Below, piece after piece: positions 1 to 64,000 of a DNA stretch of 64,000 nucleotides (position 1 is its first letter; every line of letters begins with the position of its first letter). The position numbers and the translations under genes were made by a program. The stretch is taken from NCBI GenBank assembly GCA_017472735.1, contig JAFUOD010000006.1, positions 1 through 64,000 of the forward strand. Direction: 5' to 3'. The stretch comes from Oscillospiraceae bacterium (lineage in GTDB: Bacteria; Bacillota; Clostridia; Oscillospirales; Ruminococcaceae). The notes beneath the pieces were generated by a model. That model did not search any database and was not told the origin of the DNA. It worked only from the letters and a program-made list of their open reading frames with translations.

Positions 1-38
1 AGCGTTCATCCTGAGCCAGGATCAAACTCTTAATCAAG
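1..38 (-). rRNA. rrs: 16S rRNA, 5' end only
   Basis: Read on the minus strand, bases 30 to 1 give AGAGTTTGATCCTGGCTCAG followed by GATGAACGCT, the near-universal 5' end of bacterial 16S rRNA (the 27F primer site). The gene continues out of the window to the left. The exact mature 5' end is uncertain by a few bases. Confidence 0.97.
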
Positions 39-230
39 TTGTATCTTAAGCAGATTCTCATCTGCATTAAAATCCTCGCTCGGTTTAAAAACCAGCTAAA
101 TCTGCATCATTTTTTAGTCTTCTGCTTGACTTCTTTTTAGAATTACTCAAAGTAATTTCTTCAAGGGTCTTGTATGTTTCTCATTGTTCAATTTTCAAGC
201 TGCCGTGCACTCCCCTTTTTTTCGGAGTGC
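39..230 (-). other. 16S rRNA leader region
   Basis: Untranslated leader between the rRNA promoters and the 16S gene. It holds a GCAGAT/ATCTGC stem at 49-66 close to the mature 5' end, and a 7-bp stem (GCACTCC/GGAGTGC, 207-230) right at the expected start of the P2 transcript. A CTTGAAAATTGAACA stretch near 185-200 resembles sequences common in Firmicute rRNA leaders. These probably serve antitermination and processing (inference). Confidence 0.6.
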
Positions 231-236
231 TTGACT

Positions 237-265
237 ATCTTACCACATCTCGTAAGCTTTGTCAA
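237..265 (-). promoter_or_regulatory. rRNA promoter P2
   Basis: On the minus strand TTGACA (265-260), a 17-bp spacer and TAAGAT (242-237). It is the promoter proximal to the 16S gene, about 230 bases upstream of it. Confidence 0.75.
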
Positions 266-344
266 TACCTTTTTTCAACTTTTTTTAAAAGTTTTTTAAG
301 GTCCTTCGCTCTCTTTAAGGTCTTCCCTCGCAGACAGCTTTGTT

Positions 345-373
345 ATAATAACACTATTGCGACATAATGTCAA
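345..373 (-). promoter_or_regulatory. rRNA promoter P1
   Basis: On the minus strand TTGACA (373-368), exactly 17 bp, then TATTAT (350-345). With P2 it forms the tandem promoter arrangement usual for rRNA operons. The rest of 374-535 has no gene; it is the spacer between the divergent rRNA and sleB units. Confidence 0.8.
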
Positions 374-535
374 GCGTTTTTTTGCGATTTGTAAGATTTA
401 CACGATGTGTTTAAAGTTTGTTGGAAGTAACTGAGCCATTTTGCCAGTTTCGCTTTGCAATTACCTCAAAAAGGTAGGAATTAAGCGGTTTTGCGAGGTT
501 ATACTACCATTAAAAACCGAAAGGAATTATACAAA

Positions 536-1207
536 ATGATATCTAAAAAGCTATCTTTATATTACATCGCTTGCGGCTTCATTATTCTTAGCTGTCTTAC
601 ATTTTTAATTGTTCCCTATTCAAACTCTGCCGTTCTTTCAAAGCTCGGCTCTCAGGGTGCCGAGGTAACAGCCATTCAGGAGGCTTTAAAGGACCGCGGA
701 CTTTTCAGCGGCAACGTAACCGGCTATTACGGCACACAAACCCAAGCCGCAGTTAAGAGGTTTCAAAAGATCAAGGGCTTAAGTGCCGATGGCGTTGCAG
801 GGCCGCAGACCCTTTCAGCGCTTGGAATTACGATCGGCTCGGTGCCGGCTGCAACCGAAGCGAACATTAATCTTTTGGCGCAAATCATCTCTGCCGAGGC
901 GAGGGGCGAGCCCTATGTGGGTCAGGTAGCCGTGGGCGCTGTTATTTTAAACAGAATAGAGCACCCATCGTTTCCAAGCACACTTTCGGGCGTGATTTAT
1001 CAAAACGGTGCTTTTACTGCAATTGTTGACGGCCAGTTCTGGGAGCCTATTGCATCTTCGGCATATAACGCCGCCAGAGACGCCCTAAACGGCTGGGACC
1101 CCACAGGCGGCGCAATATACTATTATAATCCCTCAAAGACATCGAACAGGTTCATGCATTCAAGACCGATAATAACAACCATCGGAGAGCACAGATTTTG
1201 CAGTTAA
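536..1207 (+). CDS. sleB: SleB-type cell wall hydrolase
   Basis: A 223-residue exported peptidoglycan hydrolase, likely a spore cortex-lytic enzyme. Residues about 7-28 form a hydrophobic signal or anchor segment. Residues ~35-98 are a PG_binding_1 domain (LGSQGAEVTAIQEAL...YYGTQTQAAVKRFQ). Residues ~110-223 are a Hydrolase_2 domain with the SAEARGEP motif carrying the family's probable catalytic Glu, ending in a GEHRF segment. Start chosen at 536 because GAAAGGAA lies 8-10 bases upstream; an in-frame TTG at 491 has no such site. Family knowledge places SleB in cortex lysis during germination, so it supports a spore former. Alternative: a vegetative wall hydrolase of the same fold. Confidence 0.9.
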   Translation: MISKKLSLYYIACGFIILSCLTFLIVPYSNSAVLSKLGSQGAEVTAIQEALKDRGLFSGNVTGYYGTQTQAAVKRFQKIKGLSADGVAGPQTLSALGITIGSVPAATEANINLLAQIISAEARGEPYVGQVAVGAVILNRIEHPSFPSTLSGVIYQNGAFTAIVDGQFWEPIASSAYNAARDALNGWDPTGGAIYYYNPSKTSNRFMHSRPIITTIGEHRFCS

Positions 1208-1238
1208 TTAAAGTGATGTCGGCCTGACTTTGGAATAT

Positions 1239-1338
1239 TTCGGTTTTGCATAGCAAAATGCGAGGCTGTGCAGAGCAAGAAATTGCTTCCATAGATAACA
1301 CAAGCTACGCTGACACCTCCCTTAAAATAAGAGAGGTT
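1239..1338. repeat. composite intergenic repeat (families 1 and 2)
   Basis: Bases 1277-1311 are a perfect 35-base reverse complement of 20206-20240. The flanking TTTCGGTTTTGC...GCAAAAT part also reappears, inverted, near 20255-20280. Bases 1303-1338 are a partial copy of the two-hairpin family-1 element (CCTCCCTTA AAA TAAGAGAGG). Noncoding. Confidence 0.8.
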
Positions 1339-1362
1339 ATACACATTTATAATATGTAAAAC

Positions 1363-1395
1363 AAATCGGAAGGTTACTCGCCTTCCGATTTTTAA
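1363..1395. terminator. bidirectional terminator
   Basis: Perfect 11-bp inverted repeat AAATCGGAAGG (1363-1373) / CCTTCCGATTT (1381-1391) with T-rich tails on both sides. It lies between the convergent sleB and the small minus-strand gene. Confidence 0.8.
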
Positions 1396-1400
1396 TGTAT

Positions 1401-1523
1401 TTACTTTTCAACCTCGAAGTATTTGTGCATGCAGGGCTCGCAGGCATCTGCCGCCAGCTTAACAATTACAAGGACTGTCAGCGCAACGCAAAGTCCCGTT
1501 AAAACTTTCAAAAAGCTTTTCAT
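1401..1523 (-). CDS. small membrane peptide, unknown
   Basis: A 40-residue peptide I do not recognise. Residues ~4-26 are hydrophobic (a single membrane segment) and the tail carries a CxxC pair (DACEPCMHKY). The start at 1523 is preceded by AAAGGA 11 bases upstream; a longer reading from 1592 would add 23 residues without better support. It has its own downstream hairpin terminator. The short tail with Cys residues could bind metal or sit at the membrane surface, but nothing in the neighbourhood fixes a role. Confidence 0.5.
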   Translation of the reverse strand: MKSFLKVLTGLCVALTVLVIVKLAADACEPCMHKYFEVEK

Positions 1524-1611
1524 AACATAAACCATCCTTTCTTTATGAAACACTTTACATTTAAAGTATACCACATATTTTTGCAGATTCATAGTCTATT
1601 TTGAAAATTTC

Positions 1612-1640
1612 TTGATTTTTTCGTTCGTGCTTAGTATAAT
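1612..1640 (+). promoter_or_regulatory. promoter of the flippase gene
   Basis: TTGATT (1612-1617), 17-bp spacer, TATAAT (1635-1640), 33 bases before the ATG at 1673. Confidence 0.75.
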
Positions 1641-1672
1641 ACACATATACTATTATAAATTTAAGGAGGGTT

Positions 1673-3175
1673 ATGAATTTGTCGCAAAGCGCCCCCTCTA
1701 ACAAGCAAAGCTATGTAAAGCTTTTTACAAATACAATAATTTTTGCAATAGGCACATTCGGCTCAAAGCTTTTGGTGCTGCTTTTGGTGCCTCTTTACAC
1801 CGCAGCCCTCTCGCCCGATGAATACGGCACGGTTGACCTAATTGCTCAAACCGCAAACATTTTAATTCCCATCTTTTCTCTTTCGGCGGCAGATGCCGCC
1901 CTCAGATTCGGACTTGACACCAAGGAACCGGACAAGCTTAAAAAGATATATTCAAACTGTTTATTTGTTATCATCTGCGGAGTTGCGGTAATGGCGGCGA
2001 TTTTTCCGTTGCTGTCAAAGCTTGAATACCTAAACGGATTCAGCGGGATTTTGTTTGTTTATGTATGCACCTCGACCTTAAAGCTTTTAAACTCGACCTT
2101 TACCCGTGCGCTTGAAAAAGTCAAGCTTTTTGCTGTTGACGGGATTTTGACAACATTTTCAATGCTTTTGTTAAACATTCTGTTTTTATTAGGCTTCGAC
2201 TGGGGCATGCAGGGTTATCTTTTGGCAATAATCCTTTCGGATCTTATTTCAAGCGTGTTCTTGTTCTTTGCCGCAGGGCTGTTTAGGTTTATAAGCTTCG
2301 CAAAGCCCGATCTTAAGCTTCTAAAAAGCATGCTTAAATATTCGGCACCGTTAATACCCACAACGCTTTTGTGGCTTATAACCAGCATTTCCGACCGTTT
2401 TATCATCACCCTTTTCCATGGAGAATATGCAAACGGTATTAACACCGTTGCTTACAAAATACCGACGATTCTGACGACAGTTTTCACCATGTTTTCTCAG
2501 GCATGGAATATGTCGGCTATAACAGAGAACAATTCCAAGGAGCGCGAAAGCTTTTACACAAATGTTTTCTCGTTCAACCAATCGTTTATGTATGTTATTT
2601 CGGCAGGCATACTTTTGTTAAACCGACCCATAACATATATCTGGGTAAACCCGGCATATCATGAAGCGTACCTTTACTCGCCCGTTTTAACCGTGGCAAC
2701 GGTGTTTACCTGCTTCAACGTTTTCTTGGGCTCGGTTTACATTGCCGAAAAGAAAACCAAGCAAAGCTTTTTAACAAGCCTTGCCGCAGGAGTTATTAAT
2801 ATTATACTTAACTTTGCGCTTATTCCCTCGATGGGGATTTTGGGTGCAGCAATTGCAACCTTTGTATCTTACTTTGCAGTGTTCTTCTATCGCTTGTTTG
2901 ATACAAGAAGGCTTATCCGTTTTGATTTTTCAATGGCAAAGATTTTAGTCAACTCGGCACTTATTATTGCAATGGCGTTTGTTAACCGCCTTGACGGCTG
3001 GTGGATATATGTTGTTCTTAGCGTGATGTTTATAACCGTTCTTGCTTTGAACTTTAAGGATATTTTGAGGATCATGCTTTTGATCCTCCCCAAAAAAATT
3101 CTTGATAAACTACCGTTTATATCAAAAATCGCAAACAAATTACTTGAGCTTAAAATTAACTTTAAGAAAGGATGA
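1673..3175 (+). CDS. polysaccharide flippase (MOP/Wzx-like)
   Basis: A 500-residue integral membrane protein with 12-14 hydrophobic segments over its full length, matching the oligosaccharide/lipid flippase branch of the MOP superfamily (Polysacc_synt domain plus C-terminal half). Typical features are the N-terminal TFGSKLLVLLLVPLYT segment and the YGTVDLI loop. It probably moves a lipid-linked glycan across the cytoplasmic membrane. Start is fixed by AAGGAGG 5-6 bases before the ATG and a consensus promoter upstream. The next gene starts within 10 bases, so the two are co-transcribed. There are no glycosyltransferases nearby, so the substrate cannot be deduced; MurJ or a spore-envelope flippase are other possibilities. 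Confidence 0.85.
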   Translation: MNLSQSAPSNKQSYVKLFTNTIIFAIGTFGSKLLVLLLVPLYTAALSPDEYGTVDLIAQTANILIPIFSLSAADAALRFGLDTKEPDKLKKIYSNCLFVIICGVAVMAAIFPLLSKLEYLNGFSGILFVYVCTSTLKLLNSTFTRALEKVKLFAVDGILTTFSMLLLNILFLLGFDWGMQGYLLAIILSDLISSVFLFFAAGLFRFISFAKPDLKLLKSMLKYSAPLIPTTLLWLITSISDRFIITLFHGEYANGINTVAYKIPTILTTVFTMFSQAWNMSAITENNSKERESFYTNVFSFNQSFMYVISAGILLLNRPITYIWVNPAYHEAYLYSPVLTVATVFTCFNVFLGSVYIAEKKTKQSFLTSLAAGVINIILNFALIPSMGILGAAIATFVSYFAVFFYRLFDTRRLIRFDFSMAKILVNSALIIAMAFVNRLDGWWIYVVLSVMFITVLALNFKDILRIMLLILPKKILDKLPFISKIANKLLELKINFKKG

Positions 3176-3183
3176 CTTTAATT

Positions 3184-3444
3184 ATGGCAGAGCTAAAGTA
3201 TGAAATCAAGGAGCACATCGGCGTGCTTTCCGAAAACGCAAAGGGCTGGACAAAGGAGCTTAACAAGGTTAGCTGGAACGACTACCCTGCAAAATATGAC
3301 ATTCGCGAATGGTCGCCCGACCACACAAGAATGAACAAAGGCATTACATTAAGCGACGAAGAGTTTGAAGCGCTTAAGCGCATCATTCTTGGCGAAAACG
3401 TTGACCCCGACGGCGACGACGTTGACGAGGACGAAATTTTGTGA
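3184..3444 (+). CDS. YdbC-like PC4-family ssDNA-binding protein
   Basis: An 86-residue soluble protein. It resembles the Firmicute YdbC family, which folds like the transcription coactivator PC4 and binds single-stranded DNA: KEHIGVLSEN, GWTKELNKVSWN, PAKYDIREW and KGITLSDEEFE are family-typical blocks. The C-terminus is very acidic (DPDGDDVDEDE). The AAAGGA site overlapping the flippase stop gives better spacing for the ATG at 3184 than for 3172. The family's cellular role is poorly defined; a nucleic-acid-binding role is inference from the fold. Confidence 0.8.
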   Translation: MAELKYEIKEHIGVLSENAKGWTKELNKVSWNDYPAKYDIREWSPDHTRMNKGITLSDEEFEALKRIILGENVDPDGDDVDEDEIL

Positions 3445-3456
3445 TAATTACGCATG

Positions 3457-3489
3457 AAGCGGAAAGGCTCTTCACCTTTCCGCTTTTTT
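3457..3489 (+). terminator. Rho-independent terminator after ydbC
   Basis: AAGCGGAAAGG / CCTTTCCGCTT hairpin (11-bp stem, 7-base loop) followed by a T run. Confidence 0.9.
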
Positions 3490-3510
3490 GTTTCCTTAAA
3501 TGTCAAGCTG

Positions 3511-3559
3511 TATCCATCAGTCAGCTACGCTGACGCCTCCATTAAAATAAGGGAGGCTT
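3511..3559. repeat. family-1 two-hairpin repeat
   Basis: ATCAGTCAGC/GCTGAC hairpin followed by GCCTCCATTA AAA TAAGGGAGGC. One of six copies in the window (see 1303, 11851, 20144, 20317, 56531). Confidence 0.8.
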
Positions 3560-3582
3560 TATGCCATGGTTTAGCACGCAAA

Positions 3583-3620
3583 ACCGCCCGCCGATTGCTC
3601 TCGGCGGGCGGTGCTTTTTT
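3583..3620. terminator. bidirectional terminator
   Basis: Perfect 12-bp GC-rich stem ACCGCCCGCCGA / TCGGCGGGCGGT with a 6-base loop and GCTTTTTT on the plus side, GGTTTTGC on the minus side. It sits directly downstream of the minus-strand lipoprotein gene ending at 3619. Confidence 0.85.
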
Positions 3621-5370
3621 ATGGCTTCTTCTTGTAAAGACCGTAGACAATTACTCTGTGATCTTCGTCATAATACTTCTTAATAGACTTGTAGCTGGTT
3701 GTATAATCATTTAAAATGTTAACAAATTTGGTAACCCATGGTTTTGAGTTTATCTCTTCAAAAAGTTCGGAATTATCAGCCTTAAGAGTTACATATTCTA
3801 TTTCTCCGTTAGACTTAGCAACTTCCTTGCTCTTGGCCTTCAAAATAGACTCGACCTCGTCAAGAGAGGTTACATAGCAACCGTTGTTAATATACCAGTC
3901 ATACTTTGTAGAGGTGCACTTGGGATCGTCAAAGAACTTGATGTCGTAAACTTCACTTCTCGTTTCCTTTATGTACTTGTCGGTTACCATAAGGAAAGCG
4001 TGTCTAACGTAGTCAGGATCTATCTCCTGAATAGTGCCACAGGGGTCATCCCAAGTGGGGTCGATGTTATACCACTTGCCGTCAACCTTAACCTTAACCC
4101 AAATGTGAAGATCAGATGCGCCGATGCCCTCGGCAAATGTTACTTCATAGCCTGCCTTGGAAAGAAGGTAGAACATACCCTTCGCATAGCCCAAGCATGT
4201 GGGCTGTCCGTCAACAATAGAACCGTAAGCGGTGTTGGGCCAAATTGTCTTGCCCCACTTGCCTGCCCATTCTGTTGCGTCGCCGTTGTCATCCTTTTCG
4301 GCATAGCTGTGTCCGTCTGCAGTACTGTTCTTAACAAGCCAGTCGTGCAAATACTTGATCTTCTGATAATCGCTCCACGAGCTCTTAAGGTTGCCTATCA
4401 CCTTGTTTGCAGCGCTTCTCAGCTCCTTAACCATCTGGTCGCCTTGGCTTTCAGAATCCACATAATAACGCACCTGAACTCCGACGAGCTTGCCTGAATC
4501 GTTCATAACCTTGTAAATATTTCTTACATATGTATATTCAACCGCAATAATAGGCAAGAAGAAGTCTGCGAAGTCATTAGATTCCTCAACGCTAAGCAAA
4601 GGAGTAATATCAATATTTACCTGATAGTTCTTAACACCGGTCATAATTTCGTCAAGAACCTGTCTGTAGCTGTCCTTATAAAGGGCGTTATACATATATG
4701 TCCAACCGTTATCCTCAACCCAGCCCGAGTTGCTAACGTTTACATTGCCCGAATCGGGGGTTGTGCTTGAAGAATCGTCGTCATCATCCGGCACTACTGT
4801 AACATCATCATCGTCATCATCACCGATAACAACGTCGTCATCTTCGGGCTCTTCAGTCTTTGGAGCTTCACTGCTTAAATAAACGTTGCTTGCATAGCCC
4901 AAGGTATTTTCATCAATAATGATCTGATACCAGCCTGTAGAAGCACGGCCTGTAACGGTTACAGCGTCGCCCTCATTAAGGGTAGCGATCTTGCCAAAAT
5001 CGGTCGAGGGGCCGCTTCTTACGTTAAGGGAGATGGTAGCATACATGGTGGTCTCGTCCATTTCCTCAACGGTAAAGTCGTTCTTATCCTTTGTGGTGGT
5101 CACCTCGGGTGTTGTCGCGGGAGTAGTCGTTACTTCGGGCGTTGTTGCCGGAGTAGTGGTAGTTGCTTCGGGTGTAGTTGCGGGAGTGGTGGTAGTTTCT
5201 TCGGGAGTTGTGTCGGGTGCATCGGTCACCTCGGGCACATCAGATACCACAGGGTCGCCCGATGTAAGAGGCCCATCGGGAACATCCTCGATCTTTCCGC
5301 AAGAACAAAGTACGGAAAGCACCATTGTCAGCGCAAGAGCCAGCGAAAGCAGTCTTTTAATTGTGTTCAT
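3619..5370 (-). CDS. lipoprotein with SH3b and transglutaminase-like domains
   Basis: A 583-residue surface lipoprotein. A signal peptide ends at a lipobox LCSC (Cys24). Residues ~50-95 are a Thr/Pro-rich low-complexity linker (repeats of TTPATTPE type). Residues ~112-165 form a bacterial SH3 domain (SLNVRSGPSTDFGKIATL) of the kind that binds cell wall. An Asp-rich linker follows, then a transglutaminase-like domain with a complete apparent Cys-His-Asp triad: PTCLGYAKG (Cys ~390), DLHIWVKV (His ~423), NIDPTWDDP (Asp ~436). AGGAGGAG lies 6 bases before the ATG. It is a tandem paralogue of the next gene upstream and shares its transcript. Substrate (cross-linking or proteolysis of wall proteins or peptides) is unknown. 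Confidence 0.85.
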   Translation of the reverse strand: MNTIKRLLSLALALTMVLSVLCSCGKIEDVPDGPLTSGDPVVSDVPEVTDAPDTTPEETTTTPATTPEATTTTPATTPEVTTTPATTPEVTTTKDKNDFTVEEMDETTMYATISLNVRSGPSTDFGKIATLNEGDAVTVTGRASTGWYQIIIDENTLGYASNVYLSSEAPKTEEPEDDDVVIGDDDDDDVTVVPDDDDDSSSTTPDSGNVNVSNSGWVEDNGWTYMYNALYKDSYRQVLDEIMTGVKNYQVNIDITPLLSVEESNDFADFFLPIIAVEYTYVRNIYKVMNDSGKLVGVQVRYYVDSESQGDQMVKELRSAANKVIGNLKSSWSDYQKIKYLHDWLVKNSTADGHSYAEKDDNGDATEWAGKWGKTIWPNTAYGSIVDGQPTCLGYAKGMFYLLSKAGYEVTFAEGIGASDLHIWVKVKVDGKWYNIDPTWDDPCGTIQEIDPDYVRHAFLMVTDKYIKETRSEVYDIKFFDDPKCTSTKYDWYINNGCYVTSLDEVESILKAKSKEVAKSNGEIEYVTLKADNSELFEEINSKPWVTKFVNILNDYTTSYKSIKKYYDEDHRVIVYGLYKKKP

Positions 5371-5393
5371 GTTTCTCCTCCTGTCAAAAATCC

Positions 5394-6626
5394 TTATTCA
5401 TATTTTAATGTAATAGTCATCGTGCAGGGCCCGTCCTTAACAACCTTTGTCCACGAATTGGTGATAAGGCTTTCAGCCATTGTTTCGGACTGAACCTTAA
5501 TCAAAATTTCCTGCATTTCGTAATCGCCCGAGAAGAGCTTGGTGTTTGCTTCTTCAAGAAGTGTGTTGTCAGCGCATCTTAAATAAATGTGCTTTTCGCC
5601 CTTGGGCACGATCTCTGATGCCTGACGCTCGATAATTTCAACAACCTCGTCATAAGTGGTTGCGTAATAATCGTTCATAACATAATAGCTAAGCTCCATC
5701 GATTCGGCAACAGGAAGCTCGTAATAAGGGCTTATAAAGGTTTCCTTGTGGTCGGTTGCAAGCATTTCGGTGCTTACCATAAAGTAGTCATAACCGATAT
5801 AGGTCTTGTCGTCCTTGCCCTTGGGGTCGTCCCAAGTAGGGTCAATAATATACCACTTTCCGTCTGAAAGCTTAACATAGTTCCACTTGTGCTTAACTGC
5901 TTCATCATCACCGATACCTGTTGCAAAAACGGTTTCATAACCTGCACCTGCAAGCAAAAGGTGCATGGCATCGGCATAGCCCTGACAGGTAGCCTTGCCC
6001 TCAACAAGGGCGCCGAATGCGGTAAACGGGCTTTCTGCCTGTTCACTGTAATCACATTTTAAAATAAGGTAATCGTGCAAATATTTAAGCTTTTCATAGT
6101 CGGTGCCATTAGGCATTCCGGCAACCGCTTCGTTAACCCTGTCCCAAACAAGCGAGGTTCTCTCCGGACCCTCATGTTCATAAGCAATGCTGTAATTAAT
6201 GGTTATGCCGATTATCTTTCCGCTTTCATCGGTGTGGCCTTTAAAAACATTACCTACATAGGTATAACCCATCGAGCAGTTTGAAACCAGCTCGGTAAAA
6301 TCAGACAGCTCTTCCTTGGGCATGCCAACGCTTAACGAACAGTATATCTCGACGTTTTTAATTGCGTTCATAATCTCGCCGAGGTTGTATCTTGTGTCTT
6401 CGTCAAGGCGGTCCCATATGTACTGAATTCCGTTGTCCTTAATAAAGTCCAATTCAAAGGGATATCCGTTTTCGGGCTCATCTGTTTCATCGGGGTTAGT
6501 GTTATTCTCAACATTGTCGGTGTTTTCTGTGTCGTCACCTGCAGGTCCGTCGTCAATCTGCTTTCCGCAAGCAACCAAGCTAAGCGCAAGTGCAAGCACC
6601 AAAACAAGACAAATAATTTTTTTCAT
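5394..6626 (-). CDS. transglutaminase-like lipoprotein
   Basis: A 410-residue lipoprotein: signal peptide with lipobox LVAC (Cys20), an acidic, Asn/Thr-rich linker, then a transglutaminase-like domain with Cys ~213 (GKATCQGYAD), His ~246 (KHKWNYVKL) and Asp ~259 (IIDPTWDDP). Start at 6626 chosen for AAAGGA 8 bases upstream; a longer reading to 6650 lacks a site. It is paralogous to the 3619-5370 gene (same GQ/KxTCxGYA...DPTWDDP core) but lacks the SH3b domain, so the pair probably arose by tandem duplication followed by domain gain or loss. The 23-base gap and absence of a terminator suggest one operon. Confidence 0.82.
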   Translation of the reverse strand: MKKIICLVLVLALALSLVACGKQIDDGPAGDDTENTDNVENNTNPDETDEPENGYPFELDFIKDNGIQYIWDRLDEDTRYNLGEIMNAIKNVEIYCSLSVGMPKEELSDFTELVSNCSMGYTYVGNVFKGHTDESGKIIGITINYSIAYEHEGPERTSLVWDRVNEAVAGMPNGTDYEKLKYLHDYLILKCDYSEQAESPFTAFGALVEGKATCQGYADAMHLLLAGAGYETVFATGIGDDEAVKHKWNYVKLSDGKWYIIDPTWDDPKGKDDKTYIGYDYFMVSTEMLATDHKETFISPYYELPVAESMELSYYVMNDYYATTYDEVVEIIERQASEIVPKGEKHIYLRCADNTLLEEANTKLFSGDYEMQEILIKVQSETMAESLITNSWTKVVKDGPCTMTITLKYE

Positions 6627-6726
6627 CAAATCAATCCTTTCAAACAGCAATAATTTCGTCTTTTGTCCAATTTATAATACAACTTTAACGTCTGATATAT
6701 TGCAAATACTCATTTAATAATAGACC

Positions 6727-6753
6727 TAAAAACCATCTGTGTCAATAAGATGG
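6727..6753 (-). terminator. terminator after the binding-protein gene
   Basis: Minus strand: CCATCT / AGATGG stem with a 9-base loop followed by TTTTT. It closes the minus-strand operon that begins at dusB. Confidence 0.7.
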
Positions 6754-6778
6754 AAAAAAGTTAATAATTTTTAATAAT

Positions 6779-7690
6779 TCATGACAGCTCGGCAAGCAAA
6801 AACCTTACTGTTTCGGCAAGTCTTACCGTGGGGCGTTCAAAATCGGCAATTTCGATTGCAATATATTCTGCGCTGCCAAAGGCTTCTATAATTAAATCGG
6901 ATGCATCCGAATCGTCATCTAATTCACTATTATAAAATACAACGTCGGGAGAAAGCACGCTCAGCTCGTCCTCGTTGACAAAGTATTCTTCGCTGTCCTC
7001 TCTTAAATTGGTGCCGAAAACGCTTAAAATGTCCGATTCAAGCGTTTTGCCATGAGAAAGAATAAGCTCTCCCTGAGAGTTTATTCCCTCGACACATACA
7101 AAGCTAACCGAAATATTTGCCGCCTTTGCTTCGCTCATGGCGCTGTCGAAATCAGCCAGAATATCGGTTGCCACGCTTTGCGAATCGACCGCTCCGTAGA
7201 ATATCAACGAAAGCTGAATATACATTTGGCACAGCTCGGCAAAGCTGTCGGGGCTTTTAAGCTCAAGCACCCTTATCCCTGCCTGATTTAACACGACCTT
7301 ATCGCTCGATGCTATGGGCGAATGGGTTATAACTAATTCGGGCATAAGCGCTTTTATTGCGTCGATATCGGGGTGTGCGGCATTGCCGATTTCAGGCAGG
7401 TCGTTTGCATCCGACGGCCACGAGCAATATTCGCTCACTGCAATAAGCCTATCGAATGCGCCTATGTCATTCATGGCCTCAGTCAACGCCGGCGAAAGCG
7501 AAGCCACCGTAACAGGCGCTTTGTCAAAGCTCTCGGCGCCGATATCAACAGGGTAAGCCTGCTTTACGGGCGGTGTATCTGTTTGCACAACATTATCGTT
7601 CGGGTGGTCGTCGGTAATATCGTCACACCCGACAAGCGCAAGCATAATAACCAAAACCATTATAAAACAAAAGAGTCGTTTAAGCTTCAT
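6779..7690 (-). CDS. BtuF/FecB-like substrate-binding lipoprotein
   Basis: A 303-residue lipoprotein with lipobox LVGC (Cys22) and a Peripla_BP_2 fold (class III binding proteins for cobalamin, haem or ferric siderophores): VTVASLSPALTEAM near the N-terminus, RLIAVSEYCSWP, EIGNAAHPDIDAIKALMPELVI in the middle, and a C-terminal VRFLLAEL helix. No permease or ATPase gene lies nearby; it is the last gene of an RNA-modification cluster, 19 bases after tsaD, with AAGGAG before the ATG. The EYCSWP loop resembles BtuF-type proteins, so a corrinoid ligand is plausible but unproven. Confidence 0.82.
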   Translation of the reverse strand: MKLKRLFCFIMVLVIMLALVGCDDITDDHPNDNVVQTDTPPVKQAYPVDIGAESFDKAPVTVASLSPALTEAMNDIGAFDRLIAVSEYCSWPSDANDLPEIGNAAHPDIDAIKALMPELVITHSPIASSDKVVLNQAGIRVLELKSPDSFAELCQMYIQLSLIFYGAVDSQSVATDILADFDSAMSEAKAANISVSFVCVEGINSQGELILSHGKTLESDILSVFGTNLREDSEEYFVNEDELSVLSPDVVFYNSELDDDSDASDLIIEAFGSAEYIAIEIADFERPTVRLAETVRFLLAELS

Positions 7691-7709
7691 TTTTACTCCT
7701 TTTTAATTC

Positions 7710-8720
7710 TCATATATCCTCAAGCGAGAGGGTTGCAATTGCGTTTAAGCTTTCATCGGCACGCTTGCCTGCAAGGTAATCATAATAACCCTGTGCTCCT
7801 ATCATTGCGGCATTGTCGCCGCAGTATTTAAACTCGGGCATAAACAGCTCATATCCTCGCTTATCGCACTCCTTTTTAACTTTCGCACGAACTCCCGAAT
7901 TAGCCGAAACTCCTCCTGCCACAACAATTTTGTTGTAACCTAAGTTTTCGGCAGCCGCCATAAGCTTTTCAGCCAAAATATCGCTCACTGTTTTTTGGAA
8001 CGAAGCCGCTACGTCCTCTTTGACAATCTCCTCGCCCTTTTGCGAGGCATTGTGAACAAGGTTTATAACAGCGGTTTTAATTCCCGAGAAGGAAAAATCA
8101 TACTCGTTCCCTGTCAGCTTCGGGTGAGGGAATTTGTAAGCCGACTTACTTCCCTTTTTAGCCGCCTCGTCAATATATTTTCCGCCCGGATAAGGATACC
8201 CCAAGGTGCGTGCAACCTTATCAAAGCACTCGCCTGCGGCGTCGTCACGGGTCTTGCCCACAACACGGTAACGGGTGTAATCCAAAACCTCAACAATATG
8301 GCTGTGGCCGCCGCTTACAACCAGGCAAAGGTAAGGGGGCTTAAGCTTTGGGTGCGAGATGTAATTTGCGGCAATGTGCCCTGCAATGTGATGAACGGGC
8401 ACAAGCGGCTTGTTTTTGGCAAAAGCCAAACCTTTTGCATAGCTTACGCCCACAAGCAACGCACCAATCAGTCCCGGGGCATAGGTAACGGCAATTGCAT
8501 CTATCTCGTCAAGCGAGGTGTCAGCCTCAATAAGTGCAGACTTAACAACGCGGCAGATGTTTTCTGTGTGCCTGCGTGAAGCTATTTCGGGTACAACGCC
8601 GCCGTAAAGCTTGTGCTCCTCTATCTGCGAGGCTACTATATTCGATAAGACCTTAGCTCCATCCTCAACGACCGCACAAGCGGTTTCATCGCACGAGCTT
8701 TCAATGGCAAGTATTTTCAT
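7710..8720 (-). CDS. tsaD: tRNA threonylcarbamoyladenosine transferase TsaD
   Basis: A 336-residue cytoplasmic enzyme that transfers the threonylcarbamoyl group from TC-AMP to A37 of ANN-decoding tRNAs, working with TsaB and TsaE. It shows the full family pattern: N-terminal MKILAIESSCDETACAV, metal-binding HHIAGH, LVVSGGHSHI, the DDAAGECFDKVAR segment, GGVSANSGVR and the C-terminal KYCGDNAAMIG. Length is normal for the family. It follows rimI by 16 bases, an arrangement (tsaB-rimI-tsaD) common in Firmicutes, but tsaB and tsaE are not in this window. Confidence 0.97.
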   Translation of the reverse strand: MKILAIESSCDETACAVVEDGAKVLSNIVASQIEEHKLYGGVVPEIASRRHTENICRVVKSALIEADTSLDEIDAIAVTYAPGLIGALLVGVSYAKGLAFAKNKPLVPVHHIAGHIAANYISHPKLKPPYLCLVVSGGHSHIVEVLDYTRYRVVGKTRDDAAGECFDKVARTLGYPYPGGKYIDEAAKKGSKSAYKFPHPKLTGNEYDFSFSGIKTAVINLVHNASQKGEEIVKEDVAASFQKTVSDILAEKLMAAAENLGYNKIVVAGGVSANSGVRAKVKKECDKRGYELFMPEFKYCGDNAAMIGAQGYYDYLAGKRADESLNAIATLSLEDI

Positions 8721-8736
8721 TCTTTTTTCTCCAAAA

Positions 8737-9171
8737 TCAATTACATTTTGTCATAAGCACTGCATTTTCTACAGGGCGTTCATAATAATTTTTTCTAAGT
8801 CCAACCTCTTTGAAGCCCAGCGACTTGTAAAGGGTAATGGCAGGGGTGTTCGACTCCCTAACCTCGAGCATGACAAACTTAGTTCTTGCTTTTTCAATCG
8901 CAAGGTTTATAAGCTTGCTTGCATAGCCTTTTCTTCTGTAATCAGGGCTGACCGCAACGCTGTCAATGTTCATTTCATCGGCAACAACGGTTGCTGATAA
9001 ATATGCCGCCACCTTGCCGTTATCTTCAAGCGTGAGGTTTACAAAATGCCACGTGTCCTCGTTCATTCGGTAAATAAAATCTTCCTCGCTCCAGGCATCG
9101 GCAGTAAAGCAAGTCTTTTCAATTTCAATAATATCGGCCAAATCGCTTGGCTTCATCGGTCTGAATAACAT
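8737..9171 (-). CDS. rimI: ribosomal-protein-alanine N-acetyltransferase RimI
   Basis: A 144-residue GNAT acetyltransferase. The acetyl-CoA loop is VSPDYRRKGYASKLI (R/Q-x-x-G-x-A pattern), followed by MLEVRESNTPAITLYKSLGFKEVGLRKNYY, which is diagnostic of RimI. The family acetylates the N-terminal Ala of ribosomal protein S18; targets in Clostridia are less certain. Start at 9171 has AAAGGA 8 bases upstream and lies just after the rsmI stop; a longer frame to 9255 would overlap rsmI heavily and adds unrelated residues. Confidence 0.92.
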   Translation of the reverse strand: MLFRPMKPSDLADIIEIEKTCFTADAWSEEDFIYRMNEDTWHFVNLTLEDNGKVAAYLSATVVADEMNIDSVAVSPDYRRKGYASKLINLAIEKARTKFVMLEVRESNTPAITLYKSLGFKEVGLRKNYYERPVENAVLMTKCN

Positions 9172-9175
9172 TTTA

Positions 9176-10009
9176 TTATTCCTTTTCTGCCAAAAGCATG
9201 CTGTAAAGCTCGCTTTTTGAAAGTCCTGTTGCCTTGGCAATTTCACGGCAGGCATCAGCCGCCCTCATGCCCTTTGCAACCAGCGCCTTAACCTGCTCAA
9301 GCGCGGTTTCTTCGGTAACAGGTTCTTCGCTTTGCTTTGCACCCTCAACAATAATAACATATTCGCCCCTTGGCTGTTTTTTATCGTCGTCATAAAGCTC
9401 CTGAGCTTCTGAAAGTGTTGTTCTTATAACCTCTTCGTGAATTTTTGTCAGCTCTCGGCACAAGGTCACCTTTCTGTCGCCAAAGAACTTAAGCATGTCC
9501 TTTAAGGTCGCCACCAGCTTGTGAGGTGCCTCGTAAAAGATGAGCGTTCTTGTATCGAGTGCGGCATAAGCAAACATCTCATATCTTGAACGCTTTGCCG
9601 TTGATGGGAACCCCTCGAAGGAAAAGCGGCTTGTATCAAGCCCCGAAACCGCAAGCGCCGAGATCAAAGCGCTCGGTCCGGGCACGACCTCGGTAGGTAT
9701 GCCGTTTTCGGCACAAAGCCTAACTAGATCCTCGCCGGGGTCGGAAATGCAGGGCATTCCGGCATCGGTTATAACAGCACAGGTCTCGCCCGAAACAATG
9801 CGCCTTATAATGTTCTCGCCCGAGTATTTATGGTTGTGCTCGTGATAGCTCACAAGCGGCTTTTTAATATCGAAATAATTTAAAAGCTTTGCCGAAACTC
9901 TTGTGTCCTCAGCCGCAATAAAGTCAACGCTTTTAAGTGTTTCAATTGCGCGGTAGGTCATGTCTCCAAGGTTTCCAATAGGTGTTCCCACAACATAAAG
10001 CTTGCTCAT
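9176..10009 (-). CDS. rsmI: 16S rRNA 2'-O-ribose methyltransferase RsmI
   Basis: A 277-residue SAM-dependent tetrapyrrole-methylase-fold enzyme that methylates the ribose of C1402 in 16S rRNA. Family motifs: GTPIGNLGDMTYRAIETL at the N-terminus, AEDTRVSAKLLNYF, PLVSYHEHNH, ITDAGMPCISDPGEDLV, PGPSALISALAVSGL. The C-terminal ~30 residues (AKGMRAADACREIAKATG) form the helix-turn-helix-like tail seen in RsmI. It lies 23 bases after the methylase gene and 4 bases before rimI. Confidence 0.96.
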   Translation of the reverse strand: MSKLYVVGTPIGNLGDMTYRAIETLKSVDFIAAEDTRVSAKLLNYFDIKKPLVSYHEHNHKYSGENIIRRIVSGETCAVITDAGMPCISDPGEDLVRLCAENGIPTEVVPGPSALISALAVSGLDTSRFSFEGFPSTAKRSRYEMFAYAALDTRTLIFYEAPHKLVATLKDMLKFFGDRKVTLCRELTKIHEEVIRTTLSEAQELYDDDKKQPRGEYVIIVEGAKQSEEPVTEETALEQVKALVAKGMRAADACREIAKATGLSKSELYSMLLAEKE

Positions 10010-10032
10010 CTTCGCATCCCTTTCGTTTGGTT

Positions 10033-10752
10033 TTATATAAGCTTGTAAATCCTTTTCATTTCATCCGAATAGCTCTCACCGTTTTTGCCCTTAACAAACA
10101 ACGGCTTTTCTATCTTTAAAAACTTCGAGCCGCCAAGCCTTCCCTCGACCAAAATGAGCCACGGTTCGCTGTTTTCGTCTTTATGTACTGTGCGAAGTCT
10201 TTTCGGCTCGATTCCGTTTTGCCGCATGGCGTCAATTACATCGGCAAGTCGCTCGGGTCGGTTGCAAATGCACAGTCTGCCCCCGAATTTTAAAGCACGC
10301 TTTGCCGTTTTACACACGTCAAACATTGTGCAGGCGATCTCGTGCCTTGCAATAGACACAGCGCCCGAATCGTTTTTTGCACCTGTGTTATCAATTTTAT
10401 ACGGCGGGTTGCAGGTTATAACATCAAGCTGATAGGGCGGTGTCCACTGCTTAAGGTCGCCATGTACGGGCTTAATTTCGTCACAGCCCGAAGCACTCAC
10501 AGATAAACACAACTGGTCATATGCTTTTTCTTGCAGTTCAACAGCGAAAATTTCGCTCGGCTTGCTGTCTCTTTGCATTAAAAGGGCTACAATGCCGTTG
10601 CCCGTGCAAAGGTCGGCTACCTTATCTTTATGCCGAGGCGAGGCAAAATCGGCAAGCAAAAAAGCATCGGTGCCAAAGCGGTGCTCTTGTGATACGCAAA
10701 CGCTTATCCCCTCACCCAGCGATTCATATGACAGATCGGTGTATTTATTCAC
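10033..10752 (-). CDS. TrmN6-like N6-adenine methyltransferase
   Basis: A 239-residue class I SAM methyltransferase. The SAM motif is VADLCTGNGIVALLM, and the catalytic NPPY motif of N6-adenine methylases is present (VITCNPPYK). It matches the YfiC/TrmN6 family, which in E. coli makes m6A37 in tRNA-Val; in Firmicutes the exact target is less sure. The best start is GTG 10752, which has AAAGGG 9 bases upstream and overlaps the dusB stop (GTGAATAA); a GTG or ATG further upstream lacks a site. It usually neighbours rsmI in Firmicutes, as here. Confidence 0.87.
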   Translation of the reverse strand: MNKYTDLSYESLGEGISVCVSQEHRFGTDAFLLADFASPRHKDKVADLCTGNGIVALLMQRDSKPSEIFAVELQEKAYDQLCLSVSASGCDEIKPVHGDLKQWTPPYQLDVITCNPPYKIDNTGAKNDSGAVSIARHEIACTMFDVCKTAKRALKFGGRLCICNRPERLADVIDAMRQNGIEPKRLRTVHKDENSEPWLILVEGRLGGSKFLKIEKPLFVKGKNGESYSDEMKRIYKLI

Positions 10753-11728
10753 TTGTGCGCACCCTTTCACGAATTTCATCAGCCATTTTCAAAAGCTCGG
10801 CATAAGAATTAAGGCTGCCCGTCGCCGCACGCAAAGCCGCCGCATTCGGCATCCCTTTAATATACCACGCAACGTTCTTTCTTGCCTCTCTTATTCCCTG
10901 AGGCTCACCCTTCAGTGCGATTATCAGACTAACGTGCCTAAGCATAACATCTAATCGCTCATCAATGTCGGGTTCGGGCAAAACTATACCCTTTTCTAAA
11001 TATTCTTTAATCTGCTTAAACACCCACGGTCTGCCATAGCTTGACCTTGCCAGCGAAACCAGATCACAGCCTGTTTCGTCATACATTCTTTTGGCACCAA
11101 GCCCGTCTTTAATGTCACCGTTTCCGATCACAGGCACACTTACCGCCTGCTTAACGGCTTTTATAATCGACCAATCAGCCTCGCCCGAATACATCATTTT
11201 TCTCGTTCTTGGGTGAACGGCAATAGCAGCCGCACCCGCCTCCTCCATTCGGCAGGCAAATTCGACAGCGTTAATGCTCTCATCGTCCCATCCTGCCCTG
11301 ATTTTTACGGTTATCGGGCAGTTTGCCGCATCAACAGCCGCTTTAACAATATCGGCGGCAAGCTGTGGGGTCTTCATCAAAGCGCTCCCTCCGCCCGGGT
11401 TAACCACCTTGGGCACGGGACACCCCATGTTTATGTCAATTATATCGGGTTCAAACGCCTCGACAATTTTAACGGCTTTTGCAATATATTCAGCCTCTTC
11501 GCCGAAAAGCTGAATGGCATAAGGACGCTCGGGGTCTGTCACCTCGCAAAGCTCTTTGGTTTTGCGGTCAGAGTAGCACAATCCTTTTGCCGATACCATT
11601 TCGCTTGTTAAAAAGCTTGCACCGTATTCGCGGCACATAAGCCTGTAAGCACGGTCGGCTACAGATGCCATCGGCGAAAGCGCACAAAGCTTTTCAATTT
11701 TAACATTGCCGATGGATAACTGCGACAT
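10745..11728 (-). CDS. dusB: tRNA-dihydrouridine synthase DusB
   Basis: A 327-residue FMN-dependent TIM-barrel enzyme that reduces specific uridines in the tRNA D-loop. Seen: LSPMASVADRAYR, the active-site Cys block INMGCPVPKVVNPGGGSALM in two pieces, VKIRAGWDD, HPRTRKMMYSG and IGNGDIKD. The C-terminal helical domain is complete. It is the first gene of the minus-strand RNA-modification operon that runs to 6779; a TATAAT lies at 11770-11775 upstream but I see no convincing -35. Confidence 0.95.
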   Translation of the reverse strand: MSQLSIGNVKIEKLCALSPMASVADRAYRLMCREYGASFLTSEMVSAKGLCYSDRKTKELCEVTDPERPYAIQLFGEEAEYIAKAVKIVEAFEPDIIDINMGCPVPKVVNPGGGSALMKTPQLAADIVKAAVDAANCPITVKIRAGWDDESINAVEFACRMEEAGAAAIAVHPRTRKMMYSGEADWSIIKAVKQAVSVPVIGNGDIKDGLGAKRMYDETGCDLVSLARSSYGRPWVFKQIKEYLEKGIVLPEPDIDERLDVMLRHVSLIIALKGEPQGIREARKNVAWYIKGMPNAAALRAATGSLNSYAELLKMADEIRERVRTSE

Positions 11729-11850
11729 TTTAACGACCTCTTTACCAACACATAAAAATACATTGTAATTATAGCATATTTTTTTGTTTTTGGGTAGAGG
11801 TTTTTATAATTTTATGTTATAATAAATAATGGAATATTGTGAGGGCAACT

Positions 11851-11900
11851 TATCCCTCCGACGGCTTCGCCGTCACCTCCCTTAAAATAAGAGAGGTTTA
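11851..11900. repeat. family-1 two-hairpin repeat
   Basis: TATCCCTCCGACGGCTTCGC plus GCCGTC hairpin, then CCTCCCTTA AAA TAAGAGAGG. It lies between dusB and polA, immediately upstream of the polA ribosome binding region, so it may be in the polA leader. Confidence 0.8.
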
Positions 11901-11942
11901 TTGGAGCCGACACCGCACATCAAACGAAAACGGAGGAACACC

Positions 11943-14468
11943 ATGAAAATTCTTCTTATCGACGGTAACTCGATCTTAAACCGTGCTTTTTACGGCATTA
12001 AGCTTTTAACAAACTCGAAAGGCTTTTATACCAACGCCGTAACAGGCTTTATGAACATATATTTAAAAGAGCTTGATATCATCAAGCCCGATTGCGCCGC
12101 TGTTGCGTTTGATATGAAAGCGCCTACCTTTAGGCACCTCGCCTGCGATTTTTACAAGGCAAACCGCAAGGGAATGCCCGATGAGCTTGCTCAGCAATTG
12201 CCTGTTATTAAAGAGCTGCTTAAAGACCTTGGCATTCGCACGCTCGAGCTTGAAGGCTGGGAGGCTGACGACATTTTAGGCTCGGTTTCAAAGCTTTTTG
12301 CCGATAACGGGCACGAGGCTTATGTTCTTTCGGGAGACAGAGATAACCTTCAGCTTATAAGAGACGGCGTTAAGGTACGCCTTGCAACAACTAAAGAAAC
12401 TATCACGTTTGACAGGGACAAGTTCTTTGAACACTACGGCACCGAGCCGATCAACCTTATCGACATTAAAGCGCTTATGGGCGATTCGTCGGATAACATT
12501 CCCGGTGTTGCAGGCGTTGGCGAAAAGACTGCGCTCTCGCTGATCGGAACATATGGCACCATTGAGAATCTGTACGATAATTTAGAGGATGCCCCCCTTA
12601 CGGCAGGCGTTAAAAACAAGCTTGCAAACGGCAAGGAATCAGCCTTCCAAAGCAAGTGGCTGGCAACCATATCAAGCGAAGCGCCTGTTTCAAAAAACAT
12701 TGACGATTACCGCTTTTTCGAGGCTGACAAGCCTGCCGCCGCCAAGCTTTTGCAAGAGCTTGAAATGTTTAAGCTTTTGGATAGGCTTAAACTGAGCGAT
12801 GTTGAGGTCGCTGTTACAGAAGCGGTCGAAGAAATAAGCGACGATTACACACTCTGCCCTCTTGACAGCGATGCTGTTAATAAAATCAGCGGCAAAGAAA
12901 GCTTTTTCACCTTTGATGAAAAGCTTGCTGTTTTGTGCGAAGGCATGATTTATGAAACTGACGATGAAGCCGTGATGCTCGAATACTTCGCTTGCCCCTC
13001 GTTAAAAACGACCTTTGACGCCAAAGAAGCTTATAAATTTGCTTTTAAAAACAACAGCGAGCTAAAAAATATTACTTTCATCTGCAATCTGGCAGGGTAT
13101 CTTTTAAACTCGCAGGCAGGCGACTACACCGCAAAAAACCTAAGCTTGGCTTATGGCGTTGCCTACAGCGCAGATGAAAATTACGCCGAGCTGTTGACTC
13201 TTCCCCGACTGAAAAAGGCTTTAGAGACTGAGATAAACGCCACAAACATGGCTTACCTTCTTTACGAGGTTGAACAGCCGCTTTGCGAGGTCTTGGCTTC
13301 GATGGAGGTTTTGGGCGTTAAGGTCGATGCCGAGGGAATACGCGAGTTTGGAGAGGTTATTAACAAGGATATTTCGAGGCTTGAAGCCGAAATTTATGAG
13401 CTTGCAGGCAAGAAGTTCAACATTTCCTCGCCCAAGCAGTTAGGCGTTGTGCTGTTTGAAGACTTGGGACTGCCATGCAAAAAGAAAACCAAAAGCGGAT
13501 ATTCAACAAGTGCCGAGGTTTTAGAGGAGCTTGCACCTATTTCGCCAATCGTCTCGTTGATTTTAGAATACCGCACCTTAACAAAGCTTGCTTCTACTTA
13601 TGTTGACGGGCTTTTAGAGGTCGTTTGCGACGACAGGCGTGTACGCTCGAGCTTTAAGCAGACAGAAACACGCACAGGGCGCATATCATCGGCAAACCCC
13701 AATATGCAAAATATCCCCGTAAGAAAAGAGATCGGCAGAAATCTGCGTAAATTCTTTATTGCAAAAGAAGGCTGCGTTCTTTTGGATGCCGACTACAGCC
13801 AGATCGAGCTGAGAGTTCTTGCCTCGATGTGCGGCGACGAAAACATGATTGAAATTTTCCACTCGGGCGCAGATATTCACACACGCACTGCCTCGCAGGT
13901 GTTTAATTTGCCCGAAGACTTTGTGGATCAAGATATGCGCCGCGCGGCAAAGGCTGTTAACTTTGGCATTGTTTACGGAATTGGAGCATTTAGCCTTTCG
14001 AAAGATATAGGCGTATCGGTGCAGGAAGCTGACAGATATATTAAAGGCTATCTGGCAAACTTCCCCCGTGTTGATGCGTTTATGAAATCCACCGTCGAGG
14101 ACGGTATTAAAAACGGTTATGTTAAAACCCTGTTTGAAAGGCGAAGATATATACCCGAGCTTTCAAACTCGAACAAAAACCTGCAGGCCTTTGGCAAGCG
14201 TGCCGCAATGAATGCACCTATTCAGGGCACAGCGGCAGATATTATTAAAATTGCAATGGTGCGCGTTTATAAGCGCCTTAAAGAAGAATTGCCCGAAGCC
14301 AAACTGATCTTACAAGTGCACGACGAGCTTATTATTGAAGCCCCAGAGACGGCAGCCGAAAAAGCCTCTGCTATTTTAAGCGAGGAAATGCAAAGTGCCG
14401 TTAGCCTTAAAGTACCGCTTGTGGCAGATGTGGGCGTGGGCAGATCGTGGAATGATGCCAAGGGATGA
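11943..14468 (+). CDS. polA: DNA polymerase I
   Basis: An 841-residue family A DNA polymerase for gap filling and RNA primer removal. Residues 1-~290 are the 5'-3' exonuclease (LLIDGNSILNRAFYG, EGWEADDILG, GDRDNLQL, ALMGDSSDNIPGVAGVGEKTA). The middle ~300-470 corresponds to the 3'-5' exonuclease fold, but I find no DxE motif, so proofreading is probably absent, as in Bacillus Pol I. The polymerase domain has motif A DADYSQIELR (~613), motif B RRAAKAVNFGIVYG (~665) and motif C LQVHDELIIEA (~789). Start at 11943 has GGAGG 7 bases upstream; an earlier in-frame TTG at 11901 adds only basic filler from the repeat. Confidence 0.97.
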   Translation: MKILLIDGNSILNRAFYGIKLLTNSKGFYTNAVTGFMNIYLKELDIIKPDCAAVAFDMKAPTFRHLACDFYKANRKGMPDELAQQLPVIKELLKDLGIRTLELEGWEADDILGSVSKLFADNGHEAYVLSGDRDNLQLIRDGVKVRLATTKETITFDRDKFFEHYGTEPINLIDIKALMGDSSDNIPGVAGVGEKTALSLIGTYGTIENLYDNLEDAPLTAGVKNKLANGKESAFQSKWLATISSEAPVSKNIDDYRFFEADKPAAAKLLQELEMFKLLDRLKLSDVEVAVTEAVEEISDDYTLCPLDSDAVNKISGKESFFTFDEKLAVLCEGMIYETDDEAVMLEYFACPSLKTTFDAKEAYKFAFKNNSELKNITFICNLAGYLLNSQAGDYTAKNLSLAYGVAYSADENYAELLTLPRLKKALETEINATNMAYLLYEVEQPLCEVLASMEVLGVKVDAEGIREFGEVINKDISRLEAEIYELAGKKFNISSPKQLGVVLFEDLGLPCKKKTKSGYSTSAEVLEELAPISPIVSLILEYRTLTKLASTYVDGLLEVVCDDRRVRSSFKQTETRTGRISSANPNMQNIPVRKEIGRNLRKFFIAKEGCVLLDADYSQIELRVLASMCGDENMIEIFHSGADIHTRTASQVFNLPEDFVDQDMRRAAKAVNFGIVYGIGAFSLSKDIGVSVQEADRYIKGYLANFPRVDAFMKSTVEDGIKNGYVKTLFERRRYIPELSNSNKNLQAFGKRAAMNAPIQGTAADIIKIAMVRVYKRLKEELPEAKLILQVHDELIIEAPETAAEKASAILSEEMQSAVSLKVPLVADVGVGRSWNDAKG

Positions 14469-14612
14469 CGAGCTTTAAAGGCGTTCGACGGCGCAGCCGG
14501 CACGGCGAAGCTGTGCCGGTCGGCGGCGAGTGCCTGCCCCGAAGCGGCTCCGCCGGGATTCCACTCCGCTTTGCGGGCGGAACCCGAAGTCGCCGCACAA
14601 ACACCCTCACAA
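14469..14612. repeat. GC-rich structured spacer
   Basis: About 140 bases of unusually GC-rich sequence between polA and the HAD gene. It contains CCGGCAC/GTGCCGG and other strong potential stems (for example GGCTCCGCC, CCGCTTTGCGGGCGG). Composition is unlike the adjacent genes and like the spacers at 22867, 51423 and 59590. Confidence 0.6.
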
Positions 14613-14626
14613 AAGGAGAGAGCCCT

Positions 14627-15280
14627 ATGAAAAAATACATTTTATTCGACCTTGACGGGACGCTGACCGATTCTGCGCCGGGTATTATAAATTCGTTCAG
14701 ATATGCGCTTAAGCACTATAACCTGCCCGATATGACCGATAACGAGCTTAAACAGTTCGTTGGACCGCCGCTTATGGTTTCGTTTTCGCAAATACTCGGC
14801 TTTGGCGAGGAAAAAGGACTTGAAGCTGTTGGCGTTTACCGCCGGTATTTTTCAACCAAAGGCCTGTTTGAAAACGAGGTTTATGAAGGCATTCCCATAG
14901 TCCTTGAAAAGCTGAAAAGCAAAGGATTTACACTGGCAGTCTCCACCTCGAAGCCCGAGGTTTATGCAAAACGGATTTTAGAACACTTTGATTTGGTTAA
15001 ATATTTTGCCGAGGTATGCGGCATCCCTTTGGTCGATGAAGGCATGACCAAAGCGCAGGTTATTGCAGTCACTCTTAAAAAACTTGGTGTAAGTGATAAA
15101 GCGCAAGTTTTAATGGTCGGCGACCGTGATTATGATGTTAAGGGCGCACATGACAACGGAATAGATTGCATTGGCGTTTTATATGGCTATGGCAGCCGTG
15201 ACGAGCTTGAATCGGCAGGCGCTGAGCATATAGCCGAAACAGCCGAAGATATGGCGGATTTGATTTGCAGCCTTGGCTAA
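14627..15280 (+). CDS. HAD-family phosphatase (Gph/PpaX-like)
   Basis: A 217-residue HAD subfamily IA hydrolase. Motif I FDLDGTLTDS holds the nucleophilic Asp, motif II is the STSKPEV segment, a Lys follows (EGMTKAQV), and motif IV is MVGDRDYDVKGA. A helical cap domain lies between motifs I and II (residues ~16-80). It resembles phosphoglycolate phosphatase and PpaX-type enzymes; the substrate cannot be set from sequence. Start at 14627 has AAAAGGAGAG upstream; the frame stays open into polA but that extension is the GC-rich spacer. Confidence 0.9.
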   Translation: MKKYILFDLDGTLTDSAPGIINSFRYALKHYNLPDMTDNELKQFVGPPLMVSFSQILGFGEEKGLEAVGVYRRYFSTKGLFENEVYEGIPIVLEKLKSKGFTLAVSTSKPEVYAKRILEHFDLVKYFAEVCGIPLVDEGMTKAQVIAVTLKKLGVSDKAQVLMVGDRDYDVKGAHDNGIDCIGVLYGYGSRDELESAGAEHIAETAEDMADLICSLG

Positions 15281-15314
15281 GTCTGCTATAATGCTGTGAA
15301 AGTTAACACTGGCA

Positions 15315-15350
15315 AACCCCCTTGGAGAGATCCAAGGGGGTTGTTGTTAT
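15315..15350. terminator. terminator between convergent genes
   Basis: Perfect 12-bp stem AACCCCCTTGGA / TCCAAGGGGGTT with a 4-base loop, followed by GTTGTTAT. It separates the HAD gene (+) from the NUDIX gene (-). Confidence 0.8.
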
Positions 15351-15352
15351 AA

Positions 15353-15847
15353 TTACAGTTTATAATATTCCAGCAGTTTTTCATCTATTGGTGCAATGGG
15401 TTCTTTGTTCTTAACATCGCCGTAAAAAGCAAGCTTGATGATCTCATCTCGGTCGTTTATTTGCCTGTAAATATCATCAATACTAACATCATCAAGGGAA
15501 ACCCCGAAAAGTCCGCCATATTCTATTCGTTCTTTCGAGGAAAAATAATCCGGCATCATTAAAAATTTCATCATGCCAAGATATTTAAAGTCGCCGTCTT
15601 GAATTCCAAGCTCTTCACAGCATTCGCGAGCTATGCAATCTCTTGCTGTTTCTCCTGCTTCAATACAGCCGCCGAATATCTCCCATCTGCCACGCCATTT
15701 GTTCCAGCCAAGCAGATAATCGTCTCCGACTTTGACAACCGCAAGACAATGTGTAAACTGTTCAAATTCTGTCAGTTTGTTTTCATCCTCACTCGTTATG
15801 GATATGAAAATGTTTCCGTCCCAGTCTTTCAGAATGTAGCTGTTCAT
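15353..15847 (-). CDS. NUDIX hydrolase
   Basis: A 164-residue Nudix hydrolase. The Nudix box is complete: GGCIEAGE, seven residues, then RECCEELGI (G-x5-E-x7-REUxEExGU). Family members cleave nucleoside diphosphates linked to another moiety; the substrate here is not predictable. It is flanked upstream by a relic of a DUF1015 gene and a repeat-rich spacer, suggesting this spot has been rearranged. Confidence 0.88.
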   Translation of the reverse strand: MNSYILKDWDGNIFISITSEDENKLTEFEQFTHCLAVVKVGDDYLLGWNKWRGRWEIFGGCIEAGETARDCIARECCEELGIQDGDFKYLGMMKFLMMPDYFSSKERIEYGGLFGVSLDDVSIDDIYRQINDRDEIIKLAFYGDVKNKEPIAPIDEKLLEYYKL

Positions 15848-15849
15848 AT

Positions 15850-15909
15850 TACTCTACTATCTTCTTTGCTTCAAGGTAGTATCTCTTGTCATAAGCGTGA
15901 CCAGTCGAC
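15850..15909 (-). pseudogene. relic 3' end of a second DUF1015 gene
   Basis: On the minus strand 15903-15850 reads, in frame, GHAYDKRYYLEAKKIVE and a TAA stop, identical in amino acids to the last 17 residues of the intact DUF1015 protein (stop at 16034). The DNA differs at many synonymous positions (for example AGA vs CGT, CTT vs TTA, GAC vs GAT) and then becomes identical over the last ~24 bases. An in-frame TGA lies just upstream. The pattern means the fragment once belonged to a translated, diverged homologue. Confidence 0.8.
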
Positions 15910-16030
15910 GGTCAAAAGGTGCGATTAAGGTCGCTTTCGTCTCCGTCGACACAAATATTGCTTGCGATTCGCTGAATCGCATTTCGCTTTGCGAAACCGC
16001 AATATTCCCACACAAGCTCAGCATTTTGTT
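15904..16030. repeat. palindrome-rich spacer between DUF1015 copies
   Basis: Holds an 8-bp inverted repeat GTCGACGG...CCGTCGAC (15904-15952), and an AATATTGC...GCAATATT pair enclosing TGCGATT/AATCGCA and TTTCGC/GCGAAA stems. No coding potential. It separates the relic from the intact DUF1015 gene. Confidence 0.6.
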
Positions 16031-16033
16031 GCC

Positions 16034-17260
16034 TTACTCTACTATCTTCTTTGCTTCTAAATAATAACGTTTATCATAAGCGTGTCCCATAGAGAATGTC
16101 TTTCTGGGCAGGGCGCCGTCGGCGACAACTGCAGGGAAAAGCTCCTGCTTTTTCATGGTCTCAAGCTCGAAGCCTATAGAATTCGGCTCCTCGGAAAGCT
16201 TAGCCAAAACGTCTGCACCGTGAATATAATCTATCTTACAGCCGTTTGCTTTTATATATTCATCCAAGAACATCTGCAAGCTGCCCACTGTGAGCTTTGA
16301 AAGCGGATTGTGAATGTACTTTCTAACTCTCTTACCGCCAAGAACTACCCACAAGCCCTGCTCGGATTTTTCGTTGGAAAGGCCGAGCTTTTCTTCAAGC
16401 TTTTCCAAGATGTCGGCAGTATCGACCTCGGTAACTATTCTGTGAATAGCCTCAAACTCCAGTGCCTCGCTGTGCAGGTTTACAACCTCGCACAAAGCAT
16501 AACGTGCCGGGTGGTTAGATAGATCCTTATCGGGGTTTTCGCGCTTAAGCTTCTCATAATGCTCCTTGGCAGTGGCTAAAGAGTGGTTGCCGTCGCCCAT
16601 TGCATAAAGCATATCACACTTTTGCGAAAGCTTTAACAGCGCTTTATCAATCTGCTCATGAAGCTCCTCGGGAACTAAATATCCTCGTGCCGTGCCGCCC
16701 CCAAGCATAAGCTCAAAATCGTAAAGCTTTGCGGGGCATCTGCCCTTAAGAGGTTCAATAACAGTCTTAAGCTCATCGTCAATCAAGATCATAATGTGAG
16801 GGAGCTCAGCCCCTGCATTTTCTCTTATTTTAAGTCTGGGAGGGATCCTTTCGGGGACGGTTGCTTCTGTCGCCCTCACGCGTGAGGTTGAGCCCTTGCG
16901 GTAGTCATATTCTTCTAAATCGATAGCGCCAACCAAGCCTTGACGAAGCTTGCCGTCGGCCTGAACACGTTCGAGGTAAACAAAAGCGTTTTTATATTCT
17001 TTAAAAATGCCGTTTGCAAGGTAATAGTCGATGTTTTTGTTTATTTTTGCAATGCGTTCTTCAACGCCGTCCTGCTCTAAATAAATTTCAGGCAGAACAA
17101 GGCGCAAAGCGCTGGGTGCATCGCCCACAATATCCTCGGCTTTAGCCCAATAATCAGGCTCGCTGGTGTATTGGTCGCAGGCAACAACTGCCCATTTTGT
17201 CATATCCGCATCGGCAGGAAGCAAAATATCTGCCGAACGAAAAGCTGTGTTGAATTTCAT
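16034..17260 (-). CDS. DUF1015 family protein
   Basis: A 408-residue cytoplasmic protein of the DUF1015 family, recognised by the N-terminal RSADILLPADADMTKWAVVA, CDQYTSEPDYW, and the central YAMGDGNHSLATAKEHYE block. The function of the family is not established; some members are annotated as SpoOJ-like or phosphatase-like without proof. AAAGGGG lies 9 bases before the ATG. It follows secA after 54 bases on the same strand and may be read through the hairpin at 17291. The C-terminal 17 codons have a diverged second copy downstream. Confidence 0.88.
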   Translation of the reverse strand: MKFNTAFRSADILLPADADMTKWAVVACDQYTSEPDYWAKAEDIVGDAPSALRLVLPEIYLEQDGVEERIAKINKNIDYYLANGIFKEYKNAFVYLERVQADGKLRQGLVGAIDLEEYDYRKGSTSRVRATEATVPERIPPRLKIRENAGAELPHIMILIDDELKTVIEPLKGRCPAKLYDFELMLGGGTARGYLVPEELHEQIDKALLKLSQKCDMLYAMGDGNHSLATAKEHYEKLKRENPDKDLSNHPARYALCEVVNLHSEALEFEAIHRIVTEVDTADILEKLEEKLGLSNEKSEQGLWVVLGGKRVRKYIHNPLSKLTVGSLQMFLDEYIKANGCKIDYIHGADVLAKLSEEPNSIGFELETMKKQELFPAVVADGALPRKTFSMGHAYDKRYYLEAKKIVE

Positions 17261-17290
17261 TGGTGTATCCCCTTTATGATGTTACTTGAT

Positions 17291-17323
17291 GGAATGTAAT
17301 TTGCCTTCGGCAAATTACATTCC
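17291..17323 (-). other. perfect hairpin across the secA stop codon
   Basis: GGAATGTAATTTGCC / GGCAAATTACATTCC, a 15-bp perfect stem with a minimal loop. It overlaps the last SecA codons and stop (17315-17317). No T run follows, so it may be an RNA stability or partial-termination element between secA and the DUF1015 gene rather than a full terminator. Confidence 0.75.
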
Positions 17324-20038
17324 ACAGCATTTCTTATATTTCTTGCCGCTTCCGCAGGGGCAGGGATCGTTCGGACCTATCTTGTTTTTGTTTCTTCTTG
17401 TTGCCGAAACCGAGCCGTCCGAGCCTGTGTTATCGGGCTTTAAAACCTGCTCACGCTTAACTTCCGCATTTTTCTGCAATCTGACATTATAAAGCATTCT
17501 AACAGTGTCTTCGCAAATCGAGGCTACCATTTCGTCAAACATTTCAAAGCCTTCAAATCGGTAAGCAACAACAGGGTCCTTGCCGCTGTATGAACGAAGC
17601 GCAATGCCTCGCTTAAGCTCTGCCATGTCGTCAATATGCTGCATCCACTTGGTATCAACAACACGCAAAAGGGCGGCTCTTTCAACCTCACGCATAATTG
17701 AGGGAGTAAGCTCGGCTTCCTTTTCTTCATATCTCTTCATGGCTGCTTCGACAGTCATGTTAATAATGTCCTGTTTATCAAGGCCGTCAAGCTCGCGAAC
17801 GGTGAAGTTAAAATCGTTTTCAATGGTAAACAGACCCGAGAAATGCTCACGCAGGCCTGCAAAGTTCCAGCCTTCTTCATTGTCGCCGGCGCAGTAAAGC
17901 TCGAAGCTGTTAACAACAAAGTCTTTAATCATCTTTACAATATAGTCCTTAATATCCTCGCCGTCCAAAACCTTTGCACGCTGACCGTAAATGATCTCAC
18001 GCTGAGCGTTCATAACGTCGTCATAATTAAGAACGTTTTTACGAATGTTGAAGTTCCTGCCTTCGACCTTGCGCTGAGAGGATTCGATAACATTTGTAAG
18101 CATCTTCGATTCCAAAGGAATATCCTCGGCAACATTCATGGTGTCCATAATGGTTGTAATTCTGTCTCCGCCGAAGAGTCGCATAAGGTCGTCCTCGAGA
18201 GAGAGGAAGAAGCGGCTTTCGCCCTCGTCGCCCTGTCTGCCCGAACGTCCTCTTAACTGGTTGTCAATTCGTCTCGATTCATGTCGCTCAGTACCGATGA
18301 TGTATAAGCCTCCTGCCTCTTTAACAGCCTTGGCTTTTTCCTTAACAATTTCCGAGTGCTTTTGCAAAAGCTCGTTATAGGTGCGTCTGCCCTCTAAGAT
18401 CTGTTCGTTGTCGGTCTCGGCAAAGCCGGTAATGTCGTACATCAGCGATTCATCAAAGCCAAGCTGCAAAAGCTCGGCACGGGCTAAGAACTCAGCGTTA
18501 CCGCCAAGCATAATGTCGGTACCGCGGCCTGCCATGTTGGTGGCAATGGTTACGGCGCCAAGCTGACCTGCCTGCGCAACTATCTGAGCTTCACGCTCGT
18601 GGTGCTTGGCATTTAAAACCTGATGCTTAACGCCCTTTCGCTTAAGCATTGCCGACAAAAGCTCACTCTTTTCAATCGAAACCGTACCCACCAAAACAGG
18701 CTGACCCTTTGCGTTGCATTTTACGATCTCTTCAATAACAGCCTCGAACTTGGCTTTTTCGGTTTTATAAACCACATCGGGATGGTCAAGTCTTATCATG
18801 GGGCGGTTCGTGGGAATAACCACAACGTCTAAACGGTAGATCTCACGGAATTCATCTTCCTCGGTTGCGGCAGTACCGGTCATACCCGAAAGCTTTTTAT
18901 ATAATCTGAAGTAGTTCTGGAATGTGATGGTTGCAATCGTTTTCGATTCGTGAGCGACCTTTACGCCTTCCTTGGCTTCGATCGCCTGATGCAGACCGTC
19001 GCTGTAACGTCTGCCATACATAAGTCTGCCTGTAAATTCATCAACAATAATAACCTCGCCGTCTTTAACAACGTAGTTGATATCGCGCTTCATAACACCG
19101 TTTGCCTTTATTGCCTGGTTAACATGGTGCAAAAGGGTTGCGTTTTCGGGGTCGGAGAGGTTTTCAACGCCAAAAGCAGCCTCGGCTTTTGCAATACCCG
19201 ATTTTGTTAAGGTTGCCGAACGTGCCTTTTCATCAACCAAATAGTCTCCGTCCGATACTTCGTCTGCGTCAACCTTCGATTCCATCTCTACAACGACCGA
19301 TTTTTTTAACCTTTTTGCAAACTTATCGGCAGTAACATAAAGGTCTGTCGATTTATCTCCTCTGCCCGAAATAATTAACGGCGTTCTTGCTTCGTCGATT
19401 AAAATAGAGTCAACTTCATCGACGATGGCAAAGGAGTGGCCTCGCTGAACCATATCTTTTTTATAAGAGACCATGTTATCACGCAGATAGTCGAAGCCGA
19501 ATTCGTTGTTTGTGCCATAGGTTATGTCGCAGGCATATGCCTCACGGCGCTCCTCGTTATTTAAATGGTGTAAAATACAGCCGATAGTAAGGCCTAAAAA
19601 GCGGTATACCCTGCCCATTTCCTCGGACTGGAACTTTGCAAGATAGTCGTTAACGGTAACAACGTGCACGCCATTGCCCGAAAGCGCATTTAAATAAGAT
19701 GCCAAGCAAGCGGTGAGAGTTTTACCTTCACCTGTTTTCATTTCGGCAATTCTGCCCTGATGCAAAACGATTGCACCGACGATCTGGACAGGATATGCCT
19801 TTTTGCCAAGCACTCTGAAAGCCGCCTCTCGGCAGACAGCCAATGCCTCGGGCATAATGTCGTCCAAGGTCTCGCCTGCGGCAACTCTCTCTTTAAAGAG
19901 GGTGGTCTGCGCTCTTAAATCAGCATCGGACATGGCTGAATATTTTGCCTCAAGCTCTAAAACCTTGTTTTTAATCGGCTCTATTCTTTTAAGCTCACGC
20001 TCGGAATATGTGCCGAAAATCTTTTCAAAAAGACCCAT
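17315..20038 (-). CDS. secA: preprotein translocase ATPase SecA
   Basis: A 907-residue ATPase that drives export through SecYEG at the cytoplasmic membrane. Walker A is [15 protein letters not shown] (~residue 105), the DEAD-type Walker B is [17 protein letters not shown] (~207), helicase domain 2 carries [18 protein letters not shown] and [11 protein letters not shown], and the C-terminus is the zinc-binding SEC-C motif [14 protein letters not shown]. Length fits single-SecA Firmicutes. GGAGG lies 6 bases before the ATG, with a consensus promoter further upstream. Confidence 0.98.
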
Positions 20039-20093
20039 TTTATACCTCCAAGTTATACATCTATGTCAATATTAAATAGTATGCGATGATAAC

Positions 20094-20122
20094 ATTATAA
20101 TATATTCATGCTTTAAAGTCAA
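20094..20122 (-). promoter_or_regulatory. secA promoter
   Basis: Minus strand TTGACT (20122-20117), 17-bp spacer, TATAAT (20099-20094), about 55 bases before the secA start. Confidence 0.8.
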
Positions 20123-20143
20123 ATGAAAGGTTTGTGAAAAACA

Positions 20144-20190
20144 GCCTCCCTTATGTTAAGGGAGGTGTCGGCGTAGCCGACGGAGGGATA
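20144..20190. repeat. family-1 two-hairpin repeat
   Basis: GCCTCCCTTA TGT TAAGGGAGG followed by GTCGGC GTA GCCGAC and GGAGGGATAA. First of three repeats filling the 450-base secA-XRE spacer, which has no gene. Confidence 0.85.
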
Positions 20191-20194
20191 AAAA

Positions 20195-20290
20195 TAGATA
20201 ACACAAGCGTAGCTTGTGTTATCTATGGAAGCAATTTCTTTCGGGAATGAAATTCCCGAATTTTGCTTCGCAAAACCGAAATTCTTCCGA
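20195..20290. repeat. family-2 repeat
   Basis: Contains a 14-bp palindrome (ATAACACAAGC GTA GCTTGTGTTAT), a TTCGGGAAT/ATTCCCGAA stem and a TTTTGC TTC GCAAAA stem. Bases 20206-20240 recur perfectly, inverted, at 1277-1311, and the right end recurs at about 1239-1262. Confidence 0.8.
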
Positions 20291-20316
20291 AGAGTGCAGT
20301 AATGTAAAGAACCGAA

Positions 20317-20364
20317 GCCTCCCTTATGTTAAGGGAGGTGTCGGCGAAGCCGACGGAGGGATAA
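20317..20364. repeat. family-1 two-hairpin repeat
   Basis: Same orientation and almost the same sequence as the copy at 20144 (differs in GTA vs GAA in the loop of the second hairpin). The two copies bracket the family-2 element. Confidence 0.85.
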
Positions 20365-20424
20365 ATCTACCGACACTGCTGTTTTTCTGATACCCTGCGT
20401 TCAAAAAACGCATAGCGCCTTGCT

Positions 20425-20462
20425 CTAAAACAAAAACGCCCCTGCAATTTTGCAAGAGCGTT
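20425..20462 (-). terminator. terminator after the XRE regulator gene
   Basis: Minus strand AACGCTCTTGCA / TGCAGGGGCGTT imperfect stem with an AAAT loop, followed by TTTGTTTT. Confidence 0.7.
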
Positions 20463-20488
20463 GAAATGTTTGAATATTTGTGCTACAA

Positions 20489-21202
20489 TTATTTAGACTT
20501 GCTTTCGTTGCCGAGTGCTTTTATCCTCGACTCGCTGTTTTTAATAAGGTTTACCATCGAAGAATAATACTTCGGGTATTCCTCGGCAAGGCTTTGAGTG
20601 GTCATAACAAGCTCGTCAGCTTCGCTTACAGCGTCCTCTCCGGGGGTAACAACACCGCTTACAGCGGCGGCAACCTTGGCTTGTGCCATGCTCATGGCGG
20701 CATCTGAAGAGGCAGGAGCCATGGTTTTGTCTATCATAAAGAAGTTCTGATCGTTTTTGGGGTTAGCCGAATAAACATAACGAAACATTTTGTATACGGC
20801 AAGCATTAAGTAGCCCGAAGCCTCTTTAATGACGGTTGATGAACCGCACTTTGTAAGCATCGAGAAGAAAACATTAAGCGAATTCGAAATAAGCTTTTTG
20901 TTAAAAGCAATCATTACCGAGCCGGGAGTTACCTTATCGCGCTGGTTAGGGTCTTCATCGGGCAGCTCGTTTACCGAAATAGTCTTTCCCTCGGGCTCGG
21001 GGCTTCTTCCCAAAAGGTAATCGCAGGATACGTTATAATAATCGGCGGCACGAACCAAAAAGTCAAGTCCGCACTCTCTTTTTCCCTTTTCATAATGAGA
21101 TAACAGCCCCTGAGATACGCCTAGATCCTCAGCAGCTTTTTTCTGAGAGACGTGACGTTCCTTTCTTAAAAGAGTCATTATTCTTGCAAAATCCGTGCTC
21201 AA
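20489..21202 (-). CDS. XRE-family transcriptional regulator
   Basis: A 237-residue protein. Residues ~7-62 form a Cro/C1-type helix-turn-helix (LRKERHVSQKKAAEDLGVSQ, then GLLSHYEKGKRECG, YYNVSCDYLLGRS). The remaining ~170 residues are largely helical with no domain I recognise; the SSDAAMSMAQAKVAAAVSG stretch is small-residue rich. It is a single-gene unit with its own promoter and terminator, transcribed divergently from the histidine phosphatase gene. Target genes and signal are unknown; self-regulation is common for such genes. Confidence 0.85.
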   Translation of the reverse strand: MSTDFARIMTLLRKERHVSQKKAAEDLGVSQGLLSHYEKGKRECGLDFLVRAADYYNVSCDYLLGRSPEPEGKTISVNELPDEDPNQRDKVTPGSVMIAFNKKLISNSLNVFFSMLTKCGSSTVIKEASGYLMLAVYKMFRYVYSANPKNDQNFFMIDKTMAPASSDAAMSMAQAKVAAAVSGVVTPGEDAVSEADELVMTTQSLAEEYPKYYSSMVNLIKNSESRIKALGNESKSK

Positions 21203-21270
21203 CCTTTTTCACCTCTATATCTTAATCCGATAAATGCCATTAATTACCGCCGATATTCGACGTATTGACT

Positions 21271-21299
21271 ATTATACTCTTAAATTTACTCATTGTAAA
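21271..21299 (-). promoter_or_regulatory. promoter of the XRE gene
   Basis: Minus strand TTTACA (21299-21294), 17-bp spacer, TATAAT (21276-21271). On the other strand a TATAAT near 21348 may serve the phosphatase gene but has no clear -35. Confidence 0.7.
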
Positions 21300-21391
21300 G
21301 AAAAATCTGAATATCATATTTTATGAAATTCTCGCTGATTTTTTGTATATAATGTTGATTTTACGATAAATTTGAAAGGAAAGCTTAAATT

Positions 21392-22030
21392 ATGACAGGC
21401 TATCGAATCCATTTCATTCGCCACGCGTTAACCGAGGCCAACGAGGAAGGCCGCTATGTAGGCATAACCGAATCGCCCGTTTCGGCAAAAGGCAAGCGCG
21501 AGCTGGCGCTTAAAAAAGAACAGTTTATCTATCCTCCCGTGGACAAGGTTTATGTAAGCCCCTTAAAACGCTGCATTTCTACCGCCGCATTTTTATACCC
21601 CGAGGGATATGCAAGAGTTGTGCCCGAGCTGAGAGAAATGAATTTTGGTGACTTTGAGGGTAAGCTTGCAAAGGACATTATGAATCTGCCCGAATACAAG
21701 CAGTTTTTAAAGGGCGGGCTCAATAACCCTCCCCCGAACGGCGAAAGCATGCAAAAGGTTGTTGAGCGTTGTTACGAGGCAATTCAGTTTATTGTCGAGG
21801 ACATGATGCGAAACGGCTACCATTCAGCGGCAGTTGTTACTCACGGCGGTATTATAATGAACATGATGAGCTGTTTCGGCTTGCCGAAATATTCGCCCAA
21901 CGATTTTGCCTGCGATTTTGGCGAGGGATTCTCGGTTTTGGTAACTGCCCAGCTTTGGCAAACAGCAGGTGCTTTTGAGATTTTAGGCGGGCTGCCTTAT
22001 CAGTATAACAACGAAGAAGATGACTTTTGA
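21392..22030 (+). CDS. histidine phosphatase family protein
   Basis: A 212-residue phosphoglycerate-mutase-like phosphatase. The catalytic block is IHFIRHALTEAN, an RHG variant with Ala in place of Gly; YVSPLKRCISTA, ELREMNFGDFEGK and AAVVTHGGIIMNMMS supply the remaining family motifs including the second His. It resembles CobC-like (alpha-ribazole phosphatase) and broad-specificity phosphatases, but there are no cobalamin genes nearby. AAAGGAAAG precedes the ATG. The pseudouridine synthase gene overlaps its end by 11 bases, implying translational coupling. Confidence 0.88.
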   Translation: MTGYRIHFIRHALTEANEEGRYVGITESPVSAKGKRELALKKEQFIYPPVDKVYVSPLKRCISTAAFLYPEGYARVVPELREMNFGDFEGKLAKDIMNLPEYKQFLKGGLNNPPPNGESMQKVVERCYEAIQFIVEDMMRNGYHSAAVVTHGGIIMNMMSCFGLPKYSPNDFACDFGEGFSVLVTAQLWQTAGAFEILGGLPYQYNNEEDDF

Positions 22031-22862
22031 TTATATTGTAGCTAAAAAAGACGATGGCAGGCAGTTAGGCGAGTTTTTGTCAGACTGTGGGCTATCGCAC
22101 AGGCTTATAACCTCGTTAAAAAGAACGGTTAACGGCATGACGGTTAACGGCGAGCGAGCAAAGACGATTGCCGTTTTGCACGAGGGAGATAAGGTATGCA
22201 TCAATCTGCCCGAGGACAAGACCGAGATAGAGCCGAACGGCGAGCTTTGCGCGCCAATCGTTTTTGAGGACGAACACATTGTTGTGTTTGACAAGCCGGC
22301 AAGCATGCCCTGCCATCCCTCGATCAAACACAGACTGGACACTTTGGCAAACTATTTCTCGTTTTTGTATCCCGATAAAACATTCAGGTGCATAAACCGT
22401 CTTGACCGTGACACGTCGGGACTTTGCATTTGCGCCAAGGATTCGTTTGCGGCGACTGCTTTAAGCAAGTGCGTTGAAAAAACATATTTTGCGGCTGTTT
22501 GCGGAGTTGTTTTAAGCGGCGGCACGATTGACGCTCCTATTGCCCGAGAGCAAGAATCTATTATTATAAGGTGTGTGCGAGAGGACGGACAGCGTGCTGT
22601 TACACACTATAAGCCGATAAGACATTCAAACAGGCACACGCTTTTAGAGATTAATCTTGAAACGGGCAGAACTCATCAGATAAGGGTGCACATGGCGCAT
22701 ATCGGCCACCCTTTGGCAGGCGATGGCCTTTACGGCGGCGATGCCTCGCTTGAAAGGCAGGGGTTACACTGCGGCAGGCTCGAGTTTGTTCACCCGATAA
22801 CCAAAGAAAAAGTTGAACTATTTGCCCCTCTGCCTAAGGATATTGAGGGGTTGTTCGGATAA
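22020..22862 (+). CDS. RluA-family pseudouridine synthase
   Basis: A 280-residue RNA pseudouridine synthase. An N-terminal S4-like RNA-binding segment (~residues 12-65) precedes the catalytic domain with INRLDRDTSGLCICAK, which carries the catalytic Asp of the RluA/RluD family, and HTLLEINLETGRTHQIRVHM and HIGHPLAGDGLYGG. Target (23S rRNA or tRNA) cannot be assigned since Firmicutes have several paralogues. The start overlaps the phosphatase gene. Confidence 0.92.
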   Translation: MTFDYIVAKKDDGRQLGEFLSDCGLSHRLITSLKRTVNGMTVNGERAKTIAVLHEGDKVCINLPEDKTEIEPNGELCAPIVFEDEHIVVFDKPASMPCHPSIKHRLDTLANYFSFLYPDKTFRCINRLDRDTSGLCICAKDSFAATALSKCVEKTYFAAVCGVVLSGGTIDAPIAREQESIIIRCVREDGQRAVTHYKPIRHSNRHTLLEINLETGRTHQIRVHMAHIGHPLAGDGLYGGDASLERQGLHCGRLEFVHPITKEKVELFAPLPKDIEGLFG

Positions 22863-22866
22863 TTTA

Positions 22867-22924
22867 CGCCGACGTCCGAAGGCCACCGCCCCGAGGGGGC
22901 GTGGGGCCGAAGGGTGGAGGCGGT
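22867..22924. repeat. GC-rich element shared with 51423-51481
   Basis: Begins CGCCGACGTC (identical at 51423) and ends GCCGAAGGGTGGAGGCGGT (one mismatch to 51463-51481). ACCGCC and GGCGGT can pair across the element. Confidence 0.7.
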
Positions 22925-22927
22925 CGA

Positions 22928-22981
22928 GGCGCCCACGGCTCGCCCCTGCCCCATTCGGGGCGCGGCTCGCCACTCGGCGCC
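22928..22981. repeat. 54-bp GC-rich repeat, left of luxS
   Basis: A 54-base segment, bounded by GGCGCC at both ends and containing a GCCCC...GGGGC pair, that is repeated without a mismatch at 23477-23530 on the far side of luxS. Confidence 0.9.
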
Positions 22982-23010
22982 TTCAAAGCACTCGCGAAGG
23001 AGAAATTAAC

Positions 23011-23469
23011 ATGAAGAAAATTGCAAGCTTTAGCGTTGACCACACAAAATTCGGTGTGGGAATGTATATTTCACGAATTGACGGCGACATTGTAAGCTAT
23101 GATGTGAGAATGGTGAAGCCAAACTGCGGCACATACATTTCAAGCCCTTCTCTGCACACCATTGAACACCTGTTTGCGACTTTTGCCCGCAACAGCACGC
23201 TTTCTGATAGCGTTATATACGTCGGTCCCATGGGCTGCCGCACCGGATTTTATCTTTTAATGCGCGGATTCGACCACGAAGCCGCAATTAACCTGACAAA
23301 AGATGCACTTGATTTCATCTCGAAGTTTGAGGGCGTTATCCCGGGTTATTCCGAAATTGAATGCGGCAACTGGCTTGAACACGACCTTGAAGCCGCAAGG
23401 CGCGACGTTTTGCCTCTTTTAGAGGTTTTAAAGAACTACCCTACCGAAAAACTGAACTACCCTCAATAA
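23011..23469 (+). CDS. luxS: S-ribosylhomocysteine lyase LuxS
   Basis: A 152-residue metalloenzyme that splits S-ribosylhomocysteine into homocysteine and DPD, the precursor of autoinducer-2. The metal ligands appear as HTIEH (two His) and ECGNW (Cys); the catalytic Cys is in GPMGCRTGF. Full length. AAGGAG lies before the ATG. It stands alone, with no pfs, metK or cysteine genes beside it, and is bracketed by an exact 54-bp repeat, hinting that it was duplicated, inserted or rearranged as a unit. Confidence 0.97.
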   Translation: MKKIASFSVDHTKFGVGMYISRIDGDIVSYDVRMVKPNCGTYISSPSLHTIEHLFATFARNSTLSDSVIYVGPMGCRTGFYLLMRGFDHEAAINLTKDALDFISKFEGVIPGYSEIECGNWLEHDLEAARRDVLPLLEVLKNYPTEKLNYPQ

Positions 23470-23476
23470 CCACCGC

Positions 23477-23530
23477 GGCGCCCACGGCTCGCCCCTGCCC
23501 CATTCGGGGCGCGGCTCGCCACTCGGCGCC
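23477..23530. repeat. 54-bp GC-rich repeat, right of luxS
   Basis: Exact direct copy of 22928-22981. Confidence 0.9.
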
Positions 23531-23635
23531 GCTTTAATAACTGTTTATACCTTTTGCAATATTTTTCGACGATCCGTTGTATTGTTAAAAGTAAACAAAA
23601 TTCTTGCTTAAAATTTGTTAGTGGGGGTTTTGCGG

Positions 23636-23663
23636 TTGATTTTTCAGAAAATAGTGATATAAT
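23636..23663 (+). promoter_or_regulatory. promoter of the M23 peptidase gene
   Basis: TTGATT (23636-23641), 16-bp spacer, TATAAT (23658-23663). Confidence 0.7.
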
Positions 23664-23723
23664 TAAACAGCTAACAGTTTGTAACTGTTTTGTAACTTTT
23701 AAAAGAAAGGAGATGTGCCGAAG

Positions 23724-25454
23724 ATGAAAAATTGGCTGAAAAGCTTTTTAAGCGACTTGCTTGCTACCATGGAGTTTACGGGCGAAACGGTATGGAAGCT
23801 TGGCAAAAGCATTGTTATAAAAGCCGTAACACTTTTGGTCTCGGTTCTGTCTAAAATGTTCGGCACTGTCTTCTCGTGGCTGAAGAAAAAGCTTAAACAG
23901 CCCTTTTATGATGTTTACTGCTACATTTTAACCCCCATTGCCCATGCATGGGGAGCATTGGCACACTCGCACCTCAGCTTTAAAAAGGCAAGCAAGATCA
24001 GCTTTTGGCATGGCTTAAAGTCGTTCTTTGCAGGTGTGGGCAAGGTTTTCAAGGGCTTCTTCTTGGTAGGCAAATACGCCTTTAATTACTTAGCCCCTGC
24101 TGTGTGTATTCTGTTCTTAATTTCATTAGTTAAATATGCAAGCACCCTGCAATATGCCGTTTCGGTCGAATATAACGGCAACGAGCTCGGCGTGATCTCG
24201 GATGCCGCGACCTTTAATCAGGCGCAGTCGCTGGCACAGGATCAGGTTACATTAACAGGCAACAACGACGAGTTTCTTACCCGACCGACCTTCACCATTC
24301 AGATGATCGACACCACCGACGACACAGTTGATGCCGATACATTAAGTGAGCTTATTCTTACCGCCGGCGAGGTTGAGATCGTTTATGCCTACGGTTTTTA
24401 CATAAACGGCGAGCTTTTGGGCGTTTATGACGAGACTGAAATGACCCGTATAAGAACCGCGCTTGAAGACCATCTTGCAAAGTATTACACCTCTCGCGCT
24501 TCAAACGTTGACTTTGTTGACGATGTTGTTATCTCTCAGGGCAGGTTTGTTGAATCGAACCTTACAAGTGCCGATTGGGCAGTCGAGCTTATCAACAGCG
24601 AAATGACGGTTGAAGCTTATTACGTTATTCAGCGGGGAGATTCGGTGAGCTTGATTGCAAGCAAGCTTGGCATCAGCCGTGACGAGCTTCTTAAAAACAA
24701 CCCGTTTTTAGAGGACGGCACCCACACAGGCGACCTTGTTACTTATTATTACACCGAGCCCTATCTCTCGGTTAAAACCACACATTACGAAACCTACGAC
24801 CAGGATATTGAACGCCAAACGATTTATACCTATGACGACAGCTACGAGGCAGGCTGTGAAAAGCTTGTGCAAAGCGGTTCGGCGGGTTATGAAAACGTAA
24901 CCGCCCTTGTAACCGAAATAAACGGCGTTGAATCGGAGCGCACCATTATAAGCCGCACCGTTTTAGAGGAAATGGTGCCCCGTATATTCGAGACGGGCAC
25001 AAAACCCAACTCCTTCTTCGAGGAAGAGGACACCACTGTTGTTGACACCTTGGGTACATTCTGCTGGCCTGTTGACGGCGGATATATAAGCTCGGTATAC
25101 GGTTACAGAAAGTGGGATCATTCAAACCACAAGGGTCTTGACATTGCCGCCAAACGAGGCGTTGAGATATATGCTGCCGCCTCGGGCAAGGTAACACTTG
25201 CGCGGACATACAGTACCTATGGCAAGCTTGTTGTAATTGATCATGGCAACGGCTATGAGACCTATTATGCTCATCAGTCAAAAATTGCGGTTGAAGAGGG
25301 CGATTATGTTGAAAAGGGCGACCTTATCGGCTATATCGGCATGACCGGCTCGGCATCGGGCAACCACCTGCACTTCGAGCTAAGAATTGATAACGACCGA
25401 ATCGACCCATATCTCGGCTTGACCGGCTATGGCGACCATGAAATAAGATTCTAA
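23724..25454 (+). CDS. membrane-anchored M23 peptidase with LysM and G5
   Basis: A 576-residue peptidoglycan endopeptidase. A cytoplasmic N-terminal ~120 residues rich in Lys/Trp/Phe precede one membrane segment (~125-145, APAVCILFLISLVKYA). Outside it has an uncharacterised region, a LysM domain (VIQRGDSVSLIASKLGISRD), a G5 domain (TTHYETYDQDIERQTIYTYD) and a C-terminal M23 domain with the zinc ligands in HKGLDIAA and NHLHFELR. It should cleave peptide cross-links in the wall at the membrane surface. The start at 23724 has AAAGGAG 11 bases before; a GTG at 23715 is the alternative. Confidence 0.92.
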   Translation: MKNWLKSFLSDLLATMEFTGETVWKLGKSIVIKAVTLLVSVLSKMFGTVFSWLKKKLKQPFYDVYCYILTPIAHAWGALAHSHLSFKKASKISFWHGLKSFFAGVGKVFKGFFLVGKYAFNYLAPAVCILFLISLVKYASTLQYAVSVEYNGNELGVISDAATFNQAQSLAQDQVTLTGNNDEFLTRPTFTIQMIDTTDDTVDADTLSELILTAGEVEIVYAYGFYINGELLGVYDETEMTRIRTALEDHLAKYYTSRASNVDFVDDVVISQGRFVESNLTSADWAVELINSEMTVEAYYVIQRGDSVSLIASKLGISRDELLKNNPFLEDGTHTGDLVTYYYTEPYLSVKTTHYETYDQDIERQTIYTYDDSYEAGCEKLVQSGSAGYENVTALVTEINGVESERTIISRTVLEEMVPRIFETGTKPNSFFEEEDTTVVDTLGTFCWPVDGGYISSVYGYRKWDHSNHKGLDIAAKRGVEIYAAASGKVTLARTYSTYGKLVVIDHGNGYETYYAHQSKIAVEEGDYVEKGDLIGYIGMTGSASGNHLHFELRIDNDRIDPYLGLTGYGDHEIRF

Positions 25455-25460
25455 AAAAGC

Positions 25461-25494
25461 AAACCGCACTCTGCAAAAAGGGTGCGGTTTTTAT
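25461..25494 (+). terminator. terminator after the M23 gene
   Basis: AACCGCAC / GTGCGGTT stem with TTTTTAT tail. Confidence 0.85.
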
Positions 25495-25617
25495 ATGAAA
25501 ATGTGCGGCAAATGGGATGTTGAACAATTTTGCACCCAAATTTTTATTAAACCAAAAAATTGATAAGCGCAAAATAAGACAAACCTGTCGGCTTTGCGAT
25601 CCTGCGTCGATGTGTCG

Positions 25618-25660
25618 GTAAAATTTAAACAGCCCGAGCTTTTGCTCGAGCTGTTTAAAT
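25618..25660 (-). terminator. terminator after tRNA-Leu
   Basis: Minus strand: long stem ATTTAAACAGC.CGAGC / GCTCG.GCTGTTTAAAT with an AAAA loop and TTT tail, starting right at the tRNA CCA end. Confidence 0.85.
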
Positions 25661-25743
25661 GGTGCGGCAAATGGGACTTGAACCCATACGTCGTTGACAC
25701 ACGCCCCTCAAACGTGCCTGTCTGCCTATTCCAGCACTGCCGC
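25660..25743 (-). tRNA. tRNA-Leu(GAG)
   Basis: Minus strand, 84 bases with an encoded CCA. Acceptor GCGGCAG pairs with TTGCCGC; the long D-loop GCTGGAATAGGCAGACAG and the class II variable arm are typical of tRNA-Leu. The anticodon loop TTGAGGG gives anticodon GAG (reads CUC/CUU). The T-arm is ATGGG TTCAAGT CCCAT. Confidence 0.93.
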
Positions 25744-25832
25744 ATTATTTAATTGGCTGTCTCGCTGACAGCTTCATTATTATATCACCGTGTTTCTCAG
25801 TTGTCAAGCATTTTTTAAAATTTTTCTTATTC

Positions 25833-25861
25833 TTGAGAAATGACGTTATATATGCTATAAT
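25833..25861 (+). promoter_or_regulatory. nth promoter
   Basis: TTGAGA (25833-25838), 17-bp spacer, TATAAT (25856-25861). Confidence 0.75.
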
Positions 25862-25899
25862 AGCATTGACATAAATTTTTTAGAAAGTGGGTGAACCAC

Positions 25900-26529
25900 A
25901 TGACTCTGCAAGAAAAAGCAGATATTATTATGGATCGTTTAGAGGAGCTTTACCCCGATGCCGTCTGCTCGCTTGAATATGAAAAGCCATACGAGCTGCT
26001 TATTGCAACACGCTTATCTGCCCAATGCACCGATGCGCGTGTGAACATTGTAACCAAAGACCTTTTCAAGAGATTCCCCACTCTTTCATCTTTTGCCTCG
26101 GCTAAAGTTGAGGAGATCGAAGAGATGATCCGCCCCTGCGGACTTTTCAGAACAAAAGCAAAAAGCATTTATGAGCTTGCAAATGTCTTGATTGATAAAT
26201 TCGGCGGTGAATTGCCCGATAACATGGACGATTTGACCTCGTTACCGGGAATAGGCAGAAAAACCGCCAACCTTATTATGGGCGACGTTTATAAAAAGCC
26301 CGCCATTGTTACCGACACCCACTGCATACGGATCTGCAACAGGCTGGGGTTATCCCAGGGCGACGACCCCAAAAAGGTCGAGACGCAGCTTTGGCAGGTT
26401 TTAGACCCCTTGCGTTCGAGCGATTTTTGCCACCGAATCGTTCATTTTGGGCGAGATGTTTGCCGTGCGCGGACACCTAAATGCGATGAATGTCCTCTTT
26501 TTGATATGTGCGATTTTAAAAACAAATAA
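25900..26529 (+). CDS. nth: endonuclease III
   Basis: A 209-residue DNA glycosylase/AP lyase for oxidised pyrimidines. Seen: LLIATRLSAQCTD near the N-terminus, the helix-hairpin-helix SLPGIGRKTANLIMGD with the catalytic Lys, VTDTHCIRICNRL with the catalytic Asp, and a C-terminal [4Fe-4S] motif C-x6-C-x2-C-x5-C (CRARTPKCDECPLFDMC). Start at 25900 suits the family N-terminus; GTG 25891 is possible but too close to the purine-rich site. It is a single-gene unit with its own promoter and terminator. Confidence 0.96.
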   Translation: MTLQEKADIIMDRLEELYPDAVCSLEYEKPYELLIATRLSAQCTDARVNIVTKDLFKRFPTLSSFASAKVEEIEEMIRPCGLFRTKAKSIYELANVLIDKFGGELPDNMDDLTSLPGIGRKTANLIMGDVYKKPAIVTDTHCIRICNRLGLSQGDDPKKVETQLWQVLDPLRSSDFCHRIVHFGRDVCRARTPKCDECPLFDMCDFKNK

Positions 26530-26543
26530 ACCTAATAATTCAG

Positions 26544-26587
26544 CGCTGTAAAAGTCACAAAAACCTTTCTTTTACAGCGTTTTTTTA
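26544..26587 (+). terminator. nth terminator
   Basis: CGCTGTAAAAG / CTTTTACAGCG stem followed by TTTTTTTA. Confidence 0.88.
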
Positions 26588-26598
26588 CTCGTTACGTC

Positions 26599-26616
26599 TT
26601 GATATTCTTTTAACAA
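26599..26616. promoter_or_regulatory. putative Rex operator
   Basis: TTGATATTCTTTTAACAA matches the Clostridia Rex consensus TTGTTAAnnnnTTAACAA at 12 of 14 defined positions. It covers the -35 box and half the spacer, so Rex binding would block RNA polymerase. Rex is the NADH/NAD+ sensing repressor of fermentation and hydrogenase genes in Firmicutes (family knowledge); binding here is inference. Confidence 0.6.
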
Positions 26617-26627
26617 TGTGCTATACT
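26599..26627 (+). promoter_or_regulatory. hydrogenase operon promoter
   Basis: TTGATA (26599-26604), 17-bp spacer, TATACT (26622-26627), giving a ~90-base leader before the first gene. The leader up to 26718 shows no riboswitch I recognise. Confidence 0.78.
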
Positions 26628-26718
26628 TAACACGTATGTATAAAGGGCATTATGCGCAGTTGTCGTATTTTCAGCGTTGCCCTACATAACATCGAAATAT
26701 TATCAAGGAGGTTCAGTA

Positions 26719-27216
26719 ATGGGCTCAAAAATCACAACAATCCCCTTCAAGGGTACACCCGAGCAGGAAGCTCAGCTTGTTGAGTACATTAACGGTATCA
26801 AGCACGAAAAGGGTTGCTTAATGCCTGTAATGCAGTACGCTCAGGGTATCTACGGATATCTTCCTATCGAGGTGCAGTCGATCATCGCTCGTGAACTCGG
26901 TATTCCCATGGAAAAGGTTTACGGTGTTGCGACATTCTACGCTCAGTTCTCACTCGTTCCCAAGGGTGAATACACCATTTCGGTATGCTTGGGTACAGCT
27001 TGCTATGTAAAGGGCTCGGGCGACATTTTTGAAAAGCTTTCAGAAAAGCTTGGAATTAAAGAGGGTGAAACCACTCCCGACGGTAAGTTCTCGCTTGTTG
27101 GCTGCCGCTGCATCGGCGCTTGCGGCCTCGCACCCGTACTTACTGTTAATGAAGACGTTTACGGCCGTTTAACTGTTGACGACGTAGACGGTATCCTTGC
27201 AAAGTACATGAACTAA
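26719..27216 (+). CDS. hydC: NuoE-like hydrogenase subunit (HydC)
   Basis: A 165-residue thioredoxin-fold [2Fe-2S] protein, the NuoE/24-kDa type. Cluster ligands appear as CLGTACYVKGS and GCRCIGACGLAPV. The N-terminal half has the QYAQGIYGYLPIEVQ and VYGVATFYAQF blocks of the family. In trimeric bifurcating hydrogenases HydC partners HydB and HydA. AAGGAGG precedes the ATG at 26719; a longer reading is leader sequence. It is the first gene of the operon, but HydB and HydA come seven genes later, which is an unusual split. Codon use is strongly biased as in highly expressed genes. Confidence 0.92.
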   Translation: MGSKITTIPFKGTPEQEAQLVEYINGIKHEKGCLMPVMQYAQGIYGYLPIEVQSIIARELGIPMEKVYGVATFYAQFSLVPKGEYTISVCLGTACYVKGSGDIFEKLSEKLGIKEGETTPDGKFSLVGCRCIGACGLAPVLTVNEDVYGRLTVDDVDGILAKYMN

Positions 27217-27248
27217 CAACCTTTAAGCTTTAGAAAAGGAAAGTCTGT

Positions 27249-27605
27249 ATGAAAATTACCACTGTCAAGGAATTGTTAGAAGCCAAAGTCGTCTGGGGCG
27301 AAGAGCTTATCGGTAAGCATGTTTATTCCGCTTGCGGAAGTGACATGATGAGTGACGTTTTGGCATACGTAAAAGATCAGTCTGTGCTGCTCACCGGGCT
27401 TGTAAACTCTCAGGTCATCAGAACGGCAGAAATGATGGACATGGTTTGTATCGTTTTCGTCCGTTCCAAGGTGCCTAATCAAGAGATGATCGAGCTTGCA
27501 AAGGAAAGCGGAATCGTTTTGCTTGCAACTGACAAGCGTTTATATGACGCTTGCGGTATTCTCTATTCAAACGGCCTCTGCGGAAACGGAGTTCGCCGTG
27601 GATAA
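27249..27605 (+). CDS. DRTGG domain protein 1
   Basis: A 118-residue protein matching the DRTGG domain, a small fold also found in HPr kinase-linked and CBS/phosphotransacetylase proteins. Features: VVWGEELIGKHVYSACGSDMMSD, then SVLLTGLVNSQVIRTAEMMD and a C-terminal KRLYDACGILYSNGL. It is regularly found next to [FeFe] hydrogenase genes; the biochemical role is unknown, possibly ligand sensing. The next gene overlaps its stop. Confidence 0.82.
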   Translation: MKITTVKELLEAKVVWGEELIGKHVYSACGSDMMSDVLAYVKDQSVLLTGLVNSQVIRTAEMMDMVCIVFVRSKVPNQEMIELAKESGIVLLATDKRLYDACGILYSNGLCGNGVRRG

Positions 27606-28023
27606 CAACATCATCAGATTCACTTATAATGTTGACGGAACCGATTTTACATCGGCAGGTCAGGCCTCTGTAATGCTTAAAAAGAACTTACGTCAGCTTG
27701 GCATTTCGCCCGACACCATTCGCCGTGCTTCAATTGCAATGTATGAGGGTGAGATCAACATGGTCATCCATGCCGACGGCGGCGTTGCCGAGATCGAAGT
27801 AAGTGAAGAATGTATTACCATAATGCTTAAAGACAGCGGCCCCGGAATTAAGGACATAAATCAGGCAATGCAGGAGGGATTCTCCACAGCGCCCGATGAT
27901 GTGCGTTCTTTGGGCTTTGGCGCAGGCATGGGTCTGCCGAACATGAAGCGCTACTCGGATCATATGGAAATTGAATCGGAGCTTGGCGTAGGCACTACCA
28001 TCACAATGAAGATCAATATCTGA
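27598..28023 (+). CDS. GHKL ATPase, RsbW/anti-sigma-like
   Basis: A 141-residue single-domain histidine-kinase-like ATPase. The N box is YEGEINMVIHA, G1 is DSGPGI and G2 is GFGAGMGLPNMKRYSD. There is no dimerisation or sensor domain, which resembles SpoIIAB/RsbW serine kinases. It may phosphorylate a Ser/Thr target (inference). GTG start at 27598 with GGAG 6-7 bases upstream; it overlaps the DRTGG gene by 8 bases, so the two are translationally coupled. Confidence 0.85.
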   Translation: MDNNIIRFTYNVDGTDFTSAGQASVMLKKNLRQLGISPDTIRRASIAMYEGEINMVIHADGGVAEIEVSEECITIMLKDSGPGIKDINQAMQEGFSTAPDDVRSLGFGAGMGLPNMKRYSDHMEIESELGVGTTITMKINI

Positions 28024-28039
28024 CGGACGGAGTTAGGTT

Positions 28040-29332
28040 ATGAAAAAGTATGAACATTCGGTGTCGCTTGATATTTCAAAATGCACTGGCTGCACGACCT
28101 GCATCCATCGCTGCCCGACAGAGGCAATAAGAGTAAGGGATCATCACGCAGTTATAGACCCTGACAGGTGCATCGACTGCGGCGAATGTATAAGAGTCTG
28201 CCCTCACAGCGCAAAAAAAGCTGTTTTAGACCACATTAAGGACATGGATAGGTTCAAGTGGAAGATAGCACTACCGGCACCCAGTCTTTATGCCCAGTTT
28301 GATAACCTGGACGATGTGGACTACGTTTTGCAGGGACTTTTGGACATCGGCTTTGACGATGTGTTCGAGGTCTCCCGTGCGGCAGAGCTTGTTTCGGCTT
28401 ACACCCGCAACTATTTAAAGGTCGAGGGTATTCAAAAGCCGGCAATCAGCTCGGCGTGCCCCGCTGTTGTAAGACTTATCGAGCTGAGATTCCCTTTTCT
28501 TAAAGATAACATAATCAAAATGCTTCCTCCAATGGAGATAGCGGCGAAGATAGCACGAGATGAAGCAATTGAAAAGCACCCCGAGCTTAAGCCCGAGGAT
28601 ATAGGCGTCTGCTTCATATCTCCCTGCCCTGCCAAAATGAGTTATGTTAGAAACGGATTTTCCGATTATGAAAGCAAGGTCGATGTCGTTGTACCGATAA
28701 GCGACATTTACTTCATGCTTATCAACGCCATGAATCATGCCAAGCAGCCGAAATGCTTGTCCGAATCGGGAATGATAGGCATTGGTTGGGCCACCTCGGG
28801 TGGTGAAGCAACCGCAATTTTCAACGAAAAATATCTTGCCGCCGACGGCATAGATAACGTTATAAGAGTTTTGGATCAGATCGAAGACGGTAATATTCCC
28901 CATCTTGAATTTGTTGAGCTTAACGCCTGCACAGGCGGCTGCGTAGGCGGTGCATTAACAATGCAAAACCCGTTTATTGCAAAAGCAAGACTGCAAAGCT
29001 TAAGAAGGTATTTGCCTGTTTCGCAGAATTTTTTATCTGCCGATGAGGCGAAATACATACCCGAATATTACTTCTTTAACGAGCTGCCCGAATACTCACC
29101 CATCTCACGCTTAAGCGAGAGCATGGCGGAATCTATGAGAATGATGGCGGACATTCAAAAGCTGAAGAACCAGCTTCCCGGATATGACTGCGGCTCCTGC
29201 GGAGCGCCTACCTGCCGTGCCTTTGCCGAAGATGTGGTTAAGGGCTTGGCAAAAAAGAGCGACTGCGTTTTAATAATGAAGGACCGCTTTAAGGAATATC
29301 TTGAAAATCTCGGAGAGGACGAGGACAAATGA
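28040..29332 (+). CDS. HydS-like divergent [FeFe] hydrogenase
   Basis: A 430-residue iron-sulfur protein. The N-terminus has two [4Fe-4S] motifs (CTGCTTCIHRCP and CIDCGECIRVCP). The hydrogenase domain keeps equivalents of four H-cluster Cys: SSACPAV (~138), ISPCPAK (~196) and ACTGGC (~297, 301). The catalytic enzymes' CC pair is AC here and the GGGQP end is GGALT, as expected for a sensory rather than catalytic type. The C-terminus has a further [4Fe-4S] domain (YDCGSCGAPTCRAFAEDV). Unlike the classic HydS it has no PAS domain. It probably senses H2 or redox state and signals through the adjacent ATPase and phosphoesterase genes (inference). Confidence 0.87.
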   Translation: MKKYEHSVSLDISKCTGCTTCIHRCPTEAIRVRDHHAVIDPDRCIDCGECIRVCPHSAKKAVLDHIKDMDRFKWKIALPAPSLYAQFDNLDDVDYVLQGLLDIGFDDVFEVSRAAELVSAYTRNYLKVEGIQKPAISSACPAVVRLIELRFPFLKDNIIKMLPPMEIAAKIARDEAIEKHPELKPEDIGVCFISPCPAKMSYVRNGFSDYESKVDVVVPISDIYFMLINAMNHAKQPKCLSESGMIGIGWATSGGEATAIFNEKYLAADGIDNVIRVLDQIEDGNIPHLEFVELNACTGGCVGGALTMQNPFIAKARLQSLRRYLPVSQNFLSADEAKYIPEYYFFNELPEYSPISRLSESMAESMRMMADIQKLKNQLPGYDCGSCGAPTCRAFAEDVVKGLAKKSDCVLIMKDRFKEYLENLGEDEDK

Positions 29333-29652
29333 CGGTAAGCGAATTTGCTATCAAACACTCTCTTAAAACTCTTTGCCTGCCCGACGACAGAGAAATAACC
29401 GGCGGCTATGTTGGCGACCTTTTATCGTGGGTGATGGGCAGGGCTCAATCGGGTGATGCCTGGATAACTATAATGTCGAACCAAAACATTTTGGCGGTGG
29501 CAACACTTGCCGATGTTTCGTGCATTATTCTTGGCGAAGGTGTAACCCTTGATGAAGAATTAATTAAAACAGCTAACGACAAAGGCATTAATGTTTTGGC
29601 AAGCGAGGCTGACACTTTTAAGCTTTCGGCAATGCTTGCGTGCGAGCTGTAG
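29329..29652 (+). CDS. DRTGG domain protein 2
   Basis: A 107-residue second DRTGG-type protein: GGYVGDLLSWVMGRAQSGDA, ITIMSNQNILAVATL, CIILGEGVTLDEEL. It overlaps the HydS-like gene by 4 bases (ATGA), implying coupled synthesis. Related to, but clearly diverged from, the DRTGG gene at 27249. Confidence 0.8.
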   Translation: MTVSEFAIKHSLKTLCLPDDREITGGYVGDLLSWVMGRAQSGDAWITIMSNQNILAVATLADVSCIILGEGVTLDEELIKTANDKGINVLASEADTFKLSAMLACEL

Positions 29653-29655
29653 ATC

Positions 29656-30393
29656 ATGAACAGATATTATTACGATCTGCACGTTCATTCATGCTTATCC
29701 CCCTGTGCCGACAACGACAATACCCCCTGTAACTTGGCGGGCTTTGCGGCTATCTCGGGAATAAACATAATGGCGCTGACAGACCACAATAGCTGTAAAA
29801 ACTGCCCGGCATTTTTTGCTGCGGCAAAGGCTTACGGGGTAATTCCCGTTGCCGGAATGGAGCTTACGACCTCGGAAGACATTCACGTTGTTTGCTTGTT
29901 CGAAACGTTGGAACAAGCAATGGCATTTGATGAAGAGGTTGATTCTAAGCGAATTAAAATTAAAAACCGCGAAGATATTTTTGGTGAGCAGCTTATTTTA
30001 AACGAGAACGACGAGATCATCGGAAAAGATGAGCATCTTCTGTCAAACGCTACTATGATTTCTTTGGACGAAGCGCCTGCTTTGGTTAAAGAGTTCGGCG
30101 GCGTATGCTATCCTGCTCACATTGACCGTGACGCCAATGGGATAATTGCTGTTTTGGGTACCCTGCCCGAAACTCCTGCATTTAACTGTGTTGAGATTCA
30201 CGGGCTTGAAAATATCGAGCCTTATAAAGAGCGCTTTAATTTAAAGGATAAAGTTATTGTTATAAGCTCGGACGCGCACTATTTACAGGATGTGCGCGAC
30301 AAGGAAAACTTCTTCGAGCTTGACGACGAGCCTTACAGCTCGGCTTTGGTAAGAAAAAGACTTTTCGAGTTGTTAAGAGGTGACTGCAAATGA
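29656..30393 (+). CDS. PHP-domain phosphoesterase
   Basis: A 245-residue metal-dependent phosphoesterase of the PHP superfamily. The metal sites are visible in DLHVHSCLSP, ALTDHNSCKNC, GMELTTSEDIHVVCLF, CYPAHIDRD and VISSDAHYL. Family members hydrolyse nucleotides, histidinol phosphate or protein-linked phosphate; the role here is probably to reverse a signal made by the neighbouring ATPases, by analogy with kinase/phosphatase pairs beside sensory hydrogenases. It starts 3 bases after the preceding stop and overlaps the next gene by 4. Confidence 0.88.
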   Translation: MNRYYYDLHVHSCLSPCADNDNTPCNLAGFAAISGINIMALTDHNSCKNCPAFFAAAKAYGVIPVAGMELTTSEDIHVVCLFETLEQAMAFDEEVDSKRIKIKNREDIFGEQLILNENDEIIGKDEHLLSNATMISLDEAPALVKEFGGVCYPAHIDRDANGIIAVLGTLPETPAFNCVEIHGLENIEPYKERFNLKDKVIVISSDAHYLQDVRDKENFFELDDEPYSSALVRKRLFELLRGDCK

Positions 30394-30941
30394 AAGAACT
30401 CTCTTTAAACATTCTTGATATCACCGAGAATTCGGTTAAGGCAGGCGCAAGTCTGACCGAAATTCTGATTGACGAGCAAGCCGATATCATTACCATTACA
30501 ATTAAGGATAACGGCTGCGGAATGAGCGAAGAGGTCGTAAAAAAGGTCACCGACCCTTTTTACACCACCCGAACAACAAGAAGCGTAGGCTTGGGGATCC
30601 CTCTTTTTAAGCTTGCAGCCGAAATGACAGGCGGCAGCTTTGAGATCTCCTCGAGAGAAAAAGCACTTTATCCGAGCAGTCACGGAACCGTGACTAAAGC
30701 CTCTTTTAACAAAAATCACATTGATTTTACTCCTTTGGGGGATGTGGCGTCGACTCTGACGACTTTAATTCAGGGTCACCCCGAAACGGACTTTTACTTT
30801 AGCCACAAAAAAGGCGAGGGCGAAGTTACCCTCGACACCCGTGAGCTGAGAGCTATCCTCGGCGACGAGGTATCGCTTGGCGAATATGAAGTTATTAAAT
30901 GGATTGAAGGTTTTTTATCAGAACAATATCAATCTTTGTAA
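30390..30941 (+). CDS. GHKL ATPase, histidine-kinase-like
   Basis: A 183-residue protein starting directly with a GHKL fold: N box LDITENSVKAGA, G1 DNGCGM, F box TDPFYTTR and G2 SVGLGIPLFKLAAEM. No phosphoacceptor His domain is visible, so it is not a complete sensor kinase. The C-terminal ~60 residues (DVASTLTTLIQGHPETDFYF) are a conserved tail in hydrogenase-linked ATPases (recollection, unverified). Different subtype from the RsbW-like ATPase at 27598. Confidence 0.82.
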   Translation: MKELSLNILDITENSVKAGASLTEILIDEQADIITITIKDNGCGMSEEVVKKVTDPFYTTRTTRSVGLGIPLFKLAAEMTGGSFEISSREKALYPSSHGTVTKASFNKNHIDFTPLGDVASTLTTLIQGHPETDFYFSHKKGEGEVTLDTRELRAILGDEVSLGEYEVIKWIEGFLSEQYQSL

Positions 30942-30967
30942 ATTTTAAAAGAAGGGACGAAATTTAT

Positions 30968-31339
30968 ATGAAATCATTGGCTGAATTGCAGGCAATCAAG
31001 GACAGAATGAAGGACAGAGTTGTTCTTCGTGAAGGCGTTGACGAAAAGCGCGTTGTTGTTGGTATGGCTACCTGCGGTATCGCTGCCGGCGCTCGTCCTG
31101 TTCTTAACGCTTTTGTTCAGGGCGTTAACGAAGCAGGTCTTGCAAGCAAGGTTAGTGTTACACAAACCGGCTGCATCGGCATCTGCCAGTATGAGCCTGT
31201 TGTTGAAATTTTTGAAGCAGGTAAAGAAAAAGTAACCTATGTTAAGATGACCGCTGAAAAGGCTGCAAAGGTTATTGAAGAGCATCTTAAAAACGGTAAG
31301 GTAGTAGCTGAATACACCATTGCCAATTATAAAGCATAA
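30968..31339 (+). CDS. [2Fe-2S] thioredoxin-like ferredoxin
   Basis: A 123-residue thioredoxin-fold [2Fe-2S] ferredoxin. Cluster ligands are in VGMATCGIAAGARPV and QTGCIGICQYEPV. It lies 15 bases before hydB and is the kind of small ferredoxin seen beside HydB/HydA in Clostridia (the HydD position in some). It likely shuttles electrons within the hydrogenase complex. Codon use returns to the high-expression type here. Confidence 0.88.
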   Translation: MKSLAELQAIKDRMKDRVVLREGVDEKRVVVGMATCGIAAGARPVLNAFVQGVNEAGLASKVSVTQTGCIGICQYEPVVEIFEAGKEKVTYVKMTAEKAAKVIEEHLKNGKVVAEYTIANYKA

Positions 31340-31354
31340 GTGGAGGTATTTTAA

Positions 31355-33184
31355 ATGATTCGTACACACGTATTAGTTTGCGGCGGTACCGGATGTACCT
31401 CTTCGGGCAGTAAGTCCATTCAGGCTGCTTTTAACGAAAACATTGAAAAGTTTGGACTTGCCGAAGAAGTAAAGCTTGTACAGACCGGTTGCTTCGGTCT
31501 TTGTGCCGAAGGCCCCGTTGTAATCGTATATCCCGACGGCACCTTCTACAGCCGTGTGGCTGCTGAAGATGTTGCAGAAATCGTTGAAGAGCATTTGCTT
31601 AAGGGCCGCCCTGTTAAGAGACTTGAATATAAGGGCGCTTTGGCAGAGGATGCACACGAAGAAGACGTTTATGCAAACATTTCTTTGAACGACACTGCGT
31701 TCTACAAATCTCAGACCCGTGTTGCACTTCGCAACTGCGGTGTTATCAACCCCGAAGAAATTGACGAATATATCGCAATGGACGGTTATCAGGCTTTAGG
31801 TAAGGTTCTTACCGAAATGACCCCCGATGACGTAATCCAGTGCATCTTAGATTCCGGTCTTCGCGGACGCGGCGGCGGCGGATTCCCCACCGGCAGAAAG
31901 TGGGCTTTGACCGCTGTTAACAAGGCTCCTCAGAAATATGTTGTTTGTAACGCCGACGAAGGCGACCCGGGCGCTTTCATGGACCGTTCCGTTTTGGAAG
32001 GCGACCCTCACGCAATTATCGAAGCTATGGCAATTGCAGGTTATGCGATCGGTGCAAGCCAGGGTTACGTTTACGTTCGTGCTGAATACCCCATTGCTGT
32101 TGCACGTTTGCAAATGGCTATTGACCAGGCTCGTGAATACGGACTTTTGGGCAACAATATCTTTGGCACCGACTTCTCGTTCGACCTCGGTATCCGTTTG
32201 GGTGCAGGCGCATTCGTTTGCGGTGAAGAAACCGCACTTATGACCTCTATTGAAGGCAACCGCGGCGAACCCAGACCTCGTCCTCCTTATCCTGCTGTTA
32301 AAGGCTTGTTCGAATCTCCTACTTTGGAAAACAACGTTGAAACCTTTGCAAACGTTCCTCAGATCATTCTTAAGGGTGCTGACTGGTTCGCTTCCATGGG
32401 TTCTGAAAAGTCCAAGGGCACAAAGGTATTCGCGCTCGGCGGCAAGATCAAGAACACCGGCCTTGTTGAAATCCCTATGGGTACGACCTTGCGCCACATC
32501 ATCGAAGAGATCGGCGGCGGTATTCCTAACGGCAAGAAGTTCAAGGCAGCTCAGACAGGCGGCCCTTCCGGCGGATGTATTCCGGCAAGCCTTATCGACA
32601 CCGAAGTTGACTACGACAACCTCGTAGCAATCGGCTGTATGATGGGTTCGGGCGGTCTTATCGTAATGGACGAAGACACCTGTATGGTTGACATGGCTAA
32701 GTTCTTCTTGGAATTCACCGTTGATGAATCCTGCGGTAAGTGTACACCCTGCCGTGTTGGTACAAAGAGACTTTTGGAAATGCTTAACAAGGTAACCAGC
32801 GGCAAGGCAACTCTTGAGGACCTCGATGCTATTGAACAGCTTTGCTACTACATCAAGGAAAACTCGCTCTGCGGCTTGGGACAGACAGCACCTAACCCTG
32901 TTCTTTCCACTATCAAGTTCTTCAGAGATGAATATTTGGCTCATATTGTTGATAAGAAGTGCCCTGCAGGCGTATGTAAGGATCTTCTTAAGTATGAGAT
33001 CATTAAGGACAAGTGTATTGGTTGTGGCATGTGTGCAAGACAGTGTCCTGCAAATGCTATCTCCAAGACCGATTACATAGCTCCCGGCAAGAAGCTTCCT
33101 GCACTTGCAATCGACACTGATAAGTGCGTTAAGTGCGGCGCTTGCGTTGGCGTATGTAAGTTTAAGGCAATTGTTAAGAATTAA
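31355..33184 (+). CDS. hydB: NADH-binding hydrogenase subunit HydB (NuoF-like)
   Basis: A 609-residue flavo-iron-sulfur protein. Residues 1-~110 are a thioredoxin-like [2Fe-2S] domain (CGGTGCTSSGS, QTGCFGLCAEGP). Then the NuoF core: GLRGRGGGGFPTGRKW (NADH site), CNADEGDPGAFMDRSVLEGD (FMN site), GEETALMTSIEGNRGEPRP, and the [4Fe-4S] motif ESCGKCTPCRVGTKRL. The C-terminus has two ferredoxin-type [4Fe-4S] motifs (CIGCGMCARQCP and CVKCGACVGVC). In HydABC enzymes this subunit exchanges electrons with NAD(H) and is a candidate bifurcation site. Confidence 0.96.
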   Translation: MIRTHVLVCGGTGCTSSGSKSIQAAFNENIEKFGLAEEVKLVQTGCFGLCAEGPVVIVYPDGTFYSRVAAEDVAEIVEEHLLKGRPVKRLEYKGALAEDAHEEDVYANISLNDTAFYKSQTRVALRNCGVINPEEIDEYIAMDGYQALGKVLTEMTPDDVIQCILDSGLRGRGGGGFPTGRKWALTAVNKAPQKYVVCNADEGDPGAFMDRSVLEGDPHAIIEAMAIAGYAIGASQGYVYVRAEYPIAVARLQMAIDQAREYGLLGNNIFGTDFSFDLGIRLGAGAFVCGEETALMTSIEGNRGEPRPRPPYPAVKGLFESPTLENNVETFANVPQIILKGADWFASMGSEKSKGTKVFALGGKIKNTGLVEIPMGTTLRHIIEEIGGGIPNGKKFKAAQTGGPSGGCIPASLIDTEVDYDNLVAIGCMMGSGGLIVMDEDTCMVDMAKFFLEFTVDESCGKCTPCRVGTKRLLEMLNKVTSGKATLEDLDAIEQLCYYIKENSLCGLGQTAPNPVLSTIKFFRDEYLAHIVDKKCPAGVCKDLLKYEIIKDKCIGCGMCARQCPANAISKTDYIAPGKKLPALAIDTDKCVKCGACVGVCKFKAIVKN

Positions 33185-33201
33185 TAAAGGAGGTATGGAC
33201 T

Positions 33202-34980
33202 ATGGATATGTTAAATATTAAGGTAAACGGTTTATCCGTTGAAGCTCCCAAGGGTTCTACTGTCCTCGAAGCAACCAGAATTGCTGGCGTGGAAATCCCC
33301 ACCCTTTGCTTCCTTAAAGAAATCAACGAAATCGGTGCTTGCCGTATCTGCGTTACCGAAGTCGCTGAAATGAGAGGTCCTGCTTTGGGCCCCAAGAGAC
33401 TTGTTGCTGCTTGTGTATACCCCGTTACCGAGGGTATGGAGATCTACACCAACACTCCTAAGGTTATTGCGGCTCGCCGCCAGACCTTGGAACTCATCCT
33501 CTCCACTCACGAAAGAAAGTGCTTAAGCTGTGTAAGAAGCGGCAACTGCGAATTGCAGAAGCTCTGCCGTGACATGAAGGTTGATAACGAAGGCAAGTTC
33601 GACGGTGCTACCATTAAGTACGACATCGACGAAACTGCTGCTCACATGATAAGAGACAACAACAAGTGCATTTTGTGCCGTCGCTGCACCGCAGTTTGCG
33701 AAAAGACTCAGGGCATCGGCGTTATCGGTGCTAACGAACGCGGCTTTAAGACACACATCGGCTCTGCATTCGACCTTGGTTTGGGCGACACCTCTTGTGT
33801 ATCCTGCGGTCAGTGTATCGCAGTTTGCCCCACCGGCGCTTTGGCTGAAAAGGACAACACTGCTGATGTATTTGCCGCTTTGGCTGATAACACCAAGCAC
33901 GTTATTGTTGAAACTGCTCCTGCAGTTAGAGCTGCTTTGGGCGAAGAATTTGGTATGGCAATCGGTACCGATGTTGAAGGTAAGATGGTTGCTGCACTTA
34001 GAAGACTCGGCTTTGAAAAGGTGTTCGACACCAACTTCGCTGCTGACCTTACCATTATGGAAGAAGCTAACGAGTTCTTGGATAGAGTTAAGAACGGCGG
34101 CAAGCTGCCCCTTATCACCTCTTGCTCACCCGGATGGGTCAAGTACTGCGAGCACTACTTCCCCGAGCTTACCGAAAACCTTTCGAGCTGCAAGTCTCCT
34201 CAGCAGATGTTCGGCGCTATCGCTAAGAGCTATTATGCTGAAAAGATGGGCTGGAACCCCGAGGATATCGTAGTTGTATCTGTTATGCCTTGTACTGCTA
34301 AGAAGTTCGAGATCGGCAGAGACGACGAAAACGGCGCAGGCGTTCCCGATGTTGATTATGCAATCACAACCCGTGAGCTTGCAAGAATGATCGACCGTGC
34401 AGGCATTCAGTTTACTGCCCTCCCCGATGAAGAATTTGACGCACCTTTGGGCCTTTACACAGGCGCAGGCGTTATCTTCGGCGCTACCGGCGGTGTTATG
34501 GAAGCAGCTTTAAGAACCGCTGTTGAAACCCTTACAGGTGAAAACTTGCCCAATGTTGACTTTGTTGATGTTAGAGGCACAGCCGGCATTAAGGAAAAGA
34601 CCTATGAAGTTGCAGGCATGACCGTTAAGGTTGCTGTAGTTTCGGGCCTTGCTAATGCAAGAGAGCTTTTGAACAAGATCGTTTCGGGTGAAGCTGATTA
34701 CCACTTCATCGAAATCATGGGATGCCCCGGCGGCTGTGTAAACGGCGGCGGTCAGCCCCAGCAGCCCGGTTATGTTCGCAACACAACCGATATCAAGGCA
34801 CTTCGTGCATCTGTTCTTTACGGCTTGGATAAGAACGCAGCTATAAGAAAGTCTCACGAGAACCCCGCTATTCAGGAACTCTATAAGGAATTCTTGGGCG
34901 AGCCCGGCTCTCACAAGGCTCACGAGCTCTTGCACACAACTTACGTTAAGCGCGGAATTAAGGATGACCCCAGAAGCTGA
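33202..34980 (+). CDS. hydA: [FeFe] hydrogenase catalytic subunit HydA
   Basis: A 592-residue multi-cluster hydrogenase. The N-terminus is a plant-type [2Fe-2S] domain (GACRICVTEV), then a His-Cys3 [4Fe-4S] site (HERKCLSCVRSGNCELQ), two [4Fe-4S] motifs (CILCRRCTAVC and CVSCGQCIAVCP), and the H-cluster domain: L1 ITSCSPGWV (~307), L2 VMPCTAKKFE (~362), L3 EIMGCPGGCVNGGGQP (~507-511). L1 has Ser at the second position of the usual CC pair. AAAGGAGG lies 8 bases before the ATG. With HydB and HydC it should form a soluble NADH/ferredoxin-coupled H2-producing enzyme. Confidence 0.96.
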   Translation: MDMLNIKVNGLSVEAPKGSTVLEATRIAGVEIPTLCFLKEINEIGACRICVTEVAEMRGPALGPKRLVAACVYPVTEGMEIYTNTPKVIAARRQTLELILSTHERKCLSCVRSGNCELQKLCRDMKVDNEGKFDGATIKYDIDETAAHMIRDNNKCILCRRCTAVCEKTQGIGVIGANERGFKTHIGSAFDLGLGDTSCVSCGQCIAVCPTGALAEKDNTADVFAALADNTKHVIVETAPAVRAALGEEFGMAIGTDVEGKMVAALRRLGFEKVFDTNFAADLTIMEEANEFLDRVKNGGKLPLITSCSPGWVKYCEHYFPELTENLSSCKSPQQMFGAIAKSYYAEKMGWNPEDIVVVSVMPCTAKKFEIGRDDENGAGVPDVDYAITTRELARMIDRAGIQFTALPDEEFDAPLGLYTGAGVIFGATGGVMEAALRTAVETLTGENLPNVDFVDVRGTAGIKEKTYEVAGMTVKVAVVSGLANARELLNKIVSGEADYHFIEIMGCPGGCVNGGGQPQQPGYVRNTTDIKALRASVLYGLDKNAAIRKSHENPAIQELYKEFLGEPGSHKAHELLHTTYVKRGIKDDPRS

Positions 34981-35000
34981 TTATAAGCTCTGCATAAAGC

Positions 35001-35029
35001 AAAAAAGCACCCCAACGGGGTGCTTTTTT
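35001..35029. terminator. bidirectional terminator after hydA
   Basis: Perfect 13-bp stem AAAAAAGCACCCC / GGGGTGCTTTTTT with a 3-base loop. It ends both the hydrogenase operon and the convergent minus-strand SLOG gene, whose stop touches it. Confidence 0.92.
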
Positions 35030-35358
35030 CACACTATTTTTACGATAACAGGCTTGCCAAGCTTTTGACATTTTTCTATTACATACTTTGTCCCTCTCGA
35101 TTCACCGTCCCAAATGGCAATAACGGTATCTGCCAGCGATATAATTTCATCGTTGCGCTTTATCGGCGCTCCTGCGCCGTAGCGACGATAGTCGGGACGA
35201 ATTACTGTAAGTCCAATCCCAAGACTGTTTGCAAGCTCCTCGGCGCAAGTGTCAATTCCTTTAGCACCGCCGCTGATAATCTCTGTAGTGCCCTGCGGCA
35301 GATATTCTTCGAGGTTATCTATCGTAAGGTTTCGGGACCCTATTATAGCTGTTTTCAT
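35029..35358 (-). CDS. small SLOG/DUF2493-like protein
   Basis: A 109-residue protein with a Rossmann-like SLOG fold: MKTAIIGSRN (nucleotide-binding GSR), TEIISGGAKGIDTCAEELA, then VIRPDYRRYGAGAPIKRNDEI and a C-terminal GTKYVIEKCQKLGKPVIV. This matches small DprA/DUF2493-type proteins proposed to bind nucleotides or nucleic acids; the function is unknown. ATG at 35358 chosen over ATT further upstream. It has a consensus promoter of its own and is divergent from the HTH gene. Confidence 0.8.
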   Translation of the reverse strand: MKTAIIGSRNLTIDNLEEYLPQGTTEIISGGAKGIDTCAEELANSLGIGLTVIRPDYRRYGAGAPIKRNDEIISLADTVIAIWDGESRGTKYVIEKCQKLGKPVIVKIV

Positions 35359-35388
35359 TCCAATCACTCTTTGCTTGTTTTTAAAATT

Positions 35389-35417
35389 ATTATAGTCATA
35401 ATTATGGCTATTGTCAA
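35389..35417 (-). promoter_or_regulatory. promoter of the small SLOG gene
   Basis: Minus strand TTGACA (35417-35412), 17-bp spacer, TATAAT (35394-35389). It lies next to the divergent HTH gene start, which could repress it. Confidence 0.8.
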
Positions 35418-35466
35418 TATTATGATTGGCCTTTATGCTAATAATAGTATAAAGGTGGTGAGTCTG

Positions 35467-35667
35467 TTGATTAGTTATCGTCCATTTTGGGAAACACTAA
35501 AAAAGCGCAAGATATCGACATATGCGCTGATAAATAAGTATAACATCAGCAGCGCCACTATCGACAGAATTAAAAAGGGCAAGGGTATCACAACAACGAA
35601 GATTGATGACTTTTGCAAAATTTTAAACTGTGAAGTATCTGACGTTATTGAGTATATAAAGGATTAA
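35467..35667 (+). CDS. small Cro/C1-type HTH protein
   Basis: A 66-residue protein that is almost entirely one helix-turn-helix: WETLKKRKISTYALINKYN, ISSATIDRIKKGKGITTTK, ILNCEVSDVIEYIKD. This is the YozG-like class of tiny regulators. Start is TTG 35467 with AAAGGTGG 8 bases before; no ATG fits. It is divergent from the SLOG gene at 35358, so it probably controls that gene or itself. A relic of its first codons lies 300 bases downstream. Confidence 0.8.
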   Translation: MISYRPFWETLKKRKISTYALINKYNISSATIDRIKKGKGITTTKIDDFCKILNCEVSDVIEYIKD

Positions 35668-35775
35668 AATGCAAACGAAAAGCAACAGGCATCTTGTACT
35701 TGATTTGTAAGTGTATTAAAGAGTTTGAGAAAGAAAACGGTGCGATTGAAGTACTTAAGAATGAGAATGGCAATG

Positions 35776-35816
35776 ATTAGTTATCGTCCGTTTCGGAAAA
35801 CACTAAGCATCAGAAT
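35776..35816 (+). pseudogene. relic of the HTH gene start
   Basis: ATG followed by ISYRPFRKTL in frame, nearly identical in DNA to the intact gene's ISYRPFWETL (35470-35499), after which similarity ends and the frame runs into a terminator and tRNA gene. The rest of 35668-35825 holds no recognisable gene. Confidence 0.7.
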
Positions 35817-35825
35817 AATCAAAGC

Positions 35826-35850
35826 AAAAAGCACCCCATTGGGGTGCTTT
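35826..35850. terminator. terminator after tRNA-Arg
   Basis: GCACCCC / GGGGTGC stem flanked by A-rich and T-rich tails, active in both directions. The sequence is nearly the same as the hydA terminator at 35001. Confidence 0.85.
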
Positions 35851-35854
35851 GTTT

Positions 35855-35929
35855 TGGTCCACCCGACAGGAATCGAACCTGCATTTCCACGGTCGGAGCG
35901 TGGCGTTCTATCCATTATACTACGGGTAG
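35855..35929 (-). tRNA. tRNA-Arg(CCG)
   Basis: Minus strand, 75 bases with encoded CCA. Acceptor CTACCCG pairs with CGGGTGG (one T-G); anticodon stem CCACG/CGTGG with loop CTCCGAC gives anticodon CCG; T-arm GCAGG TTCGATT CCTGT. Confidence 0.93.
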
Positions 35930-35936
35930 ATAATTC

Positions 35937-35966
35937 AGGCGAGCATAACTGCTCGCCTTTTTGTTT
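35937..35966. terminator. hairpin between metG and tRNA-Arg
   Basis: AGGCGAGC / GCTCGCCT stem. The T-run is on the plus side only, so on the minus strand it would be a weak terminator or a processing signal before the tRNA. Confidence 0.45.
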
Positions 35967-37922
35967 TTATCTGAGCTTTGCGCCTGCGGGCACATCATCG
36001 GGTAAGAATACGACCTTAGCCGAGCCATCGGGCATATCGGCAGCGCAGATCATTCCCTGCGACTCAACGCCGCAAAGCTTTGCAGGCTTTAAGTTTGCAA
36101 CAACAATTACCGTCTTGCCGATCAAGTCCTCGGGTGTGTACCACTGTGCAATTCCGGATACTACTTGACGTCCGCCCATGCCGTCGTCGAGCTGAAGCTT
36201 CAAGAGCTTTTTAGCCTTGGGCAGCTTCTCGCACGAGATCACCTTGGCAGCTCTTAAATCTGTCGAGGCAAATGTGTCGATGGTAATTTCATCGTTTAAA
36301 GGCTCTGGCTTAAAGGCGTTCTTGGCGGCTTCTGCCTCGGCAGCCTGCTTAACAGCTTCCATTTCCTTGTTAAGCTCGTCTAAAAGCTTTGCCGAGTCGA
36401 TTCTTGCAAACAAGGGTTCAGCCGCACCAACCTTTGTTCCGGCACAGTATCCGCCAAAGGCAACAAGGGTATCAAAGCCGCGCAGATCGGTGTTTATCTG
36501 GTCTAAAATTCTGTTCGAGGTCTCGGGCATGAAGGGTGCAACAAGAATACCGATAAAGCGAATAGCCTCGACCAATTCATACATAACGGTTGCAAGGCGT
36601 TCTTTAAGCGCTTCGTCCTTTGCAAGTGCCCAGGGGGTCGTCTCGTCGATATATTTGTTAGCGCGGCGCGCTAAAGCCATTACGCAGTTAACAGCGTCGG
36701 CAAGCTTAAATGCATCAAAATGCTTGCCAATGTTGGCGGCAGCCTCTAACGCCTTGGCTTCAAGGTCGAGGTCCACTTCAGTCTTGTTCTTGGGGGCATA
36801 AACATAACCGTCGAAATATTTATTAACCATTGCAACGGTGCGGTTAACAAGGTTGCCCAAGGTGTTTGCAAGGTCCGAATTGTAACGCTCGATAACCGTC
36901 TCGTATTTAATCGAGCCGTCAGCGGCAAAGGGCATTTCGGCAAGCATGTAATAACGGGTTGCGTCAACGCCGAATCTCGAAACAATATCATCGGCATAAA
37001 TAACGTTGCCGACCGACTTAGACATTTTATCAGTGCCGAACAACAGCCAAGGGTGAGCAAAGATCTTCTTGGGAAGCTTAAGACCCAAAGCCATAAGCTC
37101 GATTATCCAGTAAATCGAATGGAATCTTAAAATATCCTTGCCGATAACATGGGTGCAGTTGTCCCAATATTTTTCATACATTTCGCTCGGGTTGTCAACA
37201 TCGTAACCAAGGCCGGAAATGTAGTTAGAAAGAGCATCTAACCAAACATAAACCACGTGCTTGGGGTCGAAATCAACAGGGATTCCCCACTTAAACGAAG
37301 AACGGCTTACGCACAAATCCTGCAGTCCGGGCTTGATGAAGTTGTTCACCATTTCCTTCTTTCTCGATTCGGGCTGAATAAAGTCGGGGTTATCCTCTAA
37401 AAACTTTTCAAGCTGTGCCTGATATTTGGTCAATTTCAAAAAGTATGCTTCTTCCTTGGTGCGGTTAACTTCTCTTCCGCAGTCGGGGCATTTGCCGTCT
37501 ATAAGCTGGGTTTCGGTAAAGAAGCTTTCACAAGGTGTGCAATACCATCCCTCATATTCAGATTTATAAATGTCGCCTTGGTCATAAAGCTTCTTAAAAA
37601 TCTTCTGAACGCACTTTTCGTGGTCGGGGTCGGTGGTTCTGATAAATCTATCGTAAGAAACATTTAAAAGGTCGCAGATCTCTTTTATCTGACCTGCAAC
37701 AATGTCAACGTGCTGCTTAGGGGTGATGCCTGCGGCATTTGCAAGCTCTTCAATCTTCTGACCGTGTTCGTCGGTTCCTGTAAGGAAGAAAACATCATAG
37801 CCCTGCATTCGCCTGAACCTCGCAATAGCGTCGGCGCAGACAGCATCGTAAGTGTTGCCAATGTGAGGCTTTTTGGATGTGTAAGCAATCGCCGTTGTAA
37901 TAAGGTATGGCTTCTTGTCCAT
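35967..37922 (-). CDS. metG: methionyl-tRNA synthetase
   Basis: A 651-residue class I aminoacyl-tRNA synthetase. The HIGH motif is KKPHIGNTYD, the zinc knuckle is CTPCESFF...CPDCGREV, and the KMSKS motif is DKMSKSVGNVI. The C-terminal ~100 residues form the EMAP/Trbp111 tRNA-binding domain (AAKVISCEKLPKAKKLLKL, VANLKPAKLCGVESQGMI). AAAGGAGG lies before the ATG, and the leader is short (~65 bases) with no T-box. Confidence 0.97.
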   Translation of the reverse strand: MDKKPYLITTAIAYTSKKPHIGNTYDAVCADAIARFRRMQGYDVFFLTGTDEHGQKIEELANAAGITPKQHVDIVAGQIKEICDLLNVSYDRFIRTTDPDHEKCVQKIFKKLYDQGDIYKSEYEGWYCTPCESFFTETQLIDGKCPDCGREVNRTKEEAYFLKLTKYQAQLEKFLEDNPDFIQPESRKKEMVNNFIKPGLQDLCVSRSSFKWGIPVDFDPKHVVYVWLDALSNYISGLGYDVDNPSEMYEKYWDNCTHVIGKDILRFHSIYWIIELMALGLKLPKKIFAHPWLLFGTDKMSKSVGNVIYADDIVSRFGVDATRYYMLAEMPFAADGSIKYETVIERYNSDLANTLGNLVNRTVAMVNKYFDGYVYAPKNKTEVDLDLEAKALEAAANIGKHFDAFKLADAVNCVMALARRANKYIDETTPWALAKDEALKERLATVMYELVEAIRFIGILVAPFMPETSNRILDQINTDLRGFDTLVAFGGYCAGTKVGAAEPLFARIDSAKLLDELNKEMEAVKQAAEAEAAKNAFKPEPLNDEITIDTFASTDLRAAKVISCEKLPKAKKLLKLQLDDGMGGRQVVSGIAQWYTPEDLIGKTVIVVANLKPAKLCGVESQGMICAADMPDGSAKVVFLPDDVPAGAKLR

Positions 37923-37985
37923 AACTGTTCCTCCTTTAAAATTTTAGTAATATCGGATCGAGATTTATACATCCGTACCAAATAA

Positions 37986-38014
37986 TTATATAAACATTTG
38001 GATGATTTGTCAAG
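37986..38014 (-). promoter_or_regulatory. metG promoter
   Basis: Minus strand TTGACA (38014-38009), 17-bp spacer, TATAAT (37991-37986): full consensus. Confidence 0.85.
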
Positions 38015-38061
38015 GGCAGAGGGATATAACTGAGCTTGCTTGATTTTAGTATTATTTTTTG

Positions 38062-38098
38062 AAAAAACGCAAAAAATCCCCCGAAAACTCGAGGGATT
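38062..38098 (-). terminator. terminator downstream of the phosphorylase gene
   Basis: Minus strand AATCCC / GGGATT-type stem followed by TTTTTTGCGTTTTTTC, 200 bases after the gene end. The 38099-38299 stretch holds no gene; it has two similar GATTACAG(A/G)GGTAATT segments and several GTTGAAAA/TTTTCAAC pairs. Confidence 0.6.
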
Positions 38099-38299
38099 GA
38101 TTTGATTGAGTGTTGAAAACTTGTTAGCTTTTTAACGATTACAGAGGGTAATTAAACAAAAACTGTTGAAAAAGTTGTTGAAAGTGTTGAGAACTCCCTT
38201 GTTTAGAGGGGGTCTTTAGCGAGTTAAACGGAAGTTTTCAACAATTCACGTTTTTTGCAAAAACCTTGTCGATTTATGATTACAGGCGGTAATTTTTAA

Positions 38300-40735
38300 T
38301 TAACCAAGTGTAACAATAACCTCGTGCTGGGTGCCTGCCTTAAAAACAGGTAAAACATTGCCCGACATTCTAACGCCGTCGCAAACGATCGACTTAACGC
38401 CCTTGCAGACGTTTTTGGGGTTTGTAACGGTAATGTTATAGCGGCAACCTCTGAAAAGGCGTGAAGCCTTAAAGCCATCCCAGCTTGAGGGAATGGACGG
38501 GTCGATCTTAAGTCCGTCATAATCGGGCTGAATACCCAAAATATATTGCGAAACCGCAACAAAGTTCCAAGCGGCAGTGCCTGTAAGCCAGCTGTTTTTA
38601 GCCTGTCCGAAGTGACGGGCATCCTTGCCTGCAATCATCTGAGCATAAACATAAGGCTCGGTTTTGTGAATATCCGAGATTTCCTCGCGGTAAGCAGGGG
38701 CAATCTTCGAGTAATATTCAAATGCTCTGTCGCCATGACCGACAAACGCCTCGGCACAGATTATCCATGCGTTGTTGTGGCAGAAGATACCTGCGTTTTC
38801 TTTATATCCGCCGGGGTAGGTTGAAATTTCACCGTATTCAACATAATATTTTGTAAAGCAGGGGTTGTTTAATACCAAGCCGTGCTCACACGCAAGATAT
38901 TTGTTAACGCTTTCAAGCGCTCTTAAATCCTTGCCCGATTCGTGACCAAGGCCCGACAAAACCGCAAAGCCCTGTGGCTCGATAAATATCTTGCCTTCTT
39001 CACACTCGTTAGAGCCGACCTTTTTGCCAAAGTCGTCGTAAGCACGCAAGAACCATTCGCCGTCATATCCGTCACGCATAACGGCGTCAGCCATCTTGGC
39101 AACGGCTTCTTCGGCGGCTTTGGCGTCATCCTCTAACCCTTTATAACGGCAAAGCTTTATATATTCGGGTATAATAAACGTGAACATGCAGGCAACCATA
39201 ACCGATTCTGCCACCTTGCCGTCTTTCGAGGTCGTTATCTGGAAGCTTTCTCCGGGGGTGTAAGAGAAGCAGTTAAGGTTTAAGCAGTCGTTCCAGTCGG
39301 CACGCATAATTAACGGCAAGCCATGAGGGCCAAGGTTCGACGCCACACGCTCAAAGCTCATTTTAAGGTGGTGCATCATGGGACGAGCAAGCTCGGGGTC
39401 GTTGTCATAAGGCACCGGTTCGTCCAAAATTGCAAAGTCGCCCGTTTCCTTAATATACTGTGCAGTCGAAAGTATCATCCAAAGCGGGTCGTCCGAAAAG
39501 TTCGAGCCGATGTCCATATTGCCCTTTTTGGTTAGAGGCTGATACTGGTGGTAGCAGTTGCCGTCAGGAAGCTGGGTAGAAGCAAGGTCGATAATACGCT
39601 CGCGGGCTCTGTCTGGAATTTGGTGAACAAAGCCCAATATGTCTTGGTTCGAGTCTCTGAAGCCCATTCCTCTGCCAATGCCGCTTTCGAAATAGGATGC
39701 CGAGCGTGACATATTAAATGTTACCATGCACTGATACTGGTTCCAAATGTTCACCATGCGGTTAAGCTTCTCATCGGGCGAATCAACGCTGTATTGCGAC
39801 AAAAGCGATGCCCAATAAGCCTTTAATTCCTCTAAAGCCTTGTCAGCCTTTTCGGGGGTGTTCATTTTTTCAATAAGTTCGTAAGCTCTTGTTTTATTCA
39901 TGGTGCCGTCGGCGTTGAATTTTTCCTCATAAGGATTTTCAACGTAGCCCAAAACAAAAACAAGCTCTTTAACTTCGCCGGGCAAAAGGCTTAAGCTTAT
40001 TCTGTGCGAGGCGATGGGCGCCCAGCCCAAAGCAAGAGAGTTTTTGGACTTGTCCTCTAACACAACGTCGGGCTTATCAAAGCCGTTGTATAAGCCTAAG
40101 AAAGAGTCGCGGTCGGTATCGAAGCCTGTAACGGGCGAATTAACATGGAAGAATGCAAAGTGGTCACGGCGCTCTTTATATTCAGTCTTGTGGTAAATGG
40201 TAGAGCCGTCAACCTCAACCTCGCCTGTTGAAAAGTTGCGCTGGAAGTTGGTGGAGTCGTCGTTGGCGTCCCACAAGCACCATTCAATAAGCGAATAAAG
40301 GTTAAAGTCCTTCTTTTTATCTGATTTATTGGTTATTTTAACCTTGTGAACCTCGCCGCTGTAACCCATTGGCACAAAATAAGTTGTCTGCATTTCAATG
40401 CCGTTTTTTTCGCCCGAGATCACAGTATATCCCATGCCGTGACGGCAGGTGTAAGCGTCTAAATCCTCTTTAACAGGGCTCCACGAGGGGCTCCAAACGC
40501 AACCGCTATCGTTAATGTAATAATATTTGCCGCCCATATCAATGGGTGCGTTGTTATAACGGTAACGGGTAATTCGTCTTAAGCGTGCATCACGATAGAA
40601 CGAGTAACCGCCCGCTGTGTTTGAAATAAGCGAGAAAAAGCTCTCGTTGCCCAGATAGTTTATCCATGGGTAGGGGGTCTTGGGTTGGGTAATGACATAT
40701 TCACGGTTTGCATCGTCAAAATAACCGAATTTCAT
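38300..40735 (-). CDS. cellobiose phosphorylase (GH94)
   Basis: An 811-residue glycoside phosphorylase that splits cellobiose with phosphate into glucose 1-phosphate and glucose in the cytoplasm. The N-terminus [14 protein letters not shown], the [20 protein letters not shown] segment and [15 protein letters not shown], which carries the catalytic Asp, match cellobiose phosphorylase specifically, and 811 residues is its usual length. Start at 40735 has AAAGGA upstream; 40753 is less likely. It stands alone with its own promoter; no sugar transporter is adjacent. Cellodextrin or chitobiose phosphorylase are alternatives but fit less well. Confidence 0.93.
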
Positions 40736-40781
40736 AATATATCTTCCTTTCAAGTGAAAAAATATTAAACCACAAACAAAT

Positions 40782-40810
40782 TATACAGTTTTGCGCGATA
40801 TTTGTCTACT
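40782..40810 (-). promoter_or_regulatory. cellobiose phosphorylase promoter
   Basis: Minus strand TAGACA (40810-40805), 17-bp spacer, TATAAT (40787-40782). Confidence 0.72.
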
Positions 40811-40899
40811 GCATTTTAATCTTTTTGAAAACTTGTGTATATTTCACCAAAAACTTGGCAACACTATGGTCAAACTGATAAAAAGGAGATGCGTTTTTA

Positions 40900-41112
40900 A
40901 TGAAGTTTCTTGATAGAATAGCGCTGTTTTTAATTATCGTCGGAGGCATTAACTGGGGCCTTGTTGGTATTTTCAATTTCGACCTTGTAGCTTACCTCTT
41001 TGGCGGCTCGGCAGCAATCATCTCAAGAATTTTGTATGTTGTAATTGCAATTTGTGCTGTTTGGTGCGTATCGCTTTACTTCAGAAACACAAGACTTATT
41101 GAAGAGGTTTAA
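40900..41112 (+). CDS. DUF378 membrane protein
   Basis: A 70-residue protein of the DUF378 (YuzA-like) family with two membrane helices: IALFLIIVGGINWGLVGI and ISRILYVVIAICAVWCVSLY. The GGINWGLVG signature identifies the family; function unknown. AAGGAG lies upstream. Single-gene unit ended by the hairpin at 41126. Confidence 0.88.
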   Translation: MKFLDRIALFLIIVGGINWGLVGIFNFDLVAYLFGGSAAIISRILYVVIAICAVWCVSLYFRNTRLIEEV

Positions 41113-41125
41113 AAGCTCTCTCAAG

Positions 41126-41166
41126 CATGCGGCATCTGCCTTTTTGGCGGGTGCCGCAGTTTTTTG
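41126..41166 (+). terminator. terminator after the DUF378 gene
   Basis: TGCGGCA / TGCCGCA outer stem with TGCC/GGCG inner pairs and GTTTTTTG tail. Confidence 0.85.
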
Positions 41167-41167
41167 C

Positions 41168-41203
41168 AAAAATAAAGACGCCCCGTTATGTTAACGAAGC
41201 GCC
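41168..41203 (-). terminator. terminator after the 90-residue gene
   Basis: Minus strand 12-bp stem GGCGCTTCGTTA / TAACGGGGCGTC (with G-T pairs), then TTTATTTTT. Confidence 0.75.
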
Positions 41204-41220
41204 TTTGTGCAAGCTTTTGT

Positions 41221-41493
41221 TTAGTTAGCCTTTTTAAGCCAATCATAAGCCAAGTCTAAAGCCTCAAAAAGGCTTGCCTTCTCGGCTGTTTTGGTAATGC
41301 GCTGCATTACAGGCACCGATTCATCGGTAAGCATTCTGTAAAGACGCACCTTTGTGGCAACATCAACATCGCCAACCTTCTTTTTGCCGGCAACCTGAAG
41401 CATAACGACCTCGTTGTCGCCCATACTGCCATAATAAAGCTCGCTGCCCTTTCTTACAAGGGGTAAGCCCTTAAATTCAAAATAATTAGCCAT
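41221..41493 (-). CDS. conserved small protein, unknown
   Basis: A 90-residue soluble protein I cannot name. It starts MANYFEFKGLPLVRKGSELY with AAGGAGAG upstream, has a beta-rich first half (YGSMGDNEVVMLQV) and a helical C-terminus (KASLFEALDLAYDWLKKA). Basic and acidic residues are mixed with no membrane segment or metal motif. The compact reading frame, good ribosome site and dedicated terminator make it a real gene. Confidence 0.72.
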   Translation of the reverse strand: MANYFEFKGLPLVRKGSELYYGSMGDNEVVMLQVAGKKKVGDVDVATKVRLYRMLTDESVPVMQRITKTAEKASLFEALDLAYDWLKKAN

Positions 41494-41566
41494 ACTTCTC
41501 TCCTTTTCTTTGTCGGAGGTTTGTTTGCGTATGAATGAGTTGTTTCTAAATGTCCTTTACGAAGCT

Positions 41567-41881
41567 GCGGATGTGAATCCGCTCGCAAAACTTTATGGTT
41601 CGCAAGAACACCGAGTTTCATGCGGTTTCGCAAAGCGAAATCTTGAACGGAAGTTTACGCAAAGCTTTTTTGCTTTGCAGTTCTCGGAGTTTTGCATGGT
41701 TTCGCAAAGCGAAATTGCGGATGTGAATCCGCTCACAAAACTTTATGGTTCGCAAGAACACCGAGTTTCATGCGGTTTCGCAAAGCGAAATCTTGAACGG
41801 AAGTTTACGCAAAGCTTTTTGCTTTGCAGTTCTCGGAGTTTTGCATGATTTCGCAAAGCGAAATTGCGGATGTGAATCCGC
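41567..41881. repeat. 150-bp tandem repeat, two copies plus partial third
   Basis: Copy 1 is 41567-41716 (150 bases), copy 2 is 41717-41865 (149 bases), and a third starts at 41866 and breaks off after GCGGATGTGAATCCGC. The copies differ at only about three positions. Each holds the palindromes GCGGAT...ATCCGC, TTTCGC AAA GCGAAA and GCAAAGC...GCTTTGC. Bases 41494-41923 contain no convincing gene. Confidence 0.92.
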
Positions 41882-41898
41882 AAAATGCAAAATCTCCT

Positions 41899-41920
41899 TC
41901 AGAACCGCTACGCGGTTCTG
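41899..41920. other. hairpin downstream of the DUF4340 gene
   Basis: CAGAACCGC TAC GCGGTTCTG, a 9-bp perfect stem just before the stop of the minus-strand DUF4340 gene. It lacks a T run, so it may stabilise the mRNA end. Confidence 0.5.
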
Positions 41921-41923
41921 ATG

Positions 41924-43405
41924 TTACCAAACCTTCTGCAACTCATCGCCCGTGCCGCCTGCTGCAAATGTCTTGATGTTCTGGTGCAAAACATCTAAAT
42001 AGCTCTTGGGCTGGCTGAACGATGTGGTGCCGTTAAGCTTAATGATTACGCGGTTGGTGGTGTCGTCATAAAACTCTAAAACGTCTCCGCCGCCGTCCTC
42101 GCGTCTGAAATCAATTCGTGCCAAAAGCTTTGCATCCTCGGCTACTTCGTCCAAGCAAAGCGAGTCGATGGGACACTTAAGCATAAATTGATATAAAATC
42201 TTAAACGACTCAGCATCAAACGGGCTGCCGTTTAGTGTACCGCTTAAAGTGGTGTCGTCAACACTGGCATCAACATCAAAGTAATACTCCGCATCCTCGC
42301 CGTCGTGCATCTCAACGTCAATATAGTCAAGGGTGTAAATATAGTTCGAGGTCATCATGGTCGACAAAACATCAATAGGCATAAATGTTGCCCAAGGCAG
42401 GTCGCCTGCGCTGAACATGAAAATGACATCTATACCCTCGAAATATCCATAGAAATATGCGGGAGTCGTGGTGTCGTTGCCAAGCTCATCTTTTTCATAT
42501 GAGGCAACATTGCCGATTTTAAGAACGTAATTCTGAAGCTCGGCATTTAAAACCACTTCGCAGAACGGGTCAGCAAGGCCGTATTCTTCAAAGTCAGCCT
42601 GTGTGGGAAAAGCAACCTCGGCCTGAACGGCGGTTAAGCCCCACAAGCCATAAATAACATCGTTCGAGTTTGTAATGTCAAGATATGCATAAACGGGCGA
42701 GATCATTACCTGCGACGATGCCATTGAAATATCGTCAGCGGCATAGTTTTTAGTGTCGTCCTCGAAAACAATGTCATAGCTTAAGTCTTTTCGCTTGATC
42801 GTCAAAAGGTCTATTGTGGGTGCCCAGTTATCCTGCGTAAGCTCGGGCAGAATTATGGTGCTTATATAATCCTCTTTAACATAAGTGAAATATCTTGTCG
42901 AATTTGCAAGCGCGGTGTAAACATCCTTCGAGTCGCCCATGCGAACGTAAATGTGCTCACCGTCGGGGGTGTAAATGCCAAAATAAACGGTATATTTTGT
43001 GCCGTCTTTAAGGGTAACGTCAACCTTAGATACATATTTGTCATCAGCAAGGCTGTATTTTGCAAGGTCAGCAGCATTTTCTTCAACAAGCTCAACGCCT
43101 TTAACCGAGGTTATGCAGTTGCCTGCTGCGCCCAAAACTGTCGAATTTACTTTTAATCCCTCAAGCTCTTCAACAGTAAATTCCTTTACGCCCTGCTTAA
43201 CTGTATATTCGCCGTCTTGAGTTGTAACCTTAAAATTGTCGATCCGGTCACGCTCATAGCTTACCAGTGCCACCGAGGTATCAACAACGGTGTCGTTTTC
43301 ACCGCTGTCCTCTTTAGGCTGGGTAACAACAAGCAAAAGCAGAACAAGCACCATTGAAATAACAAAGATTCCGATTACAAGAAGATTTTTTACCGATTTG
43401 CTCAT
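41924..43405 (-). CDS. DUF4340 domain protein
   Basis: A 493-residue protein with one N-terminal membrane segment (residues ~7-27, LLVIGIFVISMVLVLLLLVV) and a large extracytoplasmic part matching DUF4340: DNFKVTTQDGEYTVKQG, then GLKVNSTVLGAAGNCITSVKG, and TYFG-like repeats of beta strands. DUF4340 proteins accompany GldG-type ABC transporters; the role is unknown, perhaps a substrate-facing accessory. It overlaps the GldG gene stop by one base (TAATG), the last gene of the operon. Confidence 0.87.
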   Translation of the reverse strand: MSKSVKNLLVIGIFVISMVLVLLLLVVTQPKEDSGENDTVVDTSVALVSYERDRIDNFKVTTQDGEYTVKQGVKEFTVEELEGLKVNSTVLGAAGNCITSVKGVELVEENAADLAKYSLADDKYVSKVDVTLKDGTKYTVYFGIYTPDGEHIYVRMGDSKDVYTALANSTRYFTYVKEDYISTIILPELTQDNWAPTIDLLTIKRKDLSYDIVFEDDTKNYAADDISMASSQVMISPVYAYLDITNSNDVIYGLWGLTAVQAEVAFPTQADFEEYGLADPFCEVVLNAELQNYVLKIGNVASYEKDELGNDTTTPAYFYGYFEGIDVIFMFSAGDLPWATFMPIDVLSTMMTSNYIYTLDYIDVEMHDGEDAEYYFDVDASVDDTTLSGTLNGSPFDAESFKILYQFMLKCPIDSLCLDEVAEDAKLLARIDFRREDGGGDVLEFYDDTTNRVIIKLNGTTSFSQPKSYLDVLHQNIKTFAAGGTGDELQKVW

Positions 43406-45009
43406 TATCTGTGTCTCCTTCTAATCCAAATAACCATGCCCACAACAAACACCGCAACAGGAATGATTGCCGCAAAGATAAGTGTTAAGGTGTTGATGTT
43501 GGACTGTGTGATCTCGAAGCTGTTGGAACGAACCACCTTGGGAACAATGGTTATGCCTTCGGTCTTGCCGGTAACCTCGTTGATAACGCTTAAAATAAAA
43601 TCACCGTTGTTATACTGTGCCGAGGTCATCAAAACAGGGTCAACAATCAGCTCCGAGCCAATTGCAAGAATGTAGTTATAGGTCGAAATGTGAGTCTCCT
43701 GATTAAGTGCCTTGTAAGAAGCGAGCGCAACCGAGGTGTATGCGTTCTTTTCTTCAACATCTTCAGCCTTCCAGCTGTCGTCGTTAACAAACATATCTTT
43801 TAATACAGCGCCGTTTGATGACATTACCAAAGGCTCGTTAGAGTTATAGCTGTCGATGTTTTCAAATCTGGTTGTAACAGCTCTCGAGTTGGGAACGTAA
43901 ATGGGCAGGTTAAGGTTTGCAACATCATCCAAATGATTTTCGGTTGCGATTGTTTGCAAGGTATATGTCTGATAAGTCAAATATCTTGATGTGTTGGTTT
44001 CGTAAATCACCTTGGGTTCAACAGTCAAACCGTACTTGTAAAGGAGTGAGTCAAGGTTTGGTGTAACAGGCTGTTCGGCCGAGGCGATGTAAACCATGTG
44101 CTTGCCCAAAACGCCGCCGTTTGTAAGCCATGTGGAAATCTTTTCGGTTTCCTTGGTGGTATAGTCGATCTTAGGCGCAGGAATGATGATAAGGTCGATT
44201 TCGTCTGTCAATTCTTCAGTCTGAATGTTAAGCTCGGTTAAAATGTAACCGTTCTTGTCCAAAAGGTCGGTAAGTCCCGAAACGTCAGATTCGTTACCGC
44301 CTGTAAAGTTCAAAACAGCAACGGTAATGGGGTTAGCGTCGGTAACAGCCATTAATGCCGAGGTTATAACCTGCTCGGCGTTTGAAGAATCAATAAATCT
44401 TTCGCTTTCTGCTCTTGCCTGAATATCGTTGTTTACACTTTGTACGTGAACAGCATATGCACCGTACTGTGCAACATTCATGGGAATATAAGCTGCGATA
44501 GATTCTTTAAAGTTAAGAATATCGGTTAAAGAAATAACCTTTACTCTTTGGTGGTCCGAGCCTGCAAGCTCGATGATGATATCGCCCTGCTGAAGGGTCT
44601 GAGAATAATTTGCAACAAAGTCAGGGTTCGATAAGAAGTCTTTATAGCTTACCGAAATGTTGGGGTTGTGCTGCTGATAATTCTTTAAAAGCTCAGCAGT
44701 CTGAACTGTATAGTCGCTTATTGCGCGATATTCGTCCTCGGTCGACATTACGGTTATATCAACCAATGAGTCTATACCTTTGATATAGTTAACAGTTTCT
44801 TCGGATACTGAGTAGATGCTGTTTTCTGTAAGGTCAAAGGTTATGGGGAAACGGTCAAAAAGCATGGTTGCAACAACGTTAAGCAAAACAACTGCTGCCA
44901 CAAACAAAACCGTCAAAGCTGTTGCAAGCGAACCATACTTAAACGAACGCTTGTTGGCCTTTTTCTTGCCGGTGCCAAAAACCTTACCGGTAAAAGATTT
45001 AATATCCAT
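43405..45009 (-). CDS. GldG-family ABC-associated protein
   Basis: A 534-residue protein with membrane segments at both ends (residues ~28-52 and ~505-528, LIFAAIIPVAVFVVGMVIWI) and a large extracytoplasmic domain between, the arrangement of GldG/ABC_transp_aux proteins. Typical blocks are RFPITFDLTENSIYSVSEET and the central TVAVLNFTGGNESD. In Bacteroidota GldA, GldF and GldG make a gliding/export ABC transporter; in Clostridia the substrate is unknown. Confidence 0.88.
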   Translation of the reverse strand: MDIKSFTGKVFGTGKKKANKRSFKYGSLATALTVLFVAAVVLLNVVATMLFDRFPITFDLTENSIYSVSEETVNYIKGIDSLVDITVMSTEDEYRAISDYTVQTAELLKNYQQHNPNISVSYKDFLSNPDFVANYSQTLQQGDIIIELAGSDHQRVKVISLTDILNFKESIAAYIPMNVAQYGAYAVHVQSVNNDIQARAESERFIDSSNAEQVITSALMAVTDANPITVAVLNFTGGNESDVSGLTDLLDKNGYILTELNIQTEELTDEIDLIIIPAPKIDYTTKETEKISTWLTNGGVLGKHMVYIASAEQPVTPNLDSLLYKYGLTVEPKVIYETNTSRYLTYQTYTLQTIATENHLDDVANLNLPIYVPNSRAVTTRFENIDSYNSNEPLVMSSNGAVLKDMFVNDDSWKAEDVEEKNAYTSVALASYKALNQETHISTYNYILAIGSELIVDPVLMTSAQYNNGDFILSVINEVTGKTEGITIVPKVVRSNSFEITQSNINTLTLIFAAIIPVAVFVVGMVIWIRRRHR

Positions 45010-45034
45010 TTTAACGATCCTTTCCGCTTAAAGC

Positions 45035-45739
45035 TTATGACCATCTGCGGCGCTCAAGCACTCTTATCGTTAAGAAGATAAAGATTACCGTTGCGCTTAA
45101 GAAGAACAACACGTTTGACAAGTCAAAAATTCCATAGGTAAAGTCGTAATATCTGTCCGAGAAAGAAAGCTTTGTCAAGATATTGGCTATCCAGTCAATG
45201 GGAATTATTGCTGCGATTGAAGAAATCAAATAAAGTGCAAGCATGCAAGCAAAGCCGCCTACTGCAGCAATTACCTGGTTTTCGGTAAGCGAGGAGATTA
45301 AAATGCCGACTGCAATAAATGCCGCGCCTACAAGCAAAAGTCCCACGACCGTGCCCAAAACCTCAAGCCAGGCAACAACGCCAAAGAACGAGATGATAAT
45401 TGCATAAACCAAGGTCATGCAAACGCCCAACGCATAAATTAAAAACGCTGCAAAGAACTTGCCCATTACCAAAGCAGTTAAGCTTACGGGAGCTGTAAGC
45501 AAGCACTGGTCGGTTTTTTGACGCTTATCTTCGGCAAGTGTTCTCATGGTTAAAATGGGAATGAGCACCAAAAGAACAAAAAAGAGCATTGAATACATCT
45601 GCGACATATCGGTAGAGCCGTATGCCAAAGATGTGATGCTGAACAAAACGCCCGACGCCGCAAAGAAGGCAGTTAAAAAGATATAACCGATGAGTGAATT
45701 GAAGTAAGAGCTTACTTCACGGGAAAATATAGCTTTCAT
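45035..45739 (-). CDS. ABC transporter permease (GldF-like)
   Basis: A 234-residue membrane protein with six hydrophobic segments, matching ABC-2 type permeases of the GldF group: FSREVSSYFNSLIGYIFLTA, LIPILTMRTLAEDKRQKTDQ, LLTAPVSLTALVMGKFFAAF. The TMRTLAEDKRQ.TDQLL motif is the usual cytoplasmic coupling region. Its start overlaps the ATPase stop by one base, and GldG follows after 25 bases. Confidence 0.9.
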   Translation of the reverse strand: MKAIFSREVSSYFNSLIGYIFLTAFFAASGVLFSITSLAYGSTDMSQMYSMLFFVLLVLIPILTMRTLAEDKRQKTDQCLLTAPVSLTALVMGKFFAAFLIYALGVCMTLVYAIIISFFGVVAWLEVLGTVVGLLLVGAAFIAVGILISSLTENQVIAAVGGFACMLALYLISSIAAIIPIDWIANILTKLSFSDRYYDFTYGIFDLSNVLFFLSATVIFIFLTIRVLERRRWS

Positions 45740-46731
45740 TACTCGTCATCCTCACTTTCGTCCAAATCTTCAGCCTTGCTGTTCAAAAATTCCGAAACAT
45801 TTTCGCCGATGGTAAGCTTTAAGAAGATGTCCTCTAAAGAAAGCTCACTCGAGCGAAGCCCTACTAAGTACCAGTTGCGGGAGGCAAGACGCTTGAACAG
45901 ATCACGTCTTATATCCGTTCCCTCAACAGCTTCAATGTTATATTCCCAAACGCCCTTTTCGCGCTGCATATCAGCCAAAACGTTAACAACGCCCGGAATC
46001 GTTTGAATTATCTTAATAACCTCTTCGCGAGGGCCGTCGATTCGTGCAATAAGCTTGTGGTCGGCGGTTAATGTGCGGGAAAGATTATCTGCGGTGTCAT
46101 CGGCAACAATTTTGCCCTTGTTAATAACAACGATTCTGTCGCAGACAGCCTGAACCTCGCTTAAAATGTGCGAGGACAAAATAACCGTGTGGTTTTTGCC
46201 GAGCTTTTTAATAAGGGTACGGATCTCGATGATCTGCTTAGGGTCAAGGCCGACTGTGGGTTCGTCCAAAATTAAAACATTTGGGTTGCCAACCAAAGCC
46301 TGTGCCAAGCCAACACGCTGGCGGTAACCTTTCGAGAGGTTTTTGATGATTCTGTCATAAACATCTGTTATCTTAACAAGCTCGCAGATTTCTTTTAAAT
46401 GTGTGTTTCTGGGATATTTGCAGCCCTTTAAGTCGTAAATAAAGTATAAATACTCCCTAACGGTCATGTCCATATATAAAGGAGGGAATTCGGGCAGGTA
46501 GCCGATCTGCTTTTTGGCACCTATCGGGTCCTCTAAAATGTCAATTCCGTTAATAAGCGCTTTGCCGCTTGTCGAGGAAAGATAACCGGTAAGAATGTTC
46601 ATGGTTGTTGATTTACCTGCGCCGTTAGGGCCTAAAAATCCTAAAATCTCTCCATCGTTAGCTTTAAAGCTTATGTTGTCTACAGCTCTTTTGTCGCCAT
46701 AGCATTTAACAAGGTTTTTTACCTCTATCAA
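45739..46731 (-). CDS. ABC transporter ATP-binding protein (GldA-like)
   Basis: A 330-residue ATPase. Walker A GPNGAGKSTT, Q-loop QIGYLPEFPPLY, signature NLSKGYRQRVGLAQAL, Walker B VLILDEPTVGLD, switch His in VILSSHIL. After the ~220-residue core comes a ~100-residue C-terminal extension (DUF4162-like, EVIKIIQTIPGVVNVLAD) with an acidic tail. Start is TTG 46731, with AAAGGG 8 bases upstream; GTG 46758 lacks a site. First gene of the GldA-F-G-DUF4340 operon. Confidence 0.93.
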   Translation of the reverse strand: MIEVKNLVKCYGDKRAVDNISFKANDGEILGFLGPNGAGKSTTMNILTGYLSSTSGKALINGIDILEDPIGAKKQIGYLPEFPPLYMDMTVREYLYFIYDLKGCKYPRNTHLKEICELVKITDVYDRIIKNLSKGYRQRVGLAQALVGNPNVLILDEPTVGLDPKQIIEIRTLIKKLGKNHTVILSSHILSEVQAVCDRIVVINKGKIVADDTADNLSRTLTADHKLIARIDGPREEVIKIIQTIPGVVNVLADMQREKGVWEYNIEAVEGTDIRRDLFKRLASRNWYLVGLRSSELSLEDIFLKLTIGENVSEFLNSKAEDLDESEDDE

Positions 46732-46812
46732 TTTTTTCACCCTTTCATAGGTTTTCACGCAAATACCATTATAAAAGGTATCTGTGAAATCGGTGTGTAA
46801 TGTAAGTTAATT

Positions 46813-48270
46813 TTAGCGATTTTTAAGCATTTCGATCGAACGCTTCATGCGGGCAATCGTATCTGCCTTGCCGATTATCTCGGCAATTTCAAAAGCGCCG
46901 CCAGGGGTAAACTGCTTGCCGCTGATAGCAACACGAACGGGCCACAAAATGTAACCGTTCTTTACTTCAAGCTTGGCAATAAGCTCAAAAAGCTTGTCGT
47001 GAATGTTATCGAATTTCCAATCAGCCTCATCAATAGCTTCTAAAACAGGAAGTGATTCCTCTAACGCAGCCAAAGCGGTGTCGGCATTGGTCTTCATCTT
47101 CTTGTTTTCGTAAAGAGCCAAATCATAATTGGGCATTTCGTCGATAAAATCAACCTGCTCGGGAATATCGGCAAAAACTTCGGTACGGTTCTGCAAAAGA
47201 GCAGCGATCTTAGCAATGTCTACATCCTCACGCTTAACGGTTTCTTTAATGTAGGGGGCAGCGTGCTCCAAGAACTTTTCGGGGCTGAGCTTTCTAATAT
47301 ATTCGCCGTTGATTGCTTTAAGCTTAAGAGGGTCAAAAATTGCAGGCGATTTTGAAAGACCGTTGATATCAAATTCTTCAATAAGTTCTTCTAAAGTGAA
47401 TATCTCTCTTTCGCCCTTGGGTGCCCAACCCAAAAGTGCAATGTAGTTAATAACTGCTTCCGAAAGATAGCCCTTAGCCATCAAGTCTTCAAAGCTTGCG
47501 TCGCCGTTACGCTTCGAGAGCTTGTTGTGCTTGTCCTTCATAATGTGCTCAACGTGAATATAAGTGGGTACCTCCCAGCCAAAAGCTTTGTAAAGCAAGT
47601 TGTATTTTGGTGCAGAGGCTAAATATTCATTGCCTCTTACAACGTGGGTAATGCCCATTAAGTGGTCGTCAACAACGTTTGCAAAGTTATAGGTGGGCAT
47701 TCCGTCAGTCTTTAAAAGAATCTGGTCGTCAAGCGTCGAGTTATCAACGGTAATGTCGCCGTAAAGCTCATCGTGGAAGGTGGTGGTGCCTGTTTCGGGA
47801 ATCTTCTGACGGATCACGTAAGGAATGCCTGCTGCAAGCTTTTCGTCGATCTCTTCTTTTGAAAGGTTGCGGCAATGTCTGTCATACATGGGGTTAACAC
47901 CGCTTGCTTCCTGCACAGCCTTAAGCTCTGTCAGTCTTTCCTTATCACAGAAGCAATAGTAAGCTTCGCCCTTGGCAACCAATTCTTCGGCATACTGCTT
48001 AAAAAGTCCCATTCTTTCCGACTGAATGTAAGGTCCTACAGGTCCGCCAACGTCGGGTCCTTCGTCCCAGTTAAGCCCAACTGTTCTTAAGGTGCGGTAG
48101 ATAATATCAACAGCGCCCTCAACATATCTTTCCTGGTCGGTATCCTCAATTCTTAAAATAAACTTACCGTTGCCCTTTTTGGCAATAAGGTAGGTGTAAA
48201 GTGCGGTTCTTAAGTTACCAATATGCATATATCCCGTAGGCGAGGGTGCAAATCTGGTTCTCACTTCCAT
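46813..48270 (-). CDS. gltX: glutamyl-tRNA synthetase
   Basis: A 485-residue class I synthetase. HIGH motif [32 protein letters not shown]-equivalent KLSKRNGD. The C-terminal anticodon-binding helical domain is present. In organisms without GlnRS the enzyme also charges tRNA-Gln; no gatCAB gene is in the window to test this. Its ATG shares a base with the ribF stop, so it is translationally coupled. Confidence 0.96.
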
Positions 48271-49133
48271 TACAAATCACTTTCCTTTCTTCTTGTAATA
48301 TCATTTAAAATCGTTTGTTTAAGTTCATCGAACGTATCGAATTTTTGCTCACTCCTAAAATACTCCAAAAATTCCACACGCACGGTTTTGCCGTAAACAT
48401 CGTCATCAAAATCGAAAACGTGTGTCTCGATTATCATGCTTTGGTCTCCTGCAACCGTTGGCTTTGTGCCAATATCAGTTACGCTTTTGTATAATTTATT
48501 ATCAATTATACATCTTGTAGAATAAACTCCGCTTTTTGGCAGGGCTTTTATATCATCGGGCATCATGTTAAGGGTCTTAATTCCCATGCTTGTGCCAATA
48601 TGGTTGCCATGCACCACCTCGCCCGATATGCTGTAAGGTCTGCCCAAAAGCTCGTTTGCCTTTTTAAGGCTGCCCTCTTCAACAAGCCTTCTTATTCGTG
48701 TGGTGCTTACCGCCTCGCCGTCGATCAAAAGCGTCTTTACTTCTTTAAAACCAAGCTGTGCTTTTTGGCACATTGCTTTCATATCGCTGCTCGAGGCACT
48801 TGCGCCCCTGCCGAACCTGAAATTCTCGCCGCAAATGATAACATCAGCGTTAAGGGATCCGACCAAAACCTCGTTAAAAAATTCCTCGGCGCTCATATCT
48901 TTAACAAGCGAAAAATCAGCCGAGATTACCTCGTCGGCGCCGTTTGCAAGCAAAAGCTCGCTTTTTTCGGCAGCGGTAGACAACAGCTTGCGCTTACCCT
49001 TTGTCGTTACAGATTCTGTATTGAATGTGTAGACACATTTTCTGTCAGCGCCCGATAAAACAAGCTCGTCAAGCGCCGCTTTGTGACCCAAGTGAACACC
49101 GTCAAAAACGCCCAAAAGAACCGCTTTAGCCAT
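48270..49133 (-). CDS. ribF: bifunctional riboflavin kinase/FAD synthetase
   Basis: A 287-residue enzyme converting riboflavin to FMN and FAD. N-terminal nucleotidyltransferase: [43 protein letters not shown]-terminal kinase: [43 protein letters not shown]. The kinase motif is GIKTLN where GFPTAN is usual, a mild divergence that keeps Thr and Asn. Start at 49133 matches the family N-terminus with AAAGGCAGG upstream. Confidence 0.93.
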
Positions 49134-49164
49134 TGTCGTCCTGCCTTTCTCCAATATAAAAACC

Positions 49165-50052
49165 TCACCAGAAGTTCTTATAAACTCTAATAATGTCCTC
49201 GCCTTGTTTAATCTCGGCAAGGCCCAAAAATTCATCGCCGTAAACACGGTAGAGCCCTGCGCTTTCGGCGCCTTTAACCTTGCTTGCATCAAGCTTTATG
49301 CCGTTTTTATACATCTGTGTCTGCTTTTCGCTCAGTCCTATTTCGGCATAAGCTTTAAAGCACTCGTCTAAGGGCTTTATAAGCTCGTCAAGTCTGCCCT
49401 CATCGGCAGCCGCCTGAATTTCATCAAGCGTCAGGCAATCTTCAAGCACAAACCCCTGCGAGGACGTTCTTATAAGCTCGCTCATTGCACCCAAGGTGCC
49501 AAGCTTTTCGCCAAGGTCGTTAATAATTGTTCTTATATACGTCCCTTTCGAGCAGGAAATGAACAAAACGCCCGATTGGTCGGCTTCGTCAAATTCCTCT
49601 AACAAAATCTCATAAACCTCTATCTCTCTGGGCTCGCGTTCAACCTCTATTCCCTGTCTTGCAAGGTCATAAAGACGTTTGCCGCCAACCTGCACAGCCG
49701 AATACATCGGCGGAAGCTGTGAAATTTTGCCCTTAAACCCTTCTAACGCCGCTAATATCTCTTTTTCAGAGGCTTTAGCATTGCTCGTTTTTGTAACAGT
49801 GCCTGTTGTGTCCTGTGTGTCGGTCATAAACCCAAGCTTAAACTCTGCACGGTATGATTTTTCGTTATCGGGTAAAATATCGCAAGCCTTGGTTGCCTTG
49901 CCGACAAACACGGGCAAAACACCCGTTGCCATCGGGTCGAGCGTGCCCGAATGACCCAATCGGCGTTCTTTTAAAATACCTCGCATTTTGGCAATTACAT
50001 CAAACGAGGTAAACCCCTTGGGCTTGTTGACTAAAATCACGCCGGTTTTCAT
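49165..50052 (-). CDS. truB: tRNA pseudouridine-55 synthase TruB
   Basis: A 295-residue enzyme that forms pseudouridine 55 in the T-loop of tRNAs. VNKPKGFTSFDVIAKM, RLGHSGTLDPMATGVLPV (catalytic Asp in GTLDP), YSAVQVGGKRLYDLARQG and CSKGTYIRTIINDLG are all present. It overlaps the DHH gene by 4 bases at the start. The infB-rbfA-DHH-truB-ribF order is the usual Firmicute one. Confidence 0.96.
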   Translation of the reverse strand: MKTGVILVNKPKGFTSFDVIAKMRGILKERRLGHSGTLDPMATGVLPVFVGKATKACDILPDNEKSYRAEFKLGFMTDTQDTTGTVTKTSNAKASEKEILAALEGFKGKISQLPPMYSAVQVGGKRLYDLARQGIEVEREPREIEVYEILLEEFDEADQSGVLFISCSKGTYIRTIINDLGEKLGTLGAMSELIRTSSQGFVLEDCLTLDEIQAAADEGRLDELIKPLDECFKAYAEIGLSEKQTQMYKNGIKLDASKVKGAESAGLYRVYGDEFLGLAEIKQGEDIIRVYKNFW

Positions 50053-51005
50053 ATAAACCTCTTAACTGCGTTAACTGCGCGCAGAATTAATTCATCAAGC
50101 TCGCCCAAAACGGTAAATCCTGCCGCCCTTGAGTGTCCGCCGCCGTCAAACTGCAAGGCAATTGCCGAAGCATCAGCCTCAACTGTTCTTACCGAAACTT
50201 TATAGGTATCGGTGCTGTCCTCTTGCTGTTTAAAGGTAAGCCCCACCTTAACGCCCTCGACTGTCATGGGCAAAGGGGCAATTCCATCGAGCTCGGCACG
50301 GTCAAGACCTGTTCTTGCCATCAGCTCGTTTTTAACGACCATTACAGCAATGCTGTCGTTTTCAAAAAACTTAAGGTTGCCCATAAGCTCGGTCTCTGCC
50401 GCAATTCTGCCCTTAGACTTAACAATAAACATTTCTCTGTTTATCTTTGCGGCATTCACGCCTGCTTTAATTAGGTTTGCCGCCGCAACATGGGTACGGT
50501 AACCTGCATTTTCATACATAAAACAGCCTGTGTCTGTTGCAAGGCCTGTATAAAGGCATTCGGCAATAATTCCGCTTGGCTCGGCGCCCATATCGCACAA
50601 AAGCTCCCATACGATCAAGCACGCCGCACTTGCATCGGCATCAAGATACATCTCTTTTGCATAATCTTTGTTCGAGCCGTGGTGGTCGATGCAAAGCGAA
50701 ACTTTATCGGCGTAATGCTCTAACTTCTCGCCCAAAAGCTTTGTGTCGGCAACATCAACCGACATGACAAACTCGTTTTCAAGCTTCTGTTCTTCATATT
50801 CGCGCGCTAAATATTCAAACTTTTTGGGCACTCCGTCACTGTTTAAAACATTTGCTCGCTTGCCCAATCCTCTTAAAAAATAGCAAAGGGCAAAGCCTGC
50901 GCCCAAGCAGTCACCGTCGGGGCTTTTGTGGGTTAAAATAACGAAATTGTCGTTGTTTAAAAGCTTTTGCGCTAAATCTTTATAACTCGTTATCCTCATA
51001 TTCAT
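50049..51005 (-). CDS. DHH phosphoesterase, NrnA-like
   Basis: A 318-residue DHH/DHHA1 phosphoesterase. Metal sites: THKSPDGDCLGA, MSVDVAD, IDHHGSNKDYA (the DHH motif) and TGLATDTGCF; the DHHA1 end has QFDGGGHSRAAGFTV. NrnA degrades nano-RNAs and pAp. Start at 51005 has GGGGAGG 6 bases before and overlaps rbfA by 26 bases. Its place between rbfA and truB is characteristic of Firmicutes. Confidence 0.9.
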   Translation of the reverse strand: MNMRITSYKDLAQKLLNNDNFVILTHKSPDGDCLGAGFALCYFLRGLGKRANVLNSDGVPKKFEYLAREYEEQKLENEFVMSVDVADTKLLGEKLEHYADKVSLCIDHHGSNKDYAKEMYLDADASAACLIVWELLCDMGAEPSGIIAECLYTGLATDTGCFMYENAGYRTHVAAANLIKAGVNAAKINREMFIVKSKGRIAAETELMGNLKFFENDSIAVMVVKNELMARTGLDRAELDGIAPLPMTVEGVKVGLTFKQQEDSTDTYKVSVRTVEADASAIALQFDGGGHSRAAGFTVLGELDELILRAVNAVKRFI

Positions 51006-51375
51006 CAGCCACCTCCCCGTCAGAGTCGGAAGGAATGTTAAGCTCCTTCAAAATTCCGAAAATGCGCTGCGAATATTCTGTCGAATCATCGGCAATAAAT
51101 CTAAGCTCGGGGCATTTTTTAATATGCAAGACGTTCGATATCTCACGCCTTAAAATGCCGGTTGCGTTTTCTAAGCCCTTAACGGCTTCTTTAGCTTTTT
51201 CATAGCCCTCAATGCTCGAGATGTAAACTCGGCAGACCGATCTGTCGCCCGAAACATCGCACTTCATAACAGTAAGCATACTGCCGTTTATTCTGGGGTC
51301 CTTAAGCTCGTGCATTTTACCGCTTATAATTCTTTGAATGTCTGATGCTAAACGTCCGACTTTAAAATCAGCCAT
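50980..51375 (-). CDS. rbfA: ribosome-binding factor A
   Basis: A 131-residue KH-like protein for 16S/30S maturation. RLASDIQRIISGKMHELKD, MLTVMKCDVSGDRSVCRVY and the PELRFIADDSTEYSQRI end are family blocks. The C-terminal acidic tail (DGEVADEYEDNEL) overlaps the DHH gene start. Confidence 0.94.
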   Translation of the reverse strand: MADFKVGRLASDIQRIISGKMHELKDPRINGSMLTVMKCDVSGDRSVCRVYISSIEGYEKAKEAVKGLENATGILRREISNVLHIKKCPELRFIADDSTEYSQRIFGILKELNIPSDSDGEVADEYEDNEL

Positions 51376-51422
51376 AAACTAATCCTTTCAGTAAATCGGT
51401 TATCTTACTTTGTGTTTTGCGC

Positions 51423-51481
51423 CGCCGACGTCTTTAAGGCTGCCGCCCTTCACGGGCGGGTAGCCGAAAGGTGGAGGCGGT
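51423..51481. repeat. GC-rich element shared with 22867-22924
   Basis: Starts CGCCGACGTC and ends GCCGAAAGGTGGAGGCGGT, as before luxS. It lies in the rbfA-infB gap and includes a GCCGCCCTTCACGGGCGG stem. Confidence 0.7.
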
Positions 51482-51498
51482 GGGATAAGCAGTCAATT

Positions 51499-54072
51499 TT
51501 ACTGCTCAACCTCGCTCATAACATATGCTTCAAAGATATCGCCTTCCTTGAAGTCGTTGAATTTTTCCAAAGTGATACCGCACTCGAAGCCCTGTGCAAC
51601 TTCACGCACGTTATCCTTAAATCTCTTTAAGCTCGACATCTTATCATCTGCAATAATGATACCGTCGCGAACAACTCTTACAAGGTCGTTTCTCGATATC
51701 TTACCGTCCTGAACATAACAGCCTGCAACCGAGCCGACGCCCGAGATCTTGTAAACCTGACGTATCTCAACACGGGCTGTTTCAACCTCCTTAAATTTAG
51801 GAGCAAGCATACCCTTCATAGCGGTCTCTATCTCTTCAATAGCGTCATAAATCACACGGTACATTCTCATGTCAACACCGTCACGCTCGGCAGCTGCCTT
51901 TGCAACGGGGTCGGGTCGCACGTTAAAGCCGACAATAATTGCATTTGATGCGCTTGCAAGCATAACGTCAGATTCAGAAACTGCGCCAACAGCGCCGTGA
52001 ATGCACTTAACTCTTACCTCGGCGTTCGAGATCTTTTCAAGCGACTGCTTAACAGCTTCAACCGAGCCCTGAACGTCAGCCTTAACAATAATGGGCAATT
52101 CCTTAACCTCACCCTCCGAGATCTGGCTGAAGAGGTTATCAAGTGTCACCTTCTGATACTGCTTAAACTGTTCTTCCTTGGCTTCGTGCTTGCGCTGTTC
52201 AACAAGCTCGCGTGCCAATTTTTCATCGGCAACGGCGTTAAATATATCGCCTGCGGCGGGAACCTCTGCCAAGCCTGTAATTTCAACAGGCACCGAGGGG
52301 CCTGCTTCTTTAACAAGTCTGCCCTTGTCGTCGGTCATCGTACGAACTCTGCCGACTGCTGTGCCCGCAATGATAACATCGCCCGATTTAAGTGTGCCGT
52401 TCTGAACAAGGATCGTTGCAACAGGTCCGCGGCCCTTGTCAAGTCTTGCTTCAATAACCGAGCCCTTTGCCAAGCGGTTGGGGTTAGCCTTAAGCTCCTG
52501 AACGTCGGCAACAAGCAAAACGTTTTCCAAAAGCTCTTCAATGCCCATGCCTGTTTTTGCAGAAACGGGAACTGCGATAACATCGCCGCCCCAAGCCTCA
52601 ACAACAAGCTCATGTTCGGTAAGCTGCTGCATAATTCTGTCGGGGTTTGCGGTTTCCTTATCCATCTTGTTAATGGCTACAATAATTGTAACGCCTGCGG
52701 CCTTTGCGTGGTTAATAGCTTCAATTGTCTGAGGCATAATGCCGTCGTCGGCAGCAACAACCAAAATTGCAATATCGGTTACCATTGCACCTCTTAAACG
52801 CATGGCAGTGAATGCCTCGTGTCCGGGGGTGTCGAGGAATGTTATGTCTCTGCCGTTAAGGTTAACTCTGTAAGCACCAATGTGCTGAGTGATACCGCCT
52901 GCCTCGGTCGAGGTTACGTTTGCGTTTCTTATTCTGTCCAAAAGCGAGGTCTTACCGTGGTCAACGTGGCCCATTACAACAACAACGGGGCTTCTTTCAA
53001 CCAAGTCTTCTGCCTTATCCTCGTCGTCAACAATAAGTCTTTCCTCAATTGTAACAACAACTTCCTTTTCAACCTTAGCTCCCAATTCTTCGGCAACAAG
53101 TGCTGCGGTGTCAAAGTCAACTGTCTGGCTGATAGATGCAAATACACCCAAGCCCATAAGCTTTTTAATAACCTCGGCAGCGGTCACCTTTAAGCGGGAC
53201 GCAAGCTCGCTTACAACGATCTCATCGGGAATCATTACCTTAAGCTGCTGCTTTCTTGCACGCTCAAGTTCAAGTCTCTTAAGCTTTTCAGCCTCGGTCT
53301 CCTTTTTATTTGAAAGCTGCTGCTTCTTCTGCTGCTTCGATTTCTGAACAAGCTTCTGCTTCTTCTGATAGTTTTCGTTGCCCTTGTTCTTCGAATCGGC
53401 AAGGTTGTCATACTTGTCGTTATACTTATCAATATTTACATAGCTGCCTCTGGTGTCAACAATTGTCTTCTTTTCGGCAGGCTGGAATGTAACGCTCGAC
53501 GAAGAATTTGTAACAAGCTTCTGGCGCTCGCCTCTGTCCTGCTTCTGGGCAGGCTGCTTTTTCTTTTCCTCTCGCTTTGGCGCAGGTGCGGGTGCAGGCT
53601 TGCTTTCGCCCTTGGGAGCTTCTTTCTTGGGCTCTTCCTTCTTAACCTCGGGCTTAGGAGCTTCCTTCTTGGGTTCTTCTTTCTTAACCTCGGGCTTAGG
53701 AGCTTCTTTCTTGGGCTCTTCCTTCTTAACCTCGGGCTTGGGAGCTTCCTTCTTGGGCTCTTCTTTCTTAACCTCGGGCTTGGGAGCTTCCTTCTTGGGC
53801 TCTTCCTTCTTAACCTCGGGCTTGGGAGCTTCTTTCTTGGGCTCTTCTTTCTTTTCGGCCTTTTTCGAGGGTGTTTTGTCGGCAAAATAAGCGTCAAAGC
53901 TTTCAACCTGGTTCTTAGCGGTAAATACCTCTAAAACATAGTTTACTTCCTCGGGCGTCAACGAAGATACAGTTTTCTTTGCACCGTACTCCTTTGCCAA
54001 GCATTCAATAATATCGTTGGGATTAAGTTTTAGATCCTTTGCCAAATCGTTTAATTTATACTTTGTAATCAT
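51499..54072 (-). CDS. infB: translation initiation factor IF-2
   Basis: An 857-residue GTPase that places initiator tRNA on the 30S subunit. Residues 1-~55 are the IF2_N domain. Then comes a Lys/Glu/Pro-rich linker with five full copies of a 14-residue repeat ([14 protein letters not shown]), and a basic region. G domain: [16 protein letters not shown] (G1), [11 protein letters not shown] (G3), INKMDK (G4), followed by domains II, III and IV. The start at 54072 has AAGGAGG 8 bases before; ATG 54078 is too close. Confidence 0.96.
53609..53856. repeat. 42-bp tandem repeat inside infB
   Basis: About six tandem copies of a 42-base unit coding for [14 protein letters not shown]. Copies differ mainly at wobble positions, so the unit has expanded under protein-level constraint. 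The number of copies is likely variable between strains. Confidence 0.9.
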
Positions 54073-54100
54073 AGGCATATCCTCCTTATTGTCGGGATAA

Positions 54101-54433
54101 TCAGAAGATCGAATCAAGATCAATGTCGATTTCGATCTTTTTAAGCTTTTTTGCCATAGCTTTCATAAAGCCCGAATCGTTAACTGCCAAAACGCCGAAT
54201 CTTTTGCCAAGGCAGTCGCCGATCTCGTCCATCGTCATCTCGGCACCGTAAAGCGAAACGTCTTCGGTTTTGCAAATAAATTTAATTTCTTTAAGGGTCT
54301 TGGGCGAAACATCGCTTGCAACCAACACACCGCAGGCTCTTTTTCCTCGGCAGGCGTTTTTAACTTCGTCCGTTCCAACGGTTAATTTACCTGCACGGCG
54401 GCACATTGTCAATGTTCCCGATATATCAGCCAT
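54101..54433 (-). CDS. ylxQ: YlxQ, L7Ae-family ribosomal-like protein
   Basis: A 110-residue L7Ae/L30e/S12e/Gadd45-fold RNA-binding protein: [48 protein letters not shown]. It is the YlxQ type found between ylxR and infB. Members bind kink-turn RNA; the physiological target is not settled. Confidence 0.9.
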
Positions 54434-54435
54434 TG

Positions 54436-54711
54436 TTATTCCTCCCCTGCTTTAAGCTCGGCTTCGAGCTTAAGGTAAATCTCCTCGGGGATCGCCATTT
54501 GAAAGTTTTTTTCAAAGCGGCGGGCTTTTTTGGCTTTGTTAAAGCATTCAACACTGCGGCATATATATGCGCCCCTGCCCGACTTTTTGCCTGTTAAGTC
54601 GATAGATAACTCACCCTCGGGCGAGCGGACGACCCTTATCAGCTCTTTTTTCTCCCTCGGCTCACCGCAGCCAAGGCACTGACGAACAGGAATCTTTCTT
54701 TGCTTCATCAA
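54436..54711 (-). CDS. ylxR: YlxR-like RNA-binding protein
   Basis: A 91-residue DUF448/YlxR protein. PVRQCLGCGEPREKKELIRV and SGRGAYICRSVECFNKA give the four conserved Cys and GRGAYIC signature. The family binds RNA or P-type regulators and lies downstream of nusA in most Firmicutes. Its ATG overlaps the nusA stop by 4 bases. Confidence 0.93.
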   Translation of the reverse strand: MMKQRKIPVRQCLGCGEPREKKELIRVVRSPEGELSIDLTGKKSGRGAYICRSVECFNKAKKARRFEKNFQMAIPEEIYLKLEAELKAGEE

Positions 54712-55754
54712 TTCTCCTTGTTAAGGGGAACAATGTCGATCTTGTAGCCGGTTAAACGGGCGGCAAGCTTTGCGTTCTGTCCCCTGTTACCGATTGCAAG
54801 CGAGAGCTGGTTGTCGGGAACAACAACTGTGCAGCTCCTTGTTCCGTCGTCTGCAAGGGTAACGTTTATAACCTCGGCGGGAGCAAGTGCCTTAGCGATG
54901 AATTCGGCATCGTCCTCGCTGTATTTAATAAGGTCTATCTTTTCGCCGCCAAGCTCTTCAACAATGGCGGTAATTCTTGCACGCTTGGGGCCTATGCAAG
55001 CACCGATAGCGTCAACATTTTCATCATGGCTTAAAACCGCAATTTTACTTCTTTGTCCTGCCTCGCGAGAGATTGCCTTAACCTCAACGGTGCCGTCATA
55101 AATTTCGGGCACTTCAATTTCAAACAGACGTCTTACAAAATCTCTGTGAGTTCTCGAAACCTTAACGCTGGGCTTCTTGTCGGGGTTGACAACGCCCACA
55201 ACATAAACCTTTATCATGTCGCCTGCCTTAAGCTCTTCACCGGGTATCTGTTCGTTTCTGGGGAAGTAGATCTCGTCGCTGTCAATGGTGATGATCGCAT
55301 TGCCTGTCGCAGGCTCTACCTTTTGAACAGTGGCAGATACCAATTCGTGTTCCTTATCCTGATAAGCGCTTACCAATCTGTCACGCTCGAACTGCTTAAT
55401 ATCGGAACGAATGGACTGCTTTGCACTTGATGCTGCCACTCTGCCAAAGGTTGCGGGAGAAAGAGGGATCTCGCACATTTGACCGACAGCGACCTTCTTC
55501 ATATAGGTCCTTGCTTGGTCGAGGCTGATTTCGTTTGCGGGGTCCTCGGGCTCGCCCTCTACAACAAGCTTAAGCAAGCACATTTCAAACTTAAGATTCT
55601 CGGGGTCTATCTCGATCCTCACGTTTTCAGTCTCGGGATAATCCCTTTTAACTGCCTTTAAAATACCCTGCTTTATTTTTTCTATAAGCACCTCACCCGA
55701 AATACCGCTGTCCGTTTCGATGCCCTTAAGAGCCTCGAACAACTCGGTTGCCAT
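54708..55754 (-). CDS. nusA: transcription factor NusA
   Basis: A 348-residue RNA polymerase-associated factor for pausing, termination and antitermination. N-terminal domain MATELFEALKGIETDSG, S1 domain around residues ~130-200 (SATVQKVEPATGNAIITIDS), then two KH domains (CIGPKRARITAIVEELGGE, AIGNRGQNAKLAARLTG). There is no C-terminal acidic repeat, normal for Firmicutes. Start at 55754 suits the family; ATG 55796 would add a Lys/Ser-rich tail. Confidence 0.95.
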   Translation of the reverse strand: MATELFEALKGIETDSGISGEVLIEKIKQGILKAVKRDYPETENVRIEIDPENLKFEMCLLKLVVEGEPEDPANEISLDQARTYMKKVAVGQMCEIPLSPATFGRVAASSAKQSIRSDIKQFERDRLVSAYQDKEHELVSATVQKVEPATGNAIITIDSDEIYFPRNEQIPGEELKAGDMIKVYVVGVVNPDKKPSVKVSRTHRDFVRRLFEIEVPEIYDGTVEVKAISREAGQRSKIAVLSHDENVDAIGACIGPKRARITAIVEELGGEKIDLIKYSEDDAEFIAKALAPAEVINVTLADDGTRSCTVVVPDNQLSLAIGNRGQNAKLAARLTGYKIDIVPLNKEN

Positions 55755-55845
55755 GATTGAATGTTCCTTCTTCGAAGATTTTTGTGCCTTTTTCATGATT
55801 TTTTGACCATTCCTTTCTATATTTACCTAATTGTTTACGTTTTAA

Positions 55846-56340
55846 TTATGCAAACAGGTCGCCGTCGTCATAAAGCTTAACAAATGCAACGTCTGCCAAA
55901 TTTATTTTTGTTTCAACACCGTCATCATCAACAACGGTTATAAGGTTTTTGTCAACCTCTTTATCATAGTCCGCAAGAGTGCGTATTACTTCCTTTTCGC
56001 CGTTCTGAGGTCTTATAAAGCGGATCCTTAACGGATCGCCGATGCAAACCTCGAAATGCTCGGGGCGCTTAAGCTCGCGGGCAAGACCGCAGGAGCCAAC
56101 CTCGAAAATATAGCTCTGAGGAATCGGGTCAACCTCGTCTATCTTCTTTTCCAGCGGACGGTGCAAAGCCTCACAGTCGTCCATATCAATTCCGCCGTCC
56201 TTGTCGATAAAAATTCTTAAATACCAGTTGGCACCCTCTTTTTCAAATCTTACGTCCCACAAAAAGAGGCCCAGCTCGTCGCAAAGCGGCTCGGCAAGCT
56301 CGCGCACAATGTCAATCGCTCTGCCCTTTCCCTTTTCCAT
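55846..56340 (-). CDS. rimP: ribosome maturation factor RimP
   Basis: A 164-residue protein for 30S assembly. LFLWDVRFEKEGANWYLRIF, DMDDCEALHRPLEKKIDE and YIFEVGSCGLARELKRPEHF are family blocks. AAGGAGG lies 6 bases before the ATG. First gene of the rimP-nusA-ylxR-ylxQ-infB operon. Confidence 0.94.
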   Translation of the reverse strand: MEKGKGRAIDIVRELAEPLCDELGLFLWDVRFEKEGANWYLRIFIDKDGGIDMDDCEALHRPLEKKIDEVDPIPQSYIFEVGSCGLARELKRPEHFEVCIGDPLRIRFIRPQNGEKEVIRTLADYDKEVDKNLITVVDDDGVETKINLADVAFVKLYDDGDLFA

Positions 56341-56376
56341 AGTAAACCTCCTTAAAAAAGTTTCCATACAAACACA

Positions 56377-56407
56377 AAAGGCGGGAGTTTTTAATTCCAG
56401 CCTTTCA
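56377..56407 (-). promoter_or_regulatory. leader hairpin of the rimP-nusA operon
   Basis: Minus strand AAAGGC.GGA / TCC.GCCTTT stem followed by TGTGTTTG, between the promoter and rimP. It looks like a weak terminator and could be an attenuator through which NusA limits its own operon, a known pattern in other bacteria (inference here). Confidence 0.5.
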
Positions 56408-56431
56408 TTAAAACTATTCTTATCTTAATAT

Positions 56432-56459
56432 AGTATAACACATATATTTTAAATTGCAA
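56432..56459 (-). promoter_or_regulatory. rimP-nusA operon promoter
   Basis: Minus strand TTGCAA (56459-56454), 16-bp spacer, TATACT (56437-56432). Confidence 0.7.
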
Positions 56460-56530
56460 GCCTTTTTTGCAAAAAAGTTAAACGAATTTGCCCCCAAATG
56501 CCCGATTTTACGCTGTTTTGCGGGCAAACC

Positions 56531-56578
56531 CTATCCCTCAGTCAGCTTCGCTGACAGCTCCCTTTGCAAAAGGGAGCC
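56531..56578. repeat. family-1 two-hairpin repeat
   Basis: TATCCCTCAGTCAGC TTC GCTGAC then GCTCCCTTT GCA AAAGGGAGC. It lies between alr and rimP, just after the alr stop. Confidence 0.82.
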
Positions 56579-56586
56579 CGAGCTGC

Positions 56587-57732
56587 TTAATCTTCAAAAA
56601 TTCTGGGCACTCTGGGCGAAATTCCGCAAACGATTTCGTAACCGATAGTTCCGCAAAGCGAGGCAAGCTCGTCTGCGGTTATCTCTCTGCCGCCGTCGCG
56701 GCCTATAAGTGTAACCACATCGCCCTCGCACACGCCGTCGATCTCGGTCACGTCAATCATAAGCTGATCCATGCACACTCTGCCCACAACGGGTGCAAGC
56801 TCGCCTTTAATTAAAACACTTGCCCTGCCCGATAAAAGCCGCGAATATCCGTCGGCATAGCCAATGGTTACAACAGCGATTTTCATGTCACGCGCGGCGG
56901 TGTAGGTTCTGCCATAGCTTATATCTGTGCCTTTTTGCACCTGCTTAACCTGCGAAACACAAGCTTTAAGCTCCATTACAGGCTCGAGGTCAACAGGTAA
57001 AGCTCTTTCGGCGTTAGGCTTTAAGCCATAAAGCATAATTCCAACACGGGCAAGGTCGCTTCTTTCATCGTTATGATAAGCAAGCCCTGCCGAATTGAGA
57101 AAATGAACATATTTTGTTAAAACAAGGCGCTTGTTAAGCTCACTCTTAACCTGCATAAGCTTTTCTATCTGGCACGAGGTATAGGCAAGGTCGGTGTCAG
57201 CTTCGCTGTCGGCAACGCTTAAGTGGGTAAATATCCCCTCTGCCTCAATTCTTTCAAGCTTAAATATCTCTTCTGCCATGTTGCAGGCTTTATAAACATC
57301 TGCCGCTGCAATGCCTATTCTTGTCATGCCTGTATCAAAAGCTATGTGCACACGCACCGATTCGTTAACAGGGCAGTGCCTTGCAAGCTTTTTGGCATAA
57401 TCAGGCTCGGTAACAGCCTGAATAATATCATACTCTGCAAGCTCGGGCGCATTTTCGGGCGGGGTATAGCCCAAAATTAAAATCTCGCCGGTAACTCCCA
57501 AGCCCCTTAGCTCAATTGCCTCGACCAAGTTCGACACCGCAAACCAGTCAATGCCTGCTTCGTCCTGCAAAAAGGGTATTATCTTTTCAATTCCGTGGCC
57601 GTAACAATTTGCTTTTACCACGCACATAAGCTCTGTCGGTTCTTTCAACAAAGCCTTGCACTTTTCAATATTTCTTTTAAGTCTGTCTAAATGTATCTGC
57701 GCCCAGGCGCGTTTTAAGTTCTTTCTCTCCAA
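56587..57732 (-). CDS. alr: alanine racemase
   Basis: A 381-residue PLP enzyme making D-alanine for peptidoglycan. PLP Lys in CVVKANCYGHGIEK, the second catalytic Tyr in ISYGRTYTA, IAFDTGMTRIGI and CMDQLMIDVT are family marks. The start is TTG 57732 with AAGGAGGG 9 bases before; no ATG is suitably placed. Some Clostridia use such enzymes for other amino acids, but the length and motifs fit Alr. Confidence 0.94.
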   Translation of the reverse strand: MERKNLKRAWAQIHLDRLKRNIEKCKALLKEPTELMCVVKANCYGHGIEKIIPFLQDEAGIDWFAVSNLVEAIELRGLGVTGEILILGYTPPENAPELAEYDIIQAVTEPDYAKKLARHCPVNESVRVHIAFDTGMTRIGIAAADVYKACNMAEEIFKLERIEAEGIFTHLSVADSEADTDLAYTSCQIEKLMQVKSELNKRLVLTKYVHFLNSAGLAYHNDERSDLARVGIMLYGLKPNAERALPVDLEPVMELKACVSQVKQVQKGTDISYGRTYTAARDMKIAVVTIGYADGYSRLLSGRASVLIKGELAPVVGRVCMDQLMIDVTEIDGVCEGDVVTLIGRDGGREITADELASLCGTIGYEIVCGISPRVPRIFED

Positions 57733-57789
57733 AGGGCGTTACCCTCCTTAAAAAATTTATTACGATATAGTTACATATTAACATTGCAC

Positions 57790-57818
57790 TTGAAAAAGAA
57801 GTGCCGATGTGGTATTAT
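57790..57818 (+). promoter_or_regulatory. promoter of the SLOG gene
   Basis: TTGAAA (57790-57795), 17-bp spacer, TATTAT (57813-57818). Confidence 0.7.
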
Positions 57819-57864
57819 TTTGTATATAAATTCGGTTTTACCTGTGTTTTTGGGAGGTGGAAGT

Positions 57865-58560
57865 ATGTCTGAAAGATCAACAACAGCCGTTTCCCCTCTT
57901 TTACTTGACCGACAGACGACCGCCTGCTTTTCGGGGCACCGACCCGAGAAGATACCTTTTAATATTTATCATCAGATCAACAAAGAGACTTATCTGTCTT
58001 ATATATACTTCCACATTCACCAAGCCTATGAACAAGGCTATCGCACCTTTTTAACAGGCATGGCACGAGGGTTTGACATTCTGGCGGCAACAGCAGTCAT
58101 CAAATACCGCCGGCGCTTCTCGGTCAACGATAAAATTAACCTTGTTGGTGTTTCACCTTTCTTGAATGAAATTAAGCACCTGCACGGAAAGGACCTTTTT
58201 AACTATAATTTTGTAAAATCGAACTGTGATGAAATGATTTACTTAAACCAAGAATATACAAAGGGCTGCTTCCATCAGCGAAACCGCTTTATGGTAGACC
58301 GTTCATCGCTTTTAATATGCTCGTGCATTGATGAAAAAAGCGGCACAGGCTCGACAATGAAATATGCGCTTAAAAAAGGGCTGACGGTCGATAACATAAA
58401 CATTTCCGATTTTTGTGATATGTCCGACACCGATTACCCTTTGCCGAAATGCGGTTACTGGATAATGGACACCGGCGCCAAGGGCACCGTTACACGCGTA
58501 AAAGCGGCACACCCTTTCTTACCTGTTAATGATACATCAGATAAAGAAAAAATGCAATAA
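57865..58560 (+). CDS. SLOG family protein (DUF1273-like)
   Basis: A 231-residue SLOG/DUF1273-type protein: TTACFSGHRPEKIPF at the N-terminus (nucleotide-binding SGHRP), RTFLTGMARGFDILAATAV, and the RNRFMVDRSSLLICSC block. Related to YpsA-like proteins, whose ligand may be a nucleotide; function unknown. GGAGG lies 7 bases before ATG 57865; a frame from 57784 extends into the promoter. Its C-terminal ~40 residues (KCGYWIMDTGAKGTVTRV) have no parallel I know. Confidence 0.83.
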   Translation: MSERSTTAVSPLLLDRQTTACFSGHRPEKIPFNIYHQINKETYLSYIYFHIHQAYEQGYRTFLTGMARGFDILAATAVIKYRRRFSVNDKINLVGVSPFLNEIKHLHGKDLFNYNFVKSNCDEMIYLNQEYTKGCFHQRNRFMVDRSSLLICSCIDEKSGTGSTMKYALKKGLTVDNINISDFCDMSDTDYPLPKCGYWIMDTGAKGTVTRVKAAHPFLPVNDTSDKEKMQ

Positions 58561-58606
58561 CATCTTTTTAAGTTTAAGCTTAATCACCACCAATGGAGGG
58601 AATATC

Positions 58607-59554
58607 ATGGCAAAAAAACGTGCCTCTCAGGCACCCGTATTGTTTGTATATGTTGTGACAATGCTTGTCTGCCTTGCGATTTTTGGCAGTGCGGCAGTTG
58701 TTTTGCTGGATGTTTTTGTTACCCAGCCCCGTGAACAGCGTGAAAGAGAACAACAGCAGCAGGAAAACAAAAACGAAGTTGTTATTGAAGAGGTCGATTA
58801 CACCCAAAACCGACGCACGATTCTTTTTGTCGGTGCAGAGGGTGAAAACGTTAACGGCATTGTGCTGTTAAGAATCATGCCCGATACCTATTCAATTAAG
58901 CTTGTACCCGTTTCAACAAGAACCGTTGCCGTTATAGGCAGCTCGACCGAAACAATTGCAACTCACTTTAAAAGCGGCGGCATGAACTATCTTAAATCGG
59001 CGGTCGAGGATACTTTTGATATTAAGTGCGATAAGTACATAAAAATTTCAAACGAGGGCTTTAACCGCCTTGTTGAATATTTCGGCGGCACCAGCTCTTA
59101 TGCTTTCCCTCAGGATCTTTATTATAAAGACGAGATTACCGGCGAGCTTACAAGCTTTACGCACGGTCAGGCAACAAGAACCCTTTGGGGCGATGACATA
59201 AGAAAGATCGTGACCTATCCTCTTTATGAGGGCGGCGACGAAACGGCTACTCAGGTGCTTGGCGAAATTTCAACCTCGCTTATAAACGGCGCATGCTATA
59301 CTTATAAAGATAACATTATAAACAACATGCAAAACATTTTTAACACCATTTTCAATAATTCGGATACCGATATAACCTCGCAGGATTTCAAAGAACAGCG
59401 CGACGCTTATGAGCACCTTGTTGAAAACGCAGGGCTTGCTGTGTGCTCTTACCGCATGCCGGGCGGAAGCTGGGACGTAAGAGGCAACTTTAACATTGAT
59501 GAAGCCTTTAAAGCCGAGCTTAAGGAATATTTTGAACTGACAGTAACCGAATGA
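58607..59554 (+). CDS. LCP-like (LytR-CpsA-Psr) membrane protein
   Basis: A 315-residue protein: one N-terminal membrane segment (residues ~12-35, LFVYVVTMLVCLAIFGSAAV), a Gln/Glu-rich coiled linker (REREQQQQENK), and an extracytoplasmic domain like the LCP family (TILFVGAEGENVNGIVLLRI, VPVSTRTVAV, FNRLVEYFGG). LCP enzymes attach wall polymers to peptidoglycan. The usual RSDTMM and PRDT motifs are degraded here (NGIVLL, STRT), so it may have lost that catalysis. GGAGGG precedes the ATG at 58607. Confidence 0.75.
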   Translation: MAKKRASQAPVLFVYVVTMLVCLAIFGSAAVVLLDVFVTQPREQREREQQQQENKNEVVIEEVDYTQNRRTILFVGAEGENVNGIVLLRIMPDTYSIKLVPVSTRTVAVIGSSTETIATHFKSGGMNYLKSAVEDTFDIKCDKYIKISNEGFNRLVEYFGGTSSYAFPQDLYYKDEITGELTSFTHGQATRTLWGDDIRKIVTYPLYEGGDETATQVLGEISTSLINGACYTYKDNIINNMQNIFNTIFNNSDTDITSQDFKEQRDAYEHLVENAGLAVCSYRMPGGSWDVRGNFNIDEAFKAELKEYFELTVTE

Positions 59555-59559
59555 CCCGC

Positions 59560-59592
59560 GCCGAGCTGTGCAAACACAGCTCGGCTTTTTGC
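59560..59592 (+). terminator. terminator after the LCP-like gene
   Basis: GCCGAGCTGTG / CACAGCTCGGC perfect 11-bp stem with TTTTT tail. Confidence 0.92.
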
Positions 59593-59702
59593 ACTTTTGC
59601 GGCGCAAGTGCCCAAGCGCAAAAAAGTGCGAAGGGCGTGGCGCCGCACTGCTTGCACTGCTCGCGGGCGAGCGCGCTTCGCAACATCGGCGCCTTGCGGC
59701 TT
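59593..59702. repeat. GC-rich structured spacer
   Basis: Dense self-complementary GC-rich sequence (TTGCGGCGCAA, GCTCGCGGGCGAGC, CGGCGCC) like the spacers near polA, luxS and infB. No gene. Confidence 0.55.
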
Positions 59703-59730
59703 ATTTTTTTGAATAGAGCGCATAAATCCC

Positions 59731-59759
59731 TTGAAATATGTCGAAAACTATTGTATACT
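59731..59759 (+). promoter_or_regulatory. zapA promoter
   Basis: TTGAAA (59731-59736), 17-bp spacer, TATACT (59754-59759). Confidence 0.75.
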
Positions 59760-59794
59760 GAAAATGACATATTATAAAATATTGGGAGGCTAAC

Positions 59795-60151
59795 ATGGAA
59801 AACAGAGTTAAAGTCAGAATCATCGGCAGAGATTATACCTTAGGCACAGATAATTCACCCGAATATACCCGCGAACTTGCCGAAAAGCTCGATGAGAGAA
59901 TGAATGCGATGCTTGCAAGCACCAAAACCCTAAGCGGAATGGACGTTGCTATTTTGTGCGCACTCGATTCGATGGATGAAGCTAACAAAGCTGTCTCTAA
60001 TGCCGATAATATTCGTTTACAGCTTGGCGAATATGTAACCTCCGCCGACAAGGCACAAACCAGCTATGAAAACGCAAAGCGTGAAATACAGTCCCTTAAA
60101 AAGAGGATTCAGGAGCTTGAAGAGCGCCTTAACAGCAAAAACTATTTTTAA
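59795..60151 (+). CDS. zapA: cell division protein ZapA
   Basis: A 118-residue protein that bundles FtsZ filaments at the division site. N-terminal VKVRIIGRDYTLGTD and EYTRELAEKLDERM with the C-terminal coiled coil (AKREIQSLKKRIQELEERL) are the ZapA pattern. GGGAGG precedes the ATG. It is followed after 15 bases by the U32 peptidase gene, a common pairing in Firmicutes. Confidence 0.92.
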   Translation: MENRVKVRIIGRDYTLGTDNSPEYTRELAEKLDERMNAMLASTKTLSGMDVAILCALDSMDEANKAVSNADNIRLQLGEYVTSADKAQTSYENAKREIQSLKKRIQELEERLNSKNYF

Positions 60152-60166
60152 TTAAAGGATTTTTAA

Positions 60167-62224
60167 ATGAAACAGATCGAACTTCTTTCGCCATGCGGCG
60201 GCTATGAATCGCTTACAGCCGCACTGCGTTCGGGCGCCGATGCCGTTTATTTGGGCACAAAGAATTTCTCTGCAAGACACAACGCCGTTAACTTTAGTGC
60301 CGACGAGCTTAAATCAGCCGTCCGTGACTGCCATAAGTACGGCGTTTTGGTTTATCAGGCAATAAATACCTGCGTTACCGATGCAGAGCTTAACAGCCTC
60401 GCTCTCGAAATTCAGCTTGCCTGTGAGGCAGGTGTTGATGGGCTTATAATTCAGGATGCGGCAGTGAGAAAAACAGTAAAAGCCTGCTGCCCCGATATGC
60501 CGATTCACGCCTCGACCCAAATGACGCTTCACACAAAAAACGGCATTTTACACGCCAAAGAGCTTGGCTTTTCACGCGCGGTCGTTGCCCGAGAATTACC
60601 CCTTGAAATCATCAGCGAGCTTTGCACCCTTGGAATAGAGATCGAAGCTTTTGTTCACGGCGCTTTGTGCATGAGCGTTTCGGGCCAGTGCTATTTAAGC
60701 GCAATGATAGGCTCACGCTCGGCAAACCGCGGACTTTGTGCAGGCGCTTGCCGCCTGCCTTTTTCGGCAAGCTTTAAACCAAACGATAAATATGCTTTGT
60801 CGCTTAAAGATATGTCGCACGCAGAATATGCAAACGATTTGCGCAACGCAGGCGTATCCTCTTTAAAGATCGAGGGCAGAATGAAGCGCCCGGAATATGT
60901 TGCCGCTGCTACCGATGCCTTGCGCTCCTCACTTGACGGCAAAGCTTATAACACCGACCGTTTGCGTGCTGTCTTTTCGCGAAGCGGATTTACCGACGGC
61001 TATTTAACAGGCAAGCTTGGCGCCGATATGTTTGGTGCACGAGTTAAAGAAGACGTTACCTCGGCAAACGATGTTTTGCCCGAGCTAAGAGAGCTTTACC
61101 GACGTGAACGCAAAAAGTTCACGCTCGATGTAAGCATAAGCGCCTCTTTAAGCGAGGGGCTTACCCTTACAGCCACCGACGGTGAAAACGCCGCTGTTTT
61201 CACCTCGCCCGATGTGCAAAAAGCAATAAACAAGCCCACCACTATCGACTCCGTTATAAAACAGCTTGACCGCCTTGGCGACACGGTTTACTCTCTTGGC
61301 AGGGTTAACGCCGAGATTGAAGACGGGCTGATGATTCCCGCCTCGGTTTTAAACGACTTGCGAAGAAAAGCGGTTGCAATGCTAGATGAAAAGCGCATTG
61401 AAGCCCTCACAAAAGCCAAAAGCTTCAACTCGCTTGCTATTCCTCGCCCTTTGCCAAAGCCAAGGTTAAGAAAGTTCCCCGCCCTTAGGGTGCAGGTAAA
61501 CGAGGTTAAACAGCTTGCGCTGATGGGTCTGTCCCTCGCCGAAAGAGTAATTATCCCTCTTAACGAGGCAAAAAGCTATAAAGCCGCAGGCTACCCCATA
61601 GAAAAAGCAATTTTATCGTTGCCGAGGTTTACATTTAACGAGGCAAATGTGCTTGAAGCACTTTGTTTCGCCAAATCTCTTGGCTTTGGCGTGATAGAAT
61701 GTACAAACACAGCGCACATTAAAATTGCAAAAGACTTAGGCCTTGAAGCCGTTGGCGGTTTTGGGCTTAACATAACCAACTCGCTTTCGGCGCTTGCCCA
61801 TGCCGAGGACGGGCTTAAAGAGCTTACCCTCTCGTTCGAGCTTAAAGCAAGCCAGTTAAGTCAGATTTCCTCTCCTGTGCCGACGGGTGCAATAGTTTAC
61901 GGCAAGTTGCCGCTTATGTTAACGGTAAACTGCCCCATTTCGGCAGAGGTAGGCGGCTGCAAAAACTGCACACATCAGCTTATTGACAGAATGGGCGCAA
62001 AGTTCCCGATCCTCTGCCGCAAAGATTTGGGATACTACGAGCTTTTAAATTCACAAACCATGAAGCTTTCGAACAGACTTGATGATTTTAACCTTGATTT
62101 TGTAACGCTTTATTTCACCACAGAATCTCCCGAGGAAGCACAAAGAGTACTTTTAAGCTATGCAAACCGCGAGACGCCCAAGGGTGAATATACCAAGGGG
62201 CTGTATTATAGAGGGATTGAATAG
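60167..62224 (+). CDS. U32 family peptidase (DUF3656-containing)
   Basis: A 685-residue U32 protein. N-terminal domain: ELLSPCGGYESLTAALRSGADAVYLGTK, then the signature EAFVHGALCMSVSGQCYLSAM with GSRSANRGLCAGACR. The Cys set here is thought to bind [4Fe-4S] in tRNA/rRNA-hydroxylating members (TrhP, RlhA). A DUF3656-like middle and a C-terminal part with CPISAEVGGCKNC follow. An RNA-hydroxylation role is likelier than proteolysis (family inference). It shares its transcript with zapA. Confidence 0.9.
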   Translation: MKQIELLSPCGGYESLTAALRSGADAVYLGTKNFSARHNAVNFSADELKSAVRDCHKYGVLVYQAINTCVTDAELNSLALEIQLACEAGVDGLIIQDAAVRKTVKACCPDMPIHASTQMTLHTKNGILHAKELGFSRAVVARELPLEIISELCTLGIEIEAFVHGALCMSVSGQCYLSAMIGSRSANRGLCAGACRLPFSASFKPNDKYALSLKDMSHAEYANDLRNAGVSSLKIEGRMKRPEYVAAATDALRSSLDGKAYNTDRLRAVFSRSGFTDGYLTGKLGADMFGARVKEDVTSANDVLPELRELYRRERKKFTLDVSISASLSEGLTLTATDGENAAVFTSPDVQKAINKPTTIDSVIKQLDRLGDTVYSLGRVNAEIEDGLMIPASVLNDLRRKAVAMLDEKRIEALTKAKSFNSLAIPRPLPKPRLRKFPALRVQVNEVKQLALMGLSLAERVIIPLNEAKSYKAAGYPIEKAILSLPRFTFNEANVLEALCFAKSLGFGVIECTNTAHIKIAKDLGLEAVGGFGLNITNSLSALAHAEDGLKELTLSFELKASQLSQISSPVPTGAIVYGKLPLMLTVNCPISAEVGGCKNCTHQLIDRMGAKFPILCRKDLGYYELLNSQTMKLSNRLDDFNLDFVTLYFTTESPEEAQRVLLSYANRETPKGEYTKGLYYRGIE

Positions 62225-62346
62225 CAACTATTTATATCGTGCGCCTATCGGCGGGGTAGCTTTGTTTAAAGGTATCGCTCCGCGATGCTATTTCAACCCC
62301 ACCCCTTGCCCCTCCCCAAGGAGGGGAATTAAAAAAGGAGACCACC
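62225..62346. other. spacer with a GGGG-rich palindrome
   Basis: Between the U32 gene and dut: GTATCGCTCCGCGATGC stem and CCCCTCC CCAA GGAGGGG stem just before the AAGGAG site of dut. The second hairpin may be a weak terminator or shield the dut ribosome site. Confidence 0.45.
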
Positions 62347-62787
62347 ATGACACTTAAAATAAAAAAGCTGAAACCAAACGCAATAATCCCTAAGCGTGAA
62401 ACACAAGGTGCTGCAGGGCTCGACCTGCACGCCTGCTTGGAATCGCCCGTTACCATAGAAGTTGGTGAGATCTTCACCGTGCCCACAGGCATTGCCCTCT
62501 CGCCCGAGCGTGAAGACATTGTAATGTTTGTAATCATTCGCTCGTCTTTGGGCAGAAAGCACGGCTTAACGCTTGCAAATTCCGTCGGCGTAATAGATTC
62601 GGACTACCGAGGCGAAATTTTAGTGCCCATTATTAACCACGGCGATAAGCCTTATACCCTTGCGCCCGATGAACGCTTTGCCCAGCTTGTTATTACTCCG
62701 GTTATTTTCCCCGAGGTTTGCGAGACGCACGATCTTGACCGAACCGAGAGAGGTGAATCGGGCTTCGGCTCGACGGGCAAGCTTTAA
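62347..62787 (+). CDS. dut: dUTP diphosphatase
   Basis: A 146-residue trimeric dUTPase (dUTP to dUMP and PPi). All five motifs are present: AAGLDLHA, IRSSLGRKHG, GVIDSDYRGEI, ERFAQLVI and RGESGFGSTG. AAGGAG precedes the ATG at 62347. Its 3' end overlaps by 86 bases with the convergent symporter gene on the other strand. Confidence 0.96.
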   Translation: MTLKIKKLKPNAIIPKRETQGAAGLDLHACLESPVTIEVGEIFTVPTGIALSPEREDIVMFVIIRSSLGRKHGLTLANSVGVIDSDYRGEILVPIINHGDKPYTLAPDERFAQLVITPVIFPEVCETHDLDRTERGESGFGSTGKL

Positions 62788-64000
62788 TAATCTCGTTTGA
62801 TAAAAGCAAAAGCGCTGTCATGCAGGGCAAAACCATAAGCCCGTTAAAAATATCGCTAAGGGTAAAAACTGCTTCAAGGCTCATTAAGCACCCTATAAGT
62901 GATGAAAATATGTATATAATATTATAAACCCACATAAATTTGCCGTGGGTGAGGTATTGAGCGCTCATTTTGCCAATTTGCGACCACCCGATTGCCGTTG
63001 CAATGGCAAACCCCGCAACCGATAAGCTAACGGCGACGCAGGATCCCTCGCCGAAAACGGATTTTACAGCGTGTGAGACCAGCTCGGCGCCGTCAAGGCC
63101 TGAGGCGAGCGAATTTGACGACAAAATTGCAAGCGCTGTTAGGGTGCAAATAACAAAGGTATCCACCACTACCTCGAACATGTTAAGCAGCCCCTGCTCG
63201 TGAGGGGTGACGTTTTCTGCCTGCGCGTGAACAGCTGCAGTCGTGCCAAGGCCTGCCTCGTTTGAAAAAACTCCTCGCTTAAAGCCAACGCTTATTGCCT
63301 GCTTAACGCTAAAACCAACCGTTCCGCCGATGACAGGCTTTAACCCGAATGCCGAGGATATTATCTTGCTGAAAACGGCAGGCAGGCTTTTAAAGTTTGC
63401 AACGATAACACCAAGCGTTAAGGCGGTAAAGCCGATTGCCAAAACAGGCAAAAGGTAGGTTGAAATTTTTCCTGCTGTTCTGCTGCCGCCAAAAATGCAT
63501 ATTGCAATAACAACCGAACATATAACAGCACTTACCCAAGGGCTTATGCTTAACCCCGACTTAAGCGACACCGCAAACGAATTTGTCTGCGCCATTGAGC
63601 CCATTCCAAACGATGCCAAAACCCCAAGTGCCGCATAAATATAAGATAATTTTTCAGCGCCCAAGCCATCTAACAAAGCATACATCATGCCGCCTTTATA
63701 GCCGTTTTGAGTTTTTCGGCGGTATTTTATGCTTAACACGCCCTCGGCATAAGCAACCGCCATGCCGAAAAATGCCGAAACCCACAGCCAGAAAACCGCA
63801 CCTGCGCCGCCAAGGGTGATTGCTGTTGCCACGCCTATAACCGAGCCTGTGCCAACCGTTGCCGAAAGCGAGGTAGCAACAGCCGAAAGCGCCGAGCCCT
63901 CGCCGTTTTTAAACTGAGAGATAACCGTTCGTGCGGTTTCTTTAAACATTGAGATCTGCGGCAGCTTTAACCTTGCCGTAAAATATAATCCTGCAATAAC
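62702..64000 (-). CDS. alanine/sodium symporter (AGCS family), 5' truncated
   Basis: At least 432 residues of a sodium:amino-acid symporter. The frame continues to the window edge (..GLYFTARLKLPQIS before MFKETAR), so the true start lies beyond 64000. Family blocks: VISQFKNGEGSALSAVATSL, TVGTGSVIGVATAITLGGAG, GVFSNEAGLGTTAAVHAQ. About ten membrane segments are visible. The C-terminal ~26 residues (CPSSRSPIHLSRFGQDRA...) are antisense to the end of dut, an odd, possibly recently extended tail. Confidence 0.9.
   Translation of the reverse strand, partial: VIAGLYFTARLKLPQISMFKETARTVISQFKNGEGSALSAVATSLSATVGTGSVIGVATAITLGGAGAVFWLWVSAFFGMAVAYAEGVLSIKYRRKTQNGYKGGMMYALLDGLGAEKLSYIYAALGVLASFGMGSMAQTNSFAVSLKSGLSISPWVSAVICSVVIAICIFGGSRTAGKISTYLLPVLAIGFTALTLGVIVANFKSLPAVFSKIISSAFGLKPVIGGTVGFSVKQAISVGFKRGVFSNEAGLGTTAAVHAQAENVTPHEQGLLNMFEVVVDTFVICTLTALAILSSNSLASGLDGAELVSHAVKSVFGEGSCVAVSLSVAGFAIATAIGWSQIGKMSAQYLTHGKFMWVYNIIYIFSSLIGCLMSLEAVFTLSDIFNGLMVLPCMTALLLLSNEIIKACPSSRSPIHLSRFGQDRASRKPRGK

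What the first reader, a model, noticed from the sequence alone, without database searches (positions are those of the whole stretch)
26719..34980. Signalling module embedded inside a bifurcating hydrogenase operon
Between hydC and the ferredoxin-hydB-hydA block sit six genes in a tightly overlapped run: DRTGG, RsbW-like ATPase, HydS-like hydrogenase, DRTGG, PHP phosphoesterase and a second GHKL ATPase. This looks like a complete sense-and-signal circuit (sensor hydrogenase, two ATPases/kinases, a phosphoesterase and two ligand-binding DRTGG proteins) inside the operon of the enzyme it may control. Sensory hydrogenases beside kinase/phosphatase genes are known in Clostridia; the exact wiring and the targets are, to my knowledge, not described.
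Basis: partly seen in the sequence, partly recalled or inferred. Interest (0 to 1): 0.75.

Follow-up and report, generated by a model that had tools for sequence, protein, structure and literature searches.

The report
Hydrogen-sensing control cassette for energy enzymes
Many anaerobic bacteria carry a fixed set of small genes built around a hydrogenase of the sensor type, and this set travels with the enzymes that trade hydrogen, ferredoxin and NADH, so it is a good candidate for the control circuit behind fermentation hydrogen.

Summary
The six genes are real: 27249-30941, inside hydC-[DRTGG1, SpoIIAB/RsbW-like, HydS, DRTGG2, PHP]-HATP-fdx-hydB-hydA. HydS is group D-like (no PAS; Cx2Cx4Cx16C tail; altered H-cluster pocket). 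The association is not chance. All 80 close-relative loci keep the order of the six as far as their contigs reach. In 392 Clostridia genomes, HydS and the RsbW-like protein occur together in 181, alone in 3 and 4, neither in 204.

The 'six-gene module' is better split. A five-gene core (67 of 79 hand-picked wider loci have all five in order) lies before, inside or after the hyd operon, apart from it, or before rnf genes. In three genomes the core at rnf lacks HydS, which sits elsewhere. The second ATPase (HATP) sits in the hyd or rnf operon yet follows the core: among HydA-bearing genomes it is in 174 of 178 with HydS or RsbW-like, 11 of 149 with neither.

Best reading: an H2/redox-responsive regulatory cassette acting on ferredoxin/NAD enzymes through HATP. 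The kinase/phosphoesterase wiring is inferred, not shown. My searches found no paper describing the cassette; three relevant papers were not held.

The parts
26719..27216 (+). hydC (NuoE-like 2Fe-2S subunit of bifurcating hydrogenase)
   Evidence: PF01257 170.7 bits
27249..27605 (+). DRTGG1 (DRT1), core gene 1; overlaps the next gene by 8 nt
   Evidence: PF07085 weak in the window copy (22.1 bits), 54 of 54 family members match; D32 and S35 invariant in 85 of 85, T49 in 84 of 85
27598..28023 (+). SpoIIAB/RsbW-like GHKL ATPase (candidate Ser/Thr kinase), core gene 2
   Evidence: HATPase_c and HATPase_c_2 over cut-off; profile hits SpoIIAB structures 1til/1th8, E 2-3e-9; E50, N54, D79, G81, G83 invariant in 85 of 85
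28040..29332 (+). HydS, group D-like [FeFe] hydrogenase, core gene 3
   Evidence: PF02906 104.8 bits, 2x[4Fe-4S], PF04060 tail, no PAS; Ala at the C299 position in 143 of 154, Ser/Thr/Ala at the M353 position in 154 of 154
29329..29652 (+). DRTGG2 (DRT2), core gene 4; paralogue of DRT1
   Evidence: PF07085 34.7 bits; D30, S33, T47, N53 invariant in 82 of 82; profile match to DRT1, prob 98.4
29656..30393 (+). PHP-domain phosphoesterase, core gene 5
   Evidence: PF02811 37.9 bits; H9, H11, D43, H44, E69, H77, H155, D206, H208 invariant in 79 of 79
30390..30941 (+). HATP: histidine-kinase-type ATPase domain without DHp, plus about 75-aa C-terminal extension; in hyd or rnf operon, tracks the core genome-wide
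   Evidence: PF02518 50.9 bits over residues 8-101; co-occurrence
30968..31339 (+). thioredoxin-like [2Fe-2S] ferredoxin of the hyd operon
   Evidence: PF01257 24.8 bits, at cut-off
31355..33184 (+). hydB (NuoF-like, FMN/NAD subunit)
   Evidence: PF01512, PF10589
33202..34980 (+). hydA, NADH-dependent [FeFe] hydrogenase group A6-type
   Evidence: NF040763 895 bits, cut-off 765

Best explanation
The genes form an H2/redox-responsive regulatory cassette for ferredoxin/NAD-converting enzymes (HydABC, in some lineages Rnf). Proposed working: the group D-like hydrogenase HydS changes state with H2. On either side of it in the gene order stands an adaptor-enzyme pair, DRTGG1 with a SpoIIAB-type kinase and DRTGG2 with a PHP phosphoesterase. 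These set the state (most likely phosphorylation) of a partner, and the result reaches the target through HATP, an ATP-binding protein encoded within the target operon. Shown here: the genes, their conservation and order, intact catalytic residues, and genome-wide coupling of core and HATP, also in genomes where they are not neighbours. Inferred from homologues: H2 sensing, ATP binding, kinase and phosphoesterase chemistry. Inferred with no direct evidence: which protein is phosphorylated, and that HATP acts on HydABC/Rnf activity or assembly rather than on transcription.
For: Order of the six genes kept in 80 of 80 near loci as far as contigs reach; five-gene core in order in 67 of 79 wider loci. 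HydS and RsbW-like in 181 genomes together, 3 and 4 alone, 204 neither, of 392. HATP: 174 of 178 HydA+ genomes with HydS or RsbW-like, 11 of 149 with neither; stratified by family, 16 of 19 mixed families have both a HATP+ core+ and a HATP- core- member. 25 of 25 genomes whose fetched core stretch holds no HATP have HATP somewhere; 15 of these stretches are short on at least one side, but 10 have at least 5 kb on both sides. In three unlinked cases that I fetched, HATP sits between hydC and fdx (L195-L197). rnf genes follow in 7 loci, in 3 of them without HydS in the core. Invariant catalytic residues. RsbW-HATP distance coupling 0.32 though not neighbours (exploratory). I recognised no recurring transcription factor beside the core (by eye, ORFs of 90 aa or more).
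Against: No experiment. 11 genomes have HATP without HydS or RsbW-like, and 4 have HydS and RsbW-like without HATP. Core-less HydABC genomes are common (149 HydA+ of 204), so HydABC does not need the cassette. Distance-matrix coupling with HATP is about zero for DRTGG2 and HydS, against a simple DRTGG2-HATP or HydS-HATP contact. No fusions between core genes were found. In L144 and L147 PHP is missing, so the phosphoesterase is not indispensable. No structure could be predicted.
Confidence: 0.55

Rival explanations
1. Assembly, maturation or repair cassette: the GHKL proteins act as ATP-driven chaperones, and PHP and the DRTGG proteins help build or repair HydABC/Rnf; HydS donates electrons or checks redox state.
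For: HATP lies within the structural operons and tracks the core. In PMC8880783 (one passage seen) HisK, HydD and HydP of the A. mobile operon are not among the five subunits of the purified NiFe-HydABCSL and are assumed to serve maturation and/or regulation.
Against: 149 HydA+ genomes lack HydS and RsbW-like, so they are not required to build HydABC. The RsbW-like protein best matches the SpoIIAB anti-sigma kinase, not chaperone GHKL families.
Confidence: 0.2
2. Classical transcriptional partner switch: the RsbW-like protein is an anti-sigma factor, DRTGG1 its antagonist, and a sigma factor or regulator elsewhere drives the hyd operon.
For: SpoIIAB homology (E 2.1e-9); DRTGG1 and RsbW overlap in 78 of 78 near loci measured and lie within 30 nt in 71 of 76 wider loci, like the spoIIAA-spoIIAB pair (recalled).
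Against: I recognised no recurring sigma factor, STAS or DNA-binding gene next to the core (by eye; Pfam on a few); TIGR01925 (SpoIIAB) cut-off not reached, 61 vs 135 bits. A sigma factor in trans was not searched for.
Confidence: 0.15
3. The kinase arm here opposes the SpoIIE-type phosphatase of the group C HydS cluster of the same genome, so two H2 sensors share one phosphoprotein.
For: This genome has both loci. Group C-type phosphatase in 70 of 184 HydS-D genomes and 49 of 208 others; among 204 core-less genomes it is in 8 of 11 with HATP and 39 of 193 without.
Against: 114 of 184 genomes with HydS-D lack that phosphatase, so it is not a needed partner; counts not corrected for phylogeny.
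Confidence: 0.1

Closest known systems
TamHydS, group D (M2e) [FeFe] hydrogenase of Thermoanaerobacter mathranii (PMC8163306, PMC13104023; passages seen)
   Same: N-terminal two [4Fe-4S], C-terminal Cx2Cx4Cx16C, no PAS, C299 lost, M353 to Ser, beside a bifurcating HydABC and a histidine kinase-like ATPase.
   Different: M497 position is Asn here (Leu in TamHydS). The passages seen do not mention DRTGG, PHP or an RsbW-like protein; they name an AraC regulator, which I did not see among the ORFs next to this operon (by eye).
Group C HydS with SpoIIE/PP2C phosphatase (R. albus hydS-hydA2 cluster; hfs operon of Thermoanaerobacterium)
   Same: Sensor-type [FeFe] hydrogenase tied to Ser/Thr phosphosignalling and to other hydrogenases; R. 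albus cluster 111-fold down in co-culture (PMC6776011, passages).
   Different: Has PAS and a phosphatase; the passages name no DRTGG, PHP or RsbW-like genes. A separate cluster of that kind exists in this genome (L012).
SpoIIAB-SpoIIAA / RsbW-RsbV partner switches
   Same: SpoIIAB-like kinase fold, catalytic N-box and G boxes; small partner gene just upstream (for SpoIIAA recalled).
   Different: Partner is a DRTGG protein, not STAS; no sigma factor recognised nearby; longer ATP lid (LGFGAGMG); SpoIIAB model cut-off not met.
HisK/HydD/HydP of the A. mobile bifurcating NiFe-hydrogenase operon; HydD of A. woodii
   Same: Accessory genes in a HydABC operon; the A. mobile ones are not part of the purified enzyme (PMC8880783, PMC9304861, passages). 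A. woodii HydD is an extra subunit without predicted cofactor (PMC6288185, passage).
   Different: Whether A. mobile HisK or A. woodii HydD is HATP was not tested here.

Membership tests
Group D [FeFe] hydrogenase | two N-terminal [4Fe-4S] motifs, H-domain, C-terminal Cx2Cx4Cx16C | tested here: met
   Cys384/387/392/409 in the window copy
Group D [FeFe] hydrogenase | no PAS domain | tested here: met
   no PAS match; protein ends 21 residues after the last Cys
Group D [FeFe] hydrogenase | loss of the C299 proton-shuttle Cys; M353 replaced | tested here: met
   Ala in 143 of 154; Ser/Thr/Ala in 154 of 154
Group D [FeFe] hydrogenase | placement with TamHydS in a tree | not tested
   no named group D reference sequence was fetched
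Group C [FeFe] hydrogenase | PAS domain | tested here: not met
   the C20 protein of the same genome has a sub-threshold PAS match, 20.6 vs 22.6 bits
SpoIIAB/RsbW kinases | curated SpoIIAB/RsbW model cut-off | tested here: not met
   TIGR01925 61.3 vs 135; TIGR01924 17 vs 155 bits
SpoIIAB/RsbW kinases | N-box Glu/Asn and G boxes | tested here: met
   invariant in 85 of 85; aligned to 1til; residue roles recalled
SpoIIAB/RsbW kinases | STAS partner and sigma factor | tested here: inconclusive
   none recognised beside the core (by eye); whole genome not searched
PHP phosphoesterases | metal-binding His/Asp/Glu set | tested here: met
   nine residues invariant in 79 of 79; residue roles recalled
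DRTGG domain | PF07085 cut-off | tested here: inconclusive
   DRT2 met (34.7), window DRT1 22.1 vs 25.2; 54 of 54 DRT1 relatives match at E<=0.01
Sensor histidine kinases | DHp domain with phospho-His | tested here: not met
   HATP: only HATPase-type Pfam families in the 49 members scanned
Bifurcating HydABC (A6-type HydA) | NF040763 cut-off, with HydB and HydC | tested here: met

The most novel reading that the evidence does not exclude
A new kind of bacterial gas-sensing phospho-switch: a hydrogenase sensor between two DRTGG-adaptor arms (SpoIIAB-type kinase, PHP phosphoesterase) that gates ferredoxin/NAD energy converters after translation, through an operon-encoded ATPase (HATP). The same switch can be re-plugged from HydABC to Rnf and can run without its hydrogenase at that locus. 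DRTGG1/2 would stand in for STAS proteins, with the invariant Ser35/Ser33 (or the near-invariant Thr49 and invariant Thr47) as candidate phospho-sites.
Probability: 0.22. Interest if true: 0.85.

Novelty: new variant of a known kind. Interest (0 to 1): 0.62.

Why it matters
How group D 'sensory' hydrogenases pass on their signal is called an open question in print (PMC8163306, passages), and a 2026 study (PMC13104023, passages) challenged the earlier idea that their C-terminal cluster does it. This cassette names likely partners. HydS of this type is in 184 of 392 Clostridia genomes sampled, and the cassette links H2 sensing to HydABC and Rnf, enzymes at the centre of H2, ethanol and acetate output in anaerobes. 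It makes the question testable with a handful of small proteins.

Tried and rejected
Fusions: lengths of 528 aa for HydS in L070/L072 looked like HydS-DRTGG2 fusions; re-reading the frames showed separate genes, an artefact of my end-extension. No fusions of core genes in 159 loci. Structure prediction of DRTGG1 and HATP: switched off. PDB by sequence: DRTGG1 only weakly hits CBS-pyrophosphatase DRTGG (3l2b) and AF_1212 (2ioj), DRTGG2 none, PHP only weak PHP hits, so no substrate can be named. Neighbour clusters (45 shown, ORFs of 90 aa or more, named by eye): I recognised no recurring transcription factor; most of the clusters listed are shadow frames. Group C phosphatase as an obligatory partner: rejected (70 of 184). 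Unlinked HATP in G019 (L194): dropped as a case, since the contig starts with DRTGG2-PHP, so the core is probably split by a contig break. Distance-matrix coupling (40 loci with all ten genes) is exploratory: DRT1-RsbW 0.46, DRT2-PHP 0.41, HydS-DRT2 0.34, DRT1-HydS 0.33, RsbW-HATP 0.32, others 0.26 or less; several of these pairs are neighbours.

Papers: searches, of which I saw listings only, often capped (9: 25 of 42; 15: 20 of 23; 65: 15 of 386; 68: 15 of 26; 92: 12 of 14; 93: 12 of 26). 'HydS + hydrogenase + DRTGG' gave 0 papers, 'DRTGG + hydrogenase' one (D. vulgaris, unrelated). Fifteen papers were opened, passages only, none read whole. Not held: Zheng 2014, Calusinska 2010, Poudel 2016; the last two may discuss gene neighbourhoods (recalled) and may already show part of this.

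Limits: one search keeps only close relatives. The 79 wider loci were chosen by me to span families, not at random. Searches listed all positive genomes but only part of the places, so adjacency was counted on fetched loci only. The mixed families were picked and typed by eye and I may have missed some.
Full report
What is there. The window holds one operon-like run, hydC - DRTGG1 - RsbW-like - HydS - DRTGG2 - PHP - HATP - fdx - hydB - hydA, 26719-34980 on the + strand. Joints within the inserted run are -8, +16, -4, +3, -4 nt. GC does not differ from the surroundings.

The sensor. HydS carries two N-terminal [4Fe-4S] motifs, the H-domain, and a C-terminal four-Cys motif with the Cx2Cx4Cx16C spacing, and then stops: no PAS. 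In an alignment of 154 HydS of this type (window, 80 close-relative loci, 73 wider loci), the position aligned to C299 of CpI is Ala in 143, the M353 position is Ser, Thr or Ala in all 154, and the four cluster-binding Cys are kept in 153-154 (CpI numbering from papers and recall). Land et al. 2020 (PMC8163306, passages) give loss of C299 and M353 to Ser, M497 to Leu, for group D TamHydS; the M497 position here is Asn. I call it group D-like, since no tree with named references was made.

The other proteins. The profile of the RsbW-like family hits SpoIIAB structures at E 2-3e-9 and RsbW at 1e-4. The N-box Glu50/Asn54 and the G boxes are invariant in 85 of 85. The curated SpoIIAB and RsbW cut-offs are not met. 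It has a longer ATP lid, LGFGAGMG. The PHP protein keeps nine metal-site residues in 79 of 79. HATP is only a histidine-kinase-type ATPase domain plus a tail of about 75 residues with no Pfam match. DRTGG1 and DRTGG2 are paralogues. They share an invariant D-x-x-S (D32/S35 in 85 of 85; D30/S33 in 82 of 82) and a Thr at one aligned position (T49 in 84 of 85; T47 in 82 of 82).

How widely it is kept: near relatives. One scan of genome contigs found 92 relatives and kept the best 80, all at least 64% identical, mostly Clostridia MAGs and 16 labelled Coriobacteriales/Coriobacteriaceae, Atopobiaceae or actinobacterium. In these, RsbW-like is upstream and DRTGG2 downstream of HydS in 80 of 80; DRTGG1 is seen in 79, PHP in 78 and HATP in 77 of 80, the misses being at contig ends. 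One locus (L072) shows no fdx hit between HATP and hydB.

How widely it is kept: the class. Of 392 Clostridia genomes, HydS (E<=1e-50) is in 184 and the RsbW-like protein (E<=1e-20) in 185; both in 181, HydS alone in 3, RsbW-like alone in 4, neither in 204. I fetched stretches from this sample, chosen to span families; 79 were usable. All five core genes are in order on one strand in 67; 7 are cut by contig ends; 2 lack HydS (L161, L162); 2 lack PHP (L144, L147); 1 has no DRTGG2/PHP in the 1.7 kb available (L125). The commonest arrangement is core then hydC-HATP-fdx-hydB-hydA (25 loci). The window's order, core between hydC and HATP, occurs in 7. Three have the hyd operon divergent, and 17 show the core alone in the stretch, several of these cut short. 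So the core moves as a unit relative to the hyd operon, and HATP mostly stays with the hyd operon.

Rnf. In L146, L156, L161, L162, L163 and, fetched later, L182, the core is followed by HATP and then rnf genes; in L153 rnfC/D-like ORFs follow hydB. RnfC_N was confirmed by Pfam for L161 and the Fe-S pattern of RnfB for L163; the other subunits are named by similarity clusters and by eye. In L161, L162 and L182 the core has no HydS. In those three genomes HydS lies elsewhere; in two it is near an Nqr/Rnf-like BCDEF run (L179 directly; L180 with one reversed ORF between; Pfam NQR2_RnfD_RnfE checked on L177 only). In the third (L181) it is not.

HATP tracks the core, not HydA. HydA of the A6 type (E<=1e-150) is in 327 of 392 genomes, HATP (E<=1e-25) in 194. 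Among HydA-bearing genomes HATP is in 174 of 178 with HydS or RsbW-like and in 11 of 149 with neither. Within families that contain both kinds (19 families found by eye, HydA held constant) the counts are 66 with and 3 without HATP among core+, 10 and 63 among core-, and 16 of 19 families show both a HATP+ core+ and a HATP- core- member. In 25 of 25 genomes whose fetched core stretch holds no HATP, HATP is found somewhere. Fifteen of these stretches are too short on at least one side to exclude a neighbour; ten have at least 5 kb on both sides. In three unlinked cases that I fetched (L195-L197) HATP sits between hydC and fdx; a fourth (L194) proved to be a probable contig break. This dependence without linkage is the best evidence that core and HATP work together. 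Genomes are related, so the p-values (3.5e-103 for HydS-RsbW, 1.4e-14 stratified for HATP) overstate certainty.

The exceptions. Eleven genomes have HATP without HydS or RsbW-like; four have HydS and RsbW-like without HATP. Eight of the 11 keep a DRTGG2 relative: in G029 it sits between hydC and HATP, in G059 just upstream of hydC at a contig start, in G221 and G367 divergent from hydC, in the other four apart. Eight of the 11 also have the group C-type SpoIIE phosphatase, against 39 of 193 other core-less genomes. This hints that a group C sensor can replace the core. It is not corrected for phylogeny.

The second H2 locus of this genome. C20 (L012) carries adhE, an APH-like kinase, two small thioredoxin-like ferredoxins, a group C-like HydS (559 aa, PAS match below cut-off), a SpoIIE-domain phosphatase (390 aa) and another [FeFe] hydrogenase (adhE and ferredoxins named by eye). 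It resembles the R. albus cluster reported 111-fold down in co-culture in PMC6776011 (passages).

How it probably works. HydS reports H2; DRTGG1 with the SpoIIAB-type kinase and DRTGG2 with the PHP phosphoesterase flank it as two adaptor-enzyme arms; HATP carries the output to HydABC or Rnf. Distance-matrix coupling after removing a HydA/B/C/fdx background is highest for DRTGG1-RsbW (0.46) and DRTGG2-PHP (0.41), is 0.32 for RsbW-HATP, and about zero for DRTGG2-HATP and HydS-HATP (40 loci). Neighbourhood on the chromosome could cause the first two; the zeros speak against HATP binding DRTGG2 or HydS directly. Phosphorylation is inferred from fold only.

Prior knowledge. Land et al. [quoted passage not shown] The 2026 TamHydS paper (PMC13104023, passages) found the C-terminal cluster unreduced under 1 atm H2. 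PMC8880783 (passage) assumed HydD, HydP and HisK of the A. mobile operon to serve maturation and/or regulation. In the listings of searches and the passages opened I found no paper naming DRTGG, PHP or an RsbW-like protein with a HydS; Calusinska 2010, Poudel 2016 and Zheng 2014 are not held.

Verdict. Observation confirmed; interpretation right in direction, wrong in unit and too narrow in target. The gene set is new to me in print, the principle (sensor hydrogenase plus phosphosignalling) is known, so I file it as a new variant of a known kind.

Noticed in passing
L012:6610-14892 (G000 contig C20): Second H2-signalling cluster in the same genome: adhE, APH-like kinase, two small ferredoxins, group C-like HydS, SpoIIE-type phosphatase, another [FeFe] hydrogenase; R. 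albus type.
   Followed up: partly
L179 (8986-10242 -) and L180 (8906-10174 +): A HydS of the group D type near an Nqr/Rnf-like BCDEF run, in genomes whose RsbW/PHP core lacks HydS; I saw no NqrA in the run (by eye). Possibly an H2-linked Nqr-like complex.
   Followed up: partly
L116, L127, L130, L132, L134, L135, L144, L156, L161, L163, L165, just upstream of DRTGG1: A protein of about 300 aa with an N-terminal membrane-anchor-like stretch (SPOR domain in L132; no Pfam match in L161) directly upstream of or overlapping DRTGG1 in 11 loci.
   Followed up: no
L117:11408-14566, L118:12134-15205, L149:3-494, L164:4786-6516: GGDEF-EAL (cyclic di-GMP) proteins close to the core in four loci (Pfam run on L117 and L164; L118 and the L149 fragment by similarity).
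   Followed up: no
window 33202-34980 (HydA): The HydA L1 motif reads TSCSPGW, with Ser where prototypical enzymes have the ligand-side Cys (recalled); whether this is usual for bifurcating HydA was not checked.
   Followed up: no
L051, L054-L056, L059-L062, L064, L070, L072-L075, L077, L079: 16 MAG loci labelled Coriobacteriales/Coriobacteriaceae, Atopobiaceae or actinobacterium carry the run in window order with HydS about 68-72% identical: transfer between phyla or binning error.
   Followed up: no
G278 (L102 and L103): One genome with two complete cores, one alone and one before hydC-HATP.
   Followed up: no
L205 (G029): hydC-DRTGG2-HATP-fdx-hydB in a genome with no HydS-D or RsbW-like match: a possible minimal form of the cassette.
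   Followed up: partly
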